Assembly (NCBI RefSeq): GCF_000968535.2
Contig: NC_016112.1
Span: 310,001 to 374,000, forward strand
Reading direction: 5' to 3'
Length of the DNA stretch: 64,000 nucleotides
Source of the DNA: Methylotuvimicrobium alcaliphilum 20Z
GTDB taxonomy: Bacteria > Pseudomonadota > Gammaproteobacteria > Methylococcales > Methylomonadaceae
Made by a program: the position numbers and the translations under genes. How positions within the stretch are numbered: the first letter of the stretch is position 1; each line of letters starts with the position of its first letter. Shown in pieces: positions 1 to 64,000 of the stretch. The notes beneath the pieces are model-generated. The model was not told the origin of the DNA, did no database searches, and saw only the letters and a program-made list of their open reading frames with translations.

Positions 1-219
1 ATATCAAAATTCGGCGCCGAGGTGTCCGTCGGCGGACGCCGTGAATCCAGCCCTAAATTATCCAAGATAGTTAAACATAGCCAATCAACTAAGGAATTAG
101 GTGCTGGATGAATAAGTCTCTGTAGGCTCCATGCCGATCCCTCACCTAGCGTTAGGTGAGGGATCGAGCACCCCAACGCCTCCTCGGACATTGCCGAAAT
201 TTGAAGTGCGAAAGGTATA
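1..219. mobile_element. Miniature element, type 1 with nested 63-bp element (left end at window edge)
   Basis: One copy of a repeat seen about ten times in the window. One end reads ATCAAAATTCGGCGCC, the other GCCGAAATTTGAAGTGCG followed by AAAGGTATA. These are imperfect inverted ends seen complete in the copy at 60599-60746. Bases 46-108 are a nested palindromic insert (TCCAGCCCTAAATT to AATTAGGTGCTGGA) flanked by direct TGAA repeats (42-45 and 109-112). A second palindrome, CCCTCACCTA/TAGGTGAGGG, lies near 138-163. There is no coding capacity. The left end may extend beyond the window. Confidence 0.75.
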
Positions 220-424
220 GTAGTAAGCGAAAATTTAACTATAGATGCTTGATTGGAAGACTTTATACTGTTTTTCCTCTCGCTCGGGTTATGTCTTTCG
301 CTGATCTTTGGGGGTGGGAGTTGCCAGTCTCATAACCCTTGGCAGGAAAAGCGAGGCCGGCTCGTCATAGTCGTCTTTCCAGCATCACTGCCTGAAGAAG
401 AAGGTTCAGAAGCCTTCTGCAGAC
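220..424. other. Intergenic, no gene seen
   Basis: This stretch lies between the repeat element and the end of korB. No convincing gene, RNA or strong terminator was found; the open frame across it is antisense to korB at its right end and has no recognisable product. Confidence 0.5.
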
Positions 425-1270
425 TCATGCGGGTACCTCGAAGTCGGACGCGATCTCCGCCAGGCCGCGAGGCGCGGCGGTATCGGGCTGAAAGCAGGGC
501 CGTGGAGCACGATAAAGAATCCCGGTACCGATGCCGTCGTCGTCAAGTAACCTGAGGTAGGCCTCGCGCTTGTCGGCGGTCGGCGTAAAAGCCTCGTGTA
601 CCTGTTTCTTCCAGTTGAGCTGCTCCGGACGGAAAGTAACGCACGGACTCAATATCTGCACAAAAGCGAAACCGGGAAACTTGATGGCCTCGCTGATGAT
701 CTGCGCCAGTTCGTTGGGGGCATTCGAGAAGGCCCTCGCGATGAACGGCGCTCCCGCAGCCAGCGCCATTTCCAGCGGCTGGAAGGGGGGTTGATGCGTG
801 CCTTGTGGCGCCAGTTTCGAACCGGTCCAGTCACTCTCAGTGGTCGGCGAAGCCTGTCCCTTCGTCATACCGTAGACCGCGTTGTCCATCACCAGGTAAC
901 TGAAATTGGCGTTGCGCCGGCAGGCATGGATGAAGTGGTTGCCGCCGATCGAGAAACCGTCTCCGTCGCCGCCTACGGCGATGACCGTGAGCTCCGGCCG
1001 GCTTATGGCTAACCCTGCGGCCACCGGCAATGCACGGCCGTGTACGCCGTGGAAACCGTAGGCCCGGGTGTAGGCCGGAAGCCGCGATGAGCAACCGATG
1101 CCGGCAATCAGGGCAACCTGTTCAGTGGGAATTTCCAGTGCTGCGAGCGACTTCGTGAGCGCGTTGAGCACGCCGTAATCACCGCAGCCTGCGCACCACA
1201 CGGGCTTGTAGCTCGACTTGTAGTCCTTGTGCGCGTGGGTACGGATCTTGACTTGAGGTTCGCTGCTCAT
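425..1270 (-). CDS. korB: 2-oxoacid:ferredoxin oxidoreductase, beta subunit
   Basis: The 281-residue product is the thiamine-diphosphate-binding beta subunit of a 2-oxoacid (probably 2-oxoglutarate or pyruvate) ferredoxin oxidoreductase, which decarboxylates the 2-oxoacid to acyl-CoA with electrons passing to ferredoxin. The WCAGCG motif (Cys26, Cys29) and GIGCSS (Cys60) are typical iron-sulfur ligands of the family, and GGDGD near 100-104 with Asn130 is the TPP/Mg motif. Its ATG overlaps the end of korA (ATGA), so the two are translationally coupled. The real substrate cannot be told from sequence. Length is normal for the family. Confidence 0.9.
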   Translation of the reverse strand: MSSEPQVKIRTHAHKDYKSSYKPVWCAGCGDYGVLNALTKSLAALEIPTEQVALIAGIGCSSRLPAYTRAYGFHGVHGRALPVAAGLAISRPELTVIAVGGDGDGFSIGGNHFIHACRRNANFSYLVMDNAVYGMTKGQASPTTESDWTGSKLAPQGTHQPPFQPLEMALAAGAPFIARAFSNAPNELAQIISEAIKFPGFAFVQILSPCVTFRPEQLNWKKQVHEAFTPTADKREAYLRLLDDDGIGTGILYRAPRPCFQPDTAAPRGLAEIASDFEVPA

Positions 1271-3012
1271 TTGACCTCCTCCATTTCTAGTACGCGAAGC
1301 GCGGCGGCGATCCGACCCGGCCGGAACAGCAGGGGGCCGGGCTCGGCAAGGCTACGAGTGTGCGGCGGCAGCTCGCAGCTGGCCCGCAGATACTGAAAGA
1401 ACTGAGCTCCGTGGCTTTGTTCGACCACCAACAGTCGCTTGATCCCGTCTAAAGCTGTAGTTAGTCGCACAGGATCAAGCGGTGCGATAAGCCTTAGCGA
1501 CACGAGGCGTACCGCCAATCCATCGGCACGAACCCGCGCAACGGCCTCGCGAGCCGCTTGGGTGGAGGAACCCCAGGTCAGTAACCCAAGAGATCCATCG
1601 CCCTCGATATCGGCCCAGTCATCACCGTAATCGAATTGCTCGAGCTTGCGGCGGCGCTTGTCCAACTGTAGGCGATGGTCGGCGGGCATGGCCGAGGGAC
1701 GCGCCGACGGCTTGTGGCTTAACCCCGTGGCTGTGTATTCGCTGCCCGGCGTGCCGGGAATGCCCATCATCGAGATGCCGTCGCTGCAATCCCTGAAACG
1801 TTGAAAATCCGCGATGTTCGCCGGCGCCCTGCGCCGCTTGGCGCGCCACTCGCGATCTTTCGGCGGCATAATGGCAGCGCGTGACTGGCCCAGAAACTGG
1901 TCGCTTAACACCACTGCCGGACATTGCAACGCCTCGGCCAGATATACGGCCCACTGGGTGGTCGTCATGCAGTCGCCAATGCCGTTGGGCGCCAACACCA
2001 ACCGAGGCGCATCGCCGTGGGCGCCATAAACGGCAATGGCGAGATCAGCCTGCTCGGACTTGGTGGGAATGCCAGTAGCCGGCCCGCCACGCATAACATC
2101 AACCACAACCAGTGGCGTCTCGGTCGCCACCGCAAGCCCAAGCGCTTCGACCATCAGGGAAAAACCGGGGCCCGAAGTGGCAGTCATGGCCGGCACCCCG
2201 CCAAACGAGGCGCCAATGCACATGTTTATCGAGGCGAGTTCGTCTTCGGCCTGCACCAGGCAGCCGCCTACCTCGGGGAGCCGTTCTGCCAACCACTCCT
2301 GAATCTCGGTAGAGGGCGTGATCGGATAGGTAGCACAGAACCGCACCCCGCCGCGCAGCGCCCCCATGCCGACGGCTTCGTTGCCGGTCAACAGCCAACG
2401 CGGTTGCGCTTGAGGCGGCGCGAGCTTGCAGGCACATTGAAGCGACTCGGCCGCGGAAATACCCGCCTGTAGTCCAGCCTGTATGACATCGGCAAACAGG
2501 TTTTCTTTTCCGATTAGCCGGCGTTTAATAGTATTCTTCATGCTGTCGAAATCGAGACCGACGAGTGCCCCGACGATGCCCACGGCAATGATATTGGCGC
2601 GTAAGCCGGAATGTTCGCGCGCAAGTTCGCTAAGCCTTACCGCGTAGTGGCGAGCACCCGAATCCGTCACCCAGACGGGCGGCTCGCCTTCAGCAGAGTC
2701 AGCAATAACCACGCTATCGGCATCCAGCACCAGTTCGTCGGAAAAGTGCTCGGCTTTGCCCCAGTCCAGCGCGACTAAGAGATCGATGCGATCATCCTGG
2801 CAGCCGATAGACGTCACGCCGAGCCGAAGCACCGCTGCGGCTTCGCCTCCCCGGATCTGTGGACCGGTGGAACGCGTCATCAAGCCGAAATAACCTGCCT
2901 CGGCAGCAACATCCAGAAGAATCTGCCCGGCGGTCATTACGCCGGCACCGCCGCTGCCGAGCAGAGTCAACGAGCAACTGTCCACGGGCGGTTTTTCTTG
3001 TGCCTCGTTCAT
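1267..3012 (-). CDS. korA: 2-oxoacid:ferredoxin oxidoreductase, fused gamma-alpha subunit
   Basis: The 581-residue product fuses the gamma domain (about residues 10-190, with GSGGAGVMTAG near the start and a STGPQIRGGE motif) to the alpha domain (about 205-581, with TYPITPSTE, the pyrimidine-binding-domain signature). With the beta subunit encoded just downstream it forms a two-gene oxidoreductase that would link 2-oxoacid oxidation to ferredoxin. The gamma-alpha fusion is usual in the KorA family. The next gene overlaps by four bases, so this is the first gene of a two-gene operon. No promoter was assigned. Confidence 0.9.
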   Translation of the reverse strand: MNEAQEKPPVDSCSLTLLGSGGAGVMTAGQILLDVAAEAGYFGLMTRSTGPQIRGGEAAAVLRLGVTSIGCQDDRIDLLVALDWGKAEHFSDELVLDADSVVIADSAEGEPPVWVTDSGARHYAVRLSELAREHSGLRANIIAVGIVGALVGLDFDSMKNTIKRRLIGKENLFADVIQAGLQAGISAAESLQCACKLAPPQAQPRWLLTGNEAVGMGALRGGVRFCATYPITPSTEIQEWLAERLPEVGGCLVQAEDELASINMCIGASFGGVPAMTATSGPGFSLMVEALGLAVATETPLVVVDVMRGGPATGIPTKSEQADLAIAVYGAHGDAPRLVLAPNGIGDCMTTTQWAVYLAEALQCPAVVLSDQFLGQSRAAIMPPKDREWRAKRRRAPANIADFQRFRDCSDGISMMGIPGTPGSEYTATGLSHKPSARPSAMPADHRLQLDKRRRKLEQFDYGDDWADIEGDGSLGLLTWGSSTQAAREAVARVRADGLAVRLVSLRLIAPLDPVRLTTALDGIKRLLVVEQSHGAQFFQYLRASCELPPHTRSLAEPGPLLFRPGRIAAALRVLEMEEVK

Positions 3013-3299
3013 CGCCGGTTGGCCCCGTCAGGCTTATCCATTCTTAAAATGTTCATGATTTATTCTCTGCACGGCGCGTCCCGACAGCTTGCAGGGGGGG
3101 CCGGCACTGCTGTGTGGGATTAAGCATAAGAAGTCCAATGGGCTGAATCGCGCATTTCAACCGGATTATGATCCGGGGAGGAAATGCCGTCAAGCGGGAG
3201 AAGAAGGCTAGAAAAATGGGTTGGGTTGAATTACAAAATAAACCCGGCGTCATTTATTTCACATTTTCAAAAAAGGCTATGAATCTCGATCTGACCCCG
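3013..3299. other. Intergenic between kor operon and cassette strip
   Basis: No supported gene. A short plus-strand open frame over 3168-3356 is rejected: no family signature, and it runs through an attC remnant. The segment ends at a GACCCCGTCC motif resembling the GGGGTCAG repeats nearby, which appears to cut the mazEF attC site. Confidence 0.5.
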
Positions 3300-3358
3300 T
3301 CCATGTGCGCAAACGAAACGTTGCGTAAATTTGTCCGAGTGAATGTGCATTGTTAGCT
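3300..3358 (-). other. attC remnant of the mazEF cassette (left part lost)
   Basis: On the minus strand AGCTAAC (3358 to 3352) follows the mazF stop after four bases. It is the exact complement of GTTAGCT at the upstream cassette border (minus 4020 to 4014), as required for the R'' and R' boxes of one integron cassette. Further in are AATGCACATTCACTC and GCGCACATGG, partial complementary arms. The other end is missing: the sequence runs into a GGGGTCAG repeat, so the site is probably dead. Confidence 0.6.
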
Positions 3359-3362
3359 ACAT

Positions 3363-3680
3363 CTAATACTCGAACATTTCTTTTAAGCACGAACACAGTT
3401 CTTTTTGTGTCTTTGCGCTCACCGCCCCAAGTTTTGTAACAAGCCTTGATTTATCAACTGCCCTAATTTTATCCAGCAGGATCAGACCGCTTTTTCCTTT
3501 TAACTTACATGGAACACGACAAGGAAACTCAAAACCCTTAGTCGTCATTGGAGCCATAAGAAACGTAGACAGAGCCGACACTTCATTGGGAGAAATGACA
3601 ACGCAAGGGCGTTTTTTATTGATCTCTCTTTCTTTTGTGGGATTGAGGTCAACGAGCCAAACTTCAAATCGCTTTATCAT
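3363..3680 (-). CDS. mazF: Type II toxin, MazF/PemK family endoribonuclease
   Basis: The 105-residue protein starts with the canonical PemK/MazF pattern (EVWLVDLNPTKEREINKKRP, then CVVISPNE). The family folds like CcdB/Kid and cleaves mRNA at short sequence motifs. Its start codon overlaps the antitoxin stop (TAATG), so the pair is translationally coupled. It lies inside an integron-type cassette bounded by matching GTTAGCT/AGCTAAC boxes; toxin-antitoxin cassettes are common in chromosomal cassette arrays and are thought to stabilise them. No frameshift or truncation was seen. Confidence 0.9.
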   Translation of the reverse strand: MIKRFEVWLVDLNPTKEREINKKRPCVVISPNEVSALSTFLMAPMTTKGFEFPCRVPCKLKGKSGLILLDKIRAVDKSRLVTKLGAVSAKTQKELCSCLKEMFEY

Positions 3681-3934
3681 TACCAGTCAAGCCCATCATC
3701 CGAGTCGAGAGGGAAATCCAACCATTCATCATCTAGCGACTCTTGCCCCTGAGCCGAAATTGTTTGTTCTATAGCTTCTTTCCATCCTTCTCTAACTCCA
3801 TTCTCCGGAATTATGAGGGGACCACCGTTAACCAATTGTAATTTAAGCTCTTTTACTTCCAAATGAGCCTGTTCAATCAAAGGCTTAGGTATTCTTATGC
3901 CTTGCGAATTCCCTATTCGTACTAGCTGAGTCAT
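3680..3934 (-). CDS. mazE: Type II antitoxin, MazE/AbrB family
   Basis: The 84-residue protein begins with the SpoVT/AbrB swapped-hairpin motif (VRIGNSQGIRIPKPLIEQA). Its acidic tail (DDEWLDFPLDSDDGLDW) is typical of the disordered region that wraps MazF. It neutralises the downstream toxin and, in known pairs, represses the operon. It begins 80-90 bases inside the cassette border at 4020, leaving little room, so the promoter may lie in the cassette leader (3935-4013). The start is supported by GGGAG upstream. Confidence 0.88.
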   Translation of the reverse strand: MTQLVRIGNSQGIRIPKPLIEQAHLEVKELKLQLVNGGPLIIPENGVREGWKEAIEQTISAQGQESLDDEWLDFPLDSDDGLDW

Positions 3935-4013
3935 TTGACTGCACTCCCATTATTTACCGAATTTAGCGTAACCATAATGTAATTAAAACTTGAGAGAATG
4001 ATTGTTTTTGAGC

Positions 4014-4056
4014 AGCTAACGCCAAGCTTCAAGCTGAACGCGCCAAAGGCGCGTCG
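4014..4056 (-). other. attC remnant at the start of the mazEF cassette
   Basis: Read on the minus strand the site ends in GCTTGGCGTTAGCT, where GTTAGCT is the R' box (recombination G/TT). It is preceded by a CGACGCGCC/GGCGCG stem-loop typical of attC sites. The outer R'' half is missing: beyond CAGCCGACGC the sequence becomes unrelated and runs into a TCAGGTCTTACAATTG repeat. The box matches the AGCTAAC box after mazF, which marks the mazEF segment as one cassette. Confidence 0.65.
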
Positions 4057-4157
4057 GCTGAAAAGAAGTCGGAAGAATTTATATGGAGAATGGAAGTCGG
4101 TAATATCAATTGTAAGACCTGACCTCAAGAACCAAGCAAAAAATTTAGGGTTATGTA

Positions 4158-4430
4158 TTATTCGTAGTGGCTCCAGAGCCGAAGAACTTTAACTACTCGT
4201 TCATCTTCAAGTACTTGGTACACTAGGCGATGCTGAATATTGATCCGGCGGGAATAGGCTCCCGTAAGATCGCCGATGAGCTTCTCAAACGGAGGCGGCT
4301 TACGATACGGATCTTTTGCTATCAGCTCCACCAATTTCTGTGCTTTTAGCTTCAGGCCGCTGGAGGCCAACTTCTTTGCATTCCTCTGAGCTTGCTTGGT
4401 GTAAACCAACTTCCATGCGGTAAATGTCAC
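4158..4430 (-). CDS. yoeB: Type II toxin, YoeB (Txe) family mRNA interferase
   Basis: The 90-residue protein has the YoeB fold signature: WKLVYTKQAQRNAKKL at the start, then SRRINIQHRLVYQV and a C-terminal LWSHYE. In E. coli YoeB the equivalent Arg, His and Tyr are catalytic in ribosome-dependent mRNA cleavage. It overlaps the upstream antitoxin by four bases. It lies between two attC remnants, but no attC directly follows it, so it may have arrived separately or its site has decayed. Confidence 0.9.
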   Translation of the reverse strand: MTFTAWKLVYTKQAQRNAKKLASSGLKLKAQKLVELIAKDPYRKPPPFEKLIGDLTGAYSRRINIQHRLVYQVLEDERVVKVLRLWSHYE

Positions 4431-4669
4431 CAGTCGAGCTCTTCATTGCATTCATCCACAGGAGTATCCATACCCTTCCGAATAGACTCACGCATGCCTG
4501 GTACGGATAGCAGGTAAAGCGTTTCCTGAATTGCAGACCAATCTTCTTCGGAAACCAGAACAGCTTTATTCCGTTTACCCGTGATGACGATTGGTTGGTG
4601 AGATTCGGCGGTTTCATCAATCAACCGATAAAGGTTGCTGCGCGCCTCAGTTGCAGTTATTCCGGTCAT
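4427..4669 (-). CDS. yefM: Type II antitoxin, YefM/Phd family
   Basis: The 80-residue product has the Phd/YefM N-terminal pattern (ITATEARSNLYRLIDETAES, QPIVITGKRNKAVLVSEEDW). The C-terminal tail is acidic and would bind the toxin. Phd/YefM proteins repress their own operon through TGTACA-like sites; such a site is present at 4702-4725. It is the first gene of a two-gene operon with yoeB. A second, distinct yefM-yoeB pair sits at 29523-30031. Confidence 0.9.
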   Translation of the reverse strand: MTGITATEARSNLYRLIDETAESHQPIVITGKRNKAVLVSEEDWSAIQETLYLLSVPGMRESIRKGMDTPVDECNEELDW

Positions 4670-4701
4670 GACATACCTCTGCTGTGTTCAAATTATCTTA
4701 A

Positions 4702-4725
4702 GTGTACGCCTTTTAGTACGTACGT
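4702..4725 (-). promoter_or_regulatory. Probable YefM operator
   Basis: Just upstream of yefM (start 4669) are TGTAC at 4703-4707 and GTACGTAC at 4716-4723. YefM of E. coli binds TGTACA-type motifs (established), and the other yefM operon in this window has a very similar site. Autorepression here is inferred. Confidence 0.5.
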
Positions 4726-4743
4726 CAAGACGAACGCTATGTA

Positions 4744-4792
4744 GAAAAAAGGGAGAAGGTTAAATTATTAATTAAACCTGACCCCTTTTTTG
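4744..4792. repeat. Hairpin repeat, AAAAAGGG...CCCTTTTT family
   Basis: An imperfect palindrome: AAAAAAGGGAGAAGG and TTAAATTATTAATTAA, then ACCTGACCCCTTTTTT. Related copies occur at 4966-5014, 30233-30282, 31027-31078 and 34273-34319, all with a GGGTTAATT-like arm, an AT-rich loop and a CCCCTTTTT arm. It could act as a bidirectional terminator; it is at present best described as a dispersed palindromic repeat. Confidence 0.6.
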
Positions 4793-4965
4793 GACAGTGA
4801 AACAGACGGAAAAGAGGGATAATGTCAAATGTAAGGCCTGACTCCGTCTTTTTGGGTCGATTATTCCAGCATATTTGGCTGGATGTCCAGGGTTGCCGGA
4901 CCTTGTTGGCGAATCACTAGATATTGGGGGCTACCACGGGAAATCCGGAAGAGCCAAAAGGTGAC
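4793..4965. repeat. Intergenic strip with GTAAGGCCTGACTCC-type repeat
   Basis: The segment holds AATGTCAAATGTAAGGCCTG followed by ACTCCGTCTTTTT, a relative of AATATCAATTGTAAGACCTG near 4103. Sequences like this often flank REP-associated transposases in other genomes (general knowledge). CTACCACGGGAAATCCGGAA at 4932-4951 is shared with 31000-31022, so the repeat unit extends left of the hairpin. No gene. Confidence 0.45.
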
Positions 4966-5014
4966 TAAAAAAAGGGTCGGGTTAAAACATTAATTTAACC
5001 CGCCCCCTTTTTTA
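4966..5014. repeat. Hairpin repeat interrupting a DUF2971-like fragment
   Basis: AAAAAAAGGGTCGGGTTAAA and ATTAATTTAACCCGCCCCC plus a T run form a long stem. The stop codon of the minus-strand fragment at 5012-5182 is made by the first bases of this repeat. This suggests that insertion of the hairpin, or a deletion ending at it, cut that gene. Confidence 0.6.
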
Positions 5015-5182
5015 CCGAATATATTTTCTTGGATTCTCTTCAAAAAGATCTCCTAGAATTGTGGAGTCATACAAGCCCTCTTCTGGATCGCTTTGTGAAA
5101 TCGCCGGACCGAAGTACAGTCCTCTATCAGCCACAAGCCACTCCAGCTTTTCTTTTGTTAAGTAGCGCCAAACTTTACTCAT
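5012..5182 (-). pseudogene. Truncated DUF2971-like protein (N-terminal fragment)
   Basis: From an ATG at 5182 the frame gives 56 residues beginning MSKVWRYLTKEKLEWLVADR and continuing GLYFGPAISQSDPEEG. This resembles the first strand-helix and (S/D)P-E-G region of DUF2971 proteins, which are normally 200-350 residues. The frame ends exactly where the hairpin repeat begins. An in-frame upstream start at 5209 is possible but would start inside the cassette leader. It lies directly after the attC at 5214-5287, so it is probably the relic of a further cassette. Family assignment is tentative. Confidence 0.4.
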
Positions 5183-5213
5183 AGGATAATTCCGGTACCT
5201 TGTGGGCACACAT

Positions 5214-5287
5214 GGCTAACGCCTTAATAACCGGCGCGCTTTTGTGTGTCCGGCGCCGAAGGCGCGTAGTTCATTGAACTGTTATAT
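5214..5287 (-). other. attC site of the DUF4917 cassette
   Basis: On the minus strand the site runs from ATATAAC (R'' box, 5287 to 5281) to GTTAGCC (R' box, 5220 to 5214). Between them are arms such as ACGCGCC and GCGCGCCGG around a variable loop. It follows the DUF4917 stop by about 15 bases. ATATAAC is the exact complement of GTTATAT at the other border of this cassette (minus 6406 to 6400), as expected for an inserted integron cassette. Confidence 0.75.
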
Positions 5288-5302
5288 GGTTTCTTGGCTA
5301 AG

Positions 5303-6349
5303 CTACGCATGGGAGGAGCGACCCCAGACATCGACGGAAGAAGAGTCATAAAACTCGAAAACCTTACCACGATAAGACTTCCTCCATTTCTCGACCTTAC
5401 TAATAATCACTTGATTGTGCGGCTCTCCTATATCCCCGAAGAGCCCAATGAAGACTCTAAGGCTTTTGTTATTCTGATTGATAAAGTCAAATACATGATC
5501 ATCCTCGTCACGAATAGAATGACCAAATATAAATAGATTTCCAGTGATGCTTTTTAATGAAGAAAATGTTCTCGATAAATAACCATTTTTTTTGATTCGT
5601 GCCAATTTATGATCGGTAGATCCCTCTGATATAAATACAGGAAATCTATCCTCATCTATCGCCTGCCTGACCTGTTCGGCTAGAGGGACACCTAGGTTCG
5701 TATAAGACAACTTTTCTATATCAGAGCCATCGCTAAATATGTGCATTGCGCCATGTATGTAGTAGATACTTTGCCCCCTTTCTCGACCGATCTCCCAGTG
5801 CAGTGACAAGTCCCTTTCTTCTTCAGGAACATATTCGTCCGAATACGGATAACGAAAACCATCATCACAAGGTAACTTAAGCTCGGGATGGTCATGAAAG
5901 TGCATCAAAACCCAGTAAAGAATAAGATCATAGTTGAAGGTATAGGTGTTTCCCTTTTCAAAATTCAATAGAAATTTACGACAGCTAGAGTATTGATGCT
6001 CAGTTATTTCGGATGGTTTATGTGGGTGACACTTTGATATAACATGGATAAGCGTACGCTTTAGCTCTTCAATATCATTATGGATATGATTTGTAATTCC
6101 ATCAGATGAATCATAATGTTTTACGATTTCTTCAGCTTCCAGCAATCGACGCATGACGAATTCAAAGTCAGGGGTGTCTATAGCTTCGAATAGCAGCTTT
6201 ATCCGATCAGATTCGATATTTTCAGCAAGCCTTTTATAGTTAAATATCTGTGGAAATAAAGCGATGCTGAAACCATTTCCAAGCATCAAATGCTTTTTCC
6301 CATTTCCGGCCATATCTATACAGTCATCGAATGATTTGATCTGAGTCAA
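5303..6349 (-). CDS. DUF4917 family protein (SIR2-like fold), integron cassette gene
   Basis: The 348-residue protein matches the DUF4917 pattern: a glycine-rich nucleotide-binding-like loop LMLGNGFSIAL near residue 21, TFNYDLILYW about 137-146, YIHGAMHIF about 197-205 and IFGHSIRDEDDHVFDF about 274-289. The order is like that of SIR2-type NAD-consuming proteins (GxGxS, NYD, HG, GxS..D). No biochemical role is established for the family. SIR2-like domains act as NADases in several anti-phage systems, so a defence role is possible but unproven. The gene is the sole content of a cassette bounded by two attC sites, has lower GC than the core genes and is intact. Confidence 0.7.
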   Translation of the reverse strand: MTQIKSFDDCIDMAGNGKKHLMLGNGFSIALFPQIFNYKRLAENIESDRIKLLFEAIDTPDFEFVMRRLLEAEEIVKHYDSSDGITNHIHNDIEELKRTLIHVISKCHPHKPSEITEHQYSSCRKFLLNFEKGNTYTFNYDLILYWVLMHFHDHPELKLPCDDGFRYPYSDEYVPEEERDLSLHWEIGRERGQSIYYIHGAMHIFSDGSDIEKLSYTNLGVPLAEQVRQAIDEDRFPVFISEGSTDHKLARIKKNGYLSRTFSSLKSITGNLFIFGHSIRDEDDHVFDFINQNNKSLRVFIGLFGDIGEPHNQVIISKVEKWRKSYRGKVFEFYDSSSVDVWGRSSHA

Positions 6350-6399
6350 CTTTCTATCCTTATGAAACTGATTCGGGTTAAGCTTGCCACTATGGAGAC

Positions 6400-6477
6400 A
6401 TATAACGTCCGGCTCACGCGCCGGTTTGGAGCCGCGGAGCGGCGGAAAATCGGTCGCTGTGCAGCCGATTGTTAAGC
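6400..6477 (-). other. attC site between DUF4326 and DUF4917 cassettes
   Basis: On the minus strand GCTTAAC (R'') is followed by AATCGGCTGCAC, a loop region, GTGAGCCGGAC and GTTATAT (R'). The arm CGGCTGCAC pairs with GTGAGCCG if one G is left unpaired, which is the extrahelical base that directs strand choice by IntI. The site is 78 bp, within the normal attC range, and begins at the stop codon of the DUF4326 gene. This is the best-preserved attC of the strip. Confidence 0.8.
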
Positions 6478-6478
6478 A

Positions 6479-6922
6479 CTACTCCCCGTCATCCCAAGAA
6501 TTGAGGAAGTCTGCCAACACATCACCGTGACAAGCCTCTGGCTTGCAATAGCAACCTAGTCTTTTTCCAGCCAGCTTGTATGCTTCAGACTTATCTTTAT
6601 TAGGAAATTTCTCAAAATCAAAATCGTACTTGAACTTCCTTATAACCTCGTCCCTATCATCACCATCTTCATACATTGAGTAAGGGTTGCCCCAATATGA
6701 GCCCCTCCCAATATACTCGTACTTTTCATTCGAAGTGAGTCCTTTATACTCCGTATCTTTTTTGATATTTATAACTCTAGTGATCTTAATTTTTATCCTT
6801 CTAACTACCACGCCCCTGAGCTTAAGGTCAGCTAATTCTTCTACGAATTCTTCTCCGTCATCAAATATAACAGCATGAGTAACCTGCTCAAAGCCAAACT
6901 CGGAAATGCCTTCTTTAGTCAC
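6479..6922 (-). CDS. DUF4326 domain protein, cassette gene
   Basis: The 147-residue product has the DUF4326 core in its C-terminal half: YIGRGSYWGNPY, then RLGCYCKPEACHGDVLADFL. The conserved Cys and His residues could bind metal. Function is not known; the family occurs in phages and mobile islands. The only reasonable start is GTG at 6922. Directly upstream the sequence becomes an AAAAGGGGTCAGGTTAC repeat and no matching GTTAAGC cassette border is visible, so the cassette was cut there and the true N-terminus may be lost. Confidence 0.7.
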   Translation of the reverse strand: MTKEGISEFGFEQVTHAVIFDDGEEFVEELADLKLRGVVVRRIKIKITRVINIKKDTEYKGLTSNEKYEYIGRGSYWGNPYSMYEDGDDRDEVIRKFKYDFDFEKFPNKDKSEAYKLAGKRLGCYCKPEACHGDVLADFLNSWDDGE

Positions 6923-7029
6923 ACCCAGAAAAGGGGTCAGGTTACTTTTTATGGATAATGGAAGACGATACTAAAAGCAACCCGCCGTCTTTTTGAAGCA
7001 GTCGCCGAGCGGGTTGAAAATCGATAGCA

Positions 7030-7245
7030 TCAAGCCGCATCCAATTCTCTCAACGGCAAATGCAGCAACGACAGATTCTGAATATCCGCCTTTTGACTCG
7101 CATGCTGGACATCGATACCTACCAAAGCGCCGGTTTCATCGAAGTCCAAAACAACGCCGTCGGCCACTTCGTCTGAATCGACCGATGGCCGGTCGGCTAA
7201 ATGTATGTAAAGAGAGTCCGTGTTTTGGTCGTAACTCAGTTTCAT
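7030..7245 (-). CDS. DUF2283 family protein
   Basis: The 71-residue protein has the DUF2283 signature: YDQNTDSLYIHLADRP, then VVLDFDETGALVGIDVQHAS. These small proteins are of unknown function and are often found next to toxin-antitoxin genes. Here it lies just downstream of the toxin-antitoxin-chaperone operon on the same strand with a gap of about 120 bases. ATG start at 7245. Confidence 0.75.
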   Translation of the reverse strand: MKLSYDQNTDSLYIHLADRPSVDSDEVADGVVLDFDETGALVGIDVQHASQKADIQNLSLLHLPLRELDAA

Positions 7246-7367
7246 GGTTTTAATCTTCGATCAGAAAAAGCGTTATGGACTGTTTTACCATCTTCCTGTG
7301 TGACGACCCGTAAGGGCATGAGGTTATCTTTGTGGGTTGTACCGTTTAGTCTCGTCGGATGAGCCGC

Positions 7368-7784
7368 TTAATCGGCGATATTCGAGTCAATCTTGATCGT
7401 AATTGGAACGAAATCCAAATATAGAGCCCCCCAGGGGCCGCGTGCTGTCATTTCAGCTAATCGTTCCCTGATAACGCCGATAAGCAGTTGAGCGCCGGAT
7501 GTTTCTATATGGGGTTCGGCCACTACGGGATCAACTCCATCTTTTATAACGAGAATGCCGAAGGCGGTAATCGTTATAAAGTAAGGTGCATTGCCGCTCT
7601 TTTCCTGATTAAGCTCAACTTTAGCGCTAATGCCATACTTACCGGGCTGTCCTTCAATGCGGTTTGCGCTGGCATCCACCAAAAAGTCGATATGTTTAAC
7701 ATCGGCTACTTGGTGCTCCGGGTTGGCGATAACTTGTTGCTCTGTAAAAAAATAGCGTTCAAGCCGCAGTGGAAATTCTGTCAT
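7368..7784 (-). CDS. SecB-like chaperone of a toxin-antitoxin-chaperone module
   Basis: The 138-residue protein resembles SecB: an N-terminal beta segment (FPLRLERYFFTEQQVIANPE), a hydrophobic middle (YFITITAFGILVI) and the helix-turn region RERLAEMTARGPWGALYLDF, close to the GxFPPLxLxPVNF zone of SecB. It starts inside the upstream antitoxin gene (26-base overlap), so the two are translated together. SecB-like proteins in this position are known in toxin-antitoxin-chaperone systems, where the chaperone folds the antitoxin and protects it from proteolysis. A role in general export is less likely given the operon. Confidence 0.75.
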   Translation of the reverse strand: MTEFPLRLERYFFTEQQVIANPEHQVADVKHIDFLVDASANRIEGQPGKYGISAKVELNQEKSGNAPYFITITAFGILVIKDGVDPVVAEPHIETSGAQLLIGVIRERLAEMTARGPWGALYLDFVPITIKIDSNIAD

Positions 7785-8145
7785 TTGTTTTCTTTCCGGC
7801 TATTTTCCATTCATTGCCAATTTCTTCCGGCTGTTCTTGTGTTTGTAAAACATCGAACCAGTGACTTTTCAGCTGCTTTGGCGCGATATGTATATGCAAT
7901 TGCCCGTCTACTGCCCGTGTCAATTTGGTCATCGTTTCGATAGTAAAATTAACATCGCCGCGAAATACTTTGGTGATATAGGCTGGACTGGTACCCAGTT
8001 TTTCGGCAAGCGCTTTTTGGGACATGCCGCTTTTTTCAAATAGTCGATTCAATGCAACGGAAAAATCCAGCTTTGCTTTTTCCACCCAATAGCTATCGCG
8101 TTGTTTGGCATCGGCCAACAATTTTTTAAAGGATTTTAGCGCCAT
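7759..8145 (-). CDS. HigA-like XRE antitoxin with C-terminal extension
   Basis: The 128-residue protein has a helix-turn-helix of the Cro/C1 type at about 25-80 (FEKSGMSQKALAEKLGTSPA, YITKVFRGDVNFT). After it follows a 40-residue tail without a known fold, rich in polar residues. In chaperone-dependent antitoxins such a tail (chaperone addiction region) is what the SecB-like partner binds; that role here is inferred. It begins immediately after the toxin stop and overlaps the chaperone start by 26 bases. Likely repressor of its own operon through the palindrome at 8562-8579. Confidence 0.8.
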   Translation of the reverse strand: MALKSFKKLLADAKQRDSYWVEKAKLDFSVALNRLFEKSGMSQKALAEKLGTSPAYITKVFRGDVNFTIETMTKLTRAVDGQLHIHIAPKQLKSHWFDVLQTQEQPEEIGNEWKIAGKKTNDRISTAA

Positions 8146-8559
8146 TTATTCCTCCCGATCTTCTATTAGATCGATGTTTTCTGCATCATGTGCTTGTTGA
8201 TATTGTTTCTTATATCGAACCGCCTTGTTTTTTTCGTTATCCGGTGTTTTCTGCGACTTTTTTAAAAAACCATGCGAGGTAATGATTAAGATGTCGCAAT
8301 GTCCTTTAAAAAACAACAGGCGCAGATCGCCTTTTATCAGCTCGTAGATTTTATTTTCTTTATCGACCAGGTGGCATAGCTTGGTCGATAAGCCATCCAA
8401 ACCATGTTCAGCAATGCGTTCGATCAAATGTATCAGACCTTCGGCACTGGCTTGGTATTTCGTCGAAATGTCATTCAAGAAAGTTTCCGTTTCACACTCA
8501 TCGCCGTTCATTGCGGCAGCGATTGTATAACGAGTGCGGTGTAGTACTTTCAATTTCAT
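8146..8559 (-). CDS. HigB-like toxin (RelE superfamily)
   Basis: The 137-residue protein has the pattern of the phage-derived Gp49/HigB group: TKLCHLVDKENKIYELIKGD followed by LRLLFFKGHCDILIITSHGFLKK, the last beta strands and the catalytic region of RelE-type toxins. This group cleaves mRNA on the ribosome. The C-terminal tail after 115 is charged and probably disordered. The toxin-first order (toxin, antitoxin, chaperone) is that of HigBA-type and TAC operons. ATG at 8559 sits only two bases after the operator palindrome. Confidence 0.78.
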   Translation of the reverse strand: MKLKVLHRTRYTIAAAMNGDECETETFLNDISTKYQASAEGLIHLIERIAEHGLDGLSTKLCHLVDKENKIYELIKGDLRLLFFKGHCDILIITSHGFLKKSQKTPDNEKNKAVRYKKQYQQAHDAENIDLIEDREE

Positions 8560-8561
8560 AT

Positions 8562-8596
8562 ATTAACTTATAGGTTAATTTTTGCAATACAGGCAA
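8562..8596 (-). promoter_or_regulatory. Operator and probable promoter of the toxin-antitoxin-chaperone operon
   Basis: ATTAACTTATAGGTTAAT at 8562-8579 is a perfect 6-bp-arm palindrome next to the toxin ATG. On the minus strand it contains TATAAG (8572-8567), with TTGCCT 18 bases upstream (8596-8591), so it may be both -10 region and operator. Transcription would then start at or within a few bases of the ATG. Binding by the HigA-like protein is inferred. Confidence 0.45.
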
Positions 8597-8678
8597 CAAA
8601 CTTTCCTAAACATTTATCGATAGCAACGTGCTCTTTGGTAATGAGCTGTCCCACAAAAAATTCCTCTCACAACCTCCA

Positions 8679-9362
8679 TCACCCACACTTCGACTCCCCA
8701 CAATTCAAGCAAGTCATACACCCGTCCATCAGCACCATAGCTTTGGTGCTGCATTTGGTGCAGAGTACGGCTTGTTCCGGGAAGGCGTCGCCGTTATTTG
8801 CCGCGCCGTGGTGGGCTTCGAATTCGCGGCGTTTTTCGGCGAGAAACTGTTTCTGGTGATCGCTCATTTCTTCGGGCTGGATCATGCCGATGTGTTTTAA
8901 ATGCGATTCGATCGCGTGGCCGATTTCGGCGACCAGCGAGGGCATGAAGACGCCGCCTTTTTTGAAGTAGCCGCCGCGCGGGTCGAATACCGCTTTCAGC
9001 TCTTCGACCAGGAAGCAGGCGTCGCCGCCTTTGCGGAATACCGCCGAGATGACGCGCGTCAGCGCCAGCACCCATTGGAAATGCTCCATGTTCTTTGAGT
9101 TGATGAAGACTTCGTAAGGTCGGCGTTCTTCGTGCTCGGAGCCTTGGTTTAGGATGATGTCGTTGACCGTGATGTACAGCGCATGTTCGGATTGCGGCGT
9201 TTTGATCTTGTAGGTCGAGCCGACCAGAACTTCGGGCCGTTCGATGTTTTCGTGCATCGATTCCGGGGACGGTTTTTCCGCTTCCGGTTGTGCCGTTTCG
9301 GCGCTGTCTTTGGTCAGCACTTTGTAGCTGACGATTTTTTTATTGATTTTGTGCAAGGTCAT
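8679..9362 (-). CDS. nrdJb: Ribonucleotide reductase class II, small C-terminal subunit NrdJb
   Basis: The 227-residue protein carries the TSCPD-type domain usually fused to the C-terminus of B12-dependent ribonucleotide reductases (FINSKNMEHFQWVLALTRVI, RKGGDACFLVEELKAVFDP) and ends in cysteine pairs (CTKCSTKA, CLNCGESKCG). The last cysteines would re-reduce the active-site disulfide of NrdJa. Split NrdJa/NrdJb is known in Pseudomonas, where NrdJb has about the same length. It is transcribed in the same direction as nrdJa but separated from it by a DUF2442 gene and a REP-like hairpin. Confidence 0.85.
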   Translation of the reverse strand: MTLHKINKKIVSYKVLTKDSAETAQPEAEKPSPESMHENIERPEVLVGSTYKIKTPQSEHALYITVNDIILNQGSEHEERRPYEVFINSKNMEHFQWVLALTRVISAVFRKGGDACFLVEELKAVFDPRGGYFKKGGVFMPSLVAEIGHAIESHLKHIGMIQPEEMSDHQKQFLAEKRREFEAHHGAANNGDAFPEQAVLCTKCSTKAMVLMDGCMTCLNCGESKCG

Positions 9363-9461
9363 GATGATTACCTTAAAAAGTTTGGGATTCGCCGGTTTAA
9401 CGAATCGTCGATGTTTTTAACTATCCTGGTTTTTACGCCCCGGCTGATGAATGCGGCTTCA

Positions 9462-9507
9462 GTGTGGGAGTGACGCTCTTGTCGCGACGTAGGCGTCGCT
9501 CCCACAG
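9462..9507. repeat. REP-like palindrome
   Basis: TGTGGGAGTGACGC and GCGTCGCTCCCACA are inverted around about 17 bases (CTTGTCGCGACGTAG region). This kind of GTGGGAGCGACGC hairpin is a common intergenic REP in Proteobacteria. It could stabilise the upstream DUF2442/nrdJa mRNA end or terminate weakly. Confidence 0.7.
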
Positions 9508-9517
9508 ATCGCATTAA

Positions 9518-9766
9518 CTACGTTGCGTTTTCCAGTTTTACGGAGTCCAGATATAAAGTATCCGGGCAAATATCTTGTTCGTGAGGCCACACCACCGTGC
9601 CGTGTTCGACCGCCGCGCGCTTGAAATAGGGCTTATCGCGCAGCTCTTTGAAAACGCCGAAGTCCAATAGCGGCTTGCAGTCGTATACGCCTCGGCTGCC
9701 GTCGGTAAATTGCAGTATCAACGAATAATCGTCGGTAACCTGAACTGTTTTGACGCATGGGTTCAT
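9518..9766 (-). CDS. DUF2442 family protein
   Basis: The 82-residue protein matches DUF2442 (VTDDYSLILQFTDGSRGVYD, later WPHEQDICPDTLYLDS). The family is small, of unknown function, and often paired with DUF4160 toxin-like proteins; no such partner is adjacent here. It lies alone between nrdJa and nrdJb, which may mean a later insertion into an nrdJab operon. Confidence 0.8.
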   Translation of the reverse strand: MNPCVKTVQVTDDYSLILQFTDGSRGVYDCKPLLDFGVFKELRDKPYFKRAAVEHGTVVWPHEQDICPDTLYLDSVKLENAT

Positions 9767-9858
9767 AGAACTGTCTCCGGATTAATTCCGTAGGTTGAGT
9801 TTACTCTGCAGGACATAAGAGCGAAGCCTAACCCAGCCTAAGATTACTTTCCCGGAAA

Positions 9859-12800
9859 TCAAAACTTTCCGTAATATCCTTCCTTCAGCGCATCGAACAA
9901 ATTCGCGGCGGAATGGATTTCGCCGTCGTACTCGACTTCTTCGTTGCCTTTCAATTCGATGACATGGCCGTCTTCGAGCGTGAACTGGTAGGTCGTGTTT
10001 TCAAGGTCTTTTTCCTTGACCAACACGCCCTGGAACACTTCCGGATTAAAGCGGAATGTCGTGCAGCCTTTTAAACCTTGGTCGTAGGCGTATTCGTAGA
10101 TCGACTTGAAGTCTTCGTACGGATAGTCGGTCGGCACGTTTGCGGTTTTCGAGATCGACGAATCGATCCATTTTTGCGCGGCGGCCTGGATATCGACATG
10201 TTGTATCGGCGTGACATCGTCGGCGGCGATGAAGTAATTCGGCAATTGCGCGTTCGGGTCGTCGCTGTACGGCATCGCGTTTGGGTTGACCATGTGGCGA
10301 TAGGCCAGCAGTTCGAACGAGAACACGTCGATCTTTTCCTTGGACTTTTTGCCTTCGCGGATCACGTTGCGCGAATAATGGTGGGCAAAGCTCGGTTCGA
10401 TGCCGTTGCTGGCGTTGTTCGCGAGCGACAAAGAAATCGTGCCGGTCGGCGCGATCGAGCTGTGATGCGTGAAGCGGCAGCCGACTTTGGCCAGTTCGTC
10501 GACCAGTTTGGGCTCTTCTTGGGCCAGTTGCTGCATGTAGCGGCTGTATTTCGCGTGCAACACTTTGCCTGGCACTTTGTCGCCGATTTTATAGCCGTCT
10601 TGCTGCATTTCCGGGCGTTTGTACAGCATTTCGCCGGTGACCGTGAACACTTGCTCCATTATCGGTGCCGGACCTTTTTCTTTCGCGAGTTCCAGTCCGA
10701 CCTTCCAGCCTTCAATAGCCAGCGCTTTGGTGACTTCTTCGGTAAAGGCCAAAGACTCTTCCTCGCCGTATTTCAAACCAAGCATCGTCAAGGTCGAGCC
10801 CAAGCCGAGATAGCCCATGCCGTGGCGGCGCTTGCCGAAGATTTCGTCGCGCTGTTGTTGTAGCGGCAGTCCGTTGATTTCGACGACATTGTCGAGCATG
10901 CGTGTAAAGATGCGCACGGTCTTGCGGAAACCTTCCCAATCGAAACCGGCCTCTTTACTGAACGGTTTTTCGACGAATCGGGTCAGGTTGATCGAGCCGA
11001 GCAGACACGAACCGTAAGGTGGCAATGGTTGTTCGCCACATGGGTTAGTCGCCCGAATATTTTCACAGAACCAGTTGTTGTTCATCTCGTTGACCTTGTC
11101 GATCAGGATGAAGCCCGGTTCGGCGTAGTCGTAGGTCGACGACATGATGATGTCCCACAGGCGGCGGGCCGGCATGGTTTTGGTTATGCGGCACGCGACT
11201 AGGCCGGCTTCGTTGACGACATAGCTTTTTTTGTTCGGCAGATCGCGCCAGACGATTTTGTCGGAATCGGTCAAATCGATAGCATCGGCCTTGACTTCGC
11301 GCTCGGTGACAGGAAACGACAACGGCCATTGCGCATCGTTTTTGACCGCTTCGACGAACTCGCGGGTGATCAGCAGCGACAGATTGAACTGACGCAAACG
11401 GCCGTCTTCGCGTTTGGCGCGGATGAAATCGACGACGTCCGGGTGCGCGACGTCGAAGGTCGCCATTTGCGCACCGCGGCGGCCGCCGGCAGACGAAACC
11501 GTAAAACACATCTTGTCATAGATATCCATGAACGACAGCGGTCCGGAGGTGTAGGCGCCGGCGCCGGACACGTAGGCATTTTTCGGACGTAGCGTCGAAA
11601 ATTCATAGCCGATGCCGCAGTTATGGATCACCATTAAGCCATTGTTGCCGGCCAAATAGTTGTTGTGCCGATCGACGTTAAAATCATAAAACGTTTCGCC
11701 GAGAGGTAGATTTCGTCGAATACTTTTCACCGGGCGCAACTGACGGACGGCGTCGATCATCGTTTTCAACTGAGGAAAAAGACACTGCCAGCGGTCGAGA
11801 TAGATTCTGCTCACAGTCGGCTGCAAATGTTTACCGTGATAGATACCCAAATGCTGCTTTTCAACATGCGTCAAATCGGCGGAGACTTCTTTCAAAGCGT
11901 TTTTCAATGCCGAAGTCATCGCATAATGATCGTATTGGCCCGATTGGCTTCGGTGCTCAATAATTCTACGTTTTTTGCCGCTGTCCGCCATATAGGCGGA
12001 CACTTCGGCTAAAAAGTCGGAATCCGAAATCTTGACCGAACAACCGCCCGAATCCTTGATCAGATTACCGTTATAAACATGCTCGCGCGGCTTACGTTCG
12101 GTTACCGAGGCATGAATGCCGAATAAAGCTAGCAAAGATTGAATCTCCCGTGCGAATTCAGCATTCCGGCAGCTTAAGCTGGCGCTGCCGTGTTCAGTAT
12201 TAACCGTACCGTCGGTATCCAATAGGCCGGCTAAAAAAGGCAGAAAATAGTTTTCCGGTGCTTGCTTGATCCATTGCGGTACGGAAAGATGGTGTGATTT
12301 TTTACCGATTTGATCGTCGATGATTTCGCTCGCCAAGCTAGCTCTGAAACTGGCAACGGTAAAATCCCAAGCCGGCGTGTCATTCGCAGTAATTGCCGCA
12401 ACGACTTTGGCGTTGCATTGGCAAAACTCTCTGAAAAACAGCGCATAACGCTCCACGACTTCGCGTTCTGCCGCGCGAATCTTGAAAATCAGGCGCGATC
12501 CGACCGCGTCGGCCTTTTCGCGCCATTTTTGCCGTAGCGGGGAATATGTCATTTTTTTCGGATAAGCGGAACCGTCGCCTAAGTGTGCACCGGCGAACCA
12601 GGCTTTCAATGCGGCGGAATCATCCGCTTGCCAAGGCAATTGATGATGAATGAGCGCATCGCTTGGCTGAACCTCATCGGCGCGGACATACTGCATTTTT
12701 TCGTCACGATAAATCAGCACAGGATGCTTGATTGACGTCGTCAATGTGCCCAAATGCGATGAAATCTCGATGTTTTCATCGATAGGCACCGATGTGGTCA

Positions 12801-13329
12801 TGTGCTTTAAAATCGGTTGCATTTCAAAAAGCCGCGATTTTTTGTCGTAGCTCAGAATGAATCGATGCTTTTCTTCGACCGCACACTTGGCGGTGACATA
12901 ACCTTGTTCGGTATAAACCAAAGTATTGGGAGCGACACATCCGGCTTTTAGCGTAAGCCCCGCCTCATGCACTTTCGCCAGAATATCGTCCATCGAATCT
13001 TCGATGATGCCCGAGACGGTGCAGTTGATCGTCGAGGTTGCCGGCTTGTGTTCCAGCGCGCCGGCGTTCGATGTGATACGGCCTGCGGGAATCGCGCCTT
13101 TACGCAATGCCCAAAGAAATTCCTTGTGCCAATGCTCCTGCAAAGACTTGTTGGTCTCGACCTCGGCCAAGGCTTTTGCGACGCGTTTGTATGTGTCGTC
13201 TATCGTGCCGTCGACGGCCTTGCCGTCTTTGGTTTTCAGGCGGTATTTGCTGTCCCAGATGTCCAGCGATGCGCTTTGCAGTGGAATTTCGGTCGCGTGT
13301 TGCGTAACGACTTGGAGTTTTGCGGTCAT
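9859..13329 (-). CDS. nrdJa: B12-dependent ribonucleotide reductase NrdJa, interrupted by an intein
   Basis: The 1156-residue product is a class II ribonucleoside-diphosphate reductase of 716 residues plus a 440-residue intein. Extein motifs: INCTVS (Cys103), CGIGYEFS directly after the intein (residue 571 on), and the radical-site NPCGEQPLPPYGSCLLGSIN. The mature enzyme makes deoxynucleotides using adenosylcobalamin with or without oxygen; the C-terminal cysteine shuttle is on NrdJb downstream. The intein must splice for activity because it sits in the catalytic barrel. ATG start at 13329, with a candidate NrdR box about 140 bases upstream. Confidence 0.92.
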   Translation of the reverse strand: MTAKLQVVTQHATEIPLQSASLDIWDSKYRLKTKDGKAVDGTIDDTYKRVAKALAEVETNKSLQEHWHKEFLWALRKGAIPAGRITSNAGALEHKPATSTINCTVSGIIEDSMDDILAKVHEAGLTLKAGCVAPNTLVYTEQGYVTAKCAVEEKHRFILSYDKKSRLFEMQPILKHMTTSVPIDENIEISSHLGTLTTSIKHPVLIYRDEKMQYVRADEVQPSDALIHHQLPWQADDSAALKAWFAGAHLGDGSAYPKKMTYSPLRQKWREKADAVGSRLIFKIRAAEREVVERYALFFREFCQCNAKVVAAITANDTPAWDFTVASFRASLASEIIDDQIGKKSHHLSVPQWIKQAPENYFLPFLAGLLDTDGTVNTEHGSASLSCRNAEFAREIQSLLALFGIHASVTERKPREHVYNGNLIKDSGGCSVKISDSDFLAEVSAYMADSGKKRRIIEHRSQSGQYDHYAMTSALKNALKEVSADLTHVEKQHLGIYHGKHLQPTVSRIYLDRWQCLFPQLKTMIDAVRQLRPVKSIRRNLPLGETFYDFNVDRHNNYLAGNNGLMVIHNCGIGYEFSTLRPKNAYVSGAGAYTSGPLSFMDIYDKMCFTVSSAGGRRGAQMATFDVAHPDVVDFIRAKREDGRLRQFNLSLLITREFVEAVKNDAQWPLSFPVTEREVKADAIDLTDSDKIVWRDLPNKKSYVVNEAGLVACRITKTMPARRLWDIIMSSTYDYAEPGFILIDKVNEMNNNWFCENIRATNPCGEQPLPPYGSCLLGSINLTRFVEKPFSKEAGFDWEGFRKTVRIFTRMLDNVVEINGLPLQQQRDEIFGKRRHGMGYLGLGSTLTMLGLKYGEEESLAFTEEVTKALAIEGWKVGLELAKEKGPAPIMEQVFTVTGEMLYKRPEMQQDGYKIGDKVPGKVLHAKYSRYMQQLAQEEPKLVDELAKVGCRFTHHSSIAPTGTISLSLANNASNGIEPSFAHHYSRNVIREGKKSKEKIDVFSFELLAYRHMVNPNAMPYSDDPNAQLPNYFIAADDVTPIQHVDIQAAAQKWIDSSISKTANVPTDYPYEDFKSIYEYAYDQGLKGCTTFRFNPEVFQGVLVKEKDLENTTYQFTLEDGHVIELKGNEEVEYDGEIHSAANLFDALKEGYYGKF
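11620..12939 (-). mobile_element. Intein in NrdJa with LAGLIDADG-type homing endonuclease
   Basis: Residues 131-570 of the nrdJa product form an in-frame intein. It starts with Cys (CVAPNTLVYTEQGYV), contains the block B pattern TTSIKHPV, two dodecapeptide-like motifs (FAGAHLGDGSA and FLAGLLDTDGTV) and ends NNYLAGNNGLMVIHN followed by Cys. All terminal splicing residues (Cys1, block B His, penultimate His, final Asn, +1 Cys) are present, so splicing is probably active. The second dodecapeptide keeps its acidic residue; the first is divergent (HLGDG), so endonuclease activity is uncertain. Confidence 0.92.
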
Positions 13330-13469
13330 TCTTTGATTCCCTTGTCTGGTTGAACGTTTTGGCTTTATCGCATCCGGGAAAGGTCCGGATCATTGATGTT
13401 TCGTGCGCTTGAGCGAGAAAATCCGCAAGCAACGCGAATCCCTCATATAGTGTTTATGGATATATCTTA
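13330..13469. other. nrdJa leader
   Basis: Upstream region of nrdJa. No B12 riboswitch was recognised. A weak second ATAT-centred box lies at 13440-13455. Confidence 0.4.
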
Positions 13470-13485
13470 AATCAATATGTTGTGT
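13470..13485 (-). promoter_or_regulatory. Candidate NrdR box
   Basis: AATCAATATGTTGTGT matches 14 of 16 positions of the NrdR consensus (ACACWATATVTTGTGT). A weaker ATATAGTGT lies 30 bases away at 13445, near the usual spacing of paired NrdR boxes. NrdR represses ribonucleotide reductase operons when dATP is high (established); here regulation of nrdJa is inferred. Confidence 0.45.
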
Positions 13486-13669
13486 TTTTCGCGGTTTTTT
13501 TGCGCGCCAAAAGGAGCGATTGAGAGGTAGTTTTTTAAGTTCAATGAGTTAGCTTTAAAAAAAATTTTAGGCGACTCGAACATGGGAAAATCTTATTTTT
13601 TCAGCAAATCGATAGGCAAATTCGAAATTTGTGACATCGCGCGGCCAATGGCTTAACGATTGCAATGAT

Positions 13670-13702
13670 ATAGACCGATCATGTCTATCAGTGTTGTATA
13701 AT
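13670..13702 (+). promoter_or_regulatory. Possible promoter/operator of the SNF2 gene
   Basis: A consensus TATAAT at 13697-13702 lies 25 bases before the ATG. Upstream, ATAGAC-7-GTCTAT (13670-13688) is an inverted repeat covering the -35 position, where no good -35 hexamer is seen. This could indicate an activator or repressor site. Confidence 0.35.
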
Positions 13703-13727
13703 CACCATTTTTTCAACGCTCCTCGTC

Positions 13728-16700
13728 ATGTTCAACGAACAACGCTCCCTGTTACTCGAGAAATATCAAAATCTGACTGATAGCGACAAAGCTGTCATGC
13801 AGTTTTTAGCCGTTTGCCATAATTACGAAACGGCCTCGTTTATCGCTCAAAATCTTTCGAAGCTTGGCATTCGCAGCGATCAAGGAAAGCCGTTTACCGC
13901 CGTTTCGATAAAGCCGGTTTTGGTAGCTTTAAAAAACAATCGATTGCTGGAAGTCCAAGCCGGTAAAAGCGGCTACCGATGCAATCGCTTGCTTGCCGAA
14001 CCGATCGCCCGGCAATTAGTCGAGGATAAGCAATTCGAGCGTTATGCATCGTTATTCGACCAACCGACTCCGATCGCTAAGAAAACCTCCTATGTCAATC
14101 AGCATCAATGCCTGCGCGATGCGCGTATTTCATTTCATCGCGGCGATTATGCTTTGGTTAATCAATGTCTTAGTATCGGTAACCGCTATTATTACCAATA
14201 CCAATTGCCCGACCAAATCGATGTGTATTTATCGTGGATACTGAATCCGCTGGATATCGCATGGCTCAAGCGGCGGCACCCGCAGATGATCGACGACTTG
14301 ACCGGCTTTATCGGGCTGCATCAACTCGTTTATCTCTATCACGACCCCGATATCTTCAATTTTTTAGCGAAATACGCTTCGGGAGACCCGGACGCTTTAC
14401 TTTTAAAAATGGCGCCCCGAATTTATGCCGAATTATTGCTGTTACGAGGCGATTGGGACATTCTGTCGCTAGGAATTGCCGGCAGTGAAGATCCGGAGTT
14501 ACAGGCGTTAAACGCCGCATTGGCGTTTTTAAAAGGCGATTTTGCCGGAGCCATCGCGCAATATGAAACTGCGCTAAAGTTAATCAGAAAAATAACCGGA
14601 AAAAAGACTGTTTATTTTTACGGATTGGCCGGCATATTTTATCCTTTGGCGATTCTGAAATGCCGCGATGCGCATGATAAAAAATTGACGACGCTGTTGG
14701 GTCAGGCCATCAAGCTCAACGGCTTCTGGGTCAATTGCTATCGTTATTTGGAAATTTTCCAGAAGTTTTTGCAAGGCGACTTGAGCCAGCGCGACAATGC
14801 GGTTTTCTATAACAATATCGACCCGATTTCGAAGGGTTATGACGACAATGGCGAACCGCATTCCGCAATTGAATTTCCGAAGTTGATTCTATTATTTCGC
14901 TTACTGGTGCGCTCCTGGATGACCGATGCGCCATTATCGGGATATCCGGTAGTCTCATTGGAGATCGTTAAAAATTTGTACCGGCGTTTAGCCGATAACG
15001 GTTACCGCTGGCCCGCCGCCGAACTGGCGAAATTATCAGGGCGCGCCGAAACCCTGTCGTCCAAATCCTGGGATGACGGCTTTTTGGATAGCCGGCCGAT
15101 TAGTCTGGCCGATTTGTTCGCGAGCCGACCCGACTGGGATTTAGCGCTCGATGCTTTGCTGGGCCTCGGCAATAGCGGATTCCAGAGCGGTGCTGTACAA
15201 ACGGAGAAGCCGACCCGCATGGCCTGGTTGGTCAGCTTTCAGGAAATATATAACATGGTATTGATCGAACCGCGCGAGCAAAAACAGCAAGCCAAGGGCG
15301 GCTGGAGTAAAGGGCGTGCGGTGTCGCTGAAAAGGCTGCATACCGAGCGCGACAGTTTCGATTATTTGAGCGAGCATGACTCAAGGATTTGTTCTACGAT
15401 CAAACCCTATACTGAAACTAGCGGTTGGTATGGCAGCAGCATTTATTATGAATTCAGCGAAAAAATGCCGCTTGCTCTGGTCGGGCATCCGCTGCTGTTT
15501 TGGTCCGACTCGCCGAATGTGCGGGTCGAAGTGGTCAAAGGCGAGCCGGAACTTCGCGTCAGCAAGGCCAAAGGCGGCAAAATCAAAATTACATTTACAC
15601 CTGCGCCTAGTCATCAGCAAAACATAATCATCAGTAAGGAAACGCCGACCCGATTGAAAATGATCGAATTGACCGCCGATCATCATAAAATCTATCAACT
15701 TCTGGGCCCGAAAGGCCTGGAAGTACCGGTAACGGCTCAAGATCGCGTGCTGCAAACACTAACAGGCATCTCCGGTTTGTTGACCGTGCAATCGGATATC
15801 GGCGGCAGTTCCAGCACGGCCGAACAGGTCGAATCCGATGCCACGCCTCGCCTTCATTTATTGCCGCTCGGCGAAGGGCTCAAGGCCGCGCTGCTGATTC
15901 GCCCTTTTTCGACAAGCGGCGCTTATTATCAGCCAGGCCAAGGCGGCGCGAGCGTTTTTACCGAAATCGACGGCAAACCGCTGCAAGCGCAACGCGATCT
16001 CAAACTGGAAAAAATACGTTGCGAAGAGGTCTTCTCCGCATGCCCTGCAATAGCCGAAGCCGATCGCGACGACGGCGGCGAATATCTGCTCGAAGATCCG
16101 GAACAATGTCTCGAATTGTTGTTACAACTACAATCCTTGCCGCCGGATCGCGTGTTATTGGAATGGCCTGAAGGCGTCAAATTCCGTTTGCTCGGGCACA
16201 GTACCGGCAGCGGTTTCAATATGCAGATCAAACGCGATAACGATTGGTTCGCGCTGCAAGGCGAGCTGCAGGTTAACGAAGATACCGTCATCGATATCCG
16301 CCAATTGCTGGGCTTATTGGGTAACCGCCAAGGCCGATTTTTACAATTGCAGGACGGCCAGTTTATTGCGTTGACCGACGAATTTCGCCGCCGTCTCGAC
16401 GATTTGAAAGCCTATGCCGATTTGACCGGCAAAAAAGTCCGCATCAATCCGCTCGCGGCATTGACGCTCGAAGACTGGCAGGACGAAGCCGGCTTCAAGG
16501 CCGACAAACATTGGCAAGCGCATATGCAGCGGCTTAAGGCGGCGCGCGAATTTCAACCGGTCGTGCCGTCTACTTTTCAAGCGGAACTGCGCGATTATCA
16601 AACGGACGGTTACAACTGGCTGGCGCGCTTGGCGCAATGGGGCGTCGGCGCCTGTTTGGCCGACGACATGGGTCTCGGCAAAACCATACAAGCGCTGGCG

Positions 16701-17966
16701 CTGCTGGTCGACAAAGCGCCGAACGGCCCGAGCTTGATCATCGCGCCGACTTCGGTGTGCATGAACTGGGAAAGCGAAGCGCGCCGTTTCGCGCCGACGC
16801 TTAATCCCATTCTGTTCGGTAGCGGAGATCGTCAGCGTAAGCTCGACAGCCTGGGGTCTTTCGACTTGTTGATTTGCAGTTACGGATTGCTGCAACAAGA
16901 ACAAGCCGCCGAGATGCTCTCGAAAATCCCTTTTCAAATCGCGATACTCGACGAGGCGCAGGCGATCAAAAACATCGCAACGCGGCGCTCGCAAGGCGCG
17001 ATGAATTTACAGGCTGAATTCCGGGTGATCATGACCGGCACACCGCTGGAAAATCATCTCGGCGAATTATGGAATCTGTTTCGCTTTATCAATCCGGGGC
17101 TACTCGGTTCGCTGGAACAATTCAATAAACGCTTCGCGGGACCTATCGAGCGCGACCGCAGTCAAGAGGCGCGTCAGCAATTAAAGAAATTGATTCAGCC
17201 GTTCATTCTGCGCCGCACTAAAACCCAAGTTCTACAGGAGCTTCCGCCAAAGACCGAAATTCCGGTCTACGTTGAAATGAGCGGCGAGGAAATGGCGTTT
17301 TATGAGGCCTTGCGCCGCGAAAGTCTCGAAATTTTGAACAGCACCGGCAGTCAGGCCGGCGCCAAGCATTTGCAGATACTCGCCGCGATCACCAAATTGC
17401 GCCGCAGTTGTTGCAACACGCGGCTAGCCAATGCGGATATCGCACTGCCCAGTAGCAAATTGGCGGCATTCGGCGAAATCGTCGATGAATTGCTCGACAA
17501 CAAACACAAAGCTCTGGTGTTCAGTCAATTCGTCGACCATTTGCAATTGATCAAGGACTATATTGAACAGCGCGGTATCGGCTATCAATATCTGGACGGC
17601 AGCACGCAGGCCAAGGAGCGTAAAAAATGCGTCGATGCATTTCAGCGCGGCGATGGCGAATTGTTCTTAATCAGTCTAAAAGCCGGTGGCGTCGGTTTAA
17701 ATCTGACCGCGGCCGATTATGTGATTCACATGGACCCGTGGTGGAACCCGGCGGTCGAGGATCAAGCCTCGGACCGCGCGCACCGCATGGGCCAACAGCG
17801 GCCCGTAACGATTTACCGAATGATCGCGAAGAACACGATCGAGGAAAAAATCGTTGCACTGCACAGCCACAAGCGCGACTTGGCAGACAGTCTATTGGAA
17901 GGCGCGGACATCAGCGGAAAAATGTCGGCCGACGATTTGCTTGATTTGATGCGCGGGGAGGAGTAG
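13728..17966 (+). CDS. SNF2-family DNA-dependent ATPase (DEAD/DEAH helicase-like)
   Basis: The 1412-residue protein has a complete SNF2 motor in its last 450 residues: DDMGLGKTIQALALL (Walker A, about residue 980), LDEAQAIKN (motif II, about 1070), MTGTPLENHLGELWNL (motif III), then SLKAGGVGLNLTAADYVIHM and DRAHRMGQQRPVTIYRMI (motifs V and VI). The first 900 residues are not similar to anything I recognise and may hold a winged-helix segment near the N-terminus and a beta-rich substrate-binding region. Bacterial relatives are RapA-like or of unknown function; some belong to defence islands, but no defence partner is adjacent. Intact. Confidence 0.88.
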   Translation: MFNEQRSLLLEKYQNLTDSDKAVMQFLAVCHNYETASFIAQNLSKLGIRSDQGKPFTAVSIKPVLVALKNNRLLEVQAGKSGYRCNRLLAEPIARQLVEDKQFERYASLFDQPTPIAKKTSYVNQHQCLRDARISFHRGDYALVNQCLSIGNRYYYQYQLPDQIDVYLSWILNPLDIAWLKRRHPQMIDDLTGFIGLHQLVYLYHDPDIFNFLAKYASGDPDALLLKMAPRIYAELLLLRGDWDILSLGIAGSEDPELQALNAALAFLKGDFAGAIAQYETALKLIRKITGKKTVYFYGLAGIFYPLAILKCRDAHDKKLTTLLGQAIKLNGFWVNCYRYLEIFQKFLQGDLSQRDNAVFYNNIDPISKGYDDNGEPHSAIEFPKLILLFRLLVRSWMTDAPLSGYPVVSLEIVKNLYRRLADNGYRWPAAELAKLSGRAETLSSKSWDDGFLDSRPISLADLFASRPDWDLALDALLGLGNSGFQSGAVQTEKPTRMAWLVSFQEIYNMVLIEPREQKQQAKGGWSKGRAVSLKRLHTERDSFDYLSEHDSRICSTIKPYTETSGWYGSSIYYEFSEKMPLALVGHPLLFWSDSPNVRVEVVKGEPELRVSKAKGGKIKITFTPAPSHQQNIIISKETPTRLKMIELTADHHKIYQLLGPKGLEVPVTAQDRVLQTLTGISGLLTVQSDIGGSSSTAEQVESDATPRLHLLPLGEGLKAALLIRPFSTSGAYYQPGQGGASVFTEIDGKPLQAQRDLKLEKIRCEEVFSACPAIAEADRDDGGEYLLEDPEQCLELLLQLQSLPPDRVLLEWPEGVKFRLLGHSTGSGFNMQIKRDNDWFALQGELQVNEDTVIDIRQLLGLLGNRQGRFLQLQDGQFIALTDEFRRRLDDLKAYADLTGKKVRINPLAALTLEDWQDEAGFKADKHWQAHMQRLKAAREFQPVVPSTFQAELRDYQTDGYNWLARLAQWGVGACLADDMGLGKTIQALALLVDKAPNGPSLIIAPTSVCMNWESEARRFAPTLNPILFGSGDRQRKLDSLGSFDLLICSYGLLQQEQAAEMLSKIPFQIAILDEAQAIKNIATRRSQGAMNLQAEFRVIMTGTPLENHLGELWNLFRFINPGLLGSLEQFNKRFAGPIERDRSQEARQQLKKLIQPFILRRTKTQVLQELPPKTEIPVYVEMSGEEMAFYEALRRESLEILNSTGSQAGAKHLQILAAITKLRRSCCNTRLANADIALPSSKLAAFGEIVDELLDNKHKALVFSQFVDHLQLIKDYIEQRGIGYQYLDGSTQAKERKKCVDAFQRGDGELFLISLKAGGVGLNLTAADYVIHMDPWWNPAVEDQASDRAHRMGQQRPVTIYRMIAKNTIEEKIVALHSHKRDLADSLLEGADISGKMSADDLLDLMRGEE

Positions 17967-18007
17967 GGATTGCCGGAATCCGGTTGCCATTTTGCAAAAA
18001 CGAATCA

Positions 18008-18724
18008 TCAACTCTTTACCTCTTTCGCTTGTTCGGTTTCAACTTCGTGCCCGCAGGCGTGGCAGAATTTTTGATCTTCCTGTAATGCTTCGCCGCAGGC
18101 CGAACAGCTGAACTCCTTGTGCTTAGGATGACCGCAGTGACAGCAAAATTTGGCGCTTCGTGACGATAACTGCCCGCATTCGGGGCAAGCGCTGGTGCGC
18201 AGGCTCGGCAGCGCCGGCAAGGTTTCTTTTGCTTCCTCGATCGAGTCGATCAAATAGGGGGCATTCTGAAAGGCAACCCATACCAACCAAATGCCTATCA
18301 GTACGATCAATAGAATCGCGATGCCGAAATAGAACGATTTACCTGATGCGCCGACGAAAAGCCCCAAGACCTTCCAAATGACGCCTTGTCCGATAATGAC
18401 GATGACCAACAAAGCCGCCGGGACGCTGATCGCTTTGACAAAAAATAGCGCGCCGCCGGTTTTCGGGAGTGCCGCGATCGCATTCACGGCAAAAAGATAA
18501 AACAAAATCAGTGCAGTCATTTGCGTGACGAACAGCACCAAATCCGTCGCCGCCAATCGATCAGCGATGACCAACCGTGACATGATCGGCAATAGGCTTA
18601 TTAAATAACCGACTAGCAGCACGATCAGAGTCGTTATCAGATATTGCGCGGCACGATAACCGCCGCTGCTTTTGAATGAGGGCATGATTTCCACGGTAAA
18701 CCTCCCGGTCGATTGAAAACTCAA
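18008..18724 (-). CDS. Membrane protein with C-terminal zinc ribbons
   Basis: The 238-residue protein has about four hydrophobic segments (LITTLIVLLVGYLISLLP, LVLFVTQMTALILFYLFAV, VPAALLVIVIIGQGVIW, FYFGIAILLIVLIGIWLVWV) followed by two or more zinc-ribbon motifs: CPECGQLS and CCHCGHPK, then CSACGEAL and CHACGHEV. The zinc ribbons would face the cytoplasm. Function is unknown; zinc-ribbon membrane proteins of this kind are often annotated as double zinc ribbon domain proteins. It is convergent with the SNF2 gene. Confidence 0.75.
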   Translation of the reverse strand: MSFQSTGRFTVEIMPSFKSSGGYRAAQYLITTLIVLLVGYLISLLPIMSRLVIADRLAATDLVLFVTQMTALILFYLFAVNAIAALPKTGGALFFVKAISVPAALLVIVIIGQGVIWKVLGLFVGASGKSFYFGIAILLIVLIGIWLVWVAFQNAPYLIDSIEEAKETLPALPSLRTSACPECGQLSSRSAKFCCHCGHPKHKEFSCSACGEALQEDQKFCHACGHEVETEQAKEVKS

Positions 18725-18951
18725 AGTATTAACCTATAAAAGCGTTTTGTCCACGAAACACACGAAAATTACGTAAATATTCAATTAGTTATACTTTCCA
18801 AGTTGCTTACCCAATGGGTGGGTCAGGGGAGTTTCTGTAACCGTATGATTACTTTCGTGTCTTCCATGATTTTCTGGACTAACTGCCGAATTTAGGATAA
18901 TCGAAAATTAACCCGCCGGCGCCCGCTTTTCGCGAATGCACATAAGAATGT
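18725..18951. other. Intergenic with degenerate repeats
   Basis: GTCCACGAAACACACGAAAA at 18750-18769 and CTTTCGTGTCTTCCATGATT near 18853 are inverted relatives of each other, a common type of degenerate intergenic repeat. No gene. Confidence 0.4.
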
Positions 18952-18957
18952 TATAAT
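18952..18957 (+). promoter_or_regulatory. -10 element of the lipoprotein gene
   Basis: TATAAT 35 bases before the ATG of the lipoprotein gene; the -35 region (TTCGCG, 17 bases upstream) is poor. AGGAG lies about eight bases before the start. Confidence 0.4.
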
Positions 18958-18991
18958 ACTGTTCATATATGACTAATTTAGGAGAATTTCT

Positions 18992-19360
18992 ATGAGTTTT
19001 TTAATTCGCTCTCTTTTTCCTATTGCTTTTGCTTCTGCAATTGCCCTTTCGGGTTGCGCTAGCGAACCGACGGTTGCCGATTTGATGCGGGAGCATGCCG
19101 AGACAGCTAAGTCCGAATCCGAATTAAAAACGCGTTTATCCGGCGAATGGGAAAGAGGGTCGAAATTGTTGTCTTCAGGGGAAAAGAAAGTGTCTAAGGG
19201 CAACGAAGTGATCGAAGATGCCCAAAAAGACCTGAAAAAAGGGCAAGACATGGTTAGCGAAGGCTATAAAGAAATCGAAGAAGGCCGTTCGCTGATGCGC
19301 ATGAGCGAACAGCTATTTCGCGAGAAATACCCTACGCTAAAGCTTGAAACAGGCAAGTAA
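18992..19360 (+). CDS. Small periplasmic lipoprotein, coiled coil
   Basis: The 122-residue protein has a signal peptide ending in a lipobox (IALSGC, Cys about 24), so it is probably lipid-anchored. The rest is a charged helical repeat (EKKVSKGNEVIEDAQKDLKK, GQDMVSEGYKEIEEGRSLMR) with period-like Gly-Glu spacing. Function is unknown. The start is supported by AGGAG and an upstream TATAAT. A terminator follows. Confidence 0.75.
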   Translation: MSFLIRSLFPIAFASAIALSGCASEPTVADLMREHAETAKSESELKTRLSGEWERGSKLLSSGEKKVSKGNEVIEDAQKDLKKGQDMVSEGYKEIEEGRSLMRMSEQLFREKYPTLKLETGK

Positions 19361-19382
19361 TGTCATCAGTCAATAGCCAAAT

Positions 19383-19405
19383 AAGGTGCGCGTCGCGCAC
19401 CTTTT
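19383..19405 (+). terminator. Rho-independent terminator
   Basis: AAGGTGCGCG and CGCGCACCTT form an almost perfect GC-rich hairpin followed by a short T run, 22 bases after the lipoprotein stop. Confidence 0.7.
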
Positions 19406-19468
19406 CACAGCGTCAAGCCCAGTAAGTCGTCTTCCCGGTGCACTTGCGCACCCTACATTAAAGCCGCA

Positions 19469-20980
19469 TCAGTCGGTTTTCCTATCCAATCTGCGGTAAC
19501 CGATCGCCTCGCTCAAATGAACAATTTCTATCGTGTCGGAACCGGCTAGGTCGGCAATCGTTCTTGCGACCTTGAGAATACGGTGATAGGCGCGATGCGA
19601 CAACCCAAACTTATCCATGGCTTGTTCGAGCAGTTCATGGCCTTGATCGGATAATCGGCAATGCTGTTTGACTTCGCGTGCGCTGAGTGCCGCATTGGTT
19701 TTTCCTTGACGCGACAACGCGATATTTCGTGCCGTAACTACACGTGCTCTGATTTGCGCGCTGTTTTCTTCGCCTTCCTCCGAACCTTTTCGCAGCACCT
19801 CGCGAGACACTCTCGGCACCTCCAGGTGCATATCGATACGATCGAGCAACGGCCCTGAAATGCGGGCACGGTATCGTGCAACTTGTTCTATCGAACAATG
19901 GCAACGTCCGGACGGATCTCCCAGATAACCGCATGGACATGGATTCATCGCGGCAATCAATTGAAATCGTGCCGGAAATTCGGCTTGCCGAGCTGCACGC
20001 GAAATACTGATATGACCGGTTTCGAGCGGTTCACGTAAGACTTCCAGAACCCTACGGTCGAATTCGGGCAATTCGTCCAAAAACAAAGTGCCGTTATGAG
20101 CCAACGAAATTTCTCCCGGCTTCGGATTGCCGCCGCCACCGACCAACGCCGCAGCCGATGCGGTATGATGCGGCGCTCGAAACGGCGGTTTCAACCAATT
20201 GGCAACATCGAGACCTTTGTCGCTAATCGATGCAATCGCGGCGGTTTCTTGAGCCTGCTGTTCGGTCAGCGGCGGCAGAATCGTCGGCAAGCGCGCGGCC
20301 AGCATCGATTTACCGGTGCCGGGCGGTCCGAGCATGATCAAATTATGCGCACCGGATGCGGCGATTTCGAAGGCACGCTTGACATGATATTGACCGTGTA
20401 CATCGGAAAAGTCGACCGATTCCGTTTCCGCCGGTAATACGAGGGTTTCTTCGTCGATGACGATCGATTTCTGTCCGTTCAGGTGCGCGCACACTTCAAG
20501 CAAATGATTGGCCGGCAACAGATCGATGTCTTTGATCAAGGCCGCTTCGGCGCAATTTTCTTTAGGCAGAATTAGCGGTTTTCCGCTGTTCCGGGTTTGT
20601 ATCGCTATCGGTAAAACTCCGCTGACCGGACGCAACTCGCCGCCAAGCGACAGTTCGCCGACACATTCGACTTCCGCTAGGCGGCCGACTGGAATTTGCC
20701 CTGATGCCGCAAGAATTCCCAAAGCGATTGCCAAATCGAAACGCCCGCCTTCCTTCGGTAAATCGGCCGGAGCCAGATTGATCGTGACGCGCTGCATCGG
20801 AAATTCGAAATATGAATTGATGATCGCGCCGCGCACACGATCCCGGCTTTCCTTGACCGCCGTTTCGGGTAAACCGACGATATTGAGCGCGGGTAGTCCG
20901 CTCGTAACATGGACTTCCACCGTCACCAACGGCGCATCGATTCCGGAACGGCCGCGGCTATAGGCTACGGCTAATGTCAT
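19469..20980 (-). CDS. comM: YifB/ComM family Mg chelatase-like AAA+ ATPase
   Basis: The 503-residue protein has the N-terminal ChlI domain (VTVEVHVTSGLPALNIVGLP, RVTINLAPADLPKEGGRFDL), the AAA+ Walker A MLGPPGTGKSMLA near 219, Walker B LFLDELPEF near 302 and a zinc-binding loop CPCGYLGDPSGRCHC. ComM is a hexameric helicase that promotes branch migration during natural transformation (established in Vibrio and Acinetobacter). Length and motifs are complete. It lies downstream of ubiK on the same strand. Confidence 0.9.
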   Translation of the reverse strand: MTLAVAYSRGRSGIDAPLVTVEVHVTSGLPALNIVGLPETAVKESRDRVRGAIINSYFEFPMQRVTINLAPADLPKEGGRFDLAIALGILAASGQIPVGRLAEVECVGELSLGGELRPVSGVLPIAIQTRNSGKPLILPKENCAEAALIKDIDLLPANHLLEVCAHLNGQKSIVIDEETLVLPAETESVDFSDVHGQYHVKRAFEIAASGAHNLIMLGPPGTGKSMLAARLPTILPPLTEQQAQETAAIASISDKGLDVANWLKPPFRAPHHTASAAALVGGGGNPKPGEISLAHNGTLFLDELPEFDRRVLEVLREPLETGHISISRAARQAEFPARFQLIAAMNPCPCGYLGDPSGRCHCSIEQVARYRARISGPLLDRIDMHLEVPRVSREVLRKGSEEGEENSAQIRARVVTARNIALSRQGKTNAALSAREVKQHCRLSDQGHELLEQAMDKFGLSHRAYHRILKVARTIADLAGSDTIEIVHLSEAIGYRRLDRKTD

Positions 20981-20992
20981 AAATAATTTGAA

Positions 20993-21027
20993 GAAAAAAG
21001 CCGAATTTTTAGCGAAAAACCGGCTTG
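20993..21027 (-). terminator. Terminator after ubiK
   Basis: On the minus strand AAGCCG, 17-base AT-rich loop, CGGCTTTTTTC. The hairpin and T run lie between ubiK and comM, so comM probably has its own promoter. Confidence 0.5.
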
Positions 21028-21159
21028 AAAGGATCGCTGTTAATTATCCTAGAAAAAGCATTCACCATGAAGATCGCGAAGAATAAGAAGTTTTAAGGCA
21101 AGCCCTTGAAAGACTTAATTAACTTTATATTCCTCATGGTTAAGCTGCGGAATTTTGTA

Positions 21160-21432
21160 TTATGAATTAACTTGATCGGATGGATTTTGATTAAGCTGTT
21201 TTTCCAGCGCGGCAACACGAATCTCCAAATCTTCGAGTTTCGTTCGTGTTTTAGTTAATACGGCTTTTTGAACTTCAAACTCTTCGCGGGTGACTAGGTC
21301 CAGTTTGCCGAGAGTGCCTTGTAAAACAGCATGGAAGTTTTTTTCCATATCTTCTTTCAAATGGGACAAACCGGGCGGCATGGCATTCGCCAGGCGGTTA
21401 GCGATATCGTCAATGGCTTTGGGATCGAACAT
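21160..21432 (-). CDS. ubiK: Ubiquinone biosynthesis accessory factor UbiK (YqiC)
   Basis: The 90-residue protein has the UbiK/BMFP pattern: FDPKAIDDIANRLANAMPPG, then VTREEFEVQKAVLTKTRTKL and a C-terminal coiled coil. UbiK helps assemble the soluble Ubi complex for aerobic ubiquinone synthesis (established in E. coli). Length is normal. A terminator follows. Confidence 0.9.
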   Translation of the reverse strand: MFDPKAIDDIANRLANAMPPGLSHLKEDMEKNFHAVLQGTLGKLDLVTREEFEVQKAVLTKTRTKLEDLEIRVAALEKQLNQNPSDQVNS

Positions 21433-21553
21433 AGTAATACCTCATAAATAATTAAGTGATAACTACTCAGCAAGAGCGTTATCATAGATTTGACCATAAA
21501 TTAAGCAGGATGCAAATTCTTTCACCGATACTATCGTAAAAAATGGTAATAAA
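21433..21553. other. ubiK leader, no gene
   Basis: AT-rich leader and promoter region of ubiK; no separate gene or RNA recognised. Confidence 0.35.
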
Positions 21554-21725
21554 TATACCCATCGTAAATCAAAATTTGGCGCCGGGGTGCCCGTCAAAGG
21601 ACGCTGTGAACCCAGCACCTAAATTCCATAGGTCTTTGGCAATAATTCAAAATCATGGCTTATTTAGGTGCTGGGTGAATACGTCCATATAGGCTCTATG
21701 CCTGCCCTCTACCCGGATCGAATTA
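21554..21725. mobile_element. Miniature element type 1 with nested 65-bp type 2 element
   Basis: Begins TATACCCATCGTAAATCAAA, the right-type terminal repeat. Bases 21611-21675 are the nested palindrome (CCCAGCACCTAAATTCC to ATTTAGGTGCTGGG) with TGAA at 21607-21610 and 21676-21679. The opposite end (AAGTGCGAAAGGTATA) is missing, so the copy is truncated near 21725. Confidence 0.7.
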
Positions 21726-22078
21726 TTCGGCATGTAGTTAAGATCGGAGTGGTTACCAGGGCATACGCATCAAGCTAAAAACGGCCAACCCACATCCACT
21801 CTTTCTCAAGTTGCTATAAAGCATGTAGCCCGTATGCAGCGTAGCGCAACGGGAATGGCGTGGCTCCGAGCTTCCCAAGCAAAGAATGGCTGTGAAAATA
21901 TCGGTGAATACACCATAAAAAATTTATTCACCATGAAAAACATGAATGCAATGAATAAAAAGACTATAAAATCAACAATCTAATTCTTCATGTGACTTCA
22001 TGCTCTTCATGGTTATTTAGCAATATTGAATACTTTCACAGTCTCAAAGAGCTTAGGAAACAGCGGACTCTTACTCAA
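21726..22078. other. Intergenic, degenerate repeats
   Basis: Contains TTCACCATGAAAAACATGAA and CATGCTCTTCATGGTT, imperfect inverted fragments seen also near 21061. No gene or RNA. Confidence 0.4.
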
Positions 22079-22654
22079 TCACCTATTATTACCTTCAAAC
22101 AGAACATGCTCACGGCAAATCTTCAAGGCTTCCTGCTGATTCAGCGGCTGTTGCATTAAATCGCAGTGATAATGTTGGTCGAGCTCTGAAAAATAATAGC
22201 ATGTGTAACAGACGCCAAAACTTTTTAAATTGTTGCTTTTTTGCAATGCCAACAGTGTCGACAGCAATGCCTGGTTTAGCGCATCAAACTGTTCCTTAGG
22301 AATCGCTTGCTCGGCAGCAGGATAAATGTCATAAGATTGCATTTCCTTTAAAACAGACTCACCGGCTGCTGAAAGACGCAAATGCAAGATACGCCGGTCT
22401 TGATCGTTCGGTTTTTTTTCGATATAACCTTTTCGCTCGAGCACTTGTAACGATTGCGAAACCGTGCCTTTGGTCAGGCCGAAATATTCGGCGACAGCGG
22501 CAGGCGTGTCGCTCATGTTATTGCATTGAGCTAAATAATCAATAATTTGTCCTTGTATCGGTTGCAAACCCAGCGAGGTGTATTTTTTTCGTTCTTCCGA
22601 ACGCACCAGCGTGCTGATCCTGTCGATCAATTTAAACGTGTTTAATTCCTGCAT
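22079..22654 (-). CDS. MarR family regulator with C-terminal cysteine cluster
   Basis: The 191-residue protein has a MarR winged helix (about 35-100: TPAAVAEYFGLTKGTVSQSL, RKGYIEKKPNDQDRRIL). It carries a C-terminal extension with Cys149, Cys152, Cys164 and Cys180 (CYTCYYF, YHCDLM, ALKICREH). The cysteine spacing suggests a metal- or redox-sensing site; standard MarR proteins are about 140-150 residues and lack it. Target genes are unknown; no adjacent transporter or enzyme is co-oriented. Intact. Confidence 0.8.
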   Translation of the reverse strand: MQELNTFKLIDRISTLVRSEERKKYTSLGLQPIQGQIIDYLAQCNNMSDTPAAVAEYFGLTKGTVSQSLQVLERKGYIEKKPNDQDRRILHLRLSAAGESVLKEMQSYDIYPAAEQAIPKEQFDALNQALLSTLLALQKSNNLKSFGVCYTCYYFSELDQHYHCDLMQQPLNQQEALKICREHVLFEGNNR

Positions 22655-22830
22655 GGTTAGTATTTGGTAAGTTGCCGCGAGAGCGATTTTATTTGTTTAC
22701 GGCATTATATACTTCGCGCGGTCACATTTGCTGTTAAGTTGACGCGCTCTGTTGCCCGATGGTTGTGTTGCCTACATGGATGTAGGTACGGGGCGTGAGC
22801 AGGAGCAGATGCTTTGCGAAAAAAATTACA
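22655..22830. other. Intergenic upstream of the MarR gene
   Basis: No gene. The promoter for the MarR gene should lie here. Confidence 0.35.
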
Positions 22831-22860
22831 TATACCCGTCGTAGATCAAAATTCGGCGCA
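22831..22860. repeat. Solitary end of a type 1 miniature element
   Basis: TATACCCGTCGTAGATCAAA followed by ATTCGGCGC is the right-type terminal repeat without the rest of the element. Confidence 0.6.
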
Positions 22861-23060
22861 AACATGACCGAACGAATTATACCGATTACAAAGGGGGTTT
22901 CGGTATTCGCTCTACGATGAGGGCAGGAGGGGCGAGGTGAAACCTGCTTATTTCATGTTTCACTCACCTAGTGAGATGTCATTCACATAGCTGAACAATA
23001 AGCCTTCCTTGCCTCGTCATTTGAATTATCATGTTCGATAAAGAAACGAAATCACCGGTA

Positions 23061-23218
23061 TATACCTTTCGCACTTCAAATTTCGGCAGTGCCAGAGGAG
23101 GCGCCTGGGTGTCCGATAAAGGCTTTGCCAGCATGGATCTGGCATAGAGCCTACATGGAGGTATTCACGGCGTCCTTTAGCGGATACCCAGGCGCCGAAT
23201 TTTGAGCTACGACGGATA
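23061..23218. mobile_element. Miniature element type 1, empty form (no nested insert)
   Basis: TATACCTTTCGCACTTCAAA at one end and GGCGCCGAATTTTGAGCTAC at the other. The middle GTATTCACGGCGTCC has no type 2 insert, so it represents the uninterrupted site compared with the copies at 21554 and 23767. About 158 bp, non-coding; it is close to the copy inserted in hsdS. Confidence 0.75.
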
Positions 23219-23287
23219 AAGACATGCGTCGAGTTAAGGATCCGAAACGGTCTCATTACTGGGCAAAATCTTCATGGAGAACAGACT

Positions 23288-23713
23288 ATGCGCCTTATAC
23301 TAGTCAGAATACCTGCCGAGACAAATCAGCAGGATATCAAGCGTTTTTTTGAACCTCTACTTAAACGAAGTTTTTTTGTCAAAAAAAAGAGCCTCAGAAA
23401 TATTGAAATATTGAAACTGCATGATTCCAGCACTAATTCCACCGAATATCACGCACTAGTGACTATAGAGCCCGATTCGTTTGCTAAACGGGCGATATTG
23501 AAATTGAATCGAAAACCGATCAACGGTAAGCATATTGCTGTCAGGGAATATCACAATCGCTATTGGCATAACGACCTACGGCAACAAAATAACACTTTAA
23601 ATCCTAATACGCCCAATAGACGCATTATGGATAGGCGGCGCAAAAATTTACGCGTATTAGAGAGCGATGATATTCGTATTACCGGACATAAAAATTTTCA
23701 CCGTACTTTTTAA
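23288..23713 (+). CDS. Putative RRM-type RNA-binding protein
   Basis: The 141-residue protein starts ATG with GGAG nine bases upstream. Its first 90 residues could form an RNA recognition motif (beta1 LILVRIPAE, helix QQDIKRFFEPLL, later HALVTIEPDSFAKRAILKLN and GKHIAVREYHNR). The C-terminal part is rich in Arg and Asn (NRRIMDRRRKNLRV), likely RNA binding. Similar small RRM-like proteins occur in gamma-proteobacterial methanotrophs. Function unknown. Confidence 0.5.
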   Translation: MRLILVRIPAETNQQDIKRFFEPLLKRSFFVKKKSLRNIEILKLHDSSTNSTEYHALVTIEPDSFAKRAILKLNRKPINGKHIAVREYHNRYWHNDLRQQNNTLNPNTPNRRIMDRRRKNLRVLESDDIRITGHKNFHRTF

Positions 23714-23766
23714 TGTAAAAAAATTTCGGCATAAGCCATGTCCCCTTAGAAATCAATGTCTGACAC

Positions 23767-24066
23767 TATACCTTTCGCACTTCAAATTTCGGCAATGTCC
23801 GAGGAGGCGTCGGGGGTTTTCGATCCCTCACCTAACGCTAGGTGAGGGATCGGCATGGAGCTGGCATAGAGCCTACAGGATGTATTCACCCAGCGCCTAA
23901 ATTCCATAGCCCATTGGCCATGGTTAATAGCCTTAGATAATTTATCCAGCACCTAAATAAGCCATGATTTTGAATCATTGCCAAAGACCTATGGAATTTA
24001 GGTGCTGGGTTCACGGCGTCCTTTGACGGGCACACCAAGGCCGAATTTTAATATACGATGGGTATA
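23767..24066. mobile_element. Miniature element type 1 with 121-bp nested insert
   Basis: Terminal repeats TATACCTTTCGCACTTCAAA and CGATGGGTATA. Bases 23889-24009 are a nested insert of two type 2 units flanked by TTCA (23885-23888 and 24010-24013), the complement of the TGAA seen in opposite-orientation copies. A CCCTCACCTA/TAGGTGAGGG palindrome lies at 23825-23849. The element ends 82 bases before acnA. Confidence 0.75.
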
Positions 24067-24147
24067 TAACGATAAAGCGGTGTCATATCCGATAGAAGTG
24101 TGGTATACAAAAAATTAAATTCCCGACTTCGAAGGAGGGTATCCGCC

Positions 24148-26847
24148 ATGAATTCAAAAGATCCTTTCGGCGCACGGCAGTTATTAAATCCTGATCGTGC
24201 TAGTCCGTTGTCCTACTATCGTCTTGCGTGTTTAGAGTCCGCCGGCGCTGCCGACCTTGCCCGTTTGCCGCATACGATAAAAATTCTGCTCGAAAGCTTG
24301 CTGCGCAACTGCGACGGCTATTCGATCACCGAAGACCATGTGCTCGGCCTCGCCGCTTGGCAGGCGCAAGGTTCCAGGCGGGAAATTCCCTACAAACCGG
24401 CTAGGGTCATCCTGCAGGACTTTACCGGCGTGCCGGCCTTGGTCGATCTGGCCGCGATGCGTGATGCGATGAACGAATTGGGCGGCGATCCGAAAAAAAT
24501 CAATCCGTTTATCCCTTGCGATCTGGTGATAGACCATTCGGTGCAGGTCGATTATTTCGGCAAAGCCAATGCCTTGCCGATGAACGAAGCGGTCGAGTTT
24601 CAACGCAATCAAGAACGCTATGAATTCCTGAAATGGGGTCAATCGGCCTTTCAGAATCTGCGAGTGGTGCCGCCGTCTACCGGAATCGTTCATCAAGTCA
24701 ATCTCGAATATTTGGCTCAAGTCGTCTTTCACAACAAGAACAGCGACCTGTGCTATCCCGACAGTTGCGTCGGCACCGATTCGCATACGCCGATGGTCAA
24801 CGGCCTGGGCGTGTTGGCCTGGGGCGTCGGCGGCATCGAAGCCGAGGCGGTCATTCTGGATCAGCCCATTTACATGCTGGAACCGGATGTGGTCGGCATT
24901 AAATTGACCGGAAAGCTGCCGCCTGGCGTGACCGCGACCGATCTGGTGCTGCGTATCACCGAGTTGTGCAGGCAGTTCGGCGTTGTCGGTCAATTCGTCG
25001 AGTTTTACGGCTCCGGTTTGTCCCAACTCAGTATTCCGGATCGTGCGACCATCAGCAACATGGCCCCGGAGCAAGGTTCGACCGTGAGTTTTTTCCCGGT
25101 CGATAAGGCGGCTTTGAACTATATGCGCCTCACCGGGCGCAGTCCCGAACAAATCGAGCTCACCGAGCGCTATGCCAAGCTACAAGGATTATTCCGCACC
25201 GACGATGCGCCGGAGCCCGAATTTACCCGCACGCTGGAAGTCGATCTCGGCGAAATCGAGCCGGCGCTGGCCGGCCCAAAACGTCCGCAGGACCGAATTC
25301 CGCTGAGTCAAGTCGGACCGACTTATCGGCAGACACTGATCGCGCCGGTCGGCATTCGCGGCATGGGCCTTGCCGAAAGCGATCTCGATCGCTGCGGCGT
25401 GGTATCGAACAAAGGCGCCTGCGAAACGATCACGCACGGCGCCGTCGTAATCGCCGCGATTACGTCCTGCACGAACACCAGCAATCCCTCCGTGATGCTC
25501 GGCGCCGGCCTGGTCGCGAAGAAAGCCGTCGAGAAAGGGCTCAAGGTCAAAAATTATGTCAAAACCTCGCTGGCGCCCGGCTCGCAGGTGGTGACCGAAT
25601 ATTTGAAGCAATCCGGGCTGCTGCCCTATCTGGAAGCGCTGGGTTTTTATCTGGTCGGCTACGGCTGCACGACCTGCATCGGCAATTCCGGCCCGCTCGA
25701 TGTGGCGGTGGAAGAGGCCATCGTCGACAATGACTTGGTCGTTTCTGCGGTGTTGTCCGGCAACCGGAATTTCGAAGGCCGCGTGCATCCGCTCACCAAA
25801 ACCAATTATCTCGCCTCGCCGCCGCTGGTGGTGGCCTATGCGTTGGCGGGCTCGACCGTTGTCGATATGACCAGGGAAGCTATCGGTCAAGGTTCCGACG
25901 GCGATCCGGTGTTCCTGAGAGATATTTGGCCGACGACCGAGGAAATCGATGATGTCGTCCAAAAATTTGTCACGCCGGAAATGTTCCGGGAGCGTTATGC
26001 CGATGTCTTTACCGGTACCCAGGCCTGGCAGGCGATTGCAGTCGCCGGCTCAGAGCGCTATCAATGGAACGAACAGTCCACTTATATCAGAAAGCCGCCG
26101 TTCTTCGAAGGGCTGGGCGGCGGACCGGAAACCATCGGCCGTCTCGCCGACATGCGGGTGTTGGCGCTGTTCGGCGATTCGGTCACGACCGATCATATTT
26201 CGCCGGCCGGTCAAATAGCGCCTGATTCGCCGGCGGCATTATATCTGCTCGAAAAAGGCGTCGAGCGCAAGGACTGGAATAGTTATGGTTCGCGCCGGGG
26301 TAACGATCAGGTGATGTGCAGAGGCACATTTGCGAATGTGCGTATTCATAACCTGTTGGTTCCGGGGGCCGAAGGCAATGTTACGATTCATCATCCCAGC
26401 GGCGAACGAATGACCTTTTTCGATGCCGCGATGAAGTACAAAGAATCCGGTATGCCGCTCTGTATTCTGGCGGGCAAGGAATACGGTTCAGGATCGTCAC
26501 GCGATTGGGCGGCGAAAGGGCCGTTCATGCAGGGTGTCAAGGCCGTCATTGCGGAAAGTTACGAAAGAATCCATCGCAGCAATTTGATCGGCATGGGGAT
26601 TTTGCCGTTGCAGTTTATGTCCGGCGAATCGGCGCAAAGTCTCGGGCTGAAGGGCGACGAAACTGTTACGGTGGACATTGCCGACGACACGGTTCCGCAA
26701 CAAGTCGTCGACGTGACCGCCAGCGCTCCGGACGGGAGCGTTACGGCCTTCAAGGCCGTCAGCCGCATCGATACGCCGATCGAAATTCAATATTACAGGG
26801 ACGGCGGTATTTTGCGCACGGTTCTAAAGAAGTTGAGGGCAGGTTAA
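24148..26847 (+). CDS. acnA: Aconitate hydratase A
   Basis: The 899-residue protein is aconitase A, which interconverts citrate and isocitrate with a [4Fe-4S] cluster. Cluster ligands are in the ITSCTNTSNPSVMLGAGL region and GYGCTTCIGNSG; the swivel domain has VLALFGDSVTTDHISPAGQI and CILAGKEYGSGSSRDWAAKG. The ATG at 24148 has a strong AAGGAGGG eight bases upstream and is preferred over an in-frame start at 24100 inside the repeat border. GC-rich core gene, intact. Confidence 0.95.
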   Translation: MNSKDPFGARQLLNPDRASPLSYYRLACLESAGAADLARLPHTIKILLESLLRNCDGYSITEDHVLGLAAWQAQGSRREIPYKPARVILQDFTGVPALVDLAAMRDAMNELGGDPKKINPFIPCDLVIDHSVQVDYFGKANALPMNEAVEFQRNQERYEFLKWGQSAFQNLRVVPPSTGIVHQVNLEYLAQVVFHNKNSDLCYPDSCVGTDSHTPMVNGLGVLAWGVGGIEAEAVILDQPIYMLEPDVVGIKLTGKLPPGVTATDLVLRITELCRQFGVVGQFVEFYGSGLSQLSIPDRATISNMAPEQGSTVSFFPVDKAALNYMRLTGRSPEQIELTERYAKLQGLFRTDDAPEPEFTRTLEVDLGEIEPALAGPKRPQDRIPLSQVGPTYRQTLIAPVGIRGMGLAESDLDRCGVVSNKGACETITHGAVVIAAITSCTNTSNPSVMLGAGLVAKKAVEKGLKVKNYVKTSLAPGSQVVTEYLKQSGLLPYLEALGFYLVGYGCTTCIGNSGPLDVAVEEAIVDNDLVVSAVLSGNRNFEGRVHPLTKTNYLASPPLVVAYALAGSTVVDMTREAIGQGSDGDPVFLRDIWPTTEEIDDVVQKFVTPEMFRERYADVFTGTQAWQAIAVAGSERYQWNEQSTYIRKPPFFEGLGGGPETIGRLADMRVLALFGDSVTTDHISPAGQIAPDSPAALYLLEKGVERKDWNSYGSRRGNDQVMCRGTFANVRIHNLLVPGAEGNVTIHHPSGERMTFFDAAMKYKESGMPLCILAGKEYGSGSSRDWAAKGPFMQGVKAVIAESYERIHRSNLIGMGILPLQFMSGESAQSLGLKGDETVTVDIADDTVPQQVVDVTASAPDGSVTAFKAVSRIDTPIEIQYYRDGGILRTVLKKLRAG

Positions 26848-27091
26848 CGAAAAGAAAAGCGGAGCTCGCGCAGAGGGGCAGGGGCGCGGAGATCAAGGGT
26901 CGAAAAGCCGGTGCTACGCTCGTCAAGTCGTTCGCGCTGAATACTTCGACTGACTCGGAGCGAAGAATCCGTATCTAACACTTTTATAACAAAGACACTC
27001 TGCGCCCCTGCGCGATAATAAAAATCATCCAATTAAGCGATGCTTAGCTGGACCGATGACTCATAAACAAAAACGGAGAAGGGGCCCAATC
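26848..27091. other. Intergenic between acnA and the copper ATPase
   Basis: No gene. Contains direct traces of a GCGCAGAGGG/CTGCGCCCCTGCGCG pair of degenerate repeats. GGAGAAGGGG near 27075 is the ribosome binding site of the next gene. Confidence 0.4.
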
Positions 27092-29170
27092 ATGAAACAT
27101 CCGCACGAGCATAGTAAACATCAGTCGCCTCATGCCGAGGCCTCGAAGTCCGATAAAACCGACGACCATTCGCATTCGGCCCACAAAAACCATGCCGGCC
27201 ATGACAAGCACGCAGGCCATAGCGTGGAGATGTTTCGGGATAAATTTTGGCTGACGTTGGTGCTGGCCGTCCCAACGCTGATTTGGAGCGAGGAACTGCA
27301 ACGCTGGTTGTCGTATACGGCGCCGGCATTTCCAGGGTCGAGCTACATCTCGGCCGTTTTCGGCACGCTGGTTTATTTTTACGGCGGTTGGGTATTTTTG
27401 CAAGGCGGTTGGCGCGAATTGCAAAGCCGCCTGCCTGGCATGATGACCTTGATCTCGCTGGCGATCAGCGTCGCTTTTCTGTACAGCCTGGCCGTCACGT
27501 TCGGTTTCAAAGGTCATGCGCTGTGGTGGGAGCTGGCATCTTTGGTGGCGATCATGCTGCTGGGACATTGGATAGAGATGCGTTCGATCTTCCAGGCCCA
27601 GGGTGCTTTGAAGGAATTGGCGAAGTTGCTGCCGGATACGGCACTAAGGCTGGTCGATGAAGATAAAACCGAAGAGGTCACGGTCGACCGCTTGCAAGAC
27701 GGCGATTTGTTGTTGATCCGCCCCGGCGCGGCGGTTCCGGCCGACGGCATCGTCAAGAGGGGTAAAAGTTCGGTGAATGAGGCATTGATTACCGGCGAAT
27801 CGAAGCCTGTGCCGAAAGGCGAGGGCGATGAAGTAATTGCCGGCACGGTCAACGGCGAAGGCTCCTTGCGCATCGAAGTCACCGGCACCGGAGACAAGAC
27901 CGCTTTGGCCGGTATAATGCGCTTGGTCGATCAGGCCCAGACTTCACGCTCCCGTGCTCAGGCCTTGGCGGACCGCGCGGCGTTTTATCTGACGCTGGTC
28001 GCGATCGTTTCGGGCGCTTTGACTTTTATTGCGTGGTCTCTGGCCGGCGCGACGATGGATTTCACCGTGACGCGGGTTGTGACGGTGCTGGTCATTGCCT
28101 GTCCTCATGCCTTGGGGCTTGCCGTGCCGCTCGTGATTGCGATTTCGACGACGTTGGGTGCGCGCGGCGGATTGTTGGTGCGCGATCGCCGGGGATTGGA
28201 AGAGGCGCGTAATCTGGATATCGTGGTGTTCGACAAGACCGGGACGCTGACCTTGGGCGAGCACCGCGTCGTCGAAACGATGACGGCCGAAGGCGTCGAG
28301 TCCAACGAAGCGCTCCGGCTTGCGGCGGCAGTCGAACGCGATTCGGAGCATCCGATTGCGAGAGCCTTGCTCAAGAGCGCCGAAGAAGTCGAAATTGAAT
28401 GGCCCTCGGCCCAGGATTTTCAAGCAATCCCCGGCCGAGGCGTAGCGGCTGTTGTCGAAGGGCGCAAACTCCAGGTGGGCGGGCCGGCCTTGCTAAACAC
28501 GTTCGACAGTGAAATTCCGCAAGCCCTGGCGGACGCCGCCGACCGCTTCGGCGAATCCGGCCGGGCGGCGATTTATCTCGCCGAGGACGACAGGGTTTTG
28601 GCGGTCTTTGCGATCGCCGATGCGATTCGTCCCGTTTCCGGCGAAGCGGTGCGCCTGTTGCATGATGCCGGCATCGAAGTCGCGATGCTGACTGGCGATT
28701 CGCAAGCGGTTGCTAGAGCCGTGGCTAAGGAATTGAACATCGACACGGTGTTTGCTCAAGTGTTGCCCGAAGACAAGGTAAAGCGTATCGAAGAGTTGCA
28801 GGCTCAAGGCAAACGTGTTGCGATGGTCGGCGACGGCGTCAACGATGCGCCGGCCTTGTTGACCGCCGATGTCGGTATTGCGATCGGCGCCGGCACCGAT
28901 GTCGCGGTCGAGGCCGGCGATGTGGTTTTAGTGCGTTCGGATCCGCGTGACGTGTCGAGGATCGTCAACCTGAGCAAGGCGACCTATCGTAAGATGGTGC
29001 AGAATTTGTGGTGGGCCGCGGGCTACAACATCGTCGCAATTCCGCTCGCGGCGGGCGTACTGGCATGGGCCGGAATCTTACTCGCGCCGGCGGTCGGCGC
29101 GGTGCTGATGTCGGCCAGCACGGTGATTGTGGGGCTGAATGCCCAATTACTGCGTCGGGTGGAATTATAA
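27092..29170 (+). CDS. copB: P1B-type copper-translocating ATPase (CopB-like, CPH motif)
   Basis: The 692-residue protein has a His-rich cytoplasmic N-terminus (HEHSKHQSPHAE, HSHSAHKNHAGHDKHAGHS) instead of CxxC domains, a CPH motif (ACPHALGL) in the metal-site helix, DKTGTLT for phosphorylation, TGES and MVGDGVNDAPAL. CPH plus a His-rich N-terminus marks the P1B-3 (CopB) group, associated with Cu(II) or Ag. The ATG at 27092 follows GGAGAAGGGG; an in-frame start at 27056 is less likely. Single gene, no copper regulator adjacent. Confidence 0.88.
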   Translation: MKHPHEHSKHQSPHAEASKSDKTDDHSHSAHKNHAGHDKHAGHSVEMFRDKFWLTLVLAVPTLIWSEELQRWLSYTAPAFPGSSYISAVFGTLVYFYGGWVFLQGGWRELQSRLPGMMTLISLAISVAFLYSLAVTFGFKGHALWWELASLVAIMLLGHWIEMRSIFQAQGALKELAKLLPDTALRLVDEDKTEEVTVDRLQDGDLLLIRPGAAVPADGIVKRGKSSVNEALITGESKPVPKGEGDEVIAGTVNGEGSLRIEVTGTGDKTALAGIMRLVDQAQTSRSRAQALADRAAFYLTLVAIVSGALTFIAWSLAGATMDFTVTRVVTVLVIACPHALGLAVPLVIAISTTLGARGGLLVRDRRGLEEARNLDIVVFDKTGTLTLGEHRVVETMTAEGVESNEALRLAAAVERDSEHPIARALLKSAEEVEIEWPSAQDFQAIPGRGVAAVVEGRKLQVGGPALLNTFDSEIPQALADAADRFGESGRAAIYLAEDDRVLAVFAIADAIRPVSGEAVRLLHDAGIEVAMLTGDSQAVARAVAKELNIDTVFAQVLPEDKVKRIEELQAQGKRVAMVGDGVNDAPALLTADVGIAIGAGTDVAVEAGDVVLVRSDPRDVSRIVNLSKATYRKMVQNLWWAAGYNIVAIPLAAGVLAWAGILLAPAVGAVLMSASTVIVGLNAQLLRRVEL

Positions 29171-29449
29171 GCATAGGCGCAAACTTAAGGAAATAACGCG
29201 TCATTCCGCCAGGGATTGGCGGAATTCAGTGCCATGGACGGCAATGCGTAGCTTCACCCCCATGTAACTTGAATATCCGCAATCCATGCTGCTATGACGA
29301 ATAATGCAGTAAATGCGCCATAGAATGAACGCTAAATTGGCGCCTATGCGGGGCAGACCCGGAATAAAGAACTCTTATTCTTGTGAACAATAACCCCAAA
29401 CGGCGTTTTTTTTGATTTGCGACTTATCCCCGTCTGTGCGGGGCCCGAA
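29171..29449. other. Intergenic between copB and yefM
   Basis: Contains a REP-like CATTCCGCCAGGGATTGGCG GAATTCAG hairpin near 29202-29229. No gene. Confidence 0.4.
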
Positions 29450-29499
29450 TTGACCTAATTATTTTGTCCGCCTACAATGCATGTACTTATTAATGTACA
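29450..29499 (+). promoter_or_regulatory. Promoter and operator of yefM-yoeB
   Basis: TTGACC (29450-29455), 17 bases, TACAAT (29473-29478) form a near-consensus sigma-70 promoter. TGTACTTATTAATGTACA (29482-29499) is an operator palindrome with two TGTAC cores covering the expected transcription start. YefM is known to bind TGTACA motifs, so autorepression by blocking the start is strongly suggested. Confidence 0.75.
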
Positions 29500-29522
29500 G
29501 GTAACGTCATTTAGAGGTTTTT

Positions 29523-29774
29523 ATGGATGCCATCAGTTATACAGCAGCCCGCGCTAATCTTGCGAAAACAATGGAAAAGGTTTGCAATGATCATGAGCCG
29601 GTGATTATTACTCGAAAAAGAGAATCTCCCGTCGTTATGATTTCCTTGGAAGACTTTCAGTCCATGGAAGAGACGGCATATTTGCTACGCTCGCCTGCAA
29701 ACGCTCGTCACCTCCTTGAATCGATAGCGGAACTCGAAGCAGGAAAAGGTACCGAGCGAGAATTGTTGGAATGA
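29523..29774 (+). CDS. yefM: Type II antitoxin, YefM/Phd family
   Basis: The 83-residue protein begins MDAISYTAARANLAKTMEKV and continues VIITRKRESPVVMISLEDFQ, the Phd/YefM DNA-binding part, with an acidic tail (LEAGKGTERELLE) for toxin binding. It overlaps yoeB by ATGA. Promoter and operator directly upstream are well formed, so this pair is probably expressed and autoregulated. It is more like E. coli YefM than the copy at 4427. Confidence 0.93.
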   Translation: MDAISYTAARANLAKTMEKVCNDHEPVIITRKRESPVVMISLEDFQSMEETAYLLRSPANARHLLESIAELEAGKGTERELLE

Positions 29775-30031
29775 AACTCACTTTCTCAAGCAACGCGTGG
29801 GAAAACTACTTATATTGGCAAAAAACCGATAAAGCCATGCTTAAACGAGTCAATATGCTGATTAAAGATATTCAGCGTTCGCCATTTGAAGGAATAGGGA
29901 AGCCGGAGCCTTTGAAGCATGGCCTGTCCGGTTACTGGTCCAGGCGAATCAACGATGAGCATAGGCTGGTATACAAAGTAGTCGAAGTTGACATTTTTAT
30001 TGCCCAGCTTCGCTACCACTACGAATATTGA
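29771..30031 (+). CDS. yoeB: Type II toxin, YoeB family mRNA interferase
   Basis: The 86-residue product is nearly canonical YoeB: FSSNAWENYLYWQKTDKAML, then HGLSGYWSRRINDEHRLVYK and a C-terminal RYHYEY with the catalytic His and Tyr. YoeB cleaves mRNA in the ribosomal A site. ATG overlaps the end of yefM. Confidence 0.93.
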   Translation: MKLTFSSNAWENYLYWQKTDKAMLKRVNMLIKDIQRSPFEGIGKPEPLKHGLSGYWSRRINDEHRLVYKVVEVDIFIAQLRYHYEY

Positions 30032-30334
30032 CGTATTACGTAGGTCAGGAAACGCTTTTTTGCCTGGCATTACTGGTGCCGGATGCGTAGAAACGTCGGG
30101 CACGAAACAGCGCGTGCCCGACCTATTCAGCTACTTCATTAATGACCGCTGTGTATTATTCATATGCCTATTGATTCTCAAGCACGTAGGGCGCAAAAGC
30201 TTTATCGTATTGCGCCGTACGAAAACAAAAAAAGCAAAAAAGGGGCGGGTTAATTTTATAATTCAACCAGCCCCCTTTCCCAGCCTGTCTCCCCTATTGC
30301 TCGGGTTCAGTCCGATTCTTCCGGATGCAGGCAT
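30032..30334. repeat. Intergenic with hairpin repeat (30233-30282)
   Basis: AAAAAAGGGGCGGGTTAATT, TTATAATTCAACCAGCCCCC and TTTCC form a member of the AAAAAGGG/CCCTTTTT hairpin family. It separates yoeB (plus) from the creA end (minus), so it may terminate both. GGGCGCAAA/TTGCGCC near 30190 is another small inverted repeat. No gene. Confidence 0.55.
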
Positions 30335-30796
30335 TTACTCCCGCCAAGGCATGATCGGCACGGTGGACACGCTGTTGGCCGGAGCACCGTCGATCAATTT
30401 GCGGCTGACGGCTACATACACAAGCGTGTTACGTTTGGCGTCGAACAGCCGCGTGACGCGCGTTTCCTTGAACAAGATTGACGTATCCTCACTGAATGCG
30501 GTTTCTTGATCCGGTAATGTGCCTTTGATCACGATCGGCCCGACTTGACGGCAGGCGATCGAAAACTGGGACGGGTCTTCGGCCAAGCCAAATGCGCCAG
30601 CCACTCCGCCGGTCTTCGCTTGGCTGATATGACAGCTAACGCCCTGGACCTTGGGGTCGTCGAACGCCTGGACGCAGACCTTATGGTTGGCGCCGATTAG
30701 TTTCCAAGCGGTGGTGACGCAGCCGACTTCTTCGGCGGCGGCGTTGAGGGCGAACAAAGCGGCAGGTAGTACGGCCAGTAATAACGGGTATTTCAT
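30335..30796 (-). CDS. creA: CreA family periplasmic protein
   Basis: The 153-residue protein starts with a cleavable signal peptide (MKYPLLLAVLPAALFALNAA) and then matches CreA: EEVGCVTTAWKLIGANHKVC, VEAFDDPKVQG-like segment, VSCHISQAKTGGVAGAFGLA, FKETRVTRLFDAKRNTLVY. CreA is a conserved periplasmic protein without a clear function, named from the E. coli cre locus. No creBC genes nearby. Intact. Confidence 0.88.
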   Translation of the reverse strand: MKYPLLLAVLPAALFALNAAAEEVGCVTTAWKLIGANHKVCVQAFDDPKVQGVSCHISQAKTGGVAGAFGLAEDPSQFSIACRQVGPIVIKGTLPDQETAFSEDTSILFKETRVTRLFDAKRNTLVYVAVSRKLIDGAPANSVSTVPIMPWRE

Positions 30797-30901
30797 AAGA
30801 TTCCGAACAAATGAGCGAAAAAATTGAGATTCTATAGGAGAAGCTTAGCAAAGGAGTTGGGTGAGATTGAAAAAAGCTCTCTAGGATTTCCCGTGGTAAT
30901 A

Positions 30902-30920
30902 CATAATGATAATTATTCGC
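30902..30920. promoter_or_regulatory. Candidate Fur box
   Basis: CATAATGATAATTATTCGC matches 15 of 19 positions of the Fur consensus. It is 106 bases upstream of creA (minus). The next plus gene is far away, so creA would be the target if functional. The match could also be chance in an AT-rich tract. Confidence 0.4.
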
Positions 30921-30999
30921 AAAATTAGAATAGACTTAAGTTGCTGATAAAAAAGTTATTTTTCATTGCCGTTGTCATGTCAAAACACTTTTATGCCTT

Positions 31000-31078
31000 C
31001 TACCAAGGGGGATCCGGAAGAGCCTGAAAAAAAGGGGAGAGTTTATTTTATAATTAAACTCTCCCTCTTTTTCTTTAC
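31000..31078. repeat. Hairpin repeat with CCGGAAGAGCC flank
   Basis: AAAAAAAGGGGAGAGTTTA and TTTTATAATTAAACTCTCCC plus a T run form a hairpin. The left flank GGGATCCGGAAGAGCC is shared with the copy near 4940-4956, so the full unit is about 80 bp. Confidence 0.6.
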
Positions 31079-31162
31079 TGTCAGGTATATAACGTAGAGT
31101 TTTTTTAGATTCCATTGGTTTCGGATTCACGATCTACGAGTATAAAGCACGCTAAGGCTAAA

Positions 31163-32746
31163 TTATTTGGTTCTATATTCGCCGGCATCGATTCGATATT
31201 TTTTAAGTTTTTGATGGATGGCGCGTGGGGTAATCCCCATTTCTCTTGCAACTGCGCTCACATTTCCAGAGCATCTTGCCAAAGCGTCATGTAGCAGTTT
31301 TATTTCAACTTCGCTAGCAATTTCCCCCTTTTTCGCCTTGAGAAGGCTGTAGTGTCCTTTGCCTGTCTCTGAGTCAGAAACTTCTACAGTGACGTTCTCA
31401 ATGACTTCCGTTTTAGCAAACAGAAAGGCGCTCTCCAGGACGTTTTCCAATTCCCGAATATTTCCCGGCCAATCGTAACGCATTATTTTGAGCAACACCT
31501 GTTCGCCAAGTTTTTTGGGCGGTTTTTGGTATTTGACCGACAATTGTTTTAGGAAATGATCGACTAACACGCAAATATCATCACGCCGTTCTCGTAACGA
31601 CGGGACAGCTATAGTAACGATATTTAACCTATAAAACAGATCCTTACGAAACTCGCCTGCAGATACGAGGTCTTTTAGATTGCGATTGGACGCGACGATA
31701 ATACGGACGTCGGTTTTAATGAGTTGCCTGCCGCCAACTCTTTCAACTTCACCTTCTTGGAGCACCCGCAACAATTTCGCCTGGCTAGATAGGCTTAAAC
31801 CGTCAATTTCATCCAAAAACAGCGTTCCCGTGCAGGCCCTTTCGAAAAAACCCTTGTGAACATTGTAGGCGCCAGTAAATGCCCCCTTTTCATGGCCGAA
31901 AAAAGCGCTTTCTATCAAAGGCTCCGCGATTGCTGCACAATTTACCGCGATAAATTTTTCTGGGTTTCGTTCGCTTTGGGCATGGATGGCTCGCGCGATG
32001 ATTTCTTTTCCTACCCCGGTTTCACCGCCTAATAACACGTTAGCCATGGTCGGGGCGACGATCTCGATTGCTTCTGTGACATCGCGTATCGCTTTAGAAT
32101 GCCCGATGACTAGAGGTTGTTTTTTTTGCACGACAGCCGATTCAGTAGTTCTACAACTGCACCAGTCCTGTTTTGTTTTGTCGGAAACTTGGACTATTGC
32201 ATCGGTATCATCCAATTTGGAGATGAGCTCACCATCCTGGAAAAAATATTCGTCCCCATGTCTATGTTGATGGTTTTCCCTGTTTAGATAAATTACCACG
32301 TCGCAGGCCGAATCGCCGACAGCGATTCGCTTTCGTAATTCGACTTGGGCGTAACCGAAGTTTCGGGCTGCGATTCCGCCAAAAACCGACGAGGTCATCT
32401 GGCACAACTCAGGTGTTTCTTTTACCAAAGCCCCAAAAGGGCAGCGTGAGTTTTCAACGCGAATGACACCTTTACCGCCCGATGCCCTGGTGAATTCTCC
32501 TCCAATCTGGTTCTTAATTTCGATGATTACATCCGCATATTGATCATGCGTCAAAGCATCTTGAAACTCCAGTTGTTTTCTGACGGTATCCTCAAAACAA
32601 CTGCTCGCAGACAAGCCGAGATATTGAATTGAGTTATCTTGGTTCGAGAGTTTCAAATTTTGCTTTTTCCACAAATTAACACTGTGGATTACAAAAGCCT
32701 GTAGAAAGGATACGGGCGTCAAACGAGACATTAGCCGGTTATTCAT
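31163..32746 (-). CDS. Sigma-54-dependent transcriptional activator
   Basis: The 527-residue protein has a sensory N-terminus of about 200 residues, a sigma-54 AAA+ domain (GETGVGKEIIARAIH Walker A, GAFTGAY for sigma-54 contact, TLFLDEIDGLS Walker B, DWPGNIRELENVLE) and a C-terminal Fis-type helix-turn-helix (CSGNVSAVAREMGITPRAIH). The N-terminus (FTRASGGKGVIRVENSRCPF, later CQMTSSVFGGIAARNFGYAQ) resembles the methanogen-output (MetOD) or V4R class of sensor domains, with cysteines that could bind a cofactor. Likely targets are the FmdB and carbonic-anhydrase-like genes upstream. Confidence 0.88.
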   Translation of the reverse strand: MNNRLMSRLTPVSFLQAFVIHSVNLWKKQNLKLSNQDNSIQYLGLSASSCFEDTVRKQLEFQDALTHDQYADVIIEIKNQIGGEFTRASGGKGVIRVENSRCPFGALVKETPELCQMTSSVFGGIAARNFGYAQVELRKRIAVGDSACDVVIYLNRENHQHRHGDEYFFQDGELISKLDDTDAIVQVSDKTKQDWCSCRTTESAVVQKKQPLVIGHSKAIRDVTEAIEIVAPTMANVLLGGETGVGKEIIARAIHAQSERNPEKFIAVNCAAIAEPLIESAFFGHEKGAFTGAYNVHKGFFERACTGTLFLDEIDGLSLSSQAKLLRVLQEGEVERVGGRQLIKTDVRIIVASNRNLKDLVSAGEFRKDLFYRLNIVTIAVPSLRERRDDICVLVDHFLKQLSVKYQKPPKKLGEQVLLKIMRYDWPGNIRELENVLESAFLFAKTEVIENVTVEVSDSETGKGHYSLLKAKKGEIASEVEIKLLHDALARCSGNVSAVAREMGITPRAIHQKLKKYRIDAGEYRTK

Positions 32747-32803
32747 TATTCATCTGGATATGTCATGACGGTCGTTTGTTTCTTGCGAAGTTTACAGAAG
32801 ACT

Positions 32804-33046
32804 TTAATGATGGCAACAGCTACAATTCGGTCCATGACGATACGCATCATTCTTCGGTTGCGGTTGTAACGAACGTATCGCCTGTTCGCGGCCTACGGCC
32901 ATAGCGCCATGCGCTGCCGGGGCGGTCAGTATCAGTTTGGTGCAGGTTCCTCCGCATGTAGGGCAGCACGGTTGAGGGTCGTTGATGCGATGCTTGGTTT
33001 CGAACGTATGCTGGCATTGCCTGCATTGATAATCGTATGTTGGCAT
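32804..33046 (-). CDS. FmdB family zinc ribbon protein
   Basis: The 80-residue protein has the FmdB pattern (MPTYDYQCRQCQHTFETKHR, then CCPTCGGTC) with Cys8, Cys11, Cys28 and Cys31 as zinc ligands, and an extra CSCCHH tail. FmdB was named as a regulator of formamidase in Methylophilus. It lies between the sigma-54 activator and the carbonic-anhydrase-like gene in the same orientation. Confidence 0.88.
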   Translation of the reverse strand: MPTYDYQCRQCQHTFETKHRINDPQPCCPTCGGTCTKLILTAPAAHGAMAVGREQAIRSLQPQPKNDAYRHGPNCSCCHH

Positions 33047-33137
33047 AGTGTTCGCCTGCTCTGGTTAAGTTGATAGGGAAGGAGAGCGCCTCCATGACGG
33101 AATGGCACTCTCGATATTTGGATTGACCGTGCAGTCG

Positions 33138-33791
33138 TTAACTCCAGCGATCAGGCTGTTTGTTGGTCACGCCGAATGCTGACGAAACAACATCGGTGCG
33201 TAGCCGTTTTTCCGGATCGAGTGTCGGTGCCCTTAAGCGTCGTGTTTCGACCTCCCAAATCCAGCCGCTTACGATGACATCTTTCGGAATTAGCGGATGG
33301 TTTCTAAATGCTTCGACGGTTTTCATGCAAGTGACATCGACATCGTCCATCATGCCAATCCATTTCGCAAAGGAACCATTATTCAGTTTCAATTCGGGTA
33401 AGGTTGGATCGAGGGCAATGTTATCAGTGTCGATACCTTTTTCTCTAAGAACCTTTTCCAGATCGTTAGCATTTGCTGAGAGCATGCCGCACTGGGTGTG
33501 TTGAACAATGACAATTTCCTTGGTACCAAAAAAGTTACAGGTTAACATCGCAGAACGGATTGCATCGTCCGTCACGATGCCGCCTGCATTGCGGAAGCAG
33601 TGTGCATCTCCTCCTCCGACAGGGGTGTCAACATGGATGCCAAGTGCTTCGTCCACCGGCAAACGCTCGTCCATACAGGCAAGTACCCATAAGTTGGCGT
33701 TGTTATGTCCTTCAGCGCCGTAACGTCGACGTGTCGCCCAGAAATCGTAATCACTGATCCGCTGTTCAAGCTTGTTTTTCAATGTAGTCAT
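33138..33791 (-). CDS. Beta-carbonic-anhydrase-like zinc enzyme (possible COS/CS2 hydrolase)
   Basis: The 217-residue product has the beta-carbonic-anhydrase zinc site: CMDER (Cys39, Asp41, Arg43) and HTQCGM (His98, Cys101). The start at 33791 (ATG after GGAGAAAAA) is preferred over upstream in-frame codons. The sequence VDEALGIHVDTPVGGGDAHC is closer to the divergent branch containing carbonyl sulfide and carbon disulfide hydrolases than to housekeeping carbonic anhydrases, but the substrate is not certain. Regulation by the adjacent sigma-54 activator is possible. Confidence 0.75.
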   Translation of the reverse strand: MTTLKNKLEQRISDYDFWATRRRYGAEGHNNANLWVLACMDERLPVDEALGIHVDTPVGGGDAHCFRNAGGIVTDDAIRSAMLTCNFFGTKEIVIVQHTQCGMLSANANDLEKVLREKGIDTDNIALDPTLPELKLNNGSFAKWIGMMDDVDVTCMKTVEAFRNHPLIPKDVIVSGWIWEVETRRLRAPTLDPEKRLRTDVVSSAFGVTNKQPDRWS

Positions 33792-34042
33792 GTTTTTCTC
33801 CATCATAAAATGAATGTTTAGGTAAAACCTAATGTGATTGAGTGGCGCCACTGCATTTGAATATTAAGCTAAATACATGCCAAATAAATAATCACTATAA
33901 TTCAATGTCTTATGGTTTGTTTCAGTGATAACGTTAGTATTGCTATTTGTCAAATAACATCAAAATGAGAAAGTTTTATTATAATATCAATAATTTATAG
34001 CTATTGATATAAAATATTCGCACTGCGAAGTTTTTGTTCGTA
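33792..34042. other. Leader of the carbonic-anhydrase-like gene
   Basis: AT-rich leader without a gene. A sigma-54 -24/-12 element in the right orientation was not found with confidence. Confidence 0.4.
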
Positions 34043-34272
34043 GTGTGCCCGTCGTAGATCAAAATCCAGCACCTGGGGGGGCGGTCAAAGGGCGCCGTGA
34101 ACCCAGCACCTAAATTATCCATGATAGTTAACTTAGCCAACAGGCTATGGAATTTAGGTTCTGGGTGAATCCGTTCATGTAGGCTCTATGTCAGCATCCA
34201 TGCTGGAAAAGCCTTTGCCGAAAACTCCGGCACCACTTAAGCAATGCCGAAATTTGAAGTGCGAAAGGTATA
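34043..34272. mobile_element. Miniature element type 1 with nested 64-bp type 2 element
   Basis: Right-type end GTCGTAGATCAAAATCC, left-type end GAAATTTGAAGTGCGAAAGG then TATA. Nested palindrome at 34102-34165 (CCCAGCACCTAAATTATCC to ATTTAGGTTCTGGG) with TGAA at 34098-34101 and 34166-34169. Confidence 0.75.
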
Positions 34273-34319
34273 AGAAAGGGTGGGTTAATTTTAGAATTAA
34301 ACTTGCCTCCCGTTTTTGT
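34273..34319. repeat. Hairpin repeat
   Basis: AAGAAAGGGTGGGTTAATTT, TAGAATTAAACTTGCCTCCC and GTTTTT; degenerate member of the hairpin family, directly abutting the type 1 element. Confidence 0.5.
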
Positions 34320-34322
34320 ATG

Positions 34323-34511
34323 CTAAGGAATACGCACAAAATAACTTATACAAGTAGTAGGCTTTGTGGCGGTTTGGTGACTCGCTTGACAGGACGCCGT
34401 GAATATATCCATGTAGGCTTGGCGGCGGCTATCCCTGCCGCCGACACCTGTCAATCGAGCCACCACCCCCCCTTCCAACAGTTGTCTAAGTTATTTCATG
34501 CTCGTTCCTAA
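34323..34511. mobile_element. Miniature element type 3 (about 188 bp)
   Basis: Ends TAAGGAATACGCACAAAATA and its imperfect inverse (TTATTTCATGCTCGTTCCTA). The middle GACGCCGTGAATATATCCA is the same core as in type 1, here without the TGAA-flanked insert. GGCGGCTATCCCTGCCGCC is a further palindrome inside. Confidence 0.65.
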
Positions 34512-34596
34512 GTGTGACCAAACCAATCAAGCCTTTCAAAAAAAACAATGCCGGGTGATAAATGCAGCGAGAGATGCAGCTTAAGCGGTCTTATCT

Positions 34597-35556
34597 TCAT
34601 ATTCCGAGCGCCCGAAATTCGGTGCAGGGGCGGCAGCGTTGCCAGATGCGGTCGAATTCTTCGTAGAGTTGTCTTTTTCGGGCGGGATGGTTGGGGCTCC
34701 ATTCGCCTTGGTAACGTTCTGCACTTAGTCGAAACAAGTAACCGTCTCGGTCGTTTAATAGAAATGTCGACGAGTATTGCAGGTCTTCCCGTTCGACCGG
34801 TGTTCGGAATTGAAACGTTGAAGGCAGTCTTTGTGCCAAGTCGATTAACGGATGGGGTTTGCCGCGCGCGGCAAAGGTATCTTGTACGATGATTTGCACG
34901 CAACTGTCTCGGCTGTTGATCGCGAATTGTCTAAACGCTTCGACGATGTCGTTGTGTCCGTATAAAGCATGTTCCAGATCGCGGGTATAAATGCAGATTT
35001 GGCGTCGCGCTTCGGCTATGAGTCGAATGGCCGACTCGAGGTGGGCTTCCAGGGTGTCGAGTTTTTCTGTCGGTACCGATGGCTCGCGCGGCTTGGCGGA
35101 CGGCCGCGTTTTCACGGCAAGCGGCGTAAGCGTTATGCTCATGCGTTGAAATTCGTTGCCGGCTACGGTAAATACTTTACCTTCGCCGACAAATCCGAAC
35201 TTTTGAAAGAATCCGCTAGCGCTTGTCGGCGTTTCTAGGGTTATTTGATCGAGTCCTTGTTTTTTCGCTCTTTCGATGAGAGCTCTCAATAGCGATTGTC
35301 CAACGCCTTGATTACGCCACTGATGTAACACGGCGATTCGGCCGATTTGCCCTTCCTGCGTCAGTCTACCTGTGCCGACCGGATCATGGCGATTGTCGCG
35401 GGCGATGACATGATGGCTATGCGGGTCTTTGTCGTCTTGTTCGAGGTCGGCGGGGATGTGTTGTTCGATGATAAAAACCGAGTCGCGCACGGCGCGAAGA
35501 TCCTTGAAATCGGCTTTATAGTCGGCGGGTTCGATGCGGTAGTCGGACAGTTTCAT
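34597..35556 (-). CDS. GNAT acetyltransferase fused to a DUF7931-like domain
   Basis: The 319-residue protein has an N-terminal GNAT fold of about 150 residues: GRIAVLHQWRNQGVGQSLLR (acetyl-CoA loop Q/RxxGxG) and GFFQKFGFVGEGKVF. The C-terminal 160 residues (LEAHLESAIRLIAEARRQIC, IYTRDLEHALYGHNDIVEAF) resemble the DUF7931 domain, whose role is unknown and which looks related to phospholipase-D/nuclease-like folds. Substrate not known. Intact, GC-normal. Confidence 0.75.
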   Translation of the reverse strand: MKLSDYRIEPADYKADFKDLRAVRDSVFIIEQHIPADLEQDDKDPHSHHVIARDNRHDPVGTGRLTQEGQIGRIAVLHQWRNQGVGQSLLRALIERAKKQGLDQITLETPTSASGFFQKFGFVGEGKVFTVAGNEFQRMSITLTPLAVKTRPSAKPREPSVPTEKLDTLEAHLESAIRLIAEARRQICIYTRDLEHALYGHNDIVEAFRQFAINSRDSCVQIIVQDTFAARGKPHPLIDLAQRLPSTFQFRTPVEREDLQYSSTFLLNDRDGYLFRLSAERYQGEWSPNHPARKRQLYEEFDRIWQRCRPCTEFRALGI

Positions 35557-35738
35557 AAATCACCGGAGCTTGTTGGGTCATTTAATTGTTGAGTCATTTA
35601 AACAGATGATCTGCTTGAATGGGCTATGCTGCCAAAATCGGTGGCTTTGGGCTATTGTTTTTTTCCAAACGGGCTAAATCGATTAAGCTGTTAAAGATAA
35701 GAACCCGATGAATCGCTTTTGTTTCAGGAGAGAACGGT

Positions 35739-36023
35739 ATGAGATATGTTTATATTGGCTTGATTGTGTTGGTGAGTTTGACTGTTTTGTTGTTCAAGAT
35801 ACAAAACCTGGAAGTCGTGACGGTTTCATTGTTGTCGGTAAGCGTTACGATGCCGGTGTCATTGATGGTTATCGTGATCTATTTTCTGGGCATGGTGACG
35901 GGTGGGTCTTTGTTATCGTTGTTGCGGGTATTGATTCAGGGAGCTAAATCGGAGAACGAAGAGGAGAATAGGAAGGGAGATAAAAAAGATGAAAAAGCTG
36001 CTCTGGAAGCCGGCGAAAACTAG
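35739..36023 (+). CDS. LapA domain membrane protein
   Basis: The 94-residue protein has two transmembrane helices (IGLIVLVSLTVLLFKIQNLE and VSLMVIVIYFLGMVTGGSLL) typical of LapA/DUF1049 proteins. A charged cytoplasmic tail (SENEEENRKGDKKDEKAALE) follows. In E. coli LapA pairs with LapB in LPS assembly control; no lapB is adjacent here. Start supported by AGGAGA. Confidence 0.75.
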   Translation: MRYVYIGLIVLVSLTVLLFKIQNLEVVTVSLLSVSVTMPVSLMVIVIYFLGMVTGGSLLSLLRVLIQGAKSENEEENRKGDKKDEKAALEAGEN

Positions 36024-36037
36024 AGGATTTCGTAATA

Positions 36038-36138
36038 TATACCTTTCGCACTTCAAATTTCGGCAGTGTCCGAGAAGGCACCCGGGTGTTCGCCCCCTCA
36101 CCTAACGCTAGGTGAGGGGGCTGCGGCTATTGCAGCCG
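36038..36138. mobile_element. Truncated type 1 miniature element
   Basis: TATACCTTTCGCACTTCAAA followed by CCCTCACCTAACG/CTAGGTGAGGG palindrome (36097-36119). The other end is missing. Confidence 0.6.
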
Positions 36139-36154
36139 GAATAACGAATTTACA

Positions 36155-36575
36155 TTAAGGAATATGCACAAAATAACTGCTACAAGTAGTAGACTTTGTG
36201 GCGATTCGGTAACTCGCTTGACAGGACGTCGTGAACCCAGCACCTAATTATCCAAGGCAATTAATCATGGCCATTGAGTTATGGAATTTAGGTGCTGGGT
36301 GAATACGTCCCTGTAGGCTTGACGGCGGCTATCAGATTGCCATGGATGGCATGAATGCAGATTTTGCATTACGCCATGGATGGCGTGTATTAGGGCACCA
36401 ACAGTAGGCGCTTTAGGCGATGCAGGGCAGAAAAATGCTCCTGCATTTTCTGCATTCGTTACATCCTTGTAACTTAGCAATTGCCGAGGAGCAAAAATCT
36501 GCCCTGCCGCCGACACCTGTCAATCGAGCCCCCCCTCCAGAAGTTGTCGAAGTTATTTCATGCTCGTTCCTAACT
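36155..36575. mobile_element. Type 3 miniature element with two nested inserts
   Basis: Left end TAAGGAATATGCACAAAATA, right end TTATTTCATGCTCGTTCCTA. A type 2 insert lies at 36236-36299 with TGAA at 36232-36235 and 36300-36303. From about 36332 to 36500 there is a second insert absent in the copy at 34323; it holds CATTACGCCATGGATGGCGT and AGCAAAAATCTGCCCTGCCG, the latter also present near 41752. No coding capacity. Confidence 0.65.
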
Positions 36576-36595
36576 TAATGGCAGGGGCTATACGA

Positions 36596-36979
36596 TCATT
36601 GTTTTTCTTCAAAGGCCTTGATGGCATCTTGCACTGAATCAAACTGAGGAATTTCGTCCTCTGGAGCAACCTGTTTTTTCGGCTTGGTTTTTTTGGGTTT
36701 GACTTCCGATGGGCTCGGCGTTTCGGGTTCTTGGCTCGTTCCTACCATCTTAAATCGTTCAAGCCTTTCTTGTTCCGCACGAATCTTGCGGTTGCCTTCT
36801 CCGTACATGGTCAGGACAACCATGATCATGACGGTGGTAATGGCAGCTACTAAAAACCGAGTCGGTTCGTTCATAAAAAACAGCGGCCATTTCGGTTTGA
36901 TCATACCGGCGATAAAAAAAACGAGCGTAAAAATTCCTAAATTAAAGGAATAAAATATCAACATGTCTAGCGTGTCCAT
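36596..36979 (-). CDS. Small membrane protein of unknown function
   Basis: The 127-residue protein has two hydrophobic segments (MLIFYSFNLGIFTLVFFIAG and FLVAAITTVMIMVVLTMYG) and then a charged, Pro- and Lys-rich tail (PSEVKPKKTKPKKQ). Topology suggests an inner-membrane protein with a cytoplasmic tail. No family was recognised. The frame and start codon are clear; no conserved neighbour. Confidence 0.55.
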   Translation of the reverse strand: MDTLDMLIFYSFNLGIFTLVFFIAGMIKPKWPLFFMNEPTRFLVAAITTVMIMVVLTMYGEGNRKIRAEQERLERFKMVGTSQEPETPSPSEVKPKKTKPKKQVAPEDEIPQFDSVQDAIKAFEEKQ

Positions 36980-37119
36980 CGTGTACTCTTCCCGCTTAAC
37001 TAACTATTTAATAAAAATGCATTAATATCATCTTCGTGACTTATTGCAATACTGGCGATGCATTTTAATCGTTTCAAAGCGTTATGGAAATTGTCATGTC
37101 GACAACGGAAAAAATTTTA
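36980..37119. other. Leader of the small membrane protein
   Basis: No gene; promoter region expected here. Confidence 0.3.
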
Positions 37120-37310
37120 TCTTCATCGTGAATCAAAATTCGGCACCGGGGTGCCCGTAAAAGGCCCAGCACCTAAATTCCATAGTGCATTGGCTATGGT
37201 TAACTATCTTGGATAATTTAGGTGCCGGGTGAATACATCCCTGTAGGCTCTATGCCAGCACCCCGATTCCTCCTTAGGCGCTGCCGAAATGTGAAGTACG
37301 AAAGGCATAT
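37120..37310. mobile_element. Miniature element type 1, degenerate, with type 2 insert
   Basis: Right-type end GTGAATCAAAATTCGGCACC, left-type end CCGAAATGTGAAGTACGAAA; nested CCCAGCACCTAAATTCC to ATTTAGGTGCCGGG at about 37164-37229, the left TGAA lost. It abuts the end of the transglutaminase gene. Confidence 0.6.
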
Positions 37311-37317
37311 TTTCCGG

Positions 37318-39276
37318 TTATCTTCGGCGAATCTTAAGTCGGTCGACTCGTTCGCTTAGCCGACTCAAGTCTTCTGGCGACGATTCTTTTTGATAGCGCA
37401 ATTTGATGAACAAGCCGGTGATGTCGTCTATCGCCTCGGCTTGATCCGGATACGCTTTCTTGCTCCGATTAGCGAAATCGATAGGTCCTTCGCCAGCGTT
37501 TCTTTTTAGGCCGGCCTTGCCTAGCCGGGCGCAGAACCGGCGATAGCAGCGCAATACTTTGTCGGCGGTTTTTTCCTTATGCGATAACAATAGCCAGCTG
37601 AGTATCGCGGTGAATACGGCGCCAAGTCCGACTAACCAATAGAGCATTTGTTTTAACGATTCGATGCCGAGCGAGGCTAAAAATTGGGTCTGATTGGCGG
37701 AATGATAATTAATGACCCAGCGTTGCCAGTTATAATCGACGCTGCTCCATAATTGCCGGGCTTGTTTAAGCCAGTCGAGCTGCCGAGCCAAATCGCTGTC
37801 GGCAAAAAAGCTGATGTTGCGGCTGGCAATTTGTTGTTCGATATCGACGTTTTGTTCGATTCTTTCCGGCGCTACTGCGGCCGTCGGGTCGATGCGCACC
37901 CAGCCTCGGTTTTCCAACCAGACTTCGGTCCAGGCATGAGCGTCGGCTTGTCTTATTTCCAAAAAATTGCCGACCGGATTCAAGACCCCTCCGTGATAGC
38001 CCGTGACGACGCGTGCAGGAATGTTCGCAACACGCATCAGGTAGGTGAAGGCGGCTGCATAATGGCTGCAAAACCCGCTTCGGGTTTCGAATAAAAACGT
38101 TTCGATCGGGTTGTCTTCCATTAGTGGCGGCGTCAGCGTGTAGCTGAAATTTTCTCGGTTGAAATGTTGTAGGACACGGTCGACGAATTGTTCGGGTCGT
38201 TTATCGAAACCGCCGAGTCGTTTGACTAGCGAGGTTATTTTTTGAGATGTCGGTCCCGGTAGTTGTGTATTGGTGCGTAACTTATGGGCTTCGAGCGTTC
38301 CGGTGCGGTAGCTGGGATAAGATGTGATGGGGTATTCGGCGCGCTTGTCGGGGTTGCCGCTTCGCGTCAGCAGATATTCCGAATTCATGCGCAGTTGCGG
38401 CGGGTAGTCTCCGGCCATTTCCAGCGCGAAGACCCAGTTGTTATTTTGAGGTTCGAGTAATAACGTATAGCGATAAGCCGGTTCGCTGAAATCCGGTTCG
38501 GCGACGGCCGTATAGGTATAGTGTTTCGCTGCGGTCCAGCGTTTGCCGTCGGTGACGGAAAACACCGGGCCGCGCCAATAGCGCAGTCTATTCGGCGGTA
38601 TCTGACCTTGAAAACGGACGCGGAACACCAGTTCGTCCGAAAAGCCGAGGTCGCTGATCGAGCCGGGTTCCATGCTGTCGCTAAGGCCTGTTTTGGCTCG
38701 GCTTTTGTCTTCGAACAGCATCCAGCGAGGCGCTTCGACTCTCGGAAAAAAAACGAACAGCACGATCGCCAAAGGCAGGGCTTGAGTCAGGATGACGGTC
38801 GCTGTTTTCAGTGCATTTAAGGTATTTTGCCGGCGGCTGTTGATTGCGACCAGCGTGCCCAGCAGCACGCAGCAAACGAACAGAATATAGCCTGCCATTG
38901 CAATGCTCTGTTCGTATAAAAATTGCGAAGCGGCGACGATGAAGGCCAGAAAAACAATCAAGTACAAGTCGCGTTCTTGTTTGATTTCGAGAAGCTTCAA
39001 TGCCAGTGCGGTCATGAACAGCCGGGTTCCGGCATCGCGGCCGAAGAGGCCTTGATGCTGTGAATAAAGCAGGACGAGGCCGCCTACGGTCAACAAAAAC
39101 AGCAAGAATTTGCCGGGCAAGCAGCTTGGCTTCCAAATGCCGATGAAGCGCCAGACCAACAATAATGCGAAGAATCCGAAAGTCGAAGCCGGAATGTGGT
39201 AGATATGCGGTAGCGCAATCAATCCGACTGAAATCAGTAGAAACAATAAGATATTTTTTTCGATATCGACGGGCAT
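37318..39276 (-). CDS. tgpA: TgpA-type transmembrane transglutaminase-like protein
   Basis: The 652-residue protein has about six membrane helices in its first 170 residues, a large periplasmic part with a transglutaminase-like core (RSGFCSHYAAAFTYLMRVAN with the catalytic Cys, then HAWTEVWLENRGWVRIDPTA with His and Asp) and a further helix near 545-565 (VGLGAVFTAILSWLL). TgpA of Pseudomonas aeruginosa is essential and belongs to the same moxR-DUF58-tgpA arrangement. Substrate unknown, probably periplasmic. Third gene of the operon, four bases after the DUF58 gene. Confidence 0.88.
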   Translation of the reverse strand: MPVDIEKNILLFLLISVGLIALPHIYHIPASTFGFFALLLVWRFIGIWKPSCLPGKFLLFLLTVGGLVLLYSQHQGLFGRDAGTRLFMTALALKLLEIKQERDLYLIVFLAFIVAASQFLYEQSIAMAGYILFVCCVLLGTLVAINSRRQNTLNALKTATVILTQALPLAIVLFVFFPRVEAPRWMLFEDKSRAKTGLSDSMEPGSISDLGFSDELVFRVRFQGQIPPNRLRYWRGPVFSVTDGKRWTAAKHYTYTAVAEPDFSEPAYRYTLLLEPQNNNWVFALEMAGDYPPQLRMNSEYLLTRSGNPDKRAEYPITSYPSYRTGTLEAHKLRTNTQLPGPTSQKITSLVKRLGGFDKRPEQFVDRVLQHFNRENFSYTLTPPLMEDNPIETFLFETRSGFCSHYAAAFTYLMRVANIPARVVTGYHGGVLNPVGNFLEIRQADAHAWTEVWLENRGWVRIDPTAAVAPERIEQNVDIEQQIASRNISFFADSDLARQLDWLKQARQLWSSVDYNWQRWVINYHSANQTQFLASLGIESLKQMLYWLVGLGAVFTAILSWLLLSHKEKTADKVLRCYRRFCARLGKAGLKRNAGEGPIDFANRSKKAYPDQAEAIDDITGLFIKLRYQKESSPEDLSRLSERVDRLKIRRR

Positions 39277-39279
39277 AAT

Positions 39280-40224
39280 CTAAAACAGCGCGAGAGCTTC
39301 CAGACATTGAGTCAGGTGAGCGGGACCGATGCCGATGTCGATTTTTTGGCCGGGTAGTTTAAGGCCGTAACGAAGCCCGGCTTTTTCCGCATCGAGAACC
39401 CAGCGGCACAGCCGGCTCAGGCGTTCCTCGTTGCCGTAACCTGCGCTGGCTTCGTAATGGAGCCACAGTTCATCGCCTTGCTCGCCGCTGTATTGCTTGC
39501 TGAAAAGCCCCTGGCCTTTGGCGTAAGCTTTCCAGTGGATGCGTTTGATCGAATCGCCGCGTTGATATTCTTGGAGGCCGTAAAAGTCGTCGGTTCCTTT
39601 TTCGGTTTTACCTTGATCCGATGAGTCGCCGCCGGTTTCGGGAAAGGGAATTTCTTGCGGCCAGGGTTTCGGGTAAACCAACACCGATAGATTAAAACGC
39701 AATGGCGACCAGGCGCGGAAGAGGCCGAGCGGATAACCGCTCGATAGGGTAATCGTTCCGCAGGTTTGATGGCCTCGATGTTCGGTCGGAGCATACAGTC
39801 TGGCGGTTTTTTTCTCGTAGGGCTCAAGGGTCGTTTGGGTTTTGTCATACAAATCGATTTCGAGGCTTGGCCGTGGAACAGGGGTCGGATTGTCGATATG
39901 AATTTCGAATACGGCGCGTTCGCCAGCGAATACCGGCTTGCATTGTCCTTTTCGAATGAGGAGGCCGGCTAAGGCTTTGTAACTATGTAGGATGCCGATA
40001 AAAAATACGCTGGCCAATAAGAAAGTCAGAAAATAGGCGAGGTTGTTGTTATAGACGAATGCGATCAGCAGCAACAGTAGGATCAATACGACAAAGCTTA
40101 GGCCGCGCTTGGACGGCAAAATAAAGATTCGGCGTTGGTTCAGTCGGATGGCTTCGTCGGACGGTTTTTCGCCGGCAAAAAAACGGCTTAACCGGAAGCG
40201 GTCCTTGATCGACAAGGTATTCAA
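39280..40224 (-). CDS. DUF58 domain protein
   Basis: From TTG at 40224, overlapping the moxR stop (TTTGA), the product is 314 residues. It has two membrane helices near 35-75 (GLSFVVLILLLLLIAFVYNN, LAYFLTFLLASVFFIGIL) and a DUF58 core (DDFYGLQEYQRGDSIKRIHW, KAYAKGQGLFSKQY). DUF58 proteins act with MoxR AAA+ ATPases, probably as von-Willebrand-like adaptors. A longer in-frame start at 40419 would overlap moxR for 200 bases and encode an unrelated Arg-rich segment, so it is rejected. Confidence 0.85.
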   Translation of the reverse strand: MNTLSIKDRFRLSRFFAGEKPSDEAIRLNQRRIFILPSKRGLSFVVLILLLLLIAFVYNNNLAYFLTFLLASVFFIGILHSYKALAGLLIRKGQCKPVFAGERAVFEIHIDNPTPVPRPSLEIDLYDKTQTTLEPYEKKTARLYAPTEHRGHQTCGTITLSSGYPLGLFRAWSPLRFNLSVLVYPKPWPQEIPFPETGGDSSDQGKTEKGTDDFYGLQEYQRGDSIKRIHWKAYAKGQGLFSKQYSGEQGDELWLHYEASAGYGNEERLSRLCRWVLDAEKAGLRYGLKLPGQKIDIGIGPAHLTQCLEALALF

Positions 40225-41126
40225 AGCACGTTCACTCGTTCGAGTATCGGTGCGACGACCGCGCCGGAATCTTGGCTGGCGGAACGCAGACGGTGGCCTG
40301 CGACAGCGGGGAGCACCGCTTGTACATCCTCGGGCAACACTGCATCGCGACTGTCCATGAACGCCCATGCCTTGGCCGCGTTGAGCAGGGATAAGCCCGC
40401 GCGCGGCGACAGACCGCAAGGGTAGTCGGGGAATTCGCGGGTAAATGTGATGATATTCTGCATATAATCCAGTAATGCACTTGAAACATGAACAGTGTTG
40501 ACGAGTTTTTGGATGTTTTTGAGCTGTTCGGGCGGTAATTCGGTTTGAAGATTTTCAATCAAATGAAAACGCGACTGTCCGCTCAATAATTCCCGCTCCG
40601 CGTTGCGGTCCGGATAACCCAGTTCGATGCGCATCAAAAAGCGGTCCAGTTGCGACTCGGGTAGCGGAAACGTCCCGATTTGGTGCGCCGGGTTTTGCGT
40701 CGCGATCACGAAAAATGGCGAGGGTAGGCGGTAGGTTTTACCTTCGACCGTGACTTGTTGCTCCTCCATAGCTTCCAGTAAGGCGCTTTGCGCTTTGGGT
40801 GTCGAGCGGTTGATTTCATCGGCCAGGATCATTTGATTGAAAATCGGTCCCGGATGAAACTTGAAGCTGCGATCTTCAGGGTCGAATATCGAGGCGCCGA
40901 TAATATCGGCCGGCAGGATATCGCTGGTAAATTGAATGCGTTGATAGTTCAATCCCAGCAATTTAGCCAGCGTATGCGCCAGTGTGGTTTTCCCGACGCC
41001 GGGTATGTCTTCGATCAATAGATGGCCTCGAGCCAAAACGCAGCATAAGGCTAGACGGATTTGATGTTGTTTTCCGAGAATGATTCGATTGGCGGAGTCC
41101 AGTAGAGGAGTGATTGGGTTTTGCAT
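40221..41126 (-). CDS. moxR: MoxR family AAA+ ATPase
   Basis: The 301-residue protein has GVGKTTLAHTLAKLL (Walker A), LADEINRSTPKAQSALLEAM (Walker B and sensor region) and FVIATQNPAHQIGTFPLPES. MoxR ATPases are chaperone-like factors; the name comes from methanol oxidation in Paracoccus. It is the first gene of the moxR-DUF58-tgpA operon, a widespread three-gene unit. ATG start. Confidence 0.92.
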   Translation of the reverse strand: MQNPITPLLDSANRIILGKQHQIRLALCCVLARGHLLIEDIPGVGKTTLAHTLAKLLGLNYQRIQFTSDILPADIIGASIFDPEDRSFKFHPGPIFNQMILADEINRSTPKAQSALLEAMEEQQVTVEGKTYRLPSPFFVIATQNPAHQIGTFPLPESQLDRFLMRIELGYPDRNAERELLSGQSRFHLIENLQTELPPEQLKNIQKLVNTVHVSSALLDYMQNIITFTREFPDYPCGLSPRAGLSLLNAAKAWAFMDSRDAVLPEDVQAVLPAVAGHRLRSASQDSGAVVAPILERVNVL

Positions 41127-41323
41127 TAGGGGATGATTATTGTGCGAAATGGATTATTAATTTTTTCGGCGTTCCTCAACAGGTATACCCCGCACCCTAA
41201 GATCGGTGAAACTGCTCAAACGGGGAATTGTTGATAAGATAAAGTCTCATGAGAATGAATGCCGAAGTTAATGGTACTATGCTATCTATAACTATAGTTT
41301 AAAATTAATGTCAGGGTAGAACT

Positions 41324-41665
41324 GTGAGTGAATACGAGGAAGTCCGCGAAAATTTGATCGAAATGCTTGAGGAGCTTGACGAGCGGCTGAGTAAAATTAC
41401 CGAGGACGTCAAGCATACCGATGAACCGTTATCGCAAGATTTCGGCGAACAGGCCGTGCAAACCGAGAATGATGAAGTATTGGATTATATAGGCAATACG
41501 ACCCGGGCGGAGATGATTAAAGTCAGGCACGCTATTGACCGGATAGACGATGGCGGATACGGTTTTTGCGAAAATTGCGGCGCGAACATTAACAAGGAGC
41601 GGCTTAAGGTTTTACCTTTTGCCAATTTGTGCATTCAATGCGCGGAAAAAGCGGAAAAACGATAG
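41324..41665 (+). CDS. DksA/TraR family C4 zinc-finger protein
   Basis: The 113-residue protein has an N-terminal coiled coil and a C-terminal four-cysteine zinc finger (GFCENCGANINKERLKVL, ANLCIQCAEKA) as in DksA/TraR proteins. These bind the RNA polymerase secondary channel and help ppGpp-dependent control; this one is shorter than DksA (about 150) and may be a YbiI- or TraR-like paralogue. GTG start at 41324. Confidence 0.85.
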   Translation: MSEYEEVRENLIEMLEELDERLSKITEDVKHTDEPLSQDFGEQAVQTENDEVLDYIGNTTRAEMIKVRHAIDRIDDGGYGFCENCGANINKERLKVLPFANLCIQCAEKAEKR

Positions 41666-41809
41666 CTAAATCCTTTTGATTGAAAAAACCGTCTACGGAT
41701 TTGGTCGTAAATAACTTCTCTACATCCATGTAACTCAGTAATTACCGAGGAGCAAAAATCTGCCTTGCTGCCGACATCCTCGCTAGCCACACCCCATACC
41801 TTCATAAAT
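41666..41809. other. Intergenic, fragment of a type 3-related repeat
   Basis: CAGTAATTACCGAGGAGCAA then AAATCTGCCTTGCTGCCGAC (about 41730-41770) is shared with 36469-36509. No gene. Confidence 0.4.
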
Positions 41810-42025
41810 TTAACCAATTTTTGAGTATAAAGGGGTATTTTCGATGGAGAAGCCTTTACCGATAGCGTCCATGGACATTATCGGTAAAGGCTCCCTGCCT
41901 TGGTGCTTGGCTTTGCGGCGATATTGTGTTTTGTCGCGGAATATTTGGGCTTTGTTAAACTGATGTGCGTGCTTGGCAACCAAGTTGTTTTGCGCGTTGG
42001 GTGCCGGTTTTTTAGGCTTTTTCAT
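41810..42025 (-). CDS. Small basic protein, candidate ArfA-like ribosome-rescue factor
   Basis: The 71-residue protein is basic: MKKPKKPAPNAQNNLVAKHA, HQFNKAQIFRDKTQYRRKAK, HQGREPLPIMSMDAIGKGFS. The FRDK-x-Y-RRKxKHxxRE part recalls the FRQR..K-x-YMRKGKHxxR region of ArfA, which recruits RF2 to stalled ribosomes. It is also like uncharacterised small proteins (DUF7230 type) of gamma-proteobacteria. Codons around IMSMDAIGKGF form a 14-bp-arm hairpin (41851-41892), the hallmark of arfA genes, whose mRNA is cut by RNase III so that ArfA is made from nonstop mRNA under tmRNA control. The identity is a hypothesis. Confidence 0.5.
   Translation of the reverse strand: MKKPKKPAPNAQNNLVAKHAHQFNKAQIFRDKTQYRRKAKHQGREPLPIMSMDAIGKGFSIENTPLYSKIG
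41851..41892 (-). promoter_or_regulatory. Hairpin inside the ArfA-like reading frame
   Basis: AGCCTTTACCGATA (41851-41864) and TATCGGTAAAGGCT (41879-41892) are perfect 14-bp inverted arms. The 14-base loop itself contains GTCCATGGAC. It lies in the 3' third of the gene. There is no T run, so it is not a normal terminator of the gene; RNase III cleavage is a possibility. Confidence 0.6.
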
Positions 42026-42101
42026 AAATAAACTCCTGAATAATTTTGGACAACGCCTCTTTACTATTTAAAATAGCGCTTTATTTGAGCATTAAAAGCC
42101 T

Positions 42102-43970
42102 GTGAAATTCAAAAAAATTTTTGATGTCATCGTGATCGGCGGCGGTCATGCCGGAACCGAGGCCGCATTGGCGGCCGCCCGAAGCGGCGCGCAAACCTTG
42201 TTACTTACCCAAAATATCGATACCTTGGGGCAGATGAGCTGCAATCCGGCGATCGGAGGCATAGGTAAAGGGCATCTCGTCAAGGAAATCGATGCGCTCG
42301 GCGGCGTCATGGCCGAGGCGATCGATCATGCCGGCATTCAGTTTCGTATTTTAAACGCCAGTAAAGGTCCTGCGGTCAGAGCGACTCGCGCGCAAGCCGA
42401 TCGTAGTCTTTATAAGCAATACGTGCGTAGTGCATTGGAAAATCAAGCGAATTTGGCCTTGTTTCAGCAAACGGTTGCCGATTTGATCGTCGAAGGCGGT
42501 CGGGTTGCCGGCGTTAAAACCCAAATGGGGCTCGAGTTTCGCGCGCGCGCCGTAGTCTTGACCGCGGGTACCTTTTTAGCCGGGCGTATTCATATCGGAC
42601 TGGAAAATTATACCGGCGGGCGTGCCGGCGACCCGGCTTCGGTCGAGTTGGCCCAGCGTTTGCGCGAGTTGCCATTCCGAGTGGACCGATTGAAAACCGG
42701 CACGCCGCCGCGCATCGACGGTCGCACGATCGATTACAGTCGATTGGAAAAACAATTCGGCGACGATCCGGTTCCGGTTTTTTCGTTTTTGGGCAAACGC
42801 GAGCAGCACCCGCGTCAAATCCCTTGCTTTATCACGCGAACCAATAGCAGAACGCATGACATCATTCGGTCCGGTCTGGACCGTTCGCCGATGTACACCG
42901 GTGTGATCGAAGGCATCGGGCCGCGCTATTGTCCCTCTATCGAAGATAAGATCGTACGTTTCGCCGATCGCGATTCGCATCAGATTTTCATCGAGCCGGA
43001 AGGCTTGAACACGAACGAGATTTATCCGAACGGTATTTCAACCAGCTTGCCGTTCGATGTGCAATACGAATTCGTAAGATCGATGCTCGGTTTCGAAAAC
43101 GCCGAAATCATTCGTCCGGGCTATGCGATCGAATACGACTTTTTCGACCCTCGGGATCTTAAGTCGTCATTGGAAACCAAGCATATGCCGGGTTTGTTTT
43201 TTGCCGGGCAAATCAACGGCACGACCGGCTATGAAGAAGCTGCCGCGCAGGGCTTGATCGCAGGGCTCAATGCTGCGCGCTCGACTCGCGATCAGGAAAG
43301 TTGGTGTCCGGCTCGCGACGAGGCATACATCGGCGTGATGATCGATGATTTGATCACGCGCGGTACGCAAGAGCCTTATCGGATGTTTACGAGCCGTGCC
43401 GAATACCGGCTGTTGCTGCGCGAAGATAACGCCGATCTACGCTTGACCGAAATCGGCCGCGAGTTAGGCTTGGTCGGCGACGAGCGTTGGCGCACTTTCG
43501 AACATAAGCGTGAACAAATCGGTGCTTTGCAAACGGAACTGTCGAAAAAATGGCTTCGGGCCGAAACGGCAGAAGCCAAACAAGCCGAAGCGTTTTGGGG
43601 CAAGCCGTTGCAGCGCGAAGTCAACTTGATGGATTTGCTGCGCCGCCCCGAAGTGGATATCGAGCGGCTGTTGACCTTTATCGCGCGGGATGAAATTCCG
43701 GGACAGGTGTCCGAGCAAGTCGCGATACAGGCCAAATATTCGGGGTACATCGACAGGCAACAGACTGAAATCGACAAGACCAAGCGTTACGATCATTTAC
43801 GTTTGCCGGAAACGATCGATTACCGGAACGTCTCGGGGCTTTCAAATGAAGTTTGTGAAAAACTCAGAAAACAACAGCCGGAAACGCTGGGACAAGCTTC
43901 GCGAATTCCCGGCGTGACGCCGGCGGCGATATCCTTGTTGCTGGTCCATTTAAAGAAGAAAAGCGCCTGA
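42102..43970 (+). CDS. mnmG: tRNA uridine-5-carboxymethylaminomethyl modification enzyme MnmG (GidA)
   Basis: The 622-residue protein has the FAD-binding [20 protein letters not shown] at its start and the GidA signatures [20 protein letters not shown] and [17 protein letters not shown]. With MnmE it makes the cmnm5 group on wobble U34 of several tRNAs. GTG start at 42102. Its stop overlaps the rsmG ATG (TGATG). The gene heads the conserved mnmG-rsmG-parAB-atp block of gamma-proteobacteria. Confidence 0.96.
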
Positions 43971-44599
43971 TGGATACTTGCCGGAAACGACTTCAGGCCG
44001 GTCTCGATGAATTAAACTTAACGCTTAGCGACGAACAGACCGACCGCTTGTTGAGGTTCATCGGACTGATCGATAAATGGAATAAAGCATTCAATTTAAC
44101 CTCGATCCGTGACCAGGAAGCGATGGTAAGTCTGCATCTGCTCGATAGTCTTGCGGTTTTACCTTATGTTACCGGGCAAAGGGTCATCGATATCGGGACC
44201 GGCGCCGGATTGCCGGGTATTCCTTTGGCCGTTTGCCGGCCGGACAAAACTTTCACGTTATTGGATAGCAATAGCAAAAAAACCCGTTTCGTGCAGCAGG
44301 CCGTTTTAGAGTTGAAATTGGCCAATGTTCAGGTTTGTCATGGCCGAGTTGAGGGTTTTACGTCTGAACATTTGTTCGATACGGTCATTACGCGAGCGTT
44401 TACTAATTTGCCCGACATGCTGAAAATGACCGGGCATTTGATCGCGCCGGGCGGCGTGTTATTGGCGATGAAAGGTCAGTATCCCGAGCAGGAGTTGCTG
44501 CAAATCGGAGGTGACGCGACAGTGATACCGATACGGGTTCCGGGAATAGAAGCGCAGCGATGCCTGATTCAAATTAACAAGCCTACGCAGCGGGAGTGA
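43970..44599 (+). CDS. rsmG: 16S rRNA (guanine-N7) methyltransferase RsmG (GidB)
   Basis: The 209-residue protein has the SAM-binding motif VIDIGTGAGLPGIPLAVCRP and the RsmG-type FNLTSIRDQEAMVSLHLLDS. It methylates G527 of 16S rRNA; loss gives low-level streptomycin resistance in many bacteria. Overlaps mnmG by one base and ends four bases before parA. Confidence 0.95.
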   Translation: MDTCRKRLQAGLDELNLTLSDEQTDRLLRFIGLIDKWNKAFNLTSIRDQEAMVSLHLLDSLAVLPYVTGQRVIDIGTGAGLPGIPLAVCRPDKTFTLLDSNSKKTRFVQQAVLELKLANVQVCHGRVEGFTSEHLFDTVITRAFTNLPDMLKMTGHLIAPGGVLLAMKGQYPEQELLQIGGDATVIPIRVPGIEAQRCLIQINKPTQRE

Positions 44600-44603
44600 A
44601 CGA

Positions 44604-45371
44604 GTGGGAAAGGTGATAGCAGTTACCAATCAAAAAGGCGGGGTCGGTAAAACGACGACCAGTGTTAATCTGTCCGCGGCTTTGGCGGGCGCAAAACGAA
44701 AAGTGTTGTTAGTGGATCTCGATCCGCAAGGTAATGCGGCGATGGGTTGCGGCGTCGATAAAGACGCGGTGCAATATTCCAGTTACGATTTATTATTAGA
44801 AGATGTGCCGGCAGCCGAGACTGTTGTAAAGCAAGAGTCGTGCGGCTTTTCGATCATTCCGGCCAATTCCGACTTGACGGCAGCCGAAGTCAATATGCTG
44901 CAGATCGATCGAAAGGAGCGGCGTCTGGCCGAAGCCTTGCAGGCGATTAAGGATCAGTACGACTATATACTGATCGATTGCCCTCCTACCTTGAATATGT
45001 TGACATTAAATGCCATGGTCGCAGCCGATAGCGTGCTGATACCGATGCAGTGCGAATACTATGCGCTAGAAGGTTTATCGGCGCTGATGTCGACATTGAG
45101 AAACATCCAAGGTTCGGTGAATCCCGGCTTGCATCTCGAAGGTATTTTAAGAACGATGTTCGATAATAGAAGTCGCTTGACCAAAGACGTATCCGATCAG
45201 TTGACTGAATATTTCGGCGATAAAGTGTTTCGCACCACGATTCCGCGTAATATTCGCTTGGCCGAGGCGCCGAGTCATGGTTTGCCGGTGATTCAATACG
45301 ATAAGTCGTCGCGCGGTGCCTTGGCTTATATTGCATTGGCCGGTGAAATGATTAGAAAAGAGAAGAAATAA
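44604..45371 (+). CDS. parA: Chromosome partitioning ATPase ParA (Soj)
   Basis: The 255-residue protein begins with the deviant Walker A of ParA ATPases (KGGVGKTTTSVNLSAALA) and has DLDPQGNAAMGCG and YILIDCPPTLNMLTLNAM. It binds DNA in its ATP form and moves ParB-parS complexes. GTG start. It directly follows rsmG and precedes parB, the usual chromosomal order. Confidence 0.95.
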   Translation: MGKVIAVTNQKGGVGKTTTSVNLSAALAGAKRKVLLVDLDPQGNAAMGCGVDKDAVQYSSYDLLLEDVPAAETVVKQESCGFSIIPANSDLTAAEVNMLQIDRKERRLAEALQAIKDQYDYILIDCPPTLNMLTLNAMVAADSVLIPMQCEYYALEGLSALMSTLRNIQGSVNPGLHLEGILRTMFDNRSRLTKDVSDQLTEYFGDKVFRTTIPRNIRLAEAPSHGLPVIQYDKSSRGALAYIALAGEMIRKEKK

Positions 45372-45378
45372 GATAATT

Positions 45379-46251
45379 ATGGCGGTACAAAAACGAGGTT
45401 TGGGTCGGGGGCTGGATGCATTACTGGGCGATGCGCCACCTGCAACAGAGAAAAAAAACGAACTGCAAAAACTGCCGATCGAATGGTTGCAGCGTGGAAA
45501 GTTTCAACCAAGAAAGGATATCGATCCGGAAAGGATCAAAGAGCTAGCCGATTCGATCAAGGCACAAGGTATCATTCAGCCGATTGTGTTGCGTAAAATC
45601 GGCGATGAACGATATGAAATCGTTGCTGGGGAAAGGCGTTGGCGCGCTGCGCAGCTTGCCGGGTTGCAAGAAGTGCCGGTGGTTGTGCGCGATATCGACG
45701 ATAAGGGTGCGATGGCGATCGCATTGATTGAAAATATTCAGCGCGAAGATTTGAATCCGCTTGAAGAGGCCGACGCATTGAGAAGGCTTCTTGAAGAGTT
45801 TGAGTTGACGCATCAGCAAATCGCCGATGCGATCGGTAAATCCCGCGCGACGGTGACCAACTTATTGCGATTGATGGAGTTGCAGCCGGAAGTCAAGCAG
45901 TTGCTGGTCGATAAGCAAATCGAGATGGGGCATGCCCGGGCTTTGTTGCCGTTGGGGCGCGATCTGCAAATTCAGGCCGCGCAGAAAATCGCTAAGCAAA
46001 GTCTTTCGGTCAGGGCGGTGGAAAAACTGATCAGGGATTTGCAGACCGAGCCGCTAAAAAACGAACCGGCGGAAGTCGACCGCGATACCCTTCGATTGCA
46101 GGAGGAGCTAACGTCGAAACTCGGCGCGAAAGTCTCGATCAATCATAAACAAAACGGTTCCGGCAAACTGGTGCTGGCTTATTCGAGTTTGGAGCAATTG
46201 GACGGCATCATCGAGCAGCTCAGTTATTCGGAAAATAGGATTACCGATTGA
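45379..46251 (+). CDS. parB: Chromosome partitioning protein ParB (Spo0J)
   Basis: The 290-residue protein has the N-terminal ParB/Srx domain (EWLQRGKFQPRKDIDPERIK, VAGERRWRAAQLAGLQEVPV, IALIENIQREDLNPLEEA), a helix-turn-helix (ELTHQQIADAIGKSRATVTN) and a C-terminal dimer domain. It binds parS sites and CTP. No canonical parS was noticed in the window, though both are usually within some tens of kb of the origin. Confidence 0.95.
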   Translation: MAVQKRGLGRGLDALLGDAPPATEKKNELQKLPIEWLQRGKFQPRKDIDPERIKELADSIKAQGIIQPIVLRKIGDERYEIVAGERRWRAAQLAGLQEVPVVVRDIDDKGAMAIALIENIQREDLNPLEEADALRRLLEEFELTHQQIADAIGKSRATVTNLLRLMELQPEVKQLLVDKQIEMGHARALLPLGRDLQIQAAQKIAKQSLSVRAVEKLIRDLQTEPLKNEPAEVDRDTLRLQEELTSKLGAKVSINHKQNGSGKLVLAYSSLEQLDGIIEQLSYSENRITD

Positions 46252-46366
46252 TTTCGTTTGTCCGGGATATGAGTGAAACCGGAAAATCAAGCTGATTGAG
46301 TGGCTGATTTTTATATGAATCGTTGCAAAGAAGGAAATGCTCTGTTCCTTTTTCGTCCTTGATTAA

Positions 46367-46774
46367 ATGAAGCCTCATCGCTATAATCCACAAGTTGTTG
46401 TATCCGGAGTCGGTGTGGCGGACGAAAAGATTTCTACAGTCGGAAAAATCTTGATTTTACAAGCGTTCGTTATTATCGCGATATCTTCCGGATTTGCAGT
46501 TTTTTCGGGGCTGCAGAGTGCTAAGTCGCCGTTTCTAGGCGCATTAGCAGCATTTATACCGAATCTATACTTTGCTTTGCGCATCTTTAGAGCGAGCGGG
46601 CAAGGCGCCAAAAAAATCGTGAATTCGTTTTATGCCGGCGAATCGGGAAAGCTCATATTGACAGCTGTGCTGTTTTTTTTGATTTTTCAAATTCCGAATA
46701 TCAATATTTTAACGCTGCTATTGGGGTATATAGCAGTATTGTCCGTATTTTGGTTTGCGCTAATTATGCGCTGA
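46367..46774 (+). CDS. atpI: ATP synthase protein I
   Basis: The 135-residue membrane protein has four hydrophobic segments (ILILQAFVIIAISSGFAVFS, LGALAAFIPNLYFALRIF, LILTAVLFFLIFQI, LTLLLGYIAVLSVFWFALIM) and the AtpI position directly upstream of atpB. AtpI assists assembly of the c ring and Mg uptake, and is not essential in other bacteria. First gene of the atp operon. Confidence 0.88.
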   Translation: MKPHRYNPQVVVSGVGVADEKISTVGKILILQAFVIIAISSGFAVFSGLQSAKSPFLGALAAFIPNLYFALRIFRASGQGAKKIVNSFYAGESGKLILTAVLFFLIFQIPNINILTLLLGYIAVLSVFWFALIMR

Positions 46775-47908
<1,134 letters not shown>

Positions 47909-47950
47909 TAGATCCGGTTTTTTAACTAACAGCAACAAGAGGAACGCATC

Positions 47951-48424
47951 GTGAGTATCAATGCTACTCTGATTGGTCAAATGATTACATTCGCACTTCT
48001 GGTATGGTTTACCATGAAGTTCGTTTGGCCCCCACTGTATCAATCCCTGGAAGAGCGGAAGAAGAGAATAGCCGACGGATTGGCGGCGGCCGAAAAAGGC
48101 CAGGAAGAAATGGAATTGGCCGAGAAAAGGGCCGTCAATGTCCTCAAAGAAGCCAAAGAGCAGTCTTCAGATATCGTCAATCTGGCGCAAAAACGGGCCA
48201 ATGAAATTGTCGAGGAGTCGAAAGACGCCGCTAAGAAAGAAGGCGAACGCTTACTTGTCGCCGCTCAAGCGCAGATCGATCAAGAATTGCAGCAAGTCAA
48301 AGAAAGTTTGCGTAAGGAAGTCTCTTCCTTGGCACTGAATGCGGCAGAACAAATTTTAAGCGCGGAAATCGATCAAGCCAAACACCAAGAAATCTTGAAT
48401 AAAGTTTCCAATCAAATAGGTTAA
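47951..48424 (+). CDS. atpF: ATP synthase F0 subunit b
   Basis: The 157-residue protein has one N-terminal membrane helix ([20 protein letters not shown]) followed by a long charged coiled coil, the stator stalk. GTG start at 47951. Six bases separate it from atpH. Confidence 0.94.
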
Positions 48425-48429
48425 GCACC

Positions 48430-48963
48430 ATGAGCGAACTGGCAACATTGGCGCGCCCTTATGCGGAGGCGGCTTTCAAACGAGCGAAGGAAATCGGCGC
48501 GACAGCACAATGGTCCGATAATTTGGCGTTTTTGTCTGCGGTCTTGAGCGACTCTAATATTGCGCTGGCAGCCGATAATCCGAAAATCGCTAAAGAAAGT
48601 TTTTTAAACTTGATGTTGGACATCTGCGGCGAACATCTCGATCAGGAAGGTAAAAACTTTCTAAAACTGCTCATCCAAAATAATCGGCTGAAATTGGCCG
48701 CGCAAATTGCAAAAATTTACGAGCAATTCAGAGCGGACGATGAAGGATACTCCGAAGTTCAGGTCATATCCGCTTACCCTTTGACGGAAGACGAGCAAGG
48801 CAACTTAGTATCCAGATTGGAGCGTTGGCTGAATAAGCAAGTTCGTTTGGATATCTGGAACGACCGGTCGCTGATCGGTGGTGTACTAATCCGTGCCGGA
48901 GATAAGGTGATCGACGGAACCGTCAAAGGCCAGCTTCTTCACATGCAGAAAGCTCTACAGTGA
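48430..48963 (+). CDS. atpH: ATP synthase F1 subunit delta
   Basis: The 177-residue protein has the delta/OSCP pattern (LARPYAEAAFKRAKEIGATA at the start, and the C-terminal LIGGVLIRAGDKVIDGTVKG). It links the b stalk to the alpha/beta crown. Between atpF and atpA as usual. Confidence 0.94.
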   Translation: MSELATLARPYAEAAFKRAKEIGATAQWSDNLAFLSAVLSDSNIALAADNPKIAKESFLNLMLDICGEHLDQEGKNFLKLLIQNNRLKLAAQIAKIYEQFRADDEGYSEVQVISAYPLTEDEQGNLVSRLERWLNKQVRLDIWNDRSLIGGVLIRAGDKVIDGTVKGQLLHMQKALQ

Positions 48964-48979
48964 GTGAGAGAAAAAGAAC

Positions 48980-50521
<1,542 letters not shown>

Positions 50522-50533
50522 AAGGGTCGTCAA

Positions 50534-51400
50534 ATGGCTGTCGGTAAAGAAATACGCACCAAGATCGGAAGTATTAAAAATACTCAAAAGATCACGCGAG
50601 CGATGGAAATGGTCGCCGCGAGTAAAATGCGTAAAACGCAAAATAGAATGCAGGCAACGCGGCCTTACTCAAAAAAAATGGGTCAGATCATCAAACATCT
50701 GGCTCATGCCAATGCCGAGTACAAACATCCTTATTTGATTCCGCGAGAAGTCAAAAGGGTTGGTGTGATCGTCGTCAGTTCGGATCGCGGCTTATGCGGC
50801 GGTTTGAATTCTAATCTATTCCGTAAAACCCTAGTGCAGTTACGCCAATGGGAAAAAGACGGCGTCGATGTCGATATTTGCACAATCGGAACCAAGGCGG
50901 CCGGGTTTTTCGGTAACTTACAAAAAATCAATATGGTTGGGCAAGTCGGCAAGCTTGGCGACACGCCGCATCTAAACGATATCATCGGTATCATAAAAAT
51001 CATGCTCGACGCTTATGAAGAAGGCCGGGTCGATGAGTTATATGTGATCAGTAATGAGTTTGTTAACACGATGACGCAACGGCCGAATGTCGAAAAACTA
51101 CTGCCGGTCATTGCCGATGAGATCGAGGACGAATTGAAAGGGCATTGGGATTATATTTACGAACCCGATGCGAAGGAAGTTCTGGATAATCTGCTGATTC
51201 GCTATATCGAATCGATCGTGTATCAGGGACTGGTCGAGAACAATGCTTGCGAACAGGCCGCCCGGATGGTTGCGATGAAAAGCGCTTCGGATAATGCCGG
51301 CAAGCTTATCGGTGAACTGCAACTGGTTTACAACAAAGCCCGACAAGCCGCGATTACACAGGAAATTTCCGAAATCGTTGCCGGCGCCGCTGCTGTGTAA
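50534..51400 (+). CDS. atpG: ATP synthase F1 subunit gamma
   Basis: The 288-residue protein has the N-terminal coiled coil ([39 protein letters not shown]) and the C-terminal [20 protein letters not shown] typical of gamma, the rotor shaft. Confidence 0.96.
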
Positions 51401-52828
<1,428 letters not shown>

Positions 52829-52849
52829 CCGGACGATGGGAACCGAGAA

Positions 52850-53272
52850 ATGACAATGACCGTACATGTAGACATCGTCAGCGCGGAGCAAGAAATTTAT
52901 TCCGGCTTGGCCGAAATGGTTTTTGCGCCCGCCGAACTAGGCGAAGTCGGTATCTCGCCGCGCCATGCGCCGATGATTACCAAACTCAAACCCGGTGAAG
53001 TCAGGGTCAAGGTCAGCGACAGCGAAAGCTATCCATTCTTTGTTTCTGGCGGCATTTTGGAAGTCCAGCCGCATTTGGTGACGATATTGGCCGATAGCGC
53101 GATTCGAGCGAAAGACATCGATGAAGCAGCAGCACTAGAAGCCAAATCCCGAGCCGAGGAAGCATTATCCGATAAAACTAGCAAGATCGATTATGCGACC
53201 GCTCAGGCACAATTGATGGAAGCGGTCATGCAATTGAGGACTTTGGACAGACTCAGAAAACGCGGCGGATAA
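52850..53272 (+). CDS. atpC: ATP synthase F1 subunit epsilon
   Basis: The 140-residue protein has the beta-sandwich ([39 protein letters not shown]) and a C-terminal two-helix part. It inhibits ATP hydrolysis in many bacteria. Start ATG at 52850; a second ATG six bases on is possible. Followed by a terminator. Confidence 0.95.
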
Positions 53273-53293
53273 CACCGTGGCTTAAGCCATATA

Positions 53294-53331
53294 AAAGCCC
53301 GATAACGATAAAGCGTTGTCGGGCTTTTTTT
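53294..53331 (+). terminator. Terminator of the atp operon
   Basis: AAAGCCCGATAACG, ATAAAG loop, CGTTGTCGGGCTTTTTTT: a long stem with a T run, 22 bases after atpC and before glmU. Confidence 0.9.
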
Positions 53332-53350
53332 GTTTAAAGGAAATGAAAAA

Positions 53351-54721
53351 ATGACATTAACGACTATAATTTTAGCAGCAGGCAAAGGGACGCGCATGCG
53401 TTCCGAAATGCCGAAGATTTTACATCAAGTGGCTGGAAGACCTTTGCTGGAGCATGTCTACGATACCAGTAAACAATTGGCCGATAATCGGGTAAATATT
53501 GTTTACGGACACGGCGCGGAGCAAGTTCGAAATCGTTTAAGTCACCTCGATGCTCAGTGGATAGAGCAAATTCAGCAATTAGGCACGGGACATGCCGTGC
53601 AGCAAGCCATCGATTATGTCGATGATGACGATACCGTACTGATATTATATGGAGATGTGCCTTTATTGAAGTTGTCGACGATCGAAACGTTGATTGCCGA
53701 TGCAGGTAGTAATGCCTTGGCATTATTAACGGTCGTGTTATCCAACCCCACGGGTTATGGCCGCATCGTGCGGGGCAGCGACAATAGAGTTTTGAAAATC
53801 GTCGAAGAAAAAGACGCATCTCCCGAAGAAAAAGCGATACAAGAAGGCAATACCGGTATCATGGCATTGAACGGCGAACAATTGAAAAAATGGTTAAGTC
53901 GCTTGCAGAATAATAATGCACAAAACGAGTATTATCTAACCGACATCATCGAAATGGCTGTCAATGATGGAATTGGCATCGTAACTTCCCAGGCCGAGAC
54001 CGAGGACGAGGTGTTGGGCGTCAACAATCGAATGCAATTGGCACATCTGGAGCGTGTTTATCAAATGGAGCAGGCGAATAGCTTAATGGAGCGCGGAGTT
54101 ACATTGAGAGATCCTGCGCGTTTCGACATCAGGGGAAGCATCGAGCATTTGGGTTCCGATATCGAAATCGACGTCAATGTCATTCTCGAAGGCAGCATTA
54201 ACATAGGCAGCAATGTAACGATCGGCGCAAATACGCTTATAAAAAACTCGATCATTCACGATAATGTCGAAATATTGCCGAATTGCGTGATCGAAAATGC
54301 CGAAGTCGGTAAAGCTAGCCGCATCGGACCTTTTGCACGGCTAAGACCCGACGCCAAATTAGCCGATAATGTTCATGTCGGCAATTTCGTCGAAATCAAA
54401 AAGTCCACAGTCGCGGTCGGTAGTAAAATCAACCATTTGAGTTATATTGGCGATAGCGTCATCGGTAGCGGCGTCAATGTCGGTGCCGGCACGATCACCT
54501 GTAACTACGACGGTGTCAATAAGTTCAAGACCGTGATCGAAGATGGTGCGTTTATCGGCTCGAATTCGCAATTGGTTGCGCCGGTTACAATCGGTAAGAA
54601 TGCGACGATAGGCGCTGGATCGACGATTACGAAAGACACCCCCCCTGAAAAATTGACCTTGGCGCGGGCCAAACAAACCACTATCCCAACCTGGCAAAGG
54701 CCGGTAAAAAAGGAGAAATAG
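53351..54721 (+). CDS. glmU: Bifunctional GlcN-1-P acetyltransferase / GlcNAc-1-P uridylyltransferase
   Basis: The 456-residue enzyme makes UDP-GlcNAc. The N-terminal uridylyltransferase has [19 protein letters not shown] and [15 protein letters not shown]; the C-terminal half is a left-handed beta-helix of hexapeptide repeats ([38 protein letters not shown]). ATG at 53351 with AAAGGA upstream is chosen over a start in the terminator. One base before glmS. Confidence 0.96.
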
Positions 54722-54722
54722 T

Positions 54723-56552
54723 ATGTGCGGAATCGTCGGCGCAATTGCGCAACGTAACGTAGTGCCGATATTGATCGAAGGCCTCAAGCGCCTTGAATAT
54801 CGCGGTTACGATTCGGCCGGATTGGCCATTGTCGAAGATGGTCAGCTTTATCGCAAGCGCGAGGTCGGCAAGGTTAGAGGCTTAGAAGCCTTGATTGCTC
54901 AGGATGCGATACAAGGTAATATCGGTATCGCTCATACGCGGTGGGCGACGCATGGCAAACCGAGTACCGCGAATGCTCATCCTCATGTATGCCGCGACAA
55001 GGTTGCAGTCGTGCATAACGGCATCATCGAAAATCATGAGCAATTGAGGAATAATCAGAAAGCAGTCGGTTATGAATTTACCTCCGAAACCGATACCGAA
55101 GTGATCGTCAACGAAATATATGGCGCACTGGAAAACACTGATAATCTGCTCGGCGCGGTCAAGGAATCGATCAAAAAGCTCGAAGGCGCTTATGCGTTAG
55201 GCGTCGTTGCAAAGGATCACCCGAATACCTTGATCGCTTGTAGAAAAGGTAGTCCGCTCGTGATTGGAGTCGGCATCGGCGAATATTTTATCGCCTCCGA
55301 TGTCGCCGCGTTGCTGCCGGTTACGCAACGTTTTATGTTTCTCGAAGACGGCGATGTTGCCGAAATTACGATCGATAAAGTCGTCATTTACGACAAGGAC
55401 GACAACCTAGTCGACCGGTCGATCAAAGAAAGCCAGCTCAAGGCCGATTCGGTCGAAAAAGGCCTCTATCGCCATTACATGCTCAAGGAAATCTACGACC
55501 AACCTTGGGCGATTTCCGAGGCGCTCGAAGGACGCTTTATCGATAATCGCCTTCAAGAAAGCGCGTTCGGCCATAATGCCGGCGAGGTATTCGATCAGAT
55601 CGAATCGATACAGATACTTGCTTGCGGGACGAGCTATCATGCCGGTTTGGTTGCCCGCTATTGGTTCGAGAAATTAGCCAAAGTGCCTTGTAATATCGAA
55701 GTAGCCAGCGAATATCGCTACCGTAAACCGATCGTCCCCCCCGGCACCTTGGTTGTGACGATTTCGCAATCCGGCGAAACCGCCGATACTTTGGCCGCAT
55801 TGCAAGAAGCCAAAAAGCTCGGTGCAAAATATTCCCTCGCGATCTGTAATGTTCCGGAAAGCTCGCTAGTCAGAGAATCCGACTTAGTGATGATGACTCG
55901 TGCAGGCCCTGAAATCGGCGTCGCATCGACGAAAGCCTTCACGACGCAATTGGCGACCTTGTTGCTTTTAGTCATTGCGATAGGGAGGCGCTTCGGACTG
56001 ACGAAAGAGTTGGAAAACAAAATATCTTCGGAGCTTTTCAGTTTGCCCGGAAAAATCGAAGCGGTTCTGCAATTGGACGACAAGATCAAACAATTGTCCG
56101 AGCAGTTCGCCGAAAAACAGCATGCTTTATTTTTAGGTCGCGGGACTCATTATCCGATCGCGATGGAAGGTGCATTGAAGCTTAAGGAGATTTCCTATAT
56201 TCACGCCGAAGCTTATCCTGCGGGCGAATTGAAACATGGGCCGTTGGCCCTGATCGATGCCGAAATGCCGGTCATCACTGTCGCGCCGAACAATAGCCTG
56301 CTTGAAAAACTCAAATCGAACATACAGGAAGTCAGCGCCCGAGGCGGTCAATTGATCGTGTTTATGGACGAAACATTGGCGGCCGAAAACGATGTCAACG
56401 TTCAAATTATTAAAATGCCGCCGGTTGAAAACGAAATATCGCCGATTATCTATACCATTCCGTTGCAATTGCTGTCCTATCATGTCGCGGTCCTAAAAGG
56501 GACCGATGTCGATCAGCCGAGAAATCTGGCTAAGTCGGTAACGGTCGAATAA
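54723..56552 (+). CDS. glmS: Glutamine-fructose-6-phosphate aminotransferase
   Basis: The 609-residue enzyme makes glucosamine-6-phosphate, the substrate of the hexosamine pathway to peptidoglycan and LPS. It starts [16 protein letters not shown] with the catalytic Cys2 (Cys1 after Met removal) of the Ntn glutaminase; the isomerase half has two SIS domains ([40 protein letters not shown]). Coupled with glmU in an operon. Confidence 0.96.
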
Positions 56553-56881
56553 ATAGCGGAGAATGAGCACGAATGGCTTGCGCTTGACAATAAAGTCGTA
56601 ATTTTTTAGAAAGCATGGATGCACCTGTATGAGCTATGCAAAGCTCGTAAAGGGTTTTGCCGTCTACTCCCTTTTGATCGAAAAACCATCTAATAACATA
56701 CTCATCGTAGCTGAAAATTCGGCCTCGGGGTGCCCGTCAAAGGACGCTGTAAACAATTATCCAAGACAATTAACCATGGCTGGGCTATGGAGTTTAGGTG
56801 CTGGGTAAGCCCTTCCGTGGTGGCTTGACGGCGGCTTTCCCTGCCGCCGACATCATCGCTAAGCATGCTCTACGCCCTAAC
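56553..56881. mobile_element. Intergenic with mosaic miniature element relic (about 56703-56870)
   Basis: Contains GTAGCTGAAAATTCGGCCTC (type 1 end), part of a type 2 unit (AGTTTAGGTGCTGGG) with its left half deleted, and GGCGGCTTTCCCTGCCGCCG from type 3. It appears to be a recombined mosaic. No gene; the promoter of the next gene follows. Confidence 0.55.
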
Positions 56882-56909
56882 TTGACAAAACTTGACGTTC
56901 GCCTATACT
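56882..56909 (+). promoter_or_regulatory. Sigma-70 promoter giving a probable leaderless mRNA
   Basis: TTGACA (56882-56887), 16 bases, TATACT (56904-56909). The expected start of transcription, about seven bases after -10, falls on the ATG at 56916, and no ribosome binding site exists. CTTGACAAAACTTGACG makes a direct repeat over the -35 box that may be an operator. Confidence 0.6.
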
Positions 56910-56915
56910 TTGCGC

Positions 56916-58058
56916 ATGCAAAAGAGATTGAATACCGATAAAGCGCAACAAGCAATTGAAAAAGCGGGGCTGACTCAAACCGCTGTTGCTGATGCTTTGA
57001 GCGTATCCAAAGAAGCCGTTTCTCAATGGCTAAATGCCAAATCTTTTCCTCGTCCAAATAAGCTTCTTCAGTTAGGCAAGCTGCTAAATCTTGCTTTCGA
57101 TGAGTTGGTCATCAAAGAAGATCCCTTTACGCCAAAGGTTGCCTTTCGAAAGATGAAAGGTACCAAAACAAAAGACCATCATATAGAGAATGCCCAGGAA
57201 ATTGGCCGCTTTTTGCGTCACTTGGTACCCTACCTGCCGTTTGACACTCTGGAAATGCCCCCGGTACTTAAATCGCCCAGCTGTGATTATGACTATCTTC
57301 GCAAAGTAACGGCCAAGGTCAGGGAAGATATCAACCTGGGGCTAACTGATTGTGTGGACTTTACCCATCTCATAAGACGTTTTGGTGAACTACAAGCTGT
57401 AGTGGTGCCGGTGATGTGGGGTTCAAAAAAGCGCCATGAGAATGCGGTGCATATTTACTTGCTTGATTCCCAAAGCACTTGGGTCTACTTAAATCTCGAT
57501 ACTAACATTCATGACTTTAAATTTTGGATGGCTCACGAGCTTGGTCACTGTTTGTCGCCTAGCTTGGAAGGTGACGAGGCTGAAGACTTTGCAGATGCTT
57601 TTGCAGCGAGCTTGCTATATCCTCATGAGTTGGCAGAAAAAGCATATATCTCTATCTGGTCAAAGCCCACGCCAGCTGCAAAAATCGCTCATGTAGTAGA
57701 TCTTGCCGATCAGCTTACGATTTCACCCTATACCGTATTTGAGCAGGTTAATAAATATGCTGTAGCAGTAGGAAAACCAGAGATTAAGCTGAGTAAAGCA
57801 TTTCATGGAGCGGTAACCAACTTCAACAAGCGTTACAAAAACGTAAGCGAAGCTCTCTTTGGTGATGCCGAACTGGACGATCATGGTAAGCCAAGTGCCC
57901 GTGAGTATATCGCTAAAGCCGAGGATACCTTCGAAACGCCGTTTTTTGAACTCCTTAGAAAGTACCTGAAGGAGCACAACAAGGGATCAGGTTTTGTTCA
58001 GACTGTGCTGGATATGCCACTACTTGATGCATGGAGTATCCACGCAGAGTTGACCTAA
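56916..58058 (+). CDS. XRE regulator fused to ImmA/IrrE metallopeptidase
   Basis: The 380-residue protein has an XRE helix-turn-helix in its first 65 residues (AGLTQTAVADALSVSKEAVS, QWLNAKSFPRPNKLLQLGKL) and a zinc-peptidase domain with HELGH near 208 (FWMAHELGHCLSPSLEG, then DEAEDFADAFAASLLYP). ImmA/IrrE proteins cleave repressors in response to stress or phage. The ATG at 56916 is preferred. Its stop overlaps the next start (TAATG), so it acts with the PIN protein, as a toxin-antitoxin-like or defence pair. Confidence 0.82.
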   Translation: MQKRLNTDKAQQAIEKAGLTQTAVADALSVSKEAVSQWLNAKSFPRPNKLLQLGKLLNLAFDELVIKEDPFTPKVAFRKMKGTKTKDHHIENAQEIGRFLRHLVPYLPFDTLEMPPVLKSPSCDYDYLRKVTAKVREDINLGLTDCVDFTHLIRRFGELQAVVVPVMWGSKKRHENAVHIYLLDSQSTWVYLNLDTNIHDFKFWMAHELGHCLSPSLEGDEAEDFADAFAASLLYPHELAEKAYISIWSKPTPAAKIAHVVDLADQLTISPYTVFEQVNKYAVAVGKPEIKLSKAFHGAVTNFNKRYKNVSEALFGDAELDDHGKPSAREYIAKAEDTFETPFFELLRKYLKEHNKGSGFVQTVLDMPLLDAWSIHAELT

Positions 58059-58615
58059 TGCCCCAATCGAAAATTCTCGTTGATACCAATGCCTATTTAA
58101 GGCTGGCAAGAACCATTCGCCCTTTATTATTCGTGCCTTTTGGTGACAATAAGTACTGCCTGTATGTCCTACCAGAGCTGAATAAAGAGCTGGAAAATCG
58201 CAAGCTGCAAAGCAAGTTCCACTGGGTAGACGAAGAAGAATTTGCAGATAATCGCAAGCACTTTCCCAAAATCAGCAAAAAGCAAAAGAGTTCCATTCAA
58301 CAAACCTTCGAATACCTTTGGAATCATGTACAAACGGATCTGCCTGGCCCTTCCAGAGTAGATGTGATGTATATCGCCTATGCCTTGGAGTTGAATGTGC
58401 CGGTGGTCACCGATGATCAGGATATGACTGAATTGGCGAATGAATTCGATACCCAGGTGATGTCTACTCTGGAGTTATTGAAAATCATGCTTGACTGCGG
58501 TCATATCGACATGAAAACCATCGATGGTCTTTGTGACTATTGGCGCTATATCGCCGATCTTCCTGCCAACTTTAAATTTGATTACGATCGCTTGTTTTCT
58601 GATCCGCAAGATTGA
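58058..58615 (+). CDS. PIN domain protein (putative toxin or nuclease)
   Basis: The 185-residue protein starts ILVDTNAYLRLARTI, with the first PIN acidic residue (Asp in VDTN), and has RVDVMYIAYALELNVPVVTD DQDM, where further acidic residues complete a PIN-like metal site. The ATG overlaps the stop of the XRE-ImmA gene. PIN proteins are RNases in many toxin-antitoxin pairs. The exact subfamily is not clear; the XRE-ImmA plus PIN pair resembles other two-gene islands near restriction loci. Confidence 0.7.
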   Translation: MPQSKILVDTNAYLRLARTIRPLLFVPFGDNKYCLYVLPELNKELENRKLQSKFHWVDEEEFADNRKHFPKISKKQKSSIQQTFEYLWNHVQTDLPGPSRVDVMYIAYALELNVPVVTDDQDMTELANEFDTQVMSTLELLKIMLDCGHIDMKTIDGLCDYWRYIADLPANFKFDYDRLFSDPQD

Positions 58616-58710
58616 AGAATCACCCTTGGATTTCTATTGGCTTGACCTACAACCATGATCCACTATAGTGACTACTTTGTACTTTTTCGACATATGTAAA
58701 ATTTCTCGTC

Positions 58711-58905
58711 ATGAGTGATGTCATATTGACCATTAAAGACGTGGCCGAATACCTCAAGGTCAACGAACGCACTATCTACCGGTTGGTGGCAAGCGGCGAA
58801 CTGCCGGGATTTAAGGTGGGTAACTCGTGGCGATTTAAACAAAGCGAACTGGAGCAATACATCGCATCCCAACACAACCGTACAAAATTCACAGATCAGG
58901 AATAA
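58711..58905 (+). CDS. Excisionase-type helix-turn-helix protein at the head of the type I locus
   Basis: The 64-residue protein is a single MerR/Xis-like winged helix (LTIKDVAEYLKVNERTIYRL, VASGELPGFKVGNSWRFKQS). Proteins of this type commonly precede hsdM in type I restriction loci and may control them. It is intact, while all downstream restriction genes are broken. Confidence 0.8.
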   Translation: MSDVILTIKDVAEYLKVNERTIYRLVASGELPGFKVGNSWRFKQSELEQYIASQHNRTKFTDQE

Positions 58906-58913
58906 CGGCCCCC

Positions 58914-59036
58914 ATGGCACAACTTGAAAATATTGAAGCAATTGAAAAACGTTTGTGGAAGGCGGCCGATACTTTGCGCGGTAATTCCGAGCTGGCCGAC
59001 AAGATTGCCTGTAACTTTGAGGAGTTGGGGGTATGA
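58914..59036 (+). pseudogene. hsdM: hsdM with large in-frame internal deletion
   Basis: The frame codes for 40 residues: MAQLENIEAIEKRLWKAADT, the usual HsdM N-terminus, and after LRGNSELA it continues DKIACNFEELGV, which looks like the very end of HsdM. Intact HsdM has about 500 residues, so nearly the whole methyltransferase (SAM and NPPY motifs) is missing, yet the frame and the final ATGA overlap are kept. No modification activity is possible from this copy. Confidence 0.65.
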
Positions 59037-59065
59037 GCTCCCCCGATACTTCAATCCCATAAAGC

Positions 59066-60082
59066 TTGATACAGACGATTGCCCAGACCATAGAGCAGGC
59101 TAGAGGCCAGGTTCGTAACGCGGTAAATCAAGCCATGGTCGCGAGTTATTGGCAGGTTGGGCGATTGATTGTAGAACACGAGCAACAAGGCGGAAGTCGG
59201 GCGGCCTATGGCAAGCGTCAGTTAGAAACGCTTTCTCAGCATCTGACGGAGCGTTTGGGTAAAGGCTTTGATGTCAGAAACTTGCGTAATATGCGTGCAT
59301 TTTATCAAGCGTATCCAAATCGGAACGCAGTGCGTACCGAATTGAGTTGGACCCATTACCGCTGTTTGTTACGCATTGAAAATCCGGCAGCCAGACAATG
59401 GTATCAGCAAGAAGCCATCCAACAACATTGGAGCGCCCGCGCCCTGGAGCGGCAAATCAGCAAACTCTATTACGAGCGGCTACTGGCTAGTAAAGACAAA
59501 GCCTTGCTTGAAACAGAAGCAGCCAATAAAACTGCGCCGTTGGCTGAAAGCGCCAAAGATTATCTACGCGATCCATACATCCTGGATTTTTTGAATCTGC
59601 AAGATAAGAGCTATCAGGAAGCCGAGCTGGAACAGGCTATCATCACCAACCTGCAATAGTTTTTGTTGGAGCTGGGCAAAGGCTTTGCCTTTGTCGAGCG
59701 CCAGCAGCGCATTCGTTTCGACGATGAAGATTTTTATCTCGATCTGGTGTTTTACAACTTCAAACTCAAATGTTTTTTACTGGTGGATTTAAAACTCGGC
59801 AAACTGAAACATCAGGATGTAGGGCAAATGGATACTTATGTGCGTTTGTATGACGAGCAACGTAAAGGCGATGACGATAATCCCACCATTGGCTTGGTGC
59901 TGTGCAGCGAAAAAGGCGAAGCCGTCGTCAAGTATTCGGTACTGACCGACCAGCAGCAATTATTTGCCGCTAAATATCTGCCGTATCTGCCCAGCGAGGA
60001 AGAGCTCCGCACAGAACTGCAAAGAGAACGCGAACAGATTACCGCGCAGCTTGCATTGAAACAGGAGACCGGTGATGAGTAA
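59066..60082 (+). pseudogene. DUF1016 (YhcG-like PD-(D/E)XK nuclease) with premature stop
   Basis: Two in-frame pieces (197 and 139 residues) are separated only by TAG at 59657-59659. Upstream: DUF1016 N-terminal helical part (VNQAMVASYWQVGRLIVEHE, GFDVRNLRNMRAFYQAYP, LSWTHYRCLLRIENPAARQW). Downstream: the nuclease-like domain (FLLELGKGFAFVERQQRIRF, FYLDLVFYNFKLKCFLLVDL, KLGKLKHQDVGQMDTYV). The stop replaces a Gln/Lys-type codon in the usual NLQ-x-FLLELGKGF segment. The start is uncertain: TTG at 59066, while the ATGA at 59033 leads into a short frame. Such genes are frequent inserts in type I loci. Confidence 0.75.
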
Positions 60083-60170
60083 GGCTGGATGGGAACGATT
60101 GTGCCGCAAGGTTATAGCAGTGAAATTGGCTGAGAAAATCATTCGTAACTTCGAGGAGTTGGAGGGATGA
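60075..60170 (+). pseudogene. Short fused fragment, HsdM-like C-terminus
   Basis: A 31-codon frame, MSKAGWERLCRKV then IAVKLAEKIIRNFEELEG, ends in ATGA over the hsdS start. The tail repeats the end of the deleted hsdM (DKIACNFEELGV). The beginning is different and resembles the start of some restriction-subunit genes. It looks like another joined remnant of a once longer gene. Confidence 0.45.
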
Positions 60171-61455
60171 GTTGGGTGAAAAAAAATGTGGATGAAATTG
60201 CTGATTTCACACTAGGAAAAATGCTTGATGAGAAAAAGAATCGGGGGGAGCTTCTACCCTATTTGGCTAACGTGAATGTCCGTTGGGGTGAGTTTGATTT
60301 GACTGAACTCAGAGAAATGCGTTTTGAGCCGCATGAGCTAGATAAATATTCAGTATCAAACGGTGATATCGTAATGTGTGAGGGCGGTGAACCGGGACGT
60401 TGTGCAATTTGGACGGATGAGAAATCTTCAATAATGTTGCAGAAAGCTCTCCATCGAATTCGACCAAAGCAAGGAATAAATAGCCAATTTTTATATTACG
60501 CCTTTTTAAATTTACGAAAAACGAATGGCTTTGCGCCGTATTTTACAGGTTCTACGATTAAGCACTTACCCAAGCAACAGTTAGCAAAAGTCGAAATATA
60601 TACCTTTCGCACTTCAAATTTCGGCAGTGCCTGAGGTGGCGCCGGGGTGTTCGGCAAAGGCTTTGCCGGCATAGAGCCTACATAAACGTCTTTACGGCGT
60701 CCTTTGACGGGCACCCGGTGCCGAATTTTGATCTGCGATGGGTATATATACCCAATATTGAACTACAGAAGAGAATTTCTTCATTCTTGGTGCTTTACGA
60801 CAACCTAATCGAAAACAACCGCCGCCGTATTCAGTTGCTGGAAGAATCCGCTCGCCTGCTATATCAGGAATGGTTTGTTCATCTGCGCTTCCCCGGCCAT
60901 GAGCAAGTGAAAATTGTCGATGGTGTGCCGGACGGGTGGGAGATAAAGTCGGTTAGAGAGTTATTAGGAAAGGTTTTGAAAAAGAAAAAAGTAAAGAAAG
61001 AAGAATATCTATCCGAAGATGCAGTGCCCTGTGTCGACCAGTCACAAAACTTTATTGGGGGATATATCGATGATGAAGAAGTGGCAATTACGGAAAACTT
61101 ACCTGTTGTTGTTTTTGGAGATCACACCCGAATAGTTAAGTACATTGATTTTCCGTTTGCTCAGGGCGCAGATGGTACTCAGTTATTAGTTCCTAGTGAC
61201 GACCGAATCCCGAGGGATTTTTTCTATTTCATGATGTCTTCAATAAATGTCGCGAATGCCTTTTATGCTAGGCATTTTAAGTTTTTAAAAGCGAAAGAGG
61301 TTTTACTGCCGGATATTAAATTGATGACTGAGTTTAGTGCGATTGTAAGCGACAGCATGAGCCAGATTAAGCTCCTGAGAAATCAAAATAGAAGCCTTGC
61401 CCAAGCCCGCGACCTGTTATTACCTAAACTCATGAGTGGCGAGCTCACCGTATAA
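60167..61455 (+). pseudogene. hsdS: hsdS split by a miniature element
   Basis: The type I specificity gene. The first part (60167-60598, to LAKVEI) holds target-recognition domain 1 (ADFTLGKMLDEKKNRGELLP, MCEGGEPGRCAIW). The second (60745-61455) has the central helix (RISSFLVLYDNLIENNRRRI, QLLEESARLLYQEW), recognition domain 2 and the distal repeat (LAQARDLLLPKLMSGEL). The 148-bp insertion brings TGA at 60632-60634. Removing 146 bp (for example 60599-60744) restores one frame through IYIPNIELQKRI. The second half could be translated from GTG at 60718 as a half-subunit. Confidence 0.88.
60599..60746. mobile_element. Type 1 miniature element inserted in hsdS
   Basis: Complete copy with inverted ends TATACCTTTCGCACTTCAAA / TATACCCATCGCAGATCAAA, 23 of 28 bases matching, in a TATATA target. 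Empty form without the TGAA-flanked insert. Its insertion in a gene proves that the element, or its ancestor, was mobile. TA duplication would fit an IS630/Tc1-like mobilising transposase; none is in the window. Confidence 0.88.
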
Positions 61456-61473
61456 ATCAAAGGAAATATTATT

Positions 61474-62529
61474 ATGGCCATGACAGAACAAACGCAGGTT
61501 CAAGAAGTAACCGCCGAGTACCTGCTGAACGAATTAAAGTGGGACGATTCTGTTATGGGGTTGCACGAACGTCTGGGTCGTGAAGGCGACTTGGGGCGTT
61601 TATCCGAGCAGGAGGTTATTCTGACTCGCTACCTTGGCGAGAAACTGATTGAACTGAATCCTGGCTTGCCTGAGGCCGTTTACCAAGAGGCGCTGCGCAT
61701 CGTGACGGCCTTGCCCACCTCGACCAACATCGTTGCGATCAATAAAGAAAACTATGCCCTGCATAAAAATGGTGTAGAGGTTAGCTTCCTGAATGACAAA
61801 GGTGATCGGGTAAAAAAGCGCCTGCGTCTTTTCGACTTTGAAACTTACGAAAACAATCACTTTTTGTTAGTGCGTGAGTTTTGGATTAAGGGCGATATTT
61901 ACCGCCGCAGGGCGGATTTGGTCGGTTTCGTTAATGGCATTCCGTTGCTGTTTATGGAGGTAAAAAACGTTCATAAAGACATTCGAGCTGCCTATGAACA
62001 AAACCTCGCCGATAAACATGTAGTCGAGCAAAAGCTTGCGAAATTGATGATGCAGAATCCGTTGCGCACGGACTATCAGGAGCATTACGAGCGGTTGGTT
62101 AAGGAATACAATCAAGAGAAGGATCGTGTCGTTATAGAAAAAACTTTTGAAGCCCTGTTGAAACTAAATGATGAGTTATCTCATGAAGAAAAGCGGGCTG
62201 TGCGCGAAGGGCTGAATGAAGAATCTTTGGTGCTTTTTGATTTGCTCAGTAAGCCAAACCTCCAACCCATAGAGATTGCTAAAATTAAAAAGGTCGCAGC
62301 AGCGCTGTTGTCAACCCTTAAAACTGAGCGTCTGCGGGTTGCCAATTGGCAGCAAAAAGAATCGACCCGGGATGCGGTGAAGCAACAGATTTTCGACTTC
62401 CTTTATGATGAAAAGACCGGCTTACCTGTAGAGCAGTATGCCGATGATGAAATTGGGGTAATTACTGAAAAGGTATTTATGCATGTGTTTAGGGCGTATA
62501 CACAGTTACCATCGCCTTACTATATTTAA
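61474..62529 (+). pseudogene. hsdR: hsdR with in-frame deletion of the motor domains
   Basis: The frame codes for 351 residues. The first 190 are the HsdR N-terminus with the endonuclease site (RADLVGFVNGIPLLFMEVKN; Asp and ExK). After AYEQNLADK the sequence jumps to VVEQKLAKLMMQNPLRTDYQ and then TFEALLKLNDELSHEEKRAV, WQQKESTRDAVKQQIFDFLY, which are C-terminal. About 650-700 residues with the GxGKT, DEAD-type and other helicase motifs are missing, but frame and both ends are kept. It cannot translocate DNA. Confidence 0.8.
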
Positions 62530-62911
62530 GCGGTGCCTATCTTGTTCCCAATTTGGTAAGTTGTTGTAAAGTAACTGGCAAAAAATATCACCCAGTTTTT
62601 TTTAGAAATCCGCCAATCAATGTATTCCGCAGGCATTATTTCAATGGATAGCCTAGAATTCATTAGGCAAAGTATGCCCAAGCTTCATGACATCTGTAAG
62701 AAAAGGCACCCGGAGGCCGCTGTATCCTGCGTGGCCTAACGGGGTCCAGGGAGGGGTGTCATAAGTTAAACCAAATTGACTAAGCGTTCTAAGAAATAGG
62801 ATAACATATTGATTATTCTAATGCGTTTGCCCTGGCCCGGGGGATATTTACTTTCAGTTTTGTAAAACCATGAATCAAGTTGGTCGCGCCCTTGAGCTTT
62901 TTCGACCGTTT
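62530..62911. other. Intergenic, nothing recognised
   Basis: No gene, RNA or element recognised. A GC-rich patch (GGCACCCGGAGGCCGC, GGGGTCCAGGGAGGGG) near 62704-62756 stands out in AT-rich DNA. Confidence 0.4.
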
Positions 62912-64000
62912 CTAGTGGGCGTTGTCATGATACCATTTCGGCATCATGACAATACTGTTTGGATTTAGGCCTTGATTTTTAAATGTATCAATCGTCATTT
63001 TTACGGTCGATTTTTGCAAATCAACTACCGTAATAGAACCATCGCTCATATTTGGTAAATTTAAAAGGTTATTTTGCACAAAGGCATATCGTTCATCAGG
63101 AGAAAAGACAACATGATGCGAGCCCTCCGCAGTTGCAACCGATTTTTCAAGTACCGGTTTGGCTGGATTTTTAATATTGAAAATATTTAAATAACCTGGG
63201 CTTGCTGTCGTAATATACATTTTGTCAAGCTTATGGTTAAAGTAAATTTCTAAAGGGACTCCTTGTTTTAAAGAGTTAAAATCAAAAACTTGTGAAAAGC
63301 TAAAGTTTTGACTCATGCTATTCCAAACGCCTGTCCACAAGGTATTGCCAAACATGGTATTGATATAAAGCCGCACTGGATTTGATTTAGGTAAAAATAC
63401 CGCCTCAACAGGGGCTGAACCTGAAGGTGATGCTTTTTCCGACATTTTATGTGTAGAGAGTATTTTGCCACTGCGGGCTGTGATGATCGTTACTGTTTCA
63501 TCTGCATCGCTGAAATCAGTCGGGTGCACCGTGTTAGCAATTACAATTCGATTAATTTCATCGTTTATTCCAATACCGTGCGGATGGCTAATAAATTTTT
63601 TGCTTGTCGCCGTTTTGGCTGCGGCAATGACTTTAATCTGCTTATCTGTTTGTGCATCGCCCATAATGACATTGCTAGAACCCATACAGGTGACATACCA
63701 TCTTTTTTTATCGCCTGAAAAGACCAAGTCTTCCGCAACCTGACACTCAGGAACAGAAATGGTCTTAAGCTCATAAGGTTGTTTTGTCATATCGATTACT
63801 TGCAAGGGGTTACTGCCTAAGGATGCGACATAGGCCTTAGTGACATCTTTATTATAAAAAATATGATGCGCCACTAAATCTGTGGGTAATGGAATATCCT
63901 TTACAATCTTTCCAAAGTTCTCAGAGTTGAAATCAAGATCAATAATCGCTAATCCTTCCCGCTTTAGCGTTTGATCTGGTTTACTTTGATAATTAACTAA
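62912..64000 (-). CDS. YncE-like beta-propeller protein (N-terminus beyond window)
   Basis: The open frame runs to the window edge; 362 codons are visible and continue upstream of the first in-window start (GTG at 63874). Repeats with VID/VVDL-type strands (LAIIDLDFN, NPLQVIDMTKQPY, GSITVVDLQKSTV, HHVVFSPDERYAFVQNN) mark a YncE/lactonase-like beta-propeller. Such proteins are usually exported. Base composition is more AT-rich than the core genes. Function unknown. Confidence 0.65.
   Translation of the reverse strand, partial: LVNYQSKPDQTLKREGLAIIDLDFNSENFGKIVKDIPLPTDLVAHHIFYNKDVTKAYVASLGSNPLQVIDMTKQPYELKTISVPECQVAEDLVFSGDKKRWYVTCMGSSNVIMGDAQTDKQIKVIAAAKTATSKKFISHPHGIGINDEINRIVIANTVHPTDFSDADETVTIITARSGKILSTHKMSEKASPSGSAPVEAVFLPKSNPVRLYINTMFGNTLWTGVWNSMSQNFSFSQVFDFNSLKQGVPLEIYFNHKLDKMYITTASPGYLNIFNIKNPAKPVLEKSVATAEGSHHVVFSPDERYAFVQNNLLNLPNMSDGSITVVDLQKSTVKMTIDTFKNQGLNPNSIVMMPKWYHDNAH

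Follow-up and report, generated by a model that had tools for sequence, protein, structure and literature searches.

Gene Content of the Block

The question raised by this locus is what the gene block at about 3297–6943 of the window represents (by window we mean the whole 64-kb stretch of chromosomal DNA from the methanotroph Methylotuvimicrobium alcaliphilum 20Z that was analyzed), and how the block came to lie where it does. The block carries two toxin-antitoxin pairs, along with two genes that may serve in phage defence. Read in the gene sense (minus strand), the block runs through a truncated DUF4326 remnant, attC4, the DUF4917 gene, attC3, a 65-codon ORF, repeats, YefM-YoeB, a decayed attC2, mazEF and a half attC1. 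We conclude that it is very probably a CALIN, the eroded leftover of an integron cassette array, as the first-pass annotation had proposed; this reading is supported by two attC sites that pass a covariance model 1.1 kb apart and by the cassette boxes that flank relatives of two of the cassettes elsewhere. The G+C content is 0.60 left of the block and falls to 0.39–0.47 inside it, and the values on the right (0.41–0.51) are not clearly different from those of the block. A tRNA-borne island was dismissed, as tRNA genes are absent from the window. An Rfam scan of the 64-kb window at gathering scores gave no match.

The attC Sites

The annotation listed four attC sites or remnants with a common direction. 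On inspection, these resolve as follows:

6400–6477, minus strand: attC4, complete, with R'' GCTTAAC and R' GTTATAT; part of the DUF4326 cassette
5214–5287, minus strand: attC3, complete, weaker, with R'' ATATAAC and R' GTTAGCC; part of the DUF4917 cassette
4014–4074, minus strand: attC2, decayed, with R' and L' intact and TTCCGAC in the R'' position
3308–3358 (approximate), minus strand: attC1, a half site that keeps R'' AGCTAAC, L'' and the apex and has lost the L'-R' side

The common direction is borne out: the two complete sites share the minus-strand orientation of the genes, with which the surviving halves of the other two agree. The outlines of the remnants shift: the site placed at 3300–3358 keeps the R''-L'' side and apex only, from about 3308, and that placed at 4014–4056 reaches about 4074. 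The complete R''-L''-L'-R' structure is absent in attC1, which is without L'-R', and in attC2, which is without a proper R''. The R'' and R' labels had been assigned on the plus strand and are hence swapped, the sites being on the minus strand; the argument drawn from complementary boxes on either side of a cassette nevertheless remains valid because box complementarity is symmetric in orientation. Both pairs are indeed present, AGCTAAC (4014–4020) with GTTAGCT (3352–3358), and ATATAAC (6400–6406) with GTTATAT (5281–5287). Box pairing inside one attC was dropped as a criterion because the R' of each site is part of the following cassette.

The covariance model R2 was trained on 14 attC sites, none of them from the window; 15 had been prepared, of which one (L020 10916–11002) was excluded before alignment as a register misfit, and one training site (L090 109–229) is not recovered by R2 itself. 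Searched over window and genome, R2 finds attC3 and attC4, which are its sole matches in the 64-kb window and both on the minus strand, whereas attC1 and attC2 give no match. With attC4 the scores are 26.5 bits for the narrower model R1 and 31.6 bits for R2; attC3 scores 23.0 bits with R2 (genome-wide E 0.34) and is not recovered by R1. An unfiltered R1 scan of the window returned weak matches alone and missed both sites, presumably through a length limit. In the genome-wide R2 search, 150 of 1158 candidates were scored, with at least 15 matches; among the 15 matches listed, 9 of which are training sites, the window sites rank 10th and 14th. IntegronFinder 2.0 calls a CALIN from at least two attC sites, according to PMC9024848. 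Here 5214–5287 and 6400–6477, close together and in one orientation, pass R2, and on that model the block falls under the rule.

Both complete sites contain R''/R' boxes (NNNTAAC-like and GTTANNN-like, 50–150 nt apart). Folding upholds attC4, which forms a bulged hairpin (z −3.9) equaled in stability by 0 of 200 shuffles; the attC fold of attC3 lies 4.7 kcal/mol above the unconstrained minimum, i.e., its best free fold is a different one, and attC1 receives no support (z 0.16). Pairing of all six L-box positions, with the expected base left unpaired on the L'' side, is seen within the window only in attC3 and attC4, two cases compared with one in 20 mononucleotide shuffles, for box positions that were taken from sites outside the window but chosen after attC3 and attC4 had been viewed.

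Parts of the two remnants recur elsewhere. The L'' motif of attC1, CACTCGGAC, is found also in two of the attC sites next to the resident integrase. An attC2-like tail occurs at two other places, in genomes G002 and G004, with TCCCAAC in the R'' position, and the counterpart of attC2 beside mazEF in G002 is likewise without a clear R''. The idea that the sequence next to attC2 is a plain dispersed repeat was dropped, as the attC tail recurs at these other places.

Cassette Genes and Their Relatives

The genes between and beside these sites are the following:

6479–6922, minus strand: mSLOG-DUF4326 gene, 5'-truncated, with the mSLOG profile matched at 60–105 of 105 only
5220–6405, minus strand: DUF4917/PDC-S21 cassette, complete, comprising the gene (5303–6349) and attC3, with matching end boxes
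5012–5209, minus strand: 65-codon ORF, the first past attC3 in the cassette sense
4158–4669, minus strand: YefM antitoxin (4427–4669; PF02604, E 1.7e-20) and Txe/YoeB toxin (4158–4430; PF06769, E 1.1e-10; TIGR02116)
3353–4019, minus strand: mazEF cassette, with antitoxin (3680–3934), toxin (3363–3680) and a truncated attC

The mazEF cassette matches PF02452 (E 7.1e-26), with PF04014 just under its cut-off. A second copy lies 1.7 Mb away in the same genome, about 26 kb from intI and with its own attC sites nearby (2019589 and 2022815); the two copies are 92% identical over 670 bp, from which they diverge within one base past AGCTAAC, and in the window the identity extends down to 3316. GCTAAC, an R''-type box, follows the mazF match within 30 nt in 7 of 31 relatives, compared with about 0.007 expected per locus; among these 31 MazF loci, L053 (M. 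buryatense 5G) is the same locus as that in the window and is not independent, and L074 and L082 end within 6 nt past the mazF match. The mazEF boxes pair exactly in L068 and at all but one base in L066. Over the same 31 loci R2 found two attC sites, neither next to mazEF, and R1 gave a weak attC next to mazEF in L066 (16.6 bits, E 0.19). Elsewhere, too, mazEF is seen as a cassette, as evidenced by matching boxes in relatives and by a second genomic copy with the same core-site border.

The DUF4917 gene is matched by PF16263 (E 9.6e-61) and by the PADLOC family PDC-S21 (E 1.8e-112). No attC was found with R1 or R2 at the loci of its four distant homologues, which are all that were found besides the gene itself in 274 genomes. 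For the DUF4326 gene, the mSLOG profile is covered over 1–105 in the relative L090 compared with 60–105 here, and we read the gene at 6479–6922 as what remains of a cassette that was once longer. Two other genomes have DUF4326 relatives flanked by matching boxes and attC sites: in L090 the gene stands behind two further genes, between boxes matching over 9 nt, and in L091 the boxes match over 10 nt. PDC-S21 and PDC-M45 are indicated as two candidate phage-defence families among cassette-borne genes. Searches of Pfam, NCBIfam and PADLOC (E up to 0.01) yielded nothing for the 65-codon ORF.

The view that every segment holds one gene or one operon does not extend to 4020–5219, which contains YefM/YoeB, the 65-codon ORF and dispersed repeats; an attC has therefore probably been lost from this stretch.

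Integron Integrase

A search of the whole genome with TIGR02249 (E up to 0.001) gave 18 matches, none inside the window, which confirms that intI is missing from it. The genome's one match above the family cut-off is the resident integron integrase at C2:2049996-2051432 (374 bits compared with a cut-off of 265), located 1.7 Mb from the window. Broken intI pieces with attC sites nearby are found elsewhere in the genome. The resident integrase has Lys where 2a3v and all six other copies in the genus over the cut-off have Arg. We take this conserved position to belong to the first catalytic box and to be catalytic, as is reported. The substitution is not proof that the enzyme is inactive. Because of the two broken attC sites among the four, and because the sole integrase above the cut-off bears this Lys, the block is probably now immobile.

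A Variable Slot with Dispersed Repeats

The block occupies a variable slot flanked by two conserved genes, an oxidoreductase gene and a TSCPD gene, and the content of the slot is different in G002, G003 and G004, where TIGR02249 at E up to 1e-30 found no integrase. Some breaks in the block coincide with a dispersed repeat motif, CCTGACCCC:

3289–3297, plus strand: dispersed-repeat motif TCTGACCCC, bounding the variable block on its left
4117–4125, plus strand: dispersed-repeat motif CCTGACCTC, the junction used in G003
4776–4791, plus strand: dispersed-repeat motif CCTGACCCCTTTTTT, the break point to G004
6928–6943, minus strand: dispersed-repeat motif adjoining the DUF4326 gene at its truncated 5' end

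The left flank ends at 3289 (G002), 3296 (G003) and 3281 (G005), and in the comparison with G005 the block ends at 6934. In G003, position 3296 is joined to 4116 through GACCTGACC, and the 99% identity with G004 ends at 4791. The motif at 4776–4791 has 37 copies in the genome (at most one mismatch) compared with one for the reversed control.

Origin of the Block

In the proposed course of events, an integron integrase would have joined the cassettes successively through exchange at G|TT between attC sites folded from their bottom strands. Later, the block would have come to occupy a location that is not part of an integron, namely a slot whose content varies across the genus, and attC halves and gene ends may then have been lost via rearrangement at the short dispersed repeats. 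The genes were presumably retained through their own toxin-antitoxin and defence functions. With genus relatives at hand, stages of array decay become visible in the form of missing attC halves, a lost R'' box and gene ends clipped near short dispersed repeats. More speculatively, the dispersed CCTGACCCC elements could be break-and-join points through which array pieces leave integrons, get cut down and become fixed elsewhere in the genus, a proposal that we consider unlikely. If true, scattered CALINs would be a product of the CCTGACCCC repeat family and not of on-the-spot integrase loss.

Three other accounts have to be weighed against the CALIN reading and this course of events. The sites might resemble attC by coincidence and be ordinary inverted repeats, lying between the toxin-antitoxin modules of a variable region. 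Two of the four do fail the model, and a permissive hairpin scan based on R boxes and folding gave 34 candidates in the window, no more than the 60 in one shuffle of it; the same scan of L020, L021 and L022 gave 24, 16 and 14 candidates compared with 18, 32 and 12 after shuffling, the shuffled counts being among the matches listed. That scan was discarded as a criterion, its candidates being no commoner in the window than in the shuffle. The window's sole model matches, however, are also its sole cases of full L-box pairing, and relatives of two of the cassettes carry cassette boxes, so that an origin by chance is extremely improbable.

Alternatively, an integrase acting in trans might have inserted the cassettes singly at attG, a genomic site of non-classical type, so that they did not arrive as a piece of an array. 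Insertion at attG is established, according to the portions of PMC12901181 and PMC12690207 that cite Loot et al. 2024, and this species has an integron 1.7 Mb away with attC sites that have the same L'' motif as attC1. On its left, however, the variable block ends in the dispersed-repeat motif at 3289–3297, with no visible G|TT exchange point, and at neither border does a complete attC stand against the conserved flank. We rank this account second, as rather unlikely. A complete integron that once stood here and lost its intI, leaving the cassettes behind, would fit with the broken intI pieces and nearby attC sites elsewhere in the genome. This reading is weakened by the want of an integrase match in the window or in the corresponding slots at the thresholds given above, and by the other inserts that fill the slot in G002, G003 and G004; we consider it quite unlikely.

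Comparison with Known Systems

The preferred reading, an eroded CALIN, makes the block a real but ordinary case of a well-known kind of element, and the overall picture of integrons is unchanged by it. Few attC sites are typical of CALINs. As in the CALINs of IntegronFinder, at least two attC sites in one orientation accompany genes in the same sense with no intI nearby, and nothing essential differs; the present block has two broken sites out of four, with dispersed repeats between its cassettes. The IntegronFinder 2.0 dataset counts 2961 CALINs, as given in PMC9024848.

A close likeness is the toxin-antitoxin-rich CALIN of the halophile Halorhodospira halochloris, which according to PMC7923331 is likewise a gammaproteobacterial array rich in type II toxin-antitoxin genes with no adjacent intI. 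That CALIN has 10 cassettes, group IIB introns and an adjacent IS200/605 element in a genome without intI, whereas the present block has about four cassettes, no such element was seen in it, and intI is found elsewhere in the genome. The chromosomal integron of the same genome (C2:2049996-2057674) resembles the block in that two of its attC sites carry CACTCGGAC; unlike the block, it has intI beside the array, and a DNA comparison of 2000001–2060000 with window positions 3000–7100 found no cassette shared inside its array. Finally, cassettes with a truncated attC, of which only parts such as R'' remain, form a class described by Partridge 2009, as cited in PMC12901181. The mazEF cassette is like these in retaining R'' without the far half of its attC; as a difference, the truncated mazEF cassette occurs twice in one genome, with both copies sharing sequence up to the same point.

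attC Sites of the Block

Of the four attC sites or remnants that the first-pass annotation had placed between 3300 and 6477, along with end boxes that match, two are complete, attC3 and attC4, as evidenced by a covariance model (R2) and a geometry test; attC1 and attC2 stand as remnants only, with no covariance-model match for either. R2 was trained on 14 attC sites outside the window (nine from the same genome and five from other genomes), and a narrower model, R1, on seven sites of the same genome, all outside the window. With default filters and E up to 5, R2 returns exactly two matches in the window:

attC4: 6400-6477, minus strand; R2 31.6 bits, R1 26.5 bits
attC3: 5214-5287, minus strand; R2 23.0 bits, no R1 match

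In the genome-wide R2 search (E up to 3; 150 of 1158 candidates scored), at least 15 matches are found, nine of them training sites, and attC4 and attC3 rank 10 and 14 among the genome matches listed (E 0.003 and 0.34). With filters, attC4 is the sole window site of R1, which misses attC3; the absence of both from an unfiltered R1 scan of the window is put down to a length limit.

The geometry test looks for NNNTAAC and GTTANNN boxes at a spacing of 50-150 nt and, between them, six L-box pairs flanking an unpaired base. All six pairs are present only at attC3 and attC4 in the window, versus one case in 20 mononucleotide shuffles, with test positions that were set from sites elsewhere, yet after these two had been inspected. 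Support from DNA folding is good for attC4 (z -3.9; 0 of 200 shuffles) and weaker for attC3 (z -2.1; 5 of 200 shuffles), where a competing fold exists. As for the remnants, attC1 retains R'', L'' and the apex, and attC2 retains L' and R', with TTCCGAC in the place of R''. A similar attC tail occurs at two other places, in the related genomes G002 and G004, with TCCCAAC in that place, and the mazEF-adjoining copy in G002 likewise lacks a clear R''.

Gene Content and Cassette Relatives

The attC sites share the orientation of the genes, which lie on the minus strand in the following order, read in the direction of transcription:

DUF4326 remnant, attC4, DUF4917, attC3, 65-codon ORF, repeats, YefM-YoeB, attC2, mazEF, attC1

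The DUF4917 protein matches the PADLOC candidate phage-defence family PDC-S21 (E 1.8e-112). It has four homologues besides itself in 274 genomes, and their loci contain no attC match by R1 or R2. Adjoining the cassette block, 7368-8559 encodes consecutively a SecB-like protein (below cut-off), an HTH protein and a Gp49-type protein, a trio that looks like a toxin-antitoxin-chaperone module.

In the DUF4326 gene, the mSLOG match is confined to positions 60-105 of the domain's 105. Its closest relative (69%), at locus L090 (109-2001), is the last of three genes, DuOB, DUF488 and mSLOG-DUF4326, between cassette boxes that match over 9 nt; the other two genes match PDC-M45C and PDC-M45A, and the DUF4326 protein matches no PADLOC model. 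The boxes are alike at L091 (603-1946), where they match over 10 nt and no intact DUF488 frame is among the frames listed. R2 finds both attC sites of L091 and the one behind DUF4326 in L090, the site in front having been read by eye and not returned by R2; all of these sites belonged to the R2 training set. Both source genomes are gammaproteobacterial, as is that of the window. We read the DUF4326 gene of the window as the stump of an L090-like cassette.

A second mazEF copy in the same genome shares 670 bp at 92% identity, as well as another piece of 36 bp. The two copies diverge within a base after AGCTAAC, upstream of the antitoxin, and at the other end identity stops at 3316, inside the half attC. 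Directly past the truncated attC of the second copy lies a fragment (L018 4555-4986) that resembles, by eye, a REP-associated transposase; a Y1_Tnp match is present at L019 18240-18599. Among 31 MazF relatives in public genomes, seven carry GCTAAC no more than 30 nt past the reported match, where background predicts 0.007 per locus; counting up to the mazF stop adds L053, the same locus in M. buryatense 5G. The boxes before mazE and after mazF are exactly complementary over 8 nt at L068, and in all except the last base at L066. In these 31 loci R2 finds only two attC sites, none next to mazEF, and R1 a weak one adjoining mazEF at L066; any attC in most of these relatives is therefore reduced to a box.

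The Slot in Related Genomes

A single contig carries both flanking genes (oxidoreductase and TSCPD) in G002, G003 and G004, whereas in G005 they are split between two contigs; in G001 just parts of the right side were detected. The content between them varies among these relatives. G004 shows 99% identity with the window as far as 4791 and, apart from short repeats, diverges from there to 8683, G003 joins 3296 to 4116 via GACCTGACC, and the slot in G005 holds one attC site (L050 2302-2418), afterwards an R2 training site. A CTGACC motif is found no more than 12 nt from six of the 18 distinct conserved-block ends in 3200-8683, a number that 0.15% of circular shifts reach; this figure overstates the support, because the motif was chosen after the breaks were seen and three of the six ends represent a single boundary shared by three species. 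Allowing up to one mismatch, the genome contains 37 copies of the motif AACCTGACCCCTTTTT, versus one for the reversed control.

Farther along, the ribonucleotide reductase gene carries an intein-like insert (11620-12937; named by eye) that is missing in G001, G003, G004 and G005. In G001, G004 and G005 an insert of ~1.1 kb is found at window position 11040 instead, giving two alternative insert positions in a single gene within one genus.

Integrases and Origin of the Block

The genome contains 18 TIGR02249 matches, one of them above cut-off (C2:2050011-2050949):

Resident integron integrase: C2:2049996-2051432 (L019 9996-11432), minus strand; 478-codon reading frame

It is adjoined by attC sites at 2052440, 2054424, 2056192 and 2057618. 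Aligned to the solved structure 2a3v, it has Lys at the Arg of GLRL (Arg-I position), which we take to be a catalytic residue; Arg is present in all six other integrases of the genus above cut-off, and Lys in this genome only (one of seven). An N-terminal extension of ~160 residues is shared with four of those six and partly with a fifth. Degraded intI pieces, 34-39% identical to the resident integrase, occur at three more places (C2 1335692, 1068322 and 2589573-2589907), with other attC sites within ~6 kb; we regard these as the remains of several separate integrons on one chromosome.

The boxes lead us to infer a cassette array that was put together by an integron integrase and now stands without one. 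That the block is a cassette strip lacking an integrase, as first annotated, is borne out by the two R2 sites, by the cassette boxes in the mazEF and DUF4326 relatives, and by the integrase search, which at E up to 0.001 gives no match within the window. The same slot in G002-G004 gives none at E up to 1e-30. Because no integrase match is seen in the slot, we favor a fragment of an array that would have been displaced to its present position; that an intI gene was lost in place, with the cassettes left behind, seems less likely to us. The chief rival to a displaced fragment is direct cassette insertion at attG.

We found no published record of this array in the literature on Methylomicrobium alcaliphilum/Methylotuvimicrobium integrons, though supplements of genome surveys may list it. 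CALINs, clusters of attC sites without an integron integrase, are common, with 2961 counted in the IntegronFinder 2.0 survey (PMC9024848). A toxin-antitoxin-rich CALIN has been described in a halophile (PMC7923331), and attC sites reduced to parts such as R'' form a known class (PMC12901181).
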